Of a DNA stretch of 24,372 nucleotides, positions 1-24,372 are shown in pieces (positions within the stretch are counted from its first letter, which is position 1; every line of letters starts with the position of its first letter). The notes beneath the pieces are model-generated. The model saw only the letters and a program-made list of their open reading frames with translations, did no database searches and was not told the origin of the DNA. The translations under genes and the position numbers were made by a program. This stretch comes from a virus. Where the stretch lies: positions 1 to 24,372 of IMG/VR virus record IMGVR_UViG_3300042450_000186. One strand, 5' to 3'.

Positions 1-7
1 CACTCAT
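1..7 (-). CDS. Start of next late gene (partial; expected gp16 small terminase subunit by T4 order)
   Basis: Only the first bases are inside the window: an ATG on the minus strand at 7..5 followed by AGT, giving Met-Ser. A strong ribosome binding site (GAGGAG) lies six bases upstream and overlaps the TGA stop of the gp15 gene. This close coupling is the same style as the other junctions here and makes the start credible. In T4 the gene after 15 is 16, the small terminase subunit, so that identity is expected from gene order alone. No protein sequence is visible to support it. Confidence 0.5.
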
Positions 8-17
8 ATTGTACTCC

Positions 18-887
18 TCAGATATTCCAATCAACCGTCAAGCCACCCGCAGCCATTGCCGCAGCGTATGTAGTTCCACCACCAGAAAGATTCTGATACA
101 CCTTGGCGTATGGGTCATAGTCGTTGGGATTGGAACTGGCTCCGCTTGGACCAGATATACCAACAAGCGCGTATGCGTAATTAGGAGTATCAGTGGTGTT
201 TCCTGGTGCGTATGAGATACCACCAACAAAAGTATCACTGAACATTTCACCATTCCATATACCAGCCTGAACCACGCGGATTTCCTTGTAATTCTTTTCT
301 GCACCAAACAGATGGGTCTTCATGGTGAAATTCAGCGTAAACACAATACTACGCCGCGTTTCAAAATCACCCTCGTAGTCTTCTTCTGTTGATACAGAAT
401 TCAGATAGATTGGAACATCAATTTTTTTATTGATAGTATCAAAGTTTATAGTAACCACGAATTCAGGAGCAAAAAACGGAAGAATCTGTTCAATGATTCG
501 CAAACCGTCTTCCATGTTTCGCACATACACATACAGTCCAAAGTCAATGTTGTACGGTACTTCTGCGTAGGTGTAGTCTACTCCACTAGGATTGCTTGTA
601 GTGGGACGAACAAAATGCCGTGTCACGCTGTTGCGTTTACGGTTTCCATCGTACATATATCCTGTGATTTCAAAAGAAATACGGGGAAGTGTGATCTGAT
701 TGGGATTTTGTAGATTGGGATCACCTGCAAGCCGCACCTTGAACTTCTCTTTGCCAGCATAGGCAATAGGAACAAGCATGGTTTTTGTGCCACCGCTCTC
801 TTCCTTGTCGATATAGATTTGGTTGAACAAAGAACCAAATGCAGCGACCATGCGGCGAATCGAGCCATTATAGAAGTTGGTGAACAA
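18..887 (-). CDS. gp15: Tail sheath stabiliser / tail completion protein, T4 gp15-like
   Basis: This 289-residue protein matches T4 gp15, the protein that forms a ring at the head-proximal end of the finished tail, locks the sheath and tube, and joins the tail to the neck. The N-terminus (FYNGSIRR, then LFNQIYI) lines up with T4 gp15 (FYNSSFRR, LFSNIQI). The segment IIEQILPFFAPEF around residues 131-144 corresponds to IVEQILPYFQPHF in T4. T4 gp15 is about 272 residues, so the length fits. The start is TTG, directly after the gp14 stop TAA. It is chosen over the ATG at residue 13 because the conserved FYN..RR motif lies upstream of that ATG and because AAGGA sits nine to ten bases before the TTG. 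The glycine/serine-rich C-terminus (residues ~235-285) looks specific to this phage. Identification is secure. Confidence 0.93.
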   Translation of the reverse strand: MFTNFYNGSIRRMVAAFGSLFNQIYIDKEESGGTKTMLVPIAYAGKEKFKVRLAGDPNLQNPNQITLPRISFEITGYMYDGNRKRNSVTRHFVRPTTSNPSGVDYTYAEVPYNIDFGLYVYVRNMEDGLRIIEQILPFFAPEFVVTINFDTINKKIDVPIYLNSVSTEEDYEGDFETRRSIVFTLNFTMKTHLFGAEKNYKEIRVVQAGIWNGEMFSDTFVGGISYAPGNTTDTPNYAYALVGISGPSGASSNPNDYDPYAKVYQNLSGGGTTYAAAMAAGGLTVDWNI

Positions 888-1772
888 TTAATAATTTCCT
901 TCACTGAATGGATCAGCATCAGTATGGTCAAAGATATTGTCTCGCTTTGTTTCCAAATCCAACTGCTCGTTGTCCTGCTGTTCCTGATGTCCTGCACGAA
1001 CTGTGGTTTCGTAAACACCAGAAATCGTATACGAGGCTCCGCTTACAACTCCAATCAGCAGATCACCAACTTCAAAAACACCTTCTCGACGATTCACTCG
1101 CATACTCTTAGCACCCTGAGCAGGATCAGTGAATATATTAACATTTCCGTATGCCTTCTTCGTTGCCAAAGCACCTGTATACACCTCTTCTCCCACAGCA
1201 TAGGTTCCTGTGCCAGTACCAAAGGTAAGCCCTTGCAGATATGAAGAGGAAATCTCCATGATGTCATCCATTTCGGTTTCCCCTGTACTGATCTTCTCAT
1301 TCGAATACTTGAATATTTCGCAACTCAACTTGAATGAATACCGATCACCGCCTGGATAGAACGGATTATCGTGCTTTACAAATTTGATTTCAAACATGGA
1401 GTACGGATAGTCAAAGAAGATGATATCGCCTTCTCGTGGACGACCAAGCCGCCGAATTTCATCATGGTATCCCATGACATCCATGAACCGCTTGCGTGAC
1501 ACAATAAAGGTGGCAGCATCTTTTACATCCAAACCAAATCGACTCATTTCAGCATCGCCATCAAATCCTTCGGCGTTTTCCAAGTACATCTCGATACGAC
1601 TAGAATCCACAAACTCAGAAACTTCTTCTCCAAGAATAAGATCTTCCGTTACCTTTTCGCGTGGCAAATAGATCATCTCATGACCGTGGATTTTGATTGC
1701 CTCGGTCGTGAGTGATTCAAGTAGGCTTTGTTCGCCTTTCTTGTTCCTACGAAAATACGGATTGACTGTCAT
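888..1772 (-). CDS. gp14: Neck protein, T4 gp14-like
   Basis: This 294-residue protein matches T4 gp14, a component of the neck that, with gp13, completes the filled head and provides the docking surface for the tail. Matching landmarks are the N-terminal NPYF, the block HGHEMIYLPREKVTEDLILG (T4: [20 protein letters not shown]), EGFDGDAEMSRFG followed by LDVKDAATF, and PREGDIIFFDYPYSMFEIKF with a nearby NPFYPGG. The acidic C-terminal tail ending DPFSEGNY resembles the T4 end (SPFDNDFMD). T4 gp14 is 256 residues. The extra length here lies mainly in residues ~180-260. The ATG follows the gp13 stop by two bases, with an AGGA site inside the last codons of gp13, so translation is probably coupled to gp13. 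Confidence 0.93.
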   Translation of the reverse strand: MTVNPYFRRNKKGEQSLLESLTTEAIKIHGHEMIYLPREKVTEDLILGEEVSEFVDSSRIEMYLENAEGFDGDAEMSRFGLDVKDAATFIVSRKRFMDVMGYHDEIRRLGRPREGDIIFFDYPYSMFEIKFVKHDNPFYPGGDRYSFKLSCEIFKYSNEKISTGETEMDDIMEISSSYLQGLTFGTGTGTYAVGEEVYTGALATKKAYGNVNIFTDPAQGAKSMRVNRREGVFEVGDLLIGVVSGASYTISGVYETTVRAGHQEQQDNEQLDLETKRDNIFDHTDADPFSEGNY

Positions 1773-1774
1773 GG

Positions 1775-2539
1775 TTATCCTGTAATAAAGTCAGGTGGAT
1801 CCTGATATGTGGTAAGAACAGCGTCTTCAATCTTTAGCATTTCATCCAGTGCTTCTTGATAGATACGCGCTCCATTAAATGTAATATTTCCTGGCAGCGG
1901 AATGCCATCATACTTAGAAAGATTGGCACCCCACTGCCGTTTAATAAGAGCAGTAGTGTATTTCTTTAGCATTGTATCACCGTAGATTTCACCGTATGTG
2001 TCGGGATCAAGTGATGTGTACGCTTCGATAAGCAAGTACTGTCCCGCATAGAAATCCTGCCAGTTCATGTGGATGGTGAGTTTGTTGCCGTATCTGCTGA
2101 ACTGCGTCTGCTTCTCAGGATCAAGCAACTGCTGCAACATTTCCACATACTGCATCGTGGACACAAAGAAGTTCATGTTGGATTGTCCTGTACGCAAACC
2201 GTAAAAGTCATTCAGTGCCATCTGATAGCGAACATTAAACACATTGTTCATCTGTAGATTAAAGCCCACCTGAAACACGCGGCTAATAGAAATAATATTT
2301 GTCCCGTCTAAGCCAAGAGAATTGGTACTAATGTACCCGTTGGTTCTGTCTTGTTCCGTTACCTGATACTTGTAGTACCGCTTTTCGCTGGCGTGGGAGT
2401 TCCAATCCACAAAATAACGGAGAGCCTCATCAATGCGGTCTTCCACTTGCTGGTCATCCACATTGATTTCGATTACTGGTGCTCCCAGTGCGCGAAGGCA
2501 ATAGTCTTTGAGTTCTTGTCGTGTGCGTGGATTCGCCAT
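1775..2539 (-). CDS. gp13: Neck protein, T4 gp13-like
   Basis: This 254-residue protein is the gp13-type neck protein of T4-like phages, a partner of gp14 in head completion and head-tail joining. The N-terminal block LGAPVIEINVDDQQVEDRID (about residues 17-36) is the family signature, followed by ALRYFVDW. An aromatic-rich middle (YYKYQVTEQDR, then LNDFYGLRTGQSNMNFF) and a C-terminal MLKIEDAVLTTYQDPPDFI follow. T4 gp13 is 309 residues, and shorter forms are usual in aquatic T4-like phages. Position directly before gp14 and gp15 confirms it. An unusually elaborate control region precedes it: a late-promoter-like octamer and the ribosome binding site AAGGAG both lie within an inverted repeat (see separate entries), so this gene probably begins its own late transcript. 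Confidence 0.9.
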   Translation of the reverse strand: MANPRTRQELKDYCLRALGAPVIEINVDDQQVEDRIDEALRYFVDWNSHASEKRYYKYQVTEQDRTNGYISTNSLGLDGTNIISISRVFQVGFNLQMNNVFNVRYQMALNDFYGLRTGQSNMNFFVSTMQYVEMLQQLLDPEKQTQFSRYGNKLTIHMNWQDFYAGQYLLIEAYTSLDPDTYGEIYGDTMLKKYTTALIKRQWGANLSKYDGIPLPGNITFNGARIYQEALDEMLKIEDAVLTTYQDPPDFITG

Positions 2540-2541
2540 TC

Positions 2542-2578
2542 AGTGTCTCCTTTATTCTATTTAGAAGAACGAGACACT
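2542..2578 (-). promoter_or_regulatory. Inverted repeat enclosing late promoter and masking the gp13 ribosome binding site
   Basis: On the coding strand the sequence reads AGTGTCTC (2578-2571), a 21-base loop, then GAGACACT (2549-2542), which is a perfect 8-bp stem. The loop contains CTAAATAG. The start of the 3' arm overlaps the ribosome binding site AAGGAG (2552-2547). The 5' arm overlaps the stop of the upstream 88-residue gene. An RNA reading through from upstream can form the stem and hide four bases of the ribosome binding site. An RNA started at the internal late promoter lacks the 5' arm and cannot. T4 gene e (lysozyme) is controlled in this way. The stem and overlap are seen directly; the function is inferred. 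Confidence 0.6.
2557..2564 (-). promoter_or_regulatory. Late promoter-like octamer upstream of gp13
   Basis: CTAAATAG on the minus strand, inside the small palindrome TTCTAAATAGAA. It resembles the T4 late promoter core TATAAATA, which sits at about -10. A start roughly six or seven bases downstream would leave a leader of only about a dozen bases before the gp13 ATG, beginning at or next to the ribosome binding site. The same octamer occurs in the gap before the spike gene at 7858-7865. I saw no copy in the other intergenic gaps. Confidence 0.6.
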
Positions 2579-2843
2579 ACTCGTTTTCGGCTTGAAGACG
2601 AACAACAAGCCTTGCCAATTCACCCTCTCGATTACAAATACGGTCACATTCGGCATCCGTAGACGGCAGATACAGCAGGTTGTGTCCATCTGTTATATAA
2701 TGCCGCACTCCACGCTCGTATACCCGTGTACCAAATCCATGCGGTGCAGAATACGCGGGTTCGATTTTCAGTAAGTCTGCAAATCGGTATTCGTTGCCGT
2801 TGATCTGTACTGTGCCACTGGTTCCATAATGAATGAGTTGCAT
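2577..2843 (-). CDS. Unrecognised small protein (88 aa)
   Basis: I do not recognise this 88-residue protein. It has a clear ribosome binding site (AAAGGA, five bases before the ATG) placed over the end of the upstream adhesin gene, so it is very probably translated. The sequence is soluble, with no signal peptide or membrane segment. The first half is short beta-like segments (TVQINGNEYRFADL, then YERGVRHYITDGHNLLYL). The last ~25 residues (DAECDRICNREGELARLVVR) look helical and may form a short coiled coil. The two cysteines lie in CDRIC. It sits at the border between the adhesion genes and the neck genes. It could be a small virion protein or an assembly helper for the adhesins upstream, but nothing in the sequence decides this. 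Confidence 0.75.
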   Translation of the reverse strand: MQLIHYGTSGTVQINGNEYRFADLLKIEPAYSAPHGFGTRVYERGVRHYITDGHNLLYLPSTDAECDRICNREGELARLVVRLQAENE

Positions 2844-2852
2844 TAGAATCCT

Positions 2853-4691
2853 TTATGTTTTTATTGTATCAATATCAACAATAGTCCCAACAGTCAGAAC
2901 AACTTCTGGAGTATTGGTCTTCTTCGTTGCCTTGGCTTTAGCAGTCACATACAAGAATCCGTTTTTGGTAAGACTAGGAGCGAGTTTTTGAACCAATCCT
3001 TCATCCGCAAATCCATCCAGAAGATACAGATTGGAAGTAGTGGTTACACCAGCAATAACAGTTTTTTGTGAATTTCCCAAATTCAACGCAGAAGTTTGAT
3101 AATGCACCACATCCGCATACAGATTTTTTACTCCACCCGTAGAGAAGGTGTACTGATTGCCTTCAAAATCTGAAAGGGAATACGATCCCGTTCTACCTGA
3201 GATAGTGATGTCATCATAGATGCTGCGAAGCACTGATACATTTTGAGTGGTTGCCAAAAACGAGAATGTGCGACCTGAGAATGAAGCGGAAGGTCCCGCA
3301 AAAAGTATAGGAAAATTGCCTGGCGCAGCACACACACCACGCATTGCGGTAGAACCAACTAAATACGAAATACTGTGATCCACCAAATTTCCCTTCACCT
3401 TTTTTGAGTCTGCAAGCGCGGAAATTGTTGGAGTTACCGTAGCGATGTCCATAGCCGCACCACTATCGTATCCAAACAAATACCCTCTACTACGATCAAA
3501 ATCTGTACCGATGTACCCACCGTTAGTACCAGCAAACAGATCCACACCATGAACCGATGTGGCTTCTCTGCTAATGTTTGCAACACCAACTCGATTTCCT
3601 AGAGGATCAATAAACGAAACAGTAGAAGTAATTCGCTTGGCGTTTTCACAAGGAAACAGACTGCTGCCAATCGGACCATTCATGGTCATGGCATACACCG
3701 TGTAGTCTCCTGCAAACTGTTCTGTGCTGACAGGACCAGAAGCACCGTGACCAAACTCTCGGAGAGCCTCTGTGGTTGCTCCCATGCTAATCATAAGATG
3801 TTCCATCCACCCCTTGAGTGGGCGATCTCCTGATGCACCACTACCAAGCATAAAGTAGCCTGTGCTATTTTTCAAATCCCCACTAATACCTGTGCTTTGT
3901 GAGTATCGCAATCCATTCCAATACGAAGAAACCGTTGCCGATCCTCCTTGATTGGAATAAGCAATAGCAAACTGATGCCATTGGTTCAGCGTGACTCCGT
4001 TTGCTGGACACACATTCAGAATTGTTTGATATCCTGGGCTGCTCCAGTTGCTTGTAGAGAAGTGAAACTGAATTTGTTTGCTGCTTGTGTCGTATTCCAA
4101 ACGGAAGGAATCGTTTGTGGTATCGGTTGCTCCATTAGAACTACGAGTAATTAGAATTGGATCGTATGTGGAGGACGGTTCCGTTTGAAAATACATGAAT
4201 CCCGACATCATGTAATACGGAACAGATGTGGTTGTGAACGCAGGTAATTGAAGTCCTGCTGCCTTGGTATTTGTGTCTAGATACGATCCTTTGAACTGAA
4301 TGGAACGATTACCCAACTCTGTGCCAGTAAGTCCAACTGTTCCCACTGTGGGCAGATATTCGTTAGCAGTAAGTCCACCTAATACGAGTCCATTAACTGT
4401 CTGTGGAATAAACTGTGACTGCAAAACCTGCTCATTCACTCTGAATGTGCCTGTTATTGTACCAGACAGTATTTGCTCTGTGAGTGGATTAATAGAAATG
4501 GACTCTGAGGCAGTGACTCCACCTTCCAAAAAAACAGTTCGTGTTGTGATTTGAGGAGTAGTGTCCTCGTCCATCATAACAGCGTACTGCCCATCACCAA
4601 CACCAGACGGTCGAAACGAATTAGTATCGTATCCGAATTGCTCTGAAATAATTTCGCCAGTGTTGTTTGTTATTACAAGTTTTTTGTTCAT
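2853..4691 (-). CDS. LamG/concanavalin-domain virion adhesin
   Basis: This 612-residue protein contains a concanavalin-like (LamG-type) beta-sandwich at about residues 130-315. The typical order is visible: a strand SIQFKGSYLDT, an exposed segment with DPILITR, the pair FRLEYDTSSKQIQFHF, the strand QWHQFAIAYS, the turn SYWNGLRYSQS, and the closing strand GWMEHLMISMGA. Such domains in phage fibres usually bind sugars. Residues 1-125 form a beta-rich N-terminal region (MNKKLVITNNTGEIISEQFG) that may anchor the protein. Residues ~345-612 are an unrecognised beta-rich region. The ATG follows the spike-gene stop by 13 bases and has only a weak GAG-type ribosome binding site, so expression probably depends on coupling. 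The role as an accessory fibre or receptor-binding protein is inferred from the domain and from neighbours. Confidence 0.7.
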   Translation of the reverse strand: MNKKLVITNNTGEIISEQFGYDTNSFRPSGVGDGQYAVMMDEDTTPQITTRTVFLEGGVTASESISINPLTEQILSGTITGTFRVNEQVLQSQFIPQTVNGLVLGGLTANEYLPTVGTVGLTGTELGNRSIQFKGSYLDTNTKAAGLQLPAFTTTSVPYYMMSGFMYFQTEPSSTYDPILITRSSNGATDTTNDSFRLEYDTSSKQIQFHFSTSNWSSPGYQTILNVCPANGVTLNQWHQFAIAYSNQGGSATVSSYWNGLRYSQSTGISGDLKNSTGYFMLGSGASGDRPLKGWMEHLMISMGATTEALREFGHGASGPVSTEQFAGDYTVYAMTMNGPIGSSLFPCENAKRITSTVSFIDPLGNRVGVANISREATSVHGVDLFAGTNGGYIGTDFDRSRGYLFGYDSGAAMDIATVTPTISALADSKKVKGNLVDHSISYLVGSTAMRGVCAAPGNFPILFAGPSASFSGRTFSFLATTQNVSVLRSIYDDITISGRTGSYSLSDFEGNQYTFSTGGVKNLYADVVHYQTSALNLGNSQKTVIAGVTTTSNLYLLDGFADEGLVQKLAPSLTKNGFLYVTAKAKATKKTNTPEVVLTVGTIVDIDTIKT

Positions 4692-4704
4692 AGAGTGCTC
4701 GCAA

Positions 4705-7700
4705 TCAATTCGTGATGGATCCGCCCTTGGTTAGAATCGCAGAGTATGTGTTTCCTGCCGCAGGAACCGCGCCATTCAAGCCAATATTTGTTGGCGCAGC
4801 AATGTAATTGTGTTCAGCACCACTTTCATCTCCCAACCAGGTTCGTGTTGTGGGTGCACCGTACAAATACCGATTATTAGTAGTAGATGGTGATCGAGTC
4901 ATAATTTTCTGAGGGGTTGTTCGAGAATCCGAAATGGTTCTAGTTCCTGTTGCAGCAGTATTAGCGGGTATGGCTGAAGCCAGTGATCCATCGCTCACAA
5001 TCACTGATTGTTGATGTGATCCAAACACAGCGTACTGCTGTAGTCCCTGTGCTCCTGCCGTTTGCATATTAGCAGTTCCGCCATCAAACGCAAACATTGA
5101 ACCCGATCCACTCAAGTAAATACTACTTCCTGAATCCGCACGCAGCATAGACTCAGGGGTAGTTTCTTGATAATGCGATCCCCACTTGACACCACTAAGA
5201 GTAGTCCACAAACCCACTCCCGTTCCTGTTGGATTTTCCAGCAACTTTCCTCCAGGATGAGTTACTGCGTATATTCGACCAAAAGACGCAGAAGATGCTT
5301 TGTCAACAAGCACTAGGGGAGTAGGAGATTTACCAGAAGTGATATTAGCATTAACTCCAGCACTAGGATCATTCTCAAGAGGATGCTTAACAAACATTGC
5401 ACCCACGGTGGCTGTACTGTTTTCAGAAACCCGCAAGGCTTTTCCACCAAATCCCGTAATAGACAAATTTCCGACCATTGGCACACCTTCTACTATATCG
5501 TATACTGAAGTACCAAGTGAGGGATTACCTGCAAGAGCACGAGTGCTGCCAACAATAAGTGAAGAATTTCTACGAACATCAACAGGAGAGTATCCTCCAT
5601 TGTAAATAACTAGACTTTTTTCTATATGCATACTAGAGCCGTCTCGAATTCGCACTGCTCCGTTAGAGTAGTTTCCTCTAACAATATTATAATCCCAACC
5701 CCAAGAAAATAGTGTATTAACATATGCGGAAGCGTTTAATGTGTTTGATGCACCGCCTGGCATATTACTGTATCCAATGGTTACACCGTTTGCCCCCTGC
5801 ACAGCAACACTGTTGAAACCAATAGTAATAGAAGCAGAAACACCCGATAAAGTCATGTCTTTATAGAATCTAACACCAAATGTTCCTCCTGCCGTAATTC
5901 CCCGTTTAATGTCAGCAGTATCCATATAACTCAGTCCGTGTGGTGCTGTTTTCACACCATACAGATTCATTAGTTGAAACGAAGTTGCCTGAACTGTATT
6001 GGGTGCAATCAGCGTAGCAGTTGTTCCAACAAGTGCTGCTGGTGTTGCTACTGATAGTGCCTCTCCTGCTCCAAGACTATAGCAGTATCCAAGTTCTACT
6101 TCGGATCCACCTGCGGGATGCATAAACATTTTAGCAACAGGAAAATTCTTCCAGTATGAACTTCCCCCATCATAAGCAATTGCATGAGCCGTTGCTCCTG
6201 TGGTGGAGTTCATTCCAAAAAACATAGGAACATAAACTTGAGCAAGGAATTTGGGAGCATCACCCACACCACTGTATTGCAGTGAACCTGCCCTGAATTG
6301 CGTGCCTGTTAACTCCACCCCACGAGCAGTTGAAGAAATATAGCACCCACTTTGTCTTGAATCAAAGAGTAATTCATTGTTTAATGCTGAACCACTTGTG
6401 AAATCTATGGTGCAGTTTTTTGCTACAATTCCGCGAGTTACTTGAGTTGTGCATATAACAGGAGAATTGTCTAGGGTGTTTTGTACTGCAAATGCAACAC
6501 CATTGTGATTATTGCCAGTGCCTCCCATTTTATCCCAATAGGCAGTAATAATACTATTGTGTCCAGACACTGCTGTATTCATGCCGTAGAAACCTAAATG
6601 CCGAATTGCTACTTTTGCGTTTTCAAAATAGATTCCTGTTCCAAGACTCGAAGAACCAAACGCACTAATCAATCCTTGATTTGTATTCAAAACCGATCCC
6701 GTGGTTCCAATGGTACCAACAAACGGCTCTGCATTGCTTGCAAAGAATAAATTGCGTAAGGCTTTTAGTGTTCCATTTTTCAAAAACAAAACTCCAGTTG
6801 TAGAAGGACTTCCACCACCAGACAAATTAAATCCAGCAGAAATACGAATAACAACAGGATAAGTAGAAAGCAAATATGCGTCTAGAGTGTTGTGAGATAC
6901 ACCAGGATTTACTGGATACTTTACAGTGGTTTGTACAGCACTTAGCCACGGATAAGGACTAGCCTGTTGAGCATTGGTTGGACCGTAGTACCCGTTTGGT
7001 TGCGAGTACTGCGGTTCTGGATAATTGCTTGCAATCCCGCCCCACGAGATAATGTTGTTTACTCCTGCCTTGCCACCACCCCAAGTTAATCCAGGACAAC
7101 GAGTATCTATATTTGCGTTTTGAAATTGAACTTGTAGAACCGCAGTACTTGTTGTGGCTCCAATGATTCGTCCAATTCCTAGAACTGCCAGCGAGTCTTC
7201 GTACGAGACTCCGTGATTAAAGAAATTATCACCTGCATATTCTACAGAGTACGCACTCACACGATAATTAGTGTTATTAACTCCAGTGGGGGCACCTCCA
7301 GATGGATTACTAGGCTTAGTATCAGCATAACCGTACATAGGAGTATCTAATACTGCATTAGTAATAGTGAAATACATTCCCTGATCGGCACTGGTGAACC
7401 CGTGCATGGTGACACCACCCACAGTTGCAGTAACACCATCAAACAAGCGAATGCTGCCTGTGTGTCCACCACCAGCAAAACTATCAATGTTCCAAGTGTA
7501 GTTCTCTACTTGCCACAAGTATCGCTGTTTGAATTCCGCAGGATCACCTTCAATAATAAGGTTTCCACCTTGTGGGTGGTACAGGTCTACATTTTGAGTA
7601 ATTGTATATTCACCACGCAGAAAGCGGATGTACAGGGTGGCACTTCCCACAATTGTATAAGTACGAGCAACATCCATACACTTTTGCAGAGTAAGATACG

Positions 7701-7830
7701 GCTTTGCCAGACTGCCGTCTCCTGTGCCGTCATTGCCGCTTGGTGCTAAGTAGATCACCGAATCGGTGGCAAGCACCTTTAACTGCTCTAGTGCTGGATT
7801 ACTTGGATACGGAAGTGCTGATTGTGCCAT
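4705..7830 (-). CDS. Right-handed beta-helix tail spike/fibre protein
   Basis: The start of this 1041-residue protein has the signature of parallel beta-helix proteins of the pectate-lyase type: VIYLAPSGNDGTGDGSLAKP followed by LTLQKCMDVA (residues ~25-55), then LYIRFLRGEYTI and NLIIEGDP. Residues ~720-915 show helix rungs of a common form: AVRIRDGSSMHI, VDVRRNSSLIVG, ALRVSENSTATVG, LVLVDKASSASFG and MLRADSGSSIYL. Phage proteins with this fold are trimeric spikes that bind or cut surface polysaccharide. I cannot point to catalytic residues, so enzyme activity is open. The glycine/serine-rich C-terminus (~960-1041) is unlike the rungs and may be a trimer tip. A late-promoter-like octamer lies 28 bases upstream and AGGAA serves as ribosome binding site. 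Host-surface recognition is inferred. Confidence 0.75.
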   Translation of the reverse strand: MAQSALPYPSNPALEQLKVLATDSVIYLAPSGNDGTGDGSLAKPYLTLQKCMDVARTYTIVGSATLYIRFLRGEYTITQNVDLYHPQGGNLIIEGDPAEFKQRYLWQVENYTWNIDSFAGGGHTGSIRLFDGVTATVGGVTMHGFTSADQGMYFTITNAVLDTPMYGYADTKPSNPSGGAPTGVNNTNYRVSAYSVEYAGDNFFNHGVSYEDSLAVLGIGRIIGATTSTAVLQVQFQNANIDTRCPGLTWGGGKAGVNNIISWGGIASNYPEPQYSQPNGYYGPTNAQQASPYPWLSAVQTTVKYPVNPGVSHNTLDAYLLSTYPVVIRISAGFNLSGGGSPSTTGVLFLKNGTLKALRNLFFASNAEPFVGTIGTTGSVLNTNQGLISAFGSSSLGTGIYFENAKVAIRHLGFYGMNTAVSGHNSIITAYWDKMGGTGNNHNGVAFAVQNTLDNSPVICTTQVTRGIVAKNCTIDFTSGSALNNELLFDSRQSGCYISSTARGVELTGTQFRAGSLQYSGVGDAPKFLAQVYVPMFFGMNSTTGATAHAIAYDGGSSYWKNFPVAKMFMHPAGGSEVELGYCYSLGAGEALSVATPAALVGTTATLIAPNTVQATSFQLMNLYGVKTAPHGLSYMDTADIKRGITAGGTFGVRFYKDMTLSGVSASITIGFNSVAVQGANGVTIGYSNMPGGASNTLNASAYVNTLFSWGWDYNIVRGNYSNGAVRIRDGSSMHIEKSLVIYNGGYSPVDVRRNSSLIVGSTRALAGNPSLGTSVYDIVEGVPMVGNLSITGFGGKALRVSENSTATVGAMFVKHPLENDPSAGVNANITSGKSPTPLVLVDKASSASFGRIYAVTHPGGKLLENPTGTGVGLWTTLSGVKWGSHYQETTPESMLRADSGSSIYLSGSGSMFAFDGGTANMQTAGAQGLQQYAVFGSHQQSVIVSDGSLASAIPANTAATGTRTISDSRTTPQKIMTRSPSTTNNRYLYGAPTTRTWLGDESGAEHNYIAAPTNIGLNGAVPAAGNTYSAILTKGGSITN

Positions 7831-7857
7831 TTAGGGTTCCTGTGTGTGAGTCTGTCT

Positions 7858-7865
7858 CTATTTAG
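7858..7865 (-). promoter_or_regulatory. Late promoter-like octamer upstream of the spike gene
   Basis: CTAAATAG on the minus strand, identical to the octamer before gp13 and close to the T4 late core TATAAATA. The TAA inside it is also the stop codon of the collar-fibre gene, so the promoter is built over the end of the upstream gene. It lies 28 bases before the spike ATG. Flanking GTTCTG (7871-7866) and CAGGAAC (7842-7836) could pair with one bulged base across the ribosome binding site. This is a weaker version of the gp13 arrangement. Confidence 0.55.
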
Positions 7866-10800
7866 CAGAACACTACAACCTGAATAGATTGCAGTCTATC
7901 GGCAGCGGTATCAATAATTTGATCTCCATTGCGTGATTCTACTCCAATAGTAAAAGTACTAGCAGTTCTTGTAGAAATAGTACACACAGCACTTTCTACA
8001 TTTCCTGATGTTACCTGTAATCTTTGTGGAGTTGCTACAACCACATAGTTCGTAGTAGGCATATTTGAATTAAAGGTAAAAGTAAACTGTCGATTTCCAT
8101 CATATACTACTGATGCAATATTTCCTGAATTAGTAAGACTAATAGCACTCCCACTCCAGGTAGCAACCCCCCACGCTCGTGCGCCAAAGATGGGCGCGGT
8201 TCCACTCGGAACATCCAATCGCGCTGAACCAAGAGTGATTCCACCCGCAGAAATCCCACCACCCGCATACAGCGCACCAGCAACACCAAGACCACCCACC
8301 ACTGTGAGAGCACCTGTAGTAGTGGAAGTAGAGGCTGAGGCTACTGGTATATTAATACGACCATTGTCATAAATTACGAGTCTATCAGTAACAGCATTGG
8401 TTGTCATGTGTTGTGATGCAATTGCAAGCCCGTAACCAGTGTTGTCTCCACCGAAAACAATTCTATTGTAGATTGGATTTTCTGAACTAGGCACAAAACT
8501 TATTGCACCAACAGCACCCGAAGTAGTTCCATTATGAATCAAAGCACCACCCAAATTAATTCGCATACGGTTTGCTCTTCCACCAGTTTGGAACACCAAA
8601 TCATTGTAGTAAGAGCCAATAATTGTGTTGCCACTAGCAGCAGGAACTCCCTCAAATACAACTGATGAGTTTGTCCATCCACCTACGCCAGCATTAGTAC
8701 CGAGAGGAATAATACTAAAAGCACTAGTACTCTGAGCATTTCGACCAATTATTCCCCCCGTATAACCGCTAGTATTTGAAACTACTTCAAGTTTGTTAAC
8801 TGGTGCATTTGTTCCAATACCAACATTACCACCAAAAGTTGCTGTAGCACCAACATTCAGTGCACCACCAATTCCTGCACCACCCGCACCCGTAACAACT
8901 AGAGCACCCGAAGTACTACTGGTAGATGCTATCTCAGACTGAACATCTAAACCTCCAGTGGATAGAATTGCGACTTTTGGAGTCAATGAGGCAGTTGCAC
9001 CTACTGCTGATGTATGAAATCCTATTCTGCCGTTGTCGGTGAATCGAATAAATGTTTGTGCTTGTTCGGTGAACTGTCTGGTTTCCGCTGTACTTCCTGG
9101 ACTTGCATTGAAATTATTACCAATACCGCTACCACTATAAGTTTGTTGTGGTTCACTAGCCCACATCAGCAGTGCCGAACCTGCGCTAGTACCGTTTCCA
9201 ATAAAAGTTCCGTTACCTTCTCCAGAGGCAACTAGTTGTATTTTAGTATTATTATGCACTCCTATTGCACGAATCATATTACCGTAAGCACTAACAGTAG
9301 TATAATTTCTAGGAGCACCAAGATTCAAATTACCAGCAGAAGTAATCCCTCCTCCCGCAGAGATTCCACCACCCACATTGAGCGCACCCGCAATTCCTGC
9401 ACCACCAGCCACCACCAGTGAACCCGAACCCGTAGAAGTGGATGTGGTGTTAACAGAGGCGTTTAGACTATTAGCCTGAAATGTTCCTGTGCTTACAATA
9501 TTACCAGAGTTTATAGTACCAGTAGTTTTAATTGCTCCTGATCCCAAATCTAGTCTAGCCGCAGTAATTCCTCCACCAACATTCAATGCAAGACCAATTC
9601 CTGCACCACCTGCCACGGTAAGAGCACCTGTAGCCGTATTGGTGGATGGAGTTGTAGCAGAAGCAGCGAGACTAGTAGCGGTAAATGTTCCCGTGCTGAT
9701 ACTTCCACTTTTTACCTGTCCCGAACAATCTAGTGTAGCAGCAGTGATTCCACCGCCAACGGTAAGCGCACCACCCGCAGAGATTCCCCCAACAACATTA
9801 AGTGAACCAGCAGCAGAGATTCCTCCACCCACATTCAGCGCACCGCCAATTCCTACACCGCCCACCACTGTGATTGCGCCTGTAGCAGTGGAATTGGAAG
9901 TAGCATTTGATGCAGCGTTCAGAGTATTTGTCTGAATTGCACTCACATATAGGGCACCAGCAATTCCTACACCACCTGCTACGGTAAGAGCACCAGTAGT
10001 TGTAGCAGTGGACGCGGTGGTATTCGTTACTCGTGTTAAACCGCTAAAGGTAATACCACCAGCAGCACTAATCCCACCACCAACGGTAAGGTTTTTAGCA
10101 ATTCCCGCACCACCACCAAGAGTGAGTACACCTGAGTTTGTAGATGTAGACTCTGTAGTGGAGGGGATATTCAACTCACCCGCAGCGGACAGGCGAAGTT
10201 TTTCAGTACCACCATTTTGCCAAACATGACCGCTCCATGCATTGTAAACACTGTTATTGCTTCCGTCAACGCCTATAGTGCCGTAGACAGTTGCAGAACC
10301 AAAACCAATATGTGGAATTCCACTAGCAACCACATGAAGTTGCGTTAGTGGACTTGTGGTTGCTATACCGAGTCTACCAGCATTACTCAACCGCATCCGC
10401 TCTACACCACTAGTTCCGTCATTGGTCTTGAACAGCAGGGCTTCACCACTGCCGCCTGGACGCAGTGAGCCGTCCCGCAGATCACCCACAAGCAGACTGG
10501 TGTACGGAATGTCGATGCCGTCAATAATGGCAGCGCGTGTGTACGGCGAGGCTTTAATGATATACCGCACCACGGTGTAGGGCGGTATATTTGCAACCAA
10601 TCCACCCGATGCAGCAGCGGAAGTTACATAAGCACTAGTACCAGTAGCAACACCAGTGCCAGCGATGGTGGATTCTTGTCCACCCTCCGAACCAATGGAA
10701 TAGATAGCAGAGATGGCAGAGTTGTTTGCCGTATCACTTTCAAGATCATTAATTGTAGGCAATCTTGAGGTGTTTTCTCCAATCGCAAATCGCCCACGCA

Positions 10801-11665
10801 GATCGGGAGTATTGAAGTGGGTGGTGGATACTGCGGAGATGGTTGATGAAACTGAACCAATGGTCACAGCAGCATTAGAAAATACTGCATTGGGTTGCAC
10901 AAAGTTCTTTGTGGTTGAACTGTATGTGGGAATAACCTGAACGGTAAGAGTGATTACTCCCAATCCACCAGGAGCAGTGCCATTAAGCGAAAGCACAGTT
11001 CCACTCAACCCCGTAGCAGTCTGTGATACCACCTGCCCTACTGCATACGCTGTGCTGTTTCCAACCGTTATGTTTGCCACATATCCGTATGCAGGAGCAC
11101 GATCACCATCACTGTACTGCAACTTTGCGTACAGATTTGGATACGCACTAACGGCATACGAAGCACCATTGCACTCCAACCACGAATCAGGAATGGTTGA
11201 ACCCGCAAACGGAACCACCGTACCCACAGGTTGAATCTCGTCAATGGCTACAGTGGACGAGCCGCCGATCTGTGTGCCAAGATAATTAGTAACAATATAG
11301 CCTGATCCGTTTGTGGTCTTTGTGAGTACAGGCTTTATAACAGTTCCGATTGCACTTGGAGGAGAAGTAGTCAACCCACCCGCAATAGTGGAATCCAAGA
11401 ACAGCACAGGAGCAGATACTCCAGATAGTGCAGACACCTGAATGTAACCAGAATAGGTTAAATCAAAAGTGTTAAAAGACGCAGCACTAACAATACCAGC
11501 AACTTCGGAATTTTCTGCACTATCGGCTTGTGCCTTTACCCATGTGCTACTAGGAATATCATACCGAATAGCGTCTCCTGGTGAAAAAGCATTTGCTAGT
11601 GAAAAAGATTCCACAATGCTTCTTGGAGTATTGGTTCCGCCTTTTAATAGTAGTGATGATCCCAT
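7862..11665 (-). CDS. Tail-collar-domain tail fibre with repetitive stalk
   Basis: This 1267-residue fibre has several modules. Residues ~19-130 are a beta-rich module also found twice in the preceding gene. Residues ~143-375 hold a phage tail-collar domain: PVGTVVPFAGSTIPDSWLEC and NGASYAVSAYPNLYAKL, then after about 100 inserted residues FNTPDLRGRFAIGE. Residues ~420-450 and ~950 carry stalk motifs (RLGIATTSPLTQLHV, NVGIGTNAPVNKLEVV) common in trimeric phage fibres. Residues ~500-1140 carry seven copies of a repeat of the form TGALTVAGGVGIAGALNVGG. Residues ~1155-1267 match a head domain frequent in marine phage fibres, seen as ARAWGVATWSG, NIASVVYDG and FTFNSNMPTTNYVVVATP. The fibre probably attaches to the baseplate by its N-terminus and exposes the C-terminal head to the host. 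The ribosome binding site AAAGG overlaps the stop of the gene before it. Confidence 0.85.
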   Translation of the reverse strand: MGSSLLLKGGTNTPRSIVESFSLANAFSPGDAIRYDIPSSTWVKAQADSAENSEVAGIVSAASFNTFDLTYSGYIQVSALSGVSAPVLFLDSTIAGGLTTSPPSAIGTVIKPVLTKTTNGSGYIVTNYLGTQIGGSSTVAIDEIQPVGTVVPFAGSTIPDSWLECNGASYAVSAYPNLYAKLQYSDGDRAPAYGYVANITVGNSTAYAVGQVVSQTATGLSGTVLSLNGTAPGGLGVITLTVQVIPTYSSTTKNFVQPNAVFSNAAVTIGSVSSTISAVSTTHFNTPDLRGRFAIGENTSRLPTINDLESDTANNSAISAIYSIGSEGGQESTIAGTGVATGTSAYVTSAAASGGLVANIPPYTVVRYIIKASPYTRAAIIDGIDIPYTSLLVGDLRDGSLRPGGSGEALLFKTNDGTSGVERMRLSNAGRLGIATTSPLTQLHVVASGIPHIGFGSATVYGTIGVDGSNNSVYNAWSGHVWQNGGTEKLRLSAAGELNIPSTTESTSTNSGVLTLGGGAGIAKNLTVGGGISAAGGITFSGLTRVTNTTASTATTTGALTVAGGVGIAGALYVSAIQTNTLNAASNATSNSTATGAITVVGGVGIGGALNVGGGISAAGSLNVVGGISAGGALTVGGGITAATLDCSGQVKSGSISTGTFTATSLAASATTPSTNTATGALTVAGGAGIGLALNVGGGITAARLDLGSGAIKTTGTINSGNIVSTGTFQANSLNASVNTTSTSTGSGSLVVAGGAGIAGALNVGGGISAGGGITSAGNLNLGAPRNYTTVSAYGNMIRAIGVHNNTKIQLVASGEGNGTFIGNGTSAGSALLMWASEPQQTYSGSGIGNNFNASPGSTAETRQFTEQAQTFIRFTDNGRIGFHTSAVGATASLTPKVAILSTGGLDVQSEIASTSSTSGALVVTGAGGAGIGGALNVGATATFGGNVGIGTNAPVNKLEVVSNTSGYTGGIIGRNAQSTSAFSIIPLGTNAGVGGWTNSSVVFEGVPAASGNTIIGSYYNDLVFQTGGRANRMRINLGGALIHNGTTSGAVGAISFVPSSENPIYNRIVFGGDNTGYGLAIASQHMTTNAVTDRLVIYDNGRINIPVASASTSTTTGALTVVGGLGVAGALYAGGGISAGGITLGSARLDVPSGTAPIFGARAWGVATWSGSAISLTNSGNIASVVYDGNRQFTFTFNSNMPTTNYVVVATPQRLQVTSGNVESAVCTISTRTASTFTIGVESRNGDQIIDTAADRLQSIQVVVFC
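8245..10160 (-). repeat. Seven-copy imperfect repeat inside the collar-fibre gene
   Basis: Seven imperfect copies encode the consensus TGALTVAGGVGIAGALNVGG, usually preceded by a run of Ser/Thr/Asn and followed by GISA. Approximate centres are 10110, 9985, 9855, 9615, 9400, 8880 and 8295. Similarity is visible in the DNA as well: on the plus strand a core close to CAATTCCTGCACCACC recurs in most copies. Spacing is uneven (about 110 to 590 bases), so non-repeat segments have been inserted between copies or copies have been lost. The repeat probably forms a beta-structured trimeric shaft. Confidence 0.85.
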
Positions 11666-11677
11666 TTGGTATTGCCT

Positions 11678-13618
11678 TTAAGAAATTCTCTGACAGAGAT
11701 GATAAGCAGTTGTTACACCCCCAGCGATTGCGCGATCAAGCGCGCGACCACGGGTTTTCCATGTTCCATTCATTGTGATACCTGTAGTGCTGGCACCAAG
11801 ATAGATGCCGTACTCGCCGCTCAAGCCGCCACTATTGTGATAGTAGAGGGTGACTCCCACATTTGGGGACAGCGTTGAGCCTGTTGTGCCCATCACAATG
11901 CTGCCTGTGGGCAGATCAGCATATGCAGCCAGTGCGCCTGTGTACCCCGTGAACGAGGACTGTGCAGAATTGTTTACATCACCACGATAAGAAATAATAT
12001 GACCACTGGTTGCGGTGGTGCTGAAAAGAAGTGGTTTCCTAACTTGTCCCACAAGAGTAGGAGGAGTATCAGTAATAGATGGAATGGAACTTTCAAATGC
12101 TTGAGTATTACCAGCAGATCCAGCACTCAAGAAGTATTGAGTACCAGCAACCATGTTTCCTGGAGTACCAGAATTGATTGCAGTTATTCCTGCTTGAGTT
12201 GCATCAAAAAATCCAGTTGTGGTAATGCTAAACTTAGAGTTAACAGCAGAAGCATCAATCTGAGTTACATCAGTAACAATACCAACCACTTCGGCTTGTG
12301 CTTCCGTATCAGCCTGTGCTTTTACATAGATTCCGTCAGCATAAGTGGCAGATGTGTATCCAGGAGAGGGTGAGCCTCCCGCATAAGCATACGAAAGTCC
12401 AGCAGAGCCAGCAATCCACCTAACAGCATCTCCAACTTGGAATTTATTGATCTGCAATATAGATCTTCCAACTGTAGAGGCAGCGGTAATTATTGCGTCT
12501 TCTGCAAGAAGTCCACCAGTAAACGGAATCACTATTGCAGAACTAGCACCAGTAGCAATAAGAACAGCCTTGTGTACTGTTCCTACAGCCCTGGATGGTG
12601 TGGTGCTTAGTTTTCCCGCGCTTGTAGACAGGTAGTACACTGCACCAATTATCAGATTAGATCCTGATGGCAAGGCATTGGTAAAGTTTCCAAATATCTC
12701 ACCAATAAAGGTGACTTCAACTGTGCTTGCGTCCACACGATTAGACACAACACCAACAACCTCTGCCTTTTCTACATCAGTACAGTCTGCTGCTTTATAT
12801 ACTCCACTGCCGTCAATATACACAGGAGTACCAAAAGACAGTCCGTGATTATTTTGTGTAACCCGCTTACGGTTTGCGCCGTTGCGAATATTTACAAACG
12901 GCTGCGCTCCGTATGTCGTGCCGTTGAGAACTTCCATGAATACCGTTACGCCTGTGGGCGAGTAGCGGCTAAATTCAATTGCTCGGTTGGTGGTTGCTCC
13001 TGCTGCGCCACCCGTGTTTGTCAGACTAATATTAAGTCCGTGATCGGTGGTTGCTCCACCGTCAAGACGAATGGCAAGACCGTGAACAGGCAAGGTTCCA
13101 CCACCAGTAGGGTACAACCCGCTTGTGGCTCCGCTAAAGCCAATGTGGGTGTTTGCACGCCACACGCCTGTAATACCGTGAACTGCGAAATTTTGCCAAA
13201 GCCACTCTGCGGTTGCACCAATTCCAAGATTCAGGATCAAGCCACCGCCACCAGCGGCAGATGCTCCTGCGGCAGATGCACCATCAAGATCGCCAAGCAC
13301 AATGTTGTAGTCATCAATGGTTACCGTCTGTGCGTTCATGGTCACAGTGGAGCCATTGAAAGTAACTACACCACCAAAGTTAATATCTCCAGTAAAAGTG
13401 TGACCAGTAGTAATAGTTTCTAGCAAGGCAGCAGAAAGAGTTCCACCCGTGCTTGTTGTAAGTGAAATATTTCCAGTACTAATACCCTCATAAAACTTCA
13501 GTTTATTTAGTTTGTAGACGGCAGTATTGGTGATGTCACGCCAAGTATTAAAAGTATCCCCAAGTGCGACTTCGGGGATCTGATAGGTGTTTACATCTGG
13601 TCCTGTGTTTGCTGCCAT
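11678..13618 (-). CDS. Modular tail fibre / fibre-adaptor protein (646 aa)
   Basis: The N-terminus (YQIPEVALGDTFNTWRDITN at residues ~12-31, then YKLNKLKFYEG) is the kind of conserved start seen on fibre and virion proteins of T4-like aquatic phages, and probably docks to the baseplate. Residues ~75-125 (INFGGVVTFNGSTVTMNAQT, then VTIDDYNIVLGD) are a short beta stalk. Residues ~253-369 and ~387-546 are two copies of a beta module that also forms the start of the collar fibre. The second copy and the collar fibre share the string VKAQAD. The C-terminal ~90 residues end in WKTRGRALDRAIAGG and do not match anything I recognise. The ATG is five bases after the preceding stop with only a weak ribosome binding site. 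Shared modules with the next gene suggest that the two proteins are related by duplication or work in one appendage. Confidence 0.7.
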   Translation of the reverse strand: MAANTGPDVNTYQIPEVALGDTFNTWRDITNTAVYKLNKLKFYEGISTGNISLTTSTGGTLSAALLETITTGHTFTGDINFGGVVTFNGSTVTMNAQTVTIDDYNIVLGDLDGASAAGASAAGGGGLILNLGIGATAEWLWQNFAVHGITGVWRANTHIGFSGATSGLYPTGGGTLPVHGLAIRLDGGATTDHGLNISLTNTGGAAGATTNRAIEFSRYSPTGVTVFMEVLNGTTYGAQPFVNIRNGANRKRVTQNNHGLSFGTPVYIDGSGVYKAADCTDVEKAEVVGVVSNRVDASTVEVTFIGEIFGNFTNALPSGSNLIIGAVYYLSTSAGKLSTTPSRAVGTVHKAVLIATGASSAIVIPFTGGLLAEDAIITAASTVGRSILQINKFQVGDAVRWIAGSAGLSYAYAGGSPSPGYTSATYADGIYVKAQADTEAQAEVVGIVTDVTQIDASAVNSKFSITTTGFFDATQAGITAINSGTPGNMVAGTQYFLSAGSAGNTQAFESSIPSITDTPPTLVGQVRKPLLFSTTATSGHIISYRGDVNNSAQSSFTGYTGALAAYADLPTGSIVMGTTGSTLSPNVGVTLYYHNSGGLSGEYGIYLGASTTGITMNGTWKTRGRALDRAIAGGVTTAYHLCQRIS

Positions 13619-13622
13619 TTGC

Positions 13623-13817
13623 TTATTCGCTCTGCTGTGTGTGGTTCAATAAGGATGTAAGGTGATGTACTTGCTGCTTCAGAGTATTTATCTCTGATTT
13701 TAGTGCTTCTATATCTTCCGCCACAGTCTTTTTTTGCTTGAATGCATCAATAGTTTGTGCATCTGCCAGCAGTACTGCACCCGTTGCACTATCGCGGATG
13801 TATCGTACACCACTCAT
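13623..13817 (-). CDS. Small coiled-coil virion-associated protein (64 aa)
   Basis: This 64-residue protein starts with a compact beta-like segment (VRYIRDSATGAVLLADA) followed by a helix. From about residue 33 the helix has the heptad pattern of a coiled coil (VAEDIEALKSEINTLKQQ, then VHHLTSLLN). Its ATG directly abuts the stop codon of the 1639-residue gene (TAA then ATG) and no well-placed ribosome binding site is visible, so it is most likely translated by termination-reinitiation. The ribosome would deliver it in a fixed ratio to its giant neighbour. A role as an oligomerisation partner or chaperone for the baseplate or fibre proteins is a guess. The ORF itself is well supported by tight packing between two large genes. 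Confidence 0.7.
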   Translation of the reverse strand: MSGVRYIRDSATGAVLLADAQTIDAFKQKKTVAEDIEALKSEINTLKQQVHHLTSLLNHTQQSE

Positions 13818-16800
13818 TTATTGAATAAAACTCACTGTACGGATGTTACGAGCAGCAGGAGTCTTGAAATATGTAGAGTTTTGTGCAGTGGAAGTCAGTA
13901 CAACCTGTATCTGATACGAGGTGAATGCTCCTGAAGGTAAAGCAACACGGAAGGCGGCTTCTCGGAAATCAATTTCTGAATTACTAGTAAAGGAAGCACT
14001 GGTTTGTGGCATGGGGAGGAATCCCTTGGAGAATATATCGGTTTCTCCACTCAGACAATATCTGTACTTCACCGCAATAGCAGATCCTGTTGGAATATTT
14101 GCGTCTACAAATACAGCAATTCCGTTTGATGCCGTGGATTCCGACAACTCCACTACTCGTGAAACATATGTTGATGTTGGAGTGCTATTGGTGGCGTACA
14201 TAGTAACACTAGCAGCAAACAGAGCAGAAATATCAATCACAGGAGACACTGATGTGTTTGCTCCTCTGTTTAGGGAGTATCGTAGATCTGGGTTACCTGT
14301 AATAAGAGTCTTTAAATATACAGATTGGTTGTTCAAGAAGTTTTCACTAAAGTTTCCACTACTAATGGTGCGAGAAAGGGTGCAACTGCTTGGAACAATC
14401 TCTGTAGCGTAGAACTTCAGAATTTGAGCATTAATACAGTTACTGAGTCCACTGTATAAGATATTACCAGATTCAACAAACGAACACCTGTTCAGCGTGA
14501 ACATAAGATCTGCGGTGTTGTTCTGTACTGCTGCACCGATTCCTTGTGGTGTAAACAAGGTTCCTACCAACTGATTGTTTCCTGCGCGACCCGCAACAGC
14601 CGAACTATTGGTGATGGTATTAATTGCACTCTCGGCAGCAAACAATTCGTATTTATCGCTGTTTGCCAAAACGCAGATAGCGTATTCACCTGGTTCAAGA
14701 TACACAGGACTACTAAAGGTGAAAGTTGTTGCTGTTGGTGATGCAGAATTAGCCACTACATCTGCTGCGTCTTTCACCACTGTACTAAACGGCATCACCA
14801 CAGAAGGGGATGGATATCCAGAAACCGTTGGACGAATCTGAACCGTTACTGGTAGTGTAGAGTCTTTTGCAGCAAAATAAAGATCTGCGCTACTCAGGAA
14901 TATACCATCAGGATTTGCTTTCTTGTCAACCAAGAATGTTTGTGATAGAGGATCACTCCAATGATTGTTCTCAACAGAGTCAATGTCTCGATTGAATGGA
15001 TCTTTGGCAATGCTTTCACTTGCAGCAGTTTGACGACGCAGTTCAGGTGGACGAGTAGAGTACGAACCAGAATCGCGTTGCTCCAAAAGACCAGTGCAGT
15101 AGTACACTGCTTCTGCTGCAATAGTGGAATTAGCCGTAACAGAAGAATCAGAAATACGAACAGTTCTTTGTCCTGCCAAGAATGTACCACCAGAAATTCC
15201 AAAAGATACTGTGCATGAGCCGTAAGTATCAGTGCTAATACCACTCTTGACTACTTCTCCATCAAAATACAGAGAGAGATTTGTAGAATTGGGTTTCAGT
15301 CCTGCAACAGTTGCAGTCACGGTATTGAGTGGAATATAAGGAACCACACTGCGGTCAATTACCCGCGAACCAATGCGGTGCTTGATGCGGTTCTTTAGTT
15401 GACGAGCACTAATAAAATTGCTAGTCTTCTGATTAATGCTCTGCACTGTACGAGAAACACCTACTCGAATGCTGCCAGAGTTTACCGATGGAATTGCGGA
15501 TGTGGATGCCACATGGGGAAGTTCAACAATGCGCTTCTGTATATCGTCTTGTTCTTCTTCAACCTGATCTATGCCTGTCCATATACTTTCCCACTCATTC
15601 CACTGCGTACCAAAGCCACGCTTGTTGTTTGCATCAGATGAAATCCAATTGTCATTTTCTGAAAGTGCATTAGTCTTAACAGCAGGACGATATCCTGTGT
15701 CATAGAATGGTTCAACAGAAGTAGACAATTTCATAAATCCAAGCCAGTTAACCGTGTTGGACGGATTAATCTTGATTCTATTTGTGTACTGTTTGTTTTC
15801 AATATAAGCAGGAGTGGTGTAATCAAGAGTAATCAATCCATCTGAAGAAACCACGGTATTGATTGGGGTTGGGGAATTAATTGAAATTTCTTGAGTTGTG
15901 AAGAACGGACGCAATTCGCCACGCTCAAAATCAATAGAACATGAATTAGAGTAATCACATACATCTGAAACGGAGTGTCCGTAGAACTCATCAGAGAAGA
16001 TGGATGTTTTCAGGGGTTCTGCGGCTGCACAAGTTCCACGAAGGGATCGTGCTTCTATTTCAGATTCCGATAAGGACAGTTTAGCAAACACTTCAACTTC
16101 ATCCACTCGCTTCTGAATCTTACCAATGTCTGCCATAGTGAATCGCTTGGTGTCTACAGGAGTAACCACCACATCACTTTCGTTGTGTGTGTACGAAGGA
16201 ACAGTTACAGTAGCAAGCACAAGAGCATCAGCAGGATCAGGTGGAGCCGAAGGCGATAGATCGGGTGTTCCTTCCACAAAGAAGAAAAGTGCAGATCCGT
16301 CTTCAGGATCAGCCTTTACACACAATTTGTCGATGCGGGGCAGATAGTGATGGTATGAAGCAGTGGTAAATGATGGAACCACAATATCAGTGGCACCATA
16401 CGGCTTCAGCATTGGAGCGGGTGATGTCAATCCTGAATGACGGAAGTCCAAGCAATTTGCCAAAGACACAGTTTTACCTGTGCGCGGATTGGTGTACAGT
16501 GGAATCTGAGCATACGGGAACTCAGAACCAGTAGAAGCAAAGTACGAATGTTTGCCGATAAATGGTGCAGCAGCCAATCCTCCGTGAACAAAACGCGAGT
16601 AGGTAACACGAAGAATAGCGTTGTTTCCTGTGGTGTATATTTCTTTAGTCGCAGCACTCTCTTTAATGTACAGACGAGAATTTTCGTAATGGGTTTCTCG
16701 CTGACCGTCATCCAATTCAAAATCATTGGTGTAGTCTATTGATGGTGTACCATTATTAACAACCGAAGCAATAGCGTATACATCAATATGAGGAATAGTA

Positions 16801-18737
16801 AAGTATCTACGACCACCTTCTAATGTGCTCAAATTCGAAGTAAAATTAACAGTAGTTGTTGCCGAAGTCTTTGTGCGGTAAGTAGCAGGGGCACCAATAG
16901 TGGGAGTATATACCACAGGAACCATTGCTCGCACAATTTGAGCAGTGAATCCTGCTGGCACATTGGAAGCAACTACAATTATATTGCCTGAAGATAAACT
17001 AGTATTTGCAGTACTAGTACTAGGAGTGAATGCAGTGGATGTGCTGTTTACAAAAGATATTTGACTGACTGGTACTGTATCAGGAAAATTAAATACAGTA
17101 TCACTACCAGCAGCGATAGTATCTGAAAAATGTGCCTTAGTAATCGTATAAGTTGTTTGATTGGTGGTATTATTATACGAGCGAGTAACAGGATTAGTAA
17201 GACCGCCTATCAGCCTACACGGAACAGACAGAGAATCAACTCGTTCAACCGCATATCCTGGCTGCAATTCGTAAACTAGAGACGAATTATCTGTGTTTGA
17301 TACAGAGAATCCCGAAGTGGTTTGCGGAGTAAAGGATCCAATAGTGAATCCTGTGGTATTACTATAGATAAACCCTGTTGCGCCACTCGAAACGGAACCG
17401 CTCAACCCGTACACATATAACCGATAGTGGTTTCCTGCGAATCCGCCACCACCCGATTGTTGAGGAGTAGGAATCGCACCCTGAACATAACCAGTAGCCA
17501 CTGTAGCGGTATTGGTTGAGTTTCGGAATTGAACTAGTGCAGAGCCAGCACTAATAGTGATCAGATTGGTAGAAAATGTTTCACCAAATCCAGATGCCGT
17601 ATTGCCCATGCATACGCCAATAAAGTTTCCCGTGCTAAACGGAAATATTATATTATTTTCAGGTTGAACTGTTCGTGATTTGCTAAAGGGAACCGTAATT
17701 GGATACTGATTTTCAACATCATGTCCAAGCACATACGCCTTGCCTTCACCAACAGACATATTTAATTGTGCGTTAGAATACTCTTTAACTGTAAGATCAA
17801 ACGGACGAACCGTATAGGATCCCGACTCATCGTAGGTGCGAAGAGCAAGTGCCTTCTGAATTTCTCCGTAGGTGATTCGCTCAATCTTCTTGGTGACTTT
17901 TCCGCCTTCAAATCGAAGCAGTTCAACAAAGTCATCAGGAGTTTCGCTCAACTCAGCCTGAGCAAGCGAAAGAATAATCTTGTAGCGATCTGCTCCTGGA
18001 GCATTGTAGTTGTAGGATCCAATTGCAGGATCCCGCAGGGTGGTGTTTTCCTGCTCTGTAACATTGTCTCGACCAATGGCAAATCCAATCTTCTTGGATA
18101 GTGTGGAGAATGTGGTGAAGTTCAGATCACGATATCCTGTTTCTGCGGTGTATGGAGTGAACTGCTGTGTCTCGGTTCGAACAAAGAACCCGTCCACATA
18201 GAAAATACCATCAGAAACCGTAATCAGTTTGCAATTACCTGAAGTGCTAAACGAATCAGAAACAACACTCAAACCAGAAACCGTGAATGAATCCGTGGTC
18301 AGGTTAAAAGTACTAGTAAACGAAGTTCCCGACACAAAATCCACAACAAGAATTAAATACCCGTCAGTATTCACATCAGGAGCAATATAGTGAACCACCT
18401 TTGCTTGTGTTGTGTTTGCTGTATTGGTGGGTGTAAGAATGCCGTCAACCAGCGTGGAGTAGTCGGTGACTCCCGCAAGAGGAGTACCAATACCAGTGGC
18501 AACCATTAAAAATGAAGAATTGCGAACACTAATACCACCACCAATAATCCGAGATCCGTCCTTGAAGAGATGATCGCCGATTTGGGACAGTTGATCCTGT
18601 AGGATGGACTGCAATTGCGTGGCTTCACGGGCTTGCAGAGCGTATCCTGGCTTGAACAGAACACGCAAAAACCCGTTGTCCGCAGAAAAATCATCGTAGT
18701 ACGGACTGATATTGAAGATGCTAGGATCGTATGCCAT
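13818..18737 (-). CDS. Giant baseplate/virion structural protein, DUF4815-type
   Basis: This 1639-residue protein begins FNISPYYDDFSADNGFLRVL and continues with KPGYALQAREATQLQSILQD, the pattern of the DUF4815-type structural proteins of T4-like cyanophages and relatives. The middle contains a helical stretch (~residues 862-900, MADIGKIQKRVDEVEVFAKL). A second recognisable region starts near residue 1259 with SDPLSQTFLVD, then GIFLSSADLYFAAKDSTLPV and VQIRPTVSGYPSPSVV. That is a module common to baseplate-associated proteins in these phages. The end (TPAARNIRTVSFIQ) also fits the family. It follows gp8 with a good AGAGGA site. Its place between gp8 and the fibres suggests that it joins the baseplate wedge to the fibres, the job done by gp9/gp10 in T4. 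That functional equivalence is inferred, not seen. Confidence 0.8.
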   Translation of the reverse strand: MAYDPSIFNISPYYDDFSADNGFLRVLFKPGYALQAREATQLQSILQDQLSQIGDHLFKDGSRIIGGGISVRNSSFLMVATGIGTPLAGVTDYSTLVDGILTPTNTANTTQAKVVHYIAPDVNTDGYLILVVDFVSGTSFTSTFNLTTDSFTVSGLSVVSDSFSTSGNCKLITVSDGIFYVDGFFVRTETQQFTPYTAETGYRDLNFTTFSTLSKKIGFAIGRDNVTEQENTTLRDPAIGSYNYNAPGADRYKIILSLAQAELSETPDDFVELLRFEGGKVTKKIERITYGEIQKALALRTYDESGSYTVRPFDLTVKEYSNAQLNMSVGEGKAYVLGHDVENQYPITVPFSKSRTVQPENNIIFPFSTGNFIGVCMGNTASGFGETFSTNLITISAGSALVQFRNSTNTATVATGYVQGAIPTPQQSGGGGFAGNHYRLYVYGLSGSVSSGATGFIYSNTTGFTIGSFTPQTTSGFSVSNTDNSSLVYELQPGYAVERVDSLSVPCRLIGGLTNPVTRSYNNTTNQTTYTITKAHFSDTIAAGSDTVFNFPDTVPVSQISFVNSTSTAFTPSTSTANTSLSSGNIIVVASNVPAGFTAQIVRAMVPVVYTPTIGAPATYRTKTSATTTVNFTSNLSTLEGGRRYFTIPHIDVYAIASVVNNGTPSIDYTNDFELDDGQRETHYENSRLYIKESAATKEIYTTGNNAILRVTYSRFVHGGLAAAPFIGKHSYFASTGSEFPYAQIPLYTNPRTGKTVSLANCLDFRHSGLTSPAPMLKPYGATDIVVPSFTTASYHHYLPRIDKLCVKADPEDGSALFFFVEGTPDLSPSAPPDPADALVLATVTVPSYTHNESDVVVTPVDTKRFTMADIGKIQKRVDEVEVFAKLSLSESEIEARSLRGTCAAAEPLKTSIFSDEFYGHSVSDVCDYSNSCSIDFERGELRPFFTTQEISINSPTPINTVVSSDGLITLDYTTPAYIENKQYTNRIKINPSNTVNWLGFMKLSTSVEPFYDTGYRPAVKTNALSENDNWISSDANNKRGFGTQWNEWESIWTGIDQVEEEQDDIQKRIVELPHVASTSAIPSVNSGSIRVGVSRTVQSINQKTSNFISARQLKNRIKHRIGSRVIDRSVVPYIPLNTVTATVAGLKPNSTNLSLYFDGEVVKSGISTDTYGSCTVSFGISGGTFLAGQRTVRISDSSVTANSTIAAEAVYYCTGLLEQRDSGSYSTRPPELRRQTAASESIAKDPFNRDIDSVENNHWSDPLSQTFLVDKKANPDGIFLSSADLYFAAKDSTLPVTVQIRPTVSGYPSPSVVMPFSTVVKDAADVVANSASPTATTFTFSSPVYLEPGEYAICVLANSDKYELFAAESAINTITNSSAVAGRAGNNQLVGTLFTPQGIGAAVQNNTADLMFTLNRCSFVESGNILYSGLSNCINAQILKFYATEIVPSSCTLSRTISSGNFSENFLNNQSVYLKTLITGNPDLRYSLNRGANTSVSPVIDISALFAASVTMYATNSTPTSTYVSRVVELSESTASNGIAVFVDANIPTGSAIAVKYRYCLSGETDIFSKGFLPMPQTSASFTSNSEIDFREAAFRVALPSGAFTSYQIQVVLTSTAQNSTYFKTPAARNIRTVSFIQ

Positions 18738-18746
18738 GTGTTCCTC

Positions 18747-21095
18747 TTAGAAGCCCAATCGAAGTCTGAATTCTTCCTGCTGACCAACAGTTCTTTGTAT
18801 AGGTCTTACATTGTCTATGTATAAGATTTCGCCCGAAGTTCTGTCGATCTCTGGCAGGTCTACATTGGTCACAATGAATGCACCAAGCGTGGAACCAGAC
18901 AATCCGTCAACAGCAACACTCTTGAAAGAACCCACCACATTGGTCAGATAGAGTTTTCCATAGGAATTATTGATAAATTCCCAATGGTAAACCCGACCTG
19001 TAGCGTAGTTTCCATAGGTTCCTGTGACTCCTTGTGTCACTGAGTCTTCACTAGAAAACGAGTTCTGAGTAAGTGAAGCCGAAGTGGTGTCCACAACACC
19101 CACCGCAGAATTCAAACTAGTACCCAATTCCAAAACATGAAGACCCCTATATGCAGGAGTACGGTCTAGATCAAAATACGCTTGTCCTGCTTCCACAACC
19201 TTATAAAATTTTTGATTGAAATCCCTACTCAAGAATGCAGCAGTAGTAGAAGATGCAAAGTTATCAGTAACCCACACAAACTCCCCGTATGATGGAACCA
19301 CAGAAGAAACAGTACCAGTAACACCAGAAAGCAAACCAACAATAGGAGCAATTGCCTCATTAATAAAATTTCCACTACTCGTAATACGAACACCCAATTC
19401 AGTTCCACTTGTATACAAAACTCGTCCTTGAGTGGTTATATTAAATGCAAATGCAATACCTGATTGCAGAACTGTGGCAGCAGGAATAATCTGCTCTATA
19501 GTTTCTCCGACTTGGAAATCCACAGACGGATCCGCAGTGAGGGTGAGTACATAATCATTTATGCGGTCTTGCTTGGTAATAAATCTTCCACTAGCGTTCA
19601 GAGTTTTAAGAGTAATTTGCTGGGAATTTATTGATTTTACACCAACAACTTTAGCAGAGGAATAGGTTTCCGCTCCAATTATAATATTTGCTTCTCCTAA
19701 AGTAAAATCTGTATTTACCGCAGGACCACTAGTACAAATAAGAGAGATGTCTCGATAGTACAGGTTGTCTCTTCCTGCCACTATTCCGCTTCCGTCTCCA
19801 AGCAAGGGATTTTTAATTATTCCAAACTGTCTATACGATCCACCGCCCACAATTTTGGCAGAATCATCTTCTGTGATCTTCACAATGATGAGAATATCTT
19901 TGGTATTCAATTCCTTTAAGATATTGCTACCGTGTCCTCCCTTGGGAGACAAAACCGCAGTCAGGGTTGGATGATTGGTGACTGCTGACTTGGGGCTTGC
20001 CACTTCAACGAGTGCACTAGAATAATCTCGTCCAGCACTAACAACAGTAACCGCAGAAATTCTTCTACTGTTGTCTATTGTTGGGAACGCATACGCTCCA
20101 CTTCCGTTTCCAGTAATCTTGATGTACGGAATAACCTCAACTGATGCAAATTTTCCGTTTGCGGTGGGCGTAATAGTAAAATCCACTACATCGTTTTTAA
20201 TAGTAAACTCAAAAATATTAGTGGAAATAGCAGATGCACCAGTAATGATTGCGTAGTTGTTTACCTCTGTGGCATTCTGTTGACTAGAGTCTACACGCAA
20301 AGCGTACCCAATATAATTGCTTATATTACCAATATTAGTAATTCTTGTTACTGAGTCGGGATCGTTGATTGAAATCTTGTTTGTTACGGGATCAAACCCC
20401 GTTACATTTAGTGTGAATGGACGAGGAGTACTTGTTAGATTTACCAGATTTTGGGTGAGTGCGTGCGTATACACACCAGCAGAAGCACCCGATGAGTTTA
20501 CCAAGCCAATTCGAGTAATTGAAGCATTCACTGCACTGATTTGGGTGTTGTATTGATTGCTGGTTTCAGTGTCTGTGCTGGTAGTAACAAAATCTATAGG
20601 AATATAATCAGTTAACTCATACGGAAGATCACCTTCCTTTACCGTGGCAATATATTTCCACACATATCCATCAGTCGAACCAAACGAAGAAGTCAATACA
20701 CCACTTGGTTTAATAGTGGAGGCGGCTCCACTGTTGTTGCTCAAGCACTTGTAGATGTTGTTCTCGTCTGTAACCACATAGAAAATCTTTGGGTTGGTAT
20801 CGTCAAACAAGGCATCAGTGTCATTGTACTGATTGTAAACTGTGCCACCACCCCATTCGTATCGAGGCAAGGCAAAAATAATGTTCTGTGGATTTAGTTT
20901 CTTGTAGCCAATGATGTCATTCATTGCCTGATACTCGGATCCCACGCTATCAATATAGGTGTTGGGTTCTGGTTCAGCAGTCCAAGCAGTACCCTTACCA
21001 ATAAAAAAGAAGTACTGATTATCGTTGCGTTCCAAATCCGCCAAAAAACTTTCGGCGTATGAGCGTTGAATAGATGCCTTCAGATAACTAGCCAT
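18747..21095 (-). CDS. gp8: Baseplate wedge protein, T4 gp8-like
   Basis: This 782-residue protein matches T4 gp8, a structural component of each baseplate wedge. The N-terminal part (YFFFIGKGTAWTAEPEP, then IIFALPRYEWGGGTVYNQ and KIFYVVTDENNIYKCLSN) corresponds to the gp8 order FITFGRSEPW, AVIPRRDWGD and a VYRCLD-like strand. STDGYVWKYIATV matches T4 GDGYVWEYLFEI. The last residues (RTSGEILYIDNVRPI and a Phe-ending tail) match the T4 end HSGEMIYMENRPPI. T4 gp8 is 334 residues, so about 450 residues have been added between the conserved ends, at roughly residues 190-740. They are beta-rich and could form an extra outer domain. The ribosome binding site AAGGGG lies across the stop of the upstream gene. 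Identification is secure; the function of the insert is unknown. Confidence 0.9.
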   Translation of the reverse strand: MASYLKASIQRSYAESFLADLERNDNQYFFFIGKGTAWTAEPEPNTYIDSVGSEYQAMNDIIGYKKLNPQNIIFALPRYEWGGGTVYNQYNDTDALFDDTNPKIFYVVTDENNIYKCLSNNSGAASTIKPSGVLTSSFGSTDGYVWKYIATVKEGDLPYELTDYIPIDFVTTSTDTETSNQYNTQISAVNASITRIGLVNSSGASAGVYTHALTQNLVNLTSTPRPFTLNVTGFDPVTNKISINDPDSVTRITNIGNISNYIGYALRVDSSQQNATEVNNYAIITGASAISTNIFEFTIKNDVVDFTITPTANGKFASVEVIPYIKITGNGSGAYAFPTIDNSRRISAVTVVSAGRDYSSALVEVASPKSAVTNHPTLTAVLSPKGGHGSNILKELNTKDILIIVKITEDDSAKIVGGGSYRQFGIIKNPLLGDGSGIVAGRDNLYYRDISLICTSGPAVNTDFTLGEANIIIGAETYSSAKVVGVKSINSQQITLKTLNASGRFITKQDRINDYVLTLTADPSVDFQVGETIEQIIPAATVLQSGIAFAFNITTQGRVLYTSGTELGVRITSSGNFINEAIAPIVGLLSGVTGTVSSVVPSYGEFVWVTDNFASSTTAAFLSRDFNQKFYKVVEAGQAYFDLDRTPAYRGLHVLELGTSLNSAVGVVDTTSASLTQNSFSSEDSVTQGVTGTYGNYATGRVYHWEFINNSYGKLYLTNVVGSFKSVAVDGLSGSTLGAFIVTNVDLPEIDRTSGEILYIDNVRPIQRTVGQQEEFRLRLGF

Positions 21096-21106
21096 TGATT
21101 TTCCCC

Positions 21107-21625
21107 TTATAGACCGACATTATTGTATGTATCCTCTGATAGATCATTTCCCGTAGACTTGTATGTACCATCTGGAAACAAGGAGAAATCTTCTAATACT
21201 ATATCACCAAAAGAAAGATTCTGCCACAGTCCTGGTATGCCCTTGGTGTTTGGGTGGTGTTCAATATTCCAGTAAGTTAAACCACGAGCATATGCACTTG
21301 GATGGGATGCCGTATAGGTATCAGGAAGTTTGGTGTCCATACTGTACTTGCGAGACAGGTAGCCGTACACCTCTTGGCGTTCGGATTCCGATAGTTTGCG
21401 ATCAAACACCAGTACCTCTGAGATAACACCCGTGAAAGAATACGAAGTGGTATTTTGAAGAATAGAGGCTATCCATGCCGCTGATCCTACCGTGCCGCTA
21501 CCAGTTGCACTAGCACTAATATTCGAACCAATTCTGCCAACAACAATATCAGCACTATTGTATTGATCGGGTGCAGCAGCGTAACCGTTCTCTAGTTGTG
21601 GAAGAAATACATCTCCATCAGGCAT
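21107..21625 (-). CDS. Orphan C-terminal half of a lectin-like (concanavalin/LamG) fold, 172 aa
   Basis: The first ~95 residues look like the last strands of a phage concanavalin/LamG domain: SADIVVGRIGSN, then SYSFTGVISEVLVFDRKLSE followed by SERQEVYGYLSRKY. The N-terminal half of such a fold is absent. Residues ~100-172 (GLTYWNIEHHPNTKGIPGLW and onward) are unrecognised and end in an acidic stretch. It has its own ATG and a good ribosome binding site (AAAGGA, eight bases upstream), so it is probably made as a separate protein. It follows the large fibre gene in the same reading frame, separated by one TAA and five codons. It may be a remnant of a split fibre gene or a small subunit that completes the fold of a partner. 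Virion location is inferred from context. Confidence 0.65.
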   Translation of the reverse strand: MPDGDVFLPQLENGYAAAPDQYNSADIVVGRIGSNISASATGSGTVGSAAWIASILQNTTSYSFTGVISEVLVFDRKLSESERQEVYGYLSRKYSMDTKLPDTYTASHPSAYARGLTYWNIEHHPNTKGIPGLWQNLSFGDIVLEDFSLFPDGTYKSTGNDLSEDTYNNVGL

Positions 21626-21640
21626 GGTAGTGTCCTTTCG

Positions 21641-24372
21641 TTATACTCCGAATCTGTTGCGAGTGGAGTTGAAATTTTGTTGTATTTCTGCTTTTGTTAA
21701 GGCACGATCATACACACGAACCATTGCAATGCTGCCATTATATTCGTAGTCTGCACCATCGAAGGTGTAATGACTAGTTAGGTTTGCACGATTACCAATG
21801 TTTACTGTTGATAGCGAATACCTTTCATTTCCAGGATGTGTTACCGTGGTTACACCTGTTGCGTTTGCATAGATTTCATACACTGTATTATTTGCTGTTG
21901 CATTGTAAGTAGACACAAAAACCAAGTGTATTGGTTTGCCAATAAATGTTCCCCAACTAGACGGAACAGTCCATGTGGTAAGTGTTTGTAGACCCGAAGT
22001 AGTCGGAGAAGTATTCTGTGACCACCGTACTTGATTACTTCCAATGGTTGAAAAATACGGAAGACCACCAGCACCACAGAACATAGCGACATTACTTGGT
22101 TGAGGTGTTATCCATACCTCCCATGTCTTGTTTCCAATATTACTAATATCAGAAAATACAGGACGCGATGTAATAATTGCGTGCGACTTGCCGTTGAACG
22201 CCAATTGACCACCGTTTACAGAACTGTATTGCGGTTTTCCTATAACCGAACTAATAGAACCAGTCGTACTCAAATCGTACACAGTGTTTGGAGTATTGTT
22301 CAGCAAGTCCTCAATGCTTGGCTCAGTGCCGTCCACTAAATCAATACGAGGACGCAGGAATTGCACTTCTGTTCCTAGAATAGTGCTGGCGAACAGGAAT
22401 ACTCGCATAGCAAGTTCTCCTGAAGTTCCTTCAAAAATATAATCTTCACCCAAAGTACCAGTAGCGTAAGGAGTGCTACCACCAGAAACGGTGTAGTATC
22501 CACTTGCTGCATCATCAGCACCAATTGCGGTTCCGTATGGATGCACATGACCCACCACAAGAACCCAAGTGTTTTGTTTACCTGTATATGCGGCATCAGT
22601 GGCAAGATCTACTGCGAAATACGGATTTGTGCTTACAGTTCCTGTTGATTTTAGTTTAAATCCAATGTTAGGGGTTGATACTATGCTTGGTCCAAAGTAG
22701 ACATAACCGTTACCAAGCACTTTACGATTTACCCAAAGGGAAAAGCGATACTTTTTAGTGGTATCAACAACACTGTATGGTGTGGTATGGAACCCTGCAT
22801 TCAGGTTATATATTGAACTGCCGCCACTATTAATAGTGGAATGATTTTTTCCCCTCCATCCTAGTTCAATCTCACCCCACGGATTACTTAACCGTTCCAC
22901 TGAATTGGCGTTTGGTGTTCCCGTTATAGTCCACGGAAGCGGATAACTAGAATTGGTTCGTGTGGTGGTACCAGCAATATCACTAGCGACAGGATACGGA
23001 AGAAGTTGTACGCGACCAATTCTGTATTTTACCCCTGCTCCCAAACCACTCAAACCAACCAGTGTGGCTGGTGTTGCGGTTGGAGTAGTTCCAGGTTCAG
23101 TTTTTACTCTAGTAACTTTATACCATCCACCCCCAAGATCCTCAAATCCCGTTGCTGCTGCCGCATCATTACTGCTTGCTGTGTAAATATACACATTAGG
23201 ACGAGTTATAACTCCACCATCATCTCTACGAATAGTGGCAGTAAATGTCCATGTTGTGGATGTTAGTGCGGAATTCTCCCATGCAGCATTTGGTAATACA
23301 GTATCACCAAGATATAGATTTCCATAACTACCAGTTGTTGCTTCAAAAACTTCATCAGTACCAAGTCCTGCACCAGATTGGGTAACAAGTGTTGCAGGTA
23401 CTCCACCACCATCAGTTCTCCACATTGATGGAGTCAGAGGAGCAAGCACATTGATTGGGGTTGGAGTAAACTGAACACCACGAAGAATATCACTACTCAA
23501 ACCGTCCGTATACGAACTTATAGACGCAGTTTGCCCCGCGTCAAAAGCGTAAATAAGATTTTTGGAAACAAGCCACTCGTTTCCTGATGGTGGACTGATT
23601 GAAGCAATCTGTCTGCCTGTTATTCTAGACTTGTTCAACCCCTCATCGCCATTCAAGAACACCTCAATCTTATTTGAAGAGTCTCGAACGGCTTCTCCAA
23701 TACAAACACCAAAGCACGCTCCCGAAACATGGGGATCGTAAGCAATATAATTTTGTGTAGCCGTGGTACTGTCACCACACGGACGGAACGCAAAAGCACC
23801 AGCAGGAGGCAACACTGATCCTGGATACATGAGTTTTCCGTTTGGAAGAACTGTATAGTAACTACTGTTCTGCTGCGATAAAGTTCTGTCTTGCTGATTA
23901 TACGAACGACTGAACAGCACAGAGTCAAACCGCAAAGATGGAGTTGCAGACAAGTCACAATTTGTATTACGAGAAGCCAGCAGTCCGTATCCGTAACTTA
24001 ACCCATCAATAGTTGATTTGTACACAACAAATATATCTGCGTCATCAGTAACGGTTAGAGGTTTGGTAAGGTACATATGCTGACCAGTAAGAACTGCCGC
24101 AGCACTGCTGCCTGGTCCTGTGGTGAACCCAAGACCAACCACGGAACCAAAAGTCACTCCTGCGTAAGTTGAAGCAGGAGAAAAGACTAGTCCTCCGTTA
24201 AACGAAACTCCCGTAACTCCACCGTATCCTGCGGTTTGCAGAGTGGGGCGAAGTTTATCAAGCGTGACTCCCGCGTAGTTTCGTACATCAATACCAGCAG
24301 ATGCGGTGAATGTGGGATTTACGGGAGTTCCCTTGTATGAGAGTTCAGTAATGGTTATGGAGTGACCTGTTC
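21641..24372 (-). CDS. Large modular fibre/adhesin with lectin-like domains (partial, 5' end beyond window)
   Basis: The reading frame is open to the right edge, so the true start lies outside; 909 residues are visible. Counting from the edge, residues ~45-250 resemble a first concanavalin-like domain (VSFNGGLVFSPASTYAGV, DIFVVYKS, NKIEVFLNGDE), but without a clear closing strand pair. Residues ~300-460 look like a carbohydrate-binding-type beta sandwich (TWTFTATIRRDDGG, GGWYKVTRV). Residues ~480-680 look like a second one (KYRFSLWVNRKVLGNGYVYF, TWVLVVGHVHPYG). Residues ~690-909 form a complete LamG domain (LAFNGKSHAIITSR, KTWEVWI, VYEIYANATGV, SIAMVRVYDRALTKAEIQ). Several sugar-binding-type domains in one virion-locus protein point to host-surface adhesion. 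In T4 this place, before gene 8, is held by gene 7, which this protein does not visibly resemble. Confidence 0.75.
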   Translation of the reverse strand, partial: TGHSITITELSYKGTPVNPTFTASAGIDVRNYAGVTLDKLRPTLQTAGYGGVTGVSFNGGLVFSPASTYAGVTFGSVVGLGFTTGPGSSAAAVLTGQHMYLTKPLTVTDDADIFVVYKSTIDGLSYGYGLLASRNTNCDLSATPSLRFDSVLFSRSYNQQDRTLSQQNSSYYTVLPNGKLMYPGSVLPPAGAFAFRPCGDSTTATQNYIAYDPHVSGACFGVCIGEAVRDSSNKIEVFLNGDEGLNKSRITGRQIASISPPSGNEWLVSKNLIYAFDAGQTASISSYTDGLSSDILRGVQFTPTPINVLAPLTPSMWRTDGGGVPATLVTQSGAGLGTDEVFEATTGSYGNLYLGDTVLPNAAWENSALTSTTWTFTATIRRDDGGVITRPNVYIYTASSNDAAAATGFEDLGGGWYKVTRVKTEPGTTPTATPATLVGLSGLGAGVKYRIGRVQLLPYPVASDIAGTTTRTNSSYPLPWTITGTPNANSVERLSNPWGEIELGWRGKNHSTINSGGSSIYNLNAGFHTTPYSVVDTTKKYRFSLWVNRKVLGNGYVYFGPSIVSTPNIGFKLKSTGTVSTNPYFAVDLATDAAYTGKQNTWVLVVGHVHPYGTAIGADDAASGYYTVSGGSTPYATGTLGEDYIFEGTSGELAMRVFLFASTILGTEVQFLRPRIDLVDGTEPSIEDLLNNTPNTVYDLSTTGSISSVIGKPQYSSVNGGQLAFNGKSHAIITSRPVFSDISNIGNKTWEVWITPQPSNVAMFCGAGGLPYFSTIGSNQVRWSQNTSPTTSGLQTLTTWTVPSSWGTFIGKPIHLVFVSTYNATANNTVYEIYANATGVTTVTHPGNERYSLSTVNIGNRANLTSHYTFDGADYEYNGSIAMVRVYDRALTKAEIQQNFNSTRNRFGV

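Follow-up and report, generated by a model that had tools for sequence, protein, structure and literature searches.

In phage T4, the lysozyme gene e has one or more late promoters just upstream of its ribosome-binding site; RNA started further upstream folds over the Shine-Dalgarno (SD) sequence, and the late RNA is made without the 5' strand of that fold (PMC3014915). Hairpins at the ribosome-binding sites of soc and gene 49 likewise silence upstream-started RNA (PMC3014915), and in the leaders of I-TevI, I-TevII, segB, and mobE a hairpin sequesters the ribosome-binding site and holds a late promoter within it (PMC2988022). I-TevI, in addition, represses its own late promoter via an overlapping operator (PMC2988022). 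The trick of gene e is known for few T4 genes, and we found none described for a virion-assembly gene like gp13; our literature search for a gp13 case gave the known T4 cases only, in line with the preliminary description of this DNA, whose author knew of no neck gene controlled in this way.

The window analysed here, a stretch of 24,372 nt (positions 1-24,372 of IMG/VR record IMGVR_UViG_3300042450_000186), comes from an uncultured T4-like phage and found no match in a nucleotide search of phage records. Its minus strand carries gp15, gp14, gp13, and an 88-aa ORF, followed by larger genes including those of tail-fibre-like and baseplate proteins. In the leader of gp13 we describe what is very probably a promoter-in-hairpin translational switch of the gene e type, placed ahead of gp13-14-15. 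Features that class it with gene e were found by sequence and computation: a promoter lying between the arms of a hairpin, the SD under the 3' arm, a stem that is kept among relatives, and the late transcription machinery of the clade. As in T4 e, a late promoter stands by the ribosome-binding site and read-through RNA is predicted to fold over the SD. In T4 e, however, it is an early RNA that is silenced, whose translation would bring on lysis too soon, whereas the gene controlled here encodes a neck protein and has a late-type promoter as the nearest one found upstream. The homing endonuclease leaders (I-TevI, I-TevII, segB, and mobE) have the same ribosome-binding-site hairpin with an internal late promoter as the window, but these selfish genes lie within early or middle units and are not virion-assembly genes; soc and gene 49 share the hairpin with the window and are not neck genes.

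The gp13 leader of the window

All features of the element lie on the minus strand. The controlled gene, gp13, encodes the neck protein known as head-tail adaptor Ad2 (1775..2539; phrog_211, E 8e-40, with tblastn matches to Cr30 and other neck proteins), and the downstream cistrons encode the neck protein gp14 for head closure (888..1772; Pfam T4_neck-protein, E 3e-28) and the tail sheath stabiliser gp15 (18..887; Pfam T4-gp15_tss, E 6e-64). Directly upstream of gp13 is the 88-aa ORF (2577..2843), which gave no match in searches of Pfam and PHROG. The leader reads GAG-TAG-TGTCTCGTTCTTCTAAATAGAATAAAGGAGACACTGA-ATG. Its 5' arm, AGTGTCTC (2578-2571), would be part of read-through RNA only, and its 3' arm, GAGACACT (2549-2542), overlaps the gp13 SD AAGGAG (2552-2547). 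The arms form a perfect 8-bp inverted repeat, which reaches 11 nt at 91% when extended (repeat I10). Between them lies a T4-type late promoter octamer, TCTAAATA (2565-2558), from which a late transcription start at 2552 (+/-2) is predicted, this being the sixth base past the octamer according to T4 spacing. The preliminary description was exact about the inverted repeat flanking a late promoter and about the overlap of its 3' arm with AAGGAG; the promoter motif it had placed in the loop is present as well, but the full octamer is TCTAAATA, an Aeh1-like form with 'C at -12'. The usual late promoter form of the clade, NCTAAATA, fits the Aeh1-type late promoter consensus named in PMC2988020.

The 37-nt element has a computed fold of -13.7 kcal/mol, and the 64-nt leader reaches -18.4 compared with -9.7 +/- 2.4 in 200 shuffles (z = -3.6). 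The computed cost of opening the SD was about 8.5 kcal/mol when the 5' arm was included and fell to 1.7 in its absence, the latter value being identical for any RNA start from 2552 to 2560, which supports the earlier proposal that read-through RNA would be folded and RNA from the internal promoter free. Expressed as ddG, the extra cost of SD opening in read-through RNA, the same measure was positive for known T4 cases taken as controls, with 10.8 for T4 e, 10.7 for I-TevI, 11.1 for I-TevII, 5.9 for gene 49, and 4.2 for segB; soc gave no score with the promoter picked by the analysis rule. A reading of the hairpin as an intrinsic terminator was rejected, as the 3' arm is followed by GAAUGG without a U run and no site was called there. 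Likewise, a riboswitch or another catalogued RNA family was rejected, as a search of 1700-3000 with the Rfam covariance models, at E up to 1, gave no match.

Maintenance of the stem in related leaders

Relatives of the clade, a group of uncultured T4-like phages, were gathered by scans with gp14 and the 88-aa ORF, resulting in 48 distinct gp13 leaders, which were dereplicated to 28 for the energy tests. In nearly all of the 48, NCTAAATA has an anti-SD beside it or nearby, with the sequence TCTYC(T) or one much like it, and in most of them the core TCTYC directly adjoins TAAATA. Across these leaders the arms vary in sequence and sometimes in register, with complementarity to the SD mostly kept. 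Besides the pair of the window (AGTGTCTC/GAGACACT), arm pairs that differ yet still pair include CCGT/ACGG in L007 and L267, CCTCT/AGAGG in L264, CTGTTC/GAACAG in L257, GTCTCCT/AGGAGAC in L300, and TTCTG/CAGAA in L248, and many stems contain G.U pairs (TCTTCT/AGGAGA). The anti-SD has a different register in the window and in L309, L310, L312, and L248, the latter four having it further upstream.

Over the 28 dereplicated leaders, SD opening averaged 6.2 kcal/mol for read-through RNA but 1.0 for late RNA, with a difference of at least 3 in 24 of them. Their ddG of 5.20 compares with 1.36 after their 5' parts had been exchanged for those of 47 other late promoters from these phages (z 11) and with 2.31 in shuffles (z 10). 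The preliminary description had proposed to look for covariation, with uncompensated divergence of the arms speaking against the hairpin; among the clade leaders, a change in one arm is compensated in the other as the arms diverge, an outcome in favour of the hairpin. Covariation of the outer arms, taken over bases outside the GGAG core of the SD only, had P = 0.0008, and swapping 5' parts among clade leaders, which covers the whole stem with its shared core, still lowered ddG (P = 0.018), although the leaders are mutually related, so that the tests by swapping and permutation may treat them as more independent than they are. Weak or negative members are L303 (ddG -0.8) and L317 (ddG 1.1), and L012 does not fit, as TAAATA is absent at the expected place and its hairpin would also be in RNA from an upstream promoter. 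Because registers shift and stem sequences differ, complementarity appears to be actively kept, and sequence comparison indicates that the stem is kept by selection in the relatives.

Eight records of the clade, 39 to 150 kb in size, contain 59 late-promoter sites before genes, mostly of the form NCTAAATA. TCTYC before CTAAATA occurs at only two kinds of these sites, those of gp13 and of one other gene in G004 (L391-L394). This second gene, on the reverse strand at ~10911 of the reversed record, has a TCTCCTAAATA...AGGAG arrangement, and its product of 124 aa is like a starvation-inducible transcriptional regulator (phrog_858). As families of the late sigma factor gp55, the co-activator gp33, and the clamp gp45 are encoded in several clade records, late promoters are expected to work in the clade.

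These comparisons also bear on other ways to read the element. The stop codon TAG of the 88-aa ORF (2579-2577) shares 2 nt with the 5' arm, and in several relatives the ORF ends on the TAA within the late promoter CTAAATA itself; a terminating ribosome could open the hairpin, and gp13 might be translated from read-through RNA only if ribosomes finish the 88-aa ORF, which is conserved in the clade and found at 54 related loci, and melt the hairpin at its stop. Such coupling is unlikely as the main purpose, because the stop lies at variable distances of 23-47 nt from the ATG and an SD-occluding hairpin is also kept in four leaders without a recognisable 88-aa ORF (L301, L309, L310, and L312); it may be added on to the switch and does not explain the conservation of the hairpin. 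Read as DNA, the symmetric 8-bp arms flanking the promoter might be a two-fold operator for a late-promoter regulator, a possibility for which the operator overlapping the late promoter of I-TevI is a precedent (PMC2988022). However, arm sequences vary between close relatives, the register moves with the 3' arm staying on the SD, and G.U pairs break the symmetry of DNA but not the pairing of RNA; given the shifting register and the G.U pairs, we rejected this very improbable operator.

That TCTYC abuts TAAATA in most gp13 leaders would also suit an extended late promoter of the clade, TCTYCTAAATA, with an incidental match to the SD. This was rejected as highly unlikely on account of 50 other late promoters in the eight clade records, all of them without TCTYC, and neither the more upstream anti-SD of L309, L310, L312, and L248 nor the covariation of bases outside the core agrees with it. 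An inverted repeat formed by chance would be conceivable from the window alone: inverted repeats of 8 bp are common in its 24 kb (64 pairs listed), TATAAATA with one mismatch was seen 27 times compared with 25 expected, and the coincidence of arms, promoter, and SD had p = 0.02 against 5' parts from other gp13 leaders and p from 0.00 to 0.08 against shuffles, the highest value belonging to the wide shuffle. Maintenance across the clade with covariation led us to reject chance, which is extremely improbable at that level. The coincidence of arms, promoter, and SD beats chance, moderately in the window alone and overwhelmingly in the clade.

Predicted transcripts reaching gp13 and the likely role of the proposed switch

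The nearest promoter found upstream of gp13 is a late-promoter-like octamer, GCTAAATA, on the minus strand at 7866-7859, before a gene encoding 1041 aa (4705-7830). RNA that reads into gp13 would probably come from this promoter, and on the minus strand nothing like a terminator was found from the start of the 88-aa ORF to gp13. RNA from the upstream tail-fibre cistrons would hold both arms and fold, pairing the gp13 SD with the upstream anti-SD, so that 30S subunits would bind poorly and translation would be poor. RNA from the promoter in the loop, predicted to begin at about the SD, would be made without the 5' arm and keep the SD open. The output of gp13-15 would then follow their own promoter and be insulated from the amount of tail-fibre transcript.

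The upstream promoter found is also late-type, which points to insulation of gp13-15 and not to early/late timing, and judged from the sequence, insulating gp13-15 from the tail-fibre transcript is the likely role. The preliminary description had claimed that synthesis of gp13-15 strictly follows the late promoter. Dependence on their own promoter is likely, but 'strictly' is too strong, as ribosomes terminating at 2577, the end of the 88-aa ORF, would cover the 5' arm and could open it.

gp13 leaders of other T4-like phages

T4 gene 13 is the same gene as gp13 of the window and has a similar place in the late map, but in its leader our rule, which asks for a predicted start 9-45 nt before ATG, found no late promoter; an SD hairpin is also lacking, and a terminator-like GGGGCCGCAAGGCCCC hairpin precedes the SD instead. 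Elsewhere in T4 (L237), a palindrome at 16428-16479 is common to the divergent late genes 26 and 51 and puts an anti-SD upstream of each of their promoters, and each gene scores about 10 kcal/mol. Most cultured relatives that were checked, including T4, showed no clear hairpin over the gp13 SD, and Caulobacter phage Cr30 was rejected as a clear cultured example, its hairpin being weak (ddG 1.5). In this phage (L233), late genes with TAAGTA-type promoters at 9485, 4949, 173, and 1895 have a downstream spacer that pairs with the SD region, an effect with P = 0.009 across 13 genes.

Late promoters are present in 170 of 224 gp13 leaders taken from T4-like contigs, usually 10-25 nt before the gene (predicted start to ATG). 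In a first general test, where only the region upstream of the promoter was swapped, the effect was smaller because in many phages the 5' arm comes after the octamer and ahead of the start site; the revised swap replaced everything upstream of the predicted start. With 99 dereplicated leaders, masking of the SD in cis was 2.42 compared with 1.36 for swapped 5' parts (z 6.0), and values of at least 5 kcal/mol were reached by 19 of the 99, where 5.4 were expected and none of 20,000 draws gave more than 15. Other late genes of the same loci had a z of 1.7, and control genes without a late promoter a z of -0.5. Outside the clade, the strong arrangement was present in 7 of 22 gp13 clusters, clear examples including L084 with a 13-bp stem, L111, L122, L225, L025, L014, and L172/L179/L160. 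The per-cluster mean of these 22 clusters showed no significant shift (P about 0.2), and we therefore claim no general rule for gp13: as read from the sequences, the arrangement recurs outside the clade and is not general.

Other relations between promoter and gene were seen at gp13 as well. In Synechococcus phage ACG-2014e (L407, ~350-400) and in the gp13 leader of L067, a strong hairpin directly ahead of gp13 carries a late promoter octamer (CCTAAATA or GCTAAATA) in its loop and has a T run behind it, which makes this a promoter inside an intrinsic-terminator-like hairpin. In L062, L060, L052, L061, and L068, the late promoter is so near to gp13 (e.g., TATAAATAGTATT-ATG) that the predicted start is the ATG, as for leaderless RNA.

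Tentatively, the gp13 leader might be a recurrent insulation point of T4-like phages, situated at the border between fast-changing tail-fibre genes and conserved neck and packaging genes, where a late promoter would have been joined to an anti-SD, or set in or next to a terminator, repeatedly and in separate lineages. Production of the neck proteins would then depend on their own promoter alone, regardless of insertions upstream. The switch of gene e is usually explained as early silencing of lysis or of selfish genes; its presence, under selection, at a unit for virion assembly that follows another late unit suggests further uses in T4-like phages, namely to separate neighbouring late units and to set protein ratios. 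Its sequence rule, an anti-SD fused to CTAAATA, can be scanned for and is testable with simple reporters.
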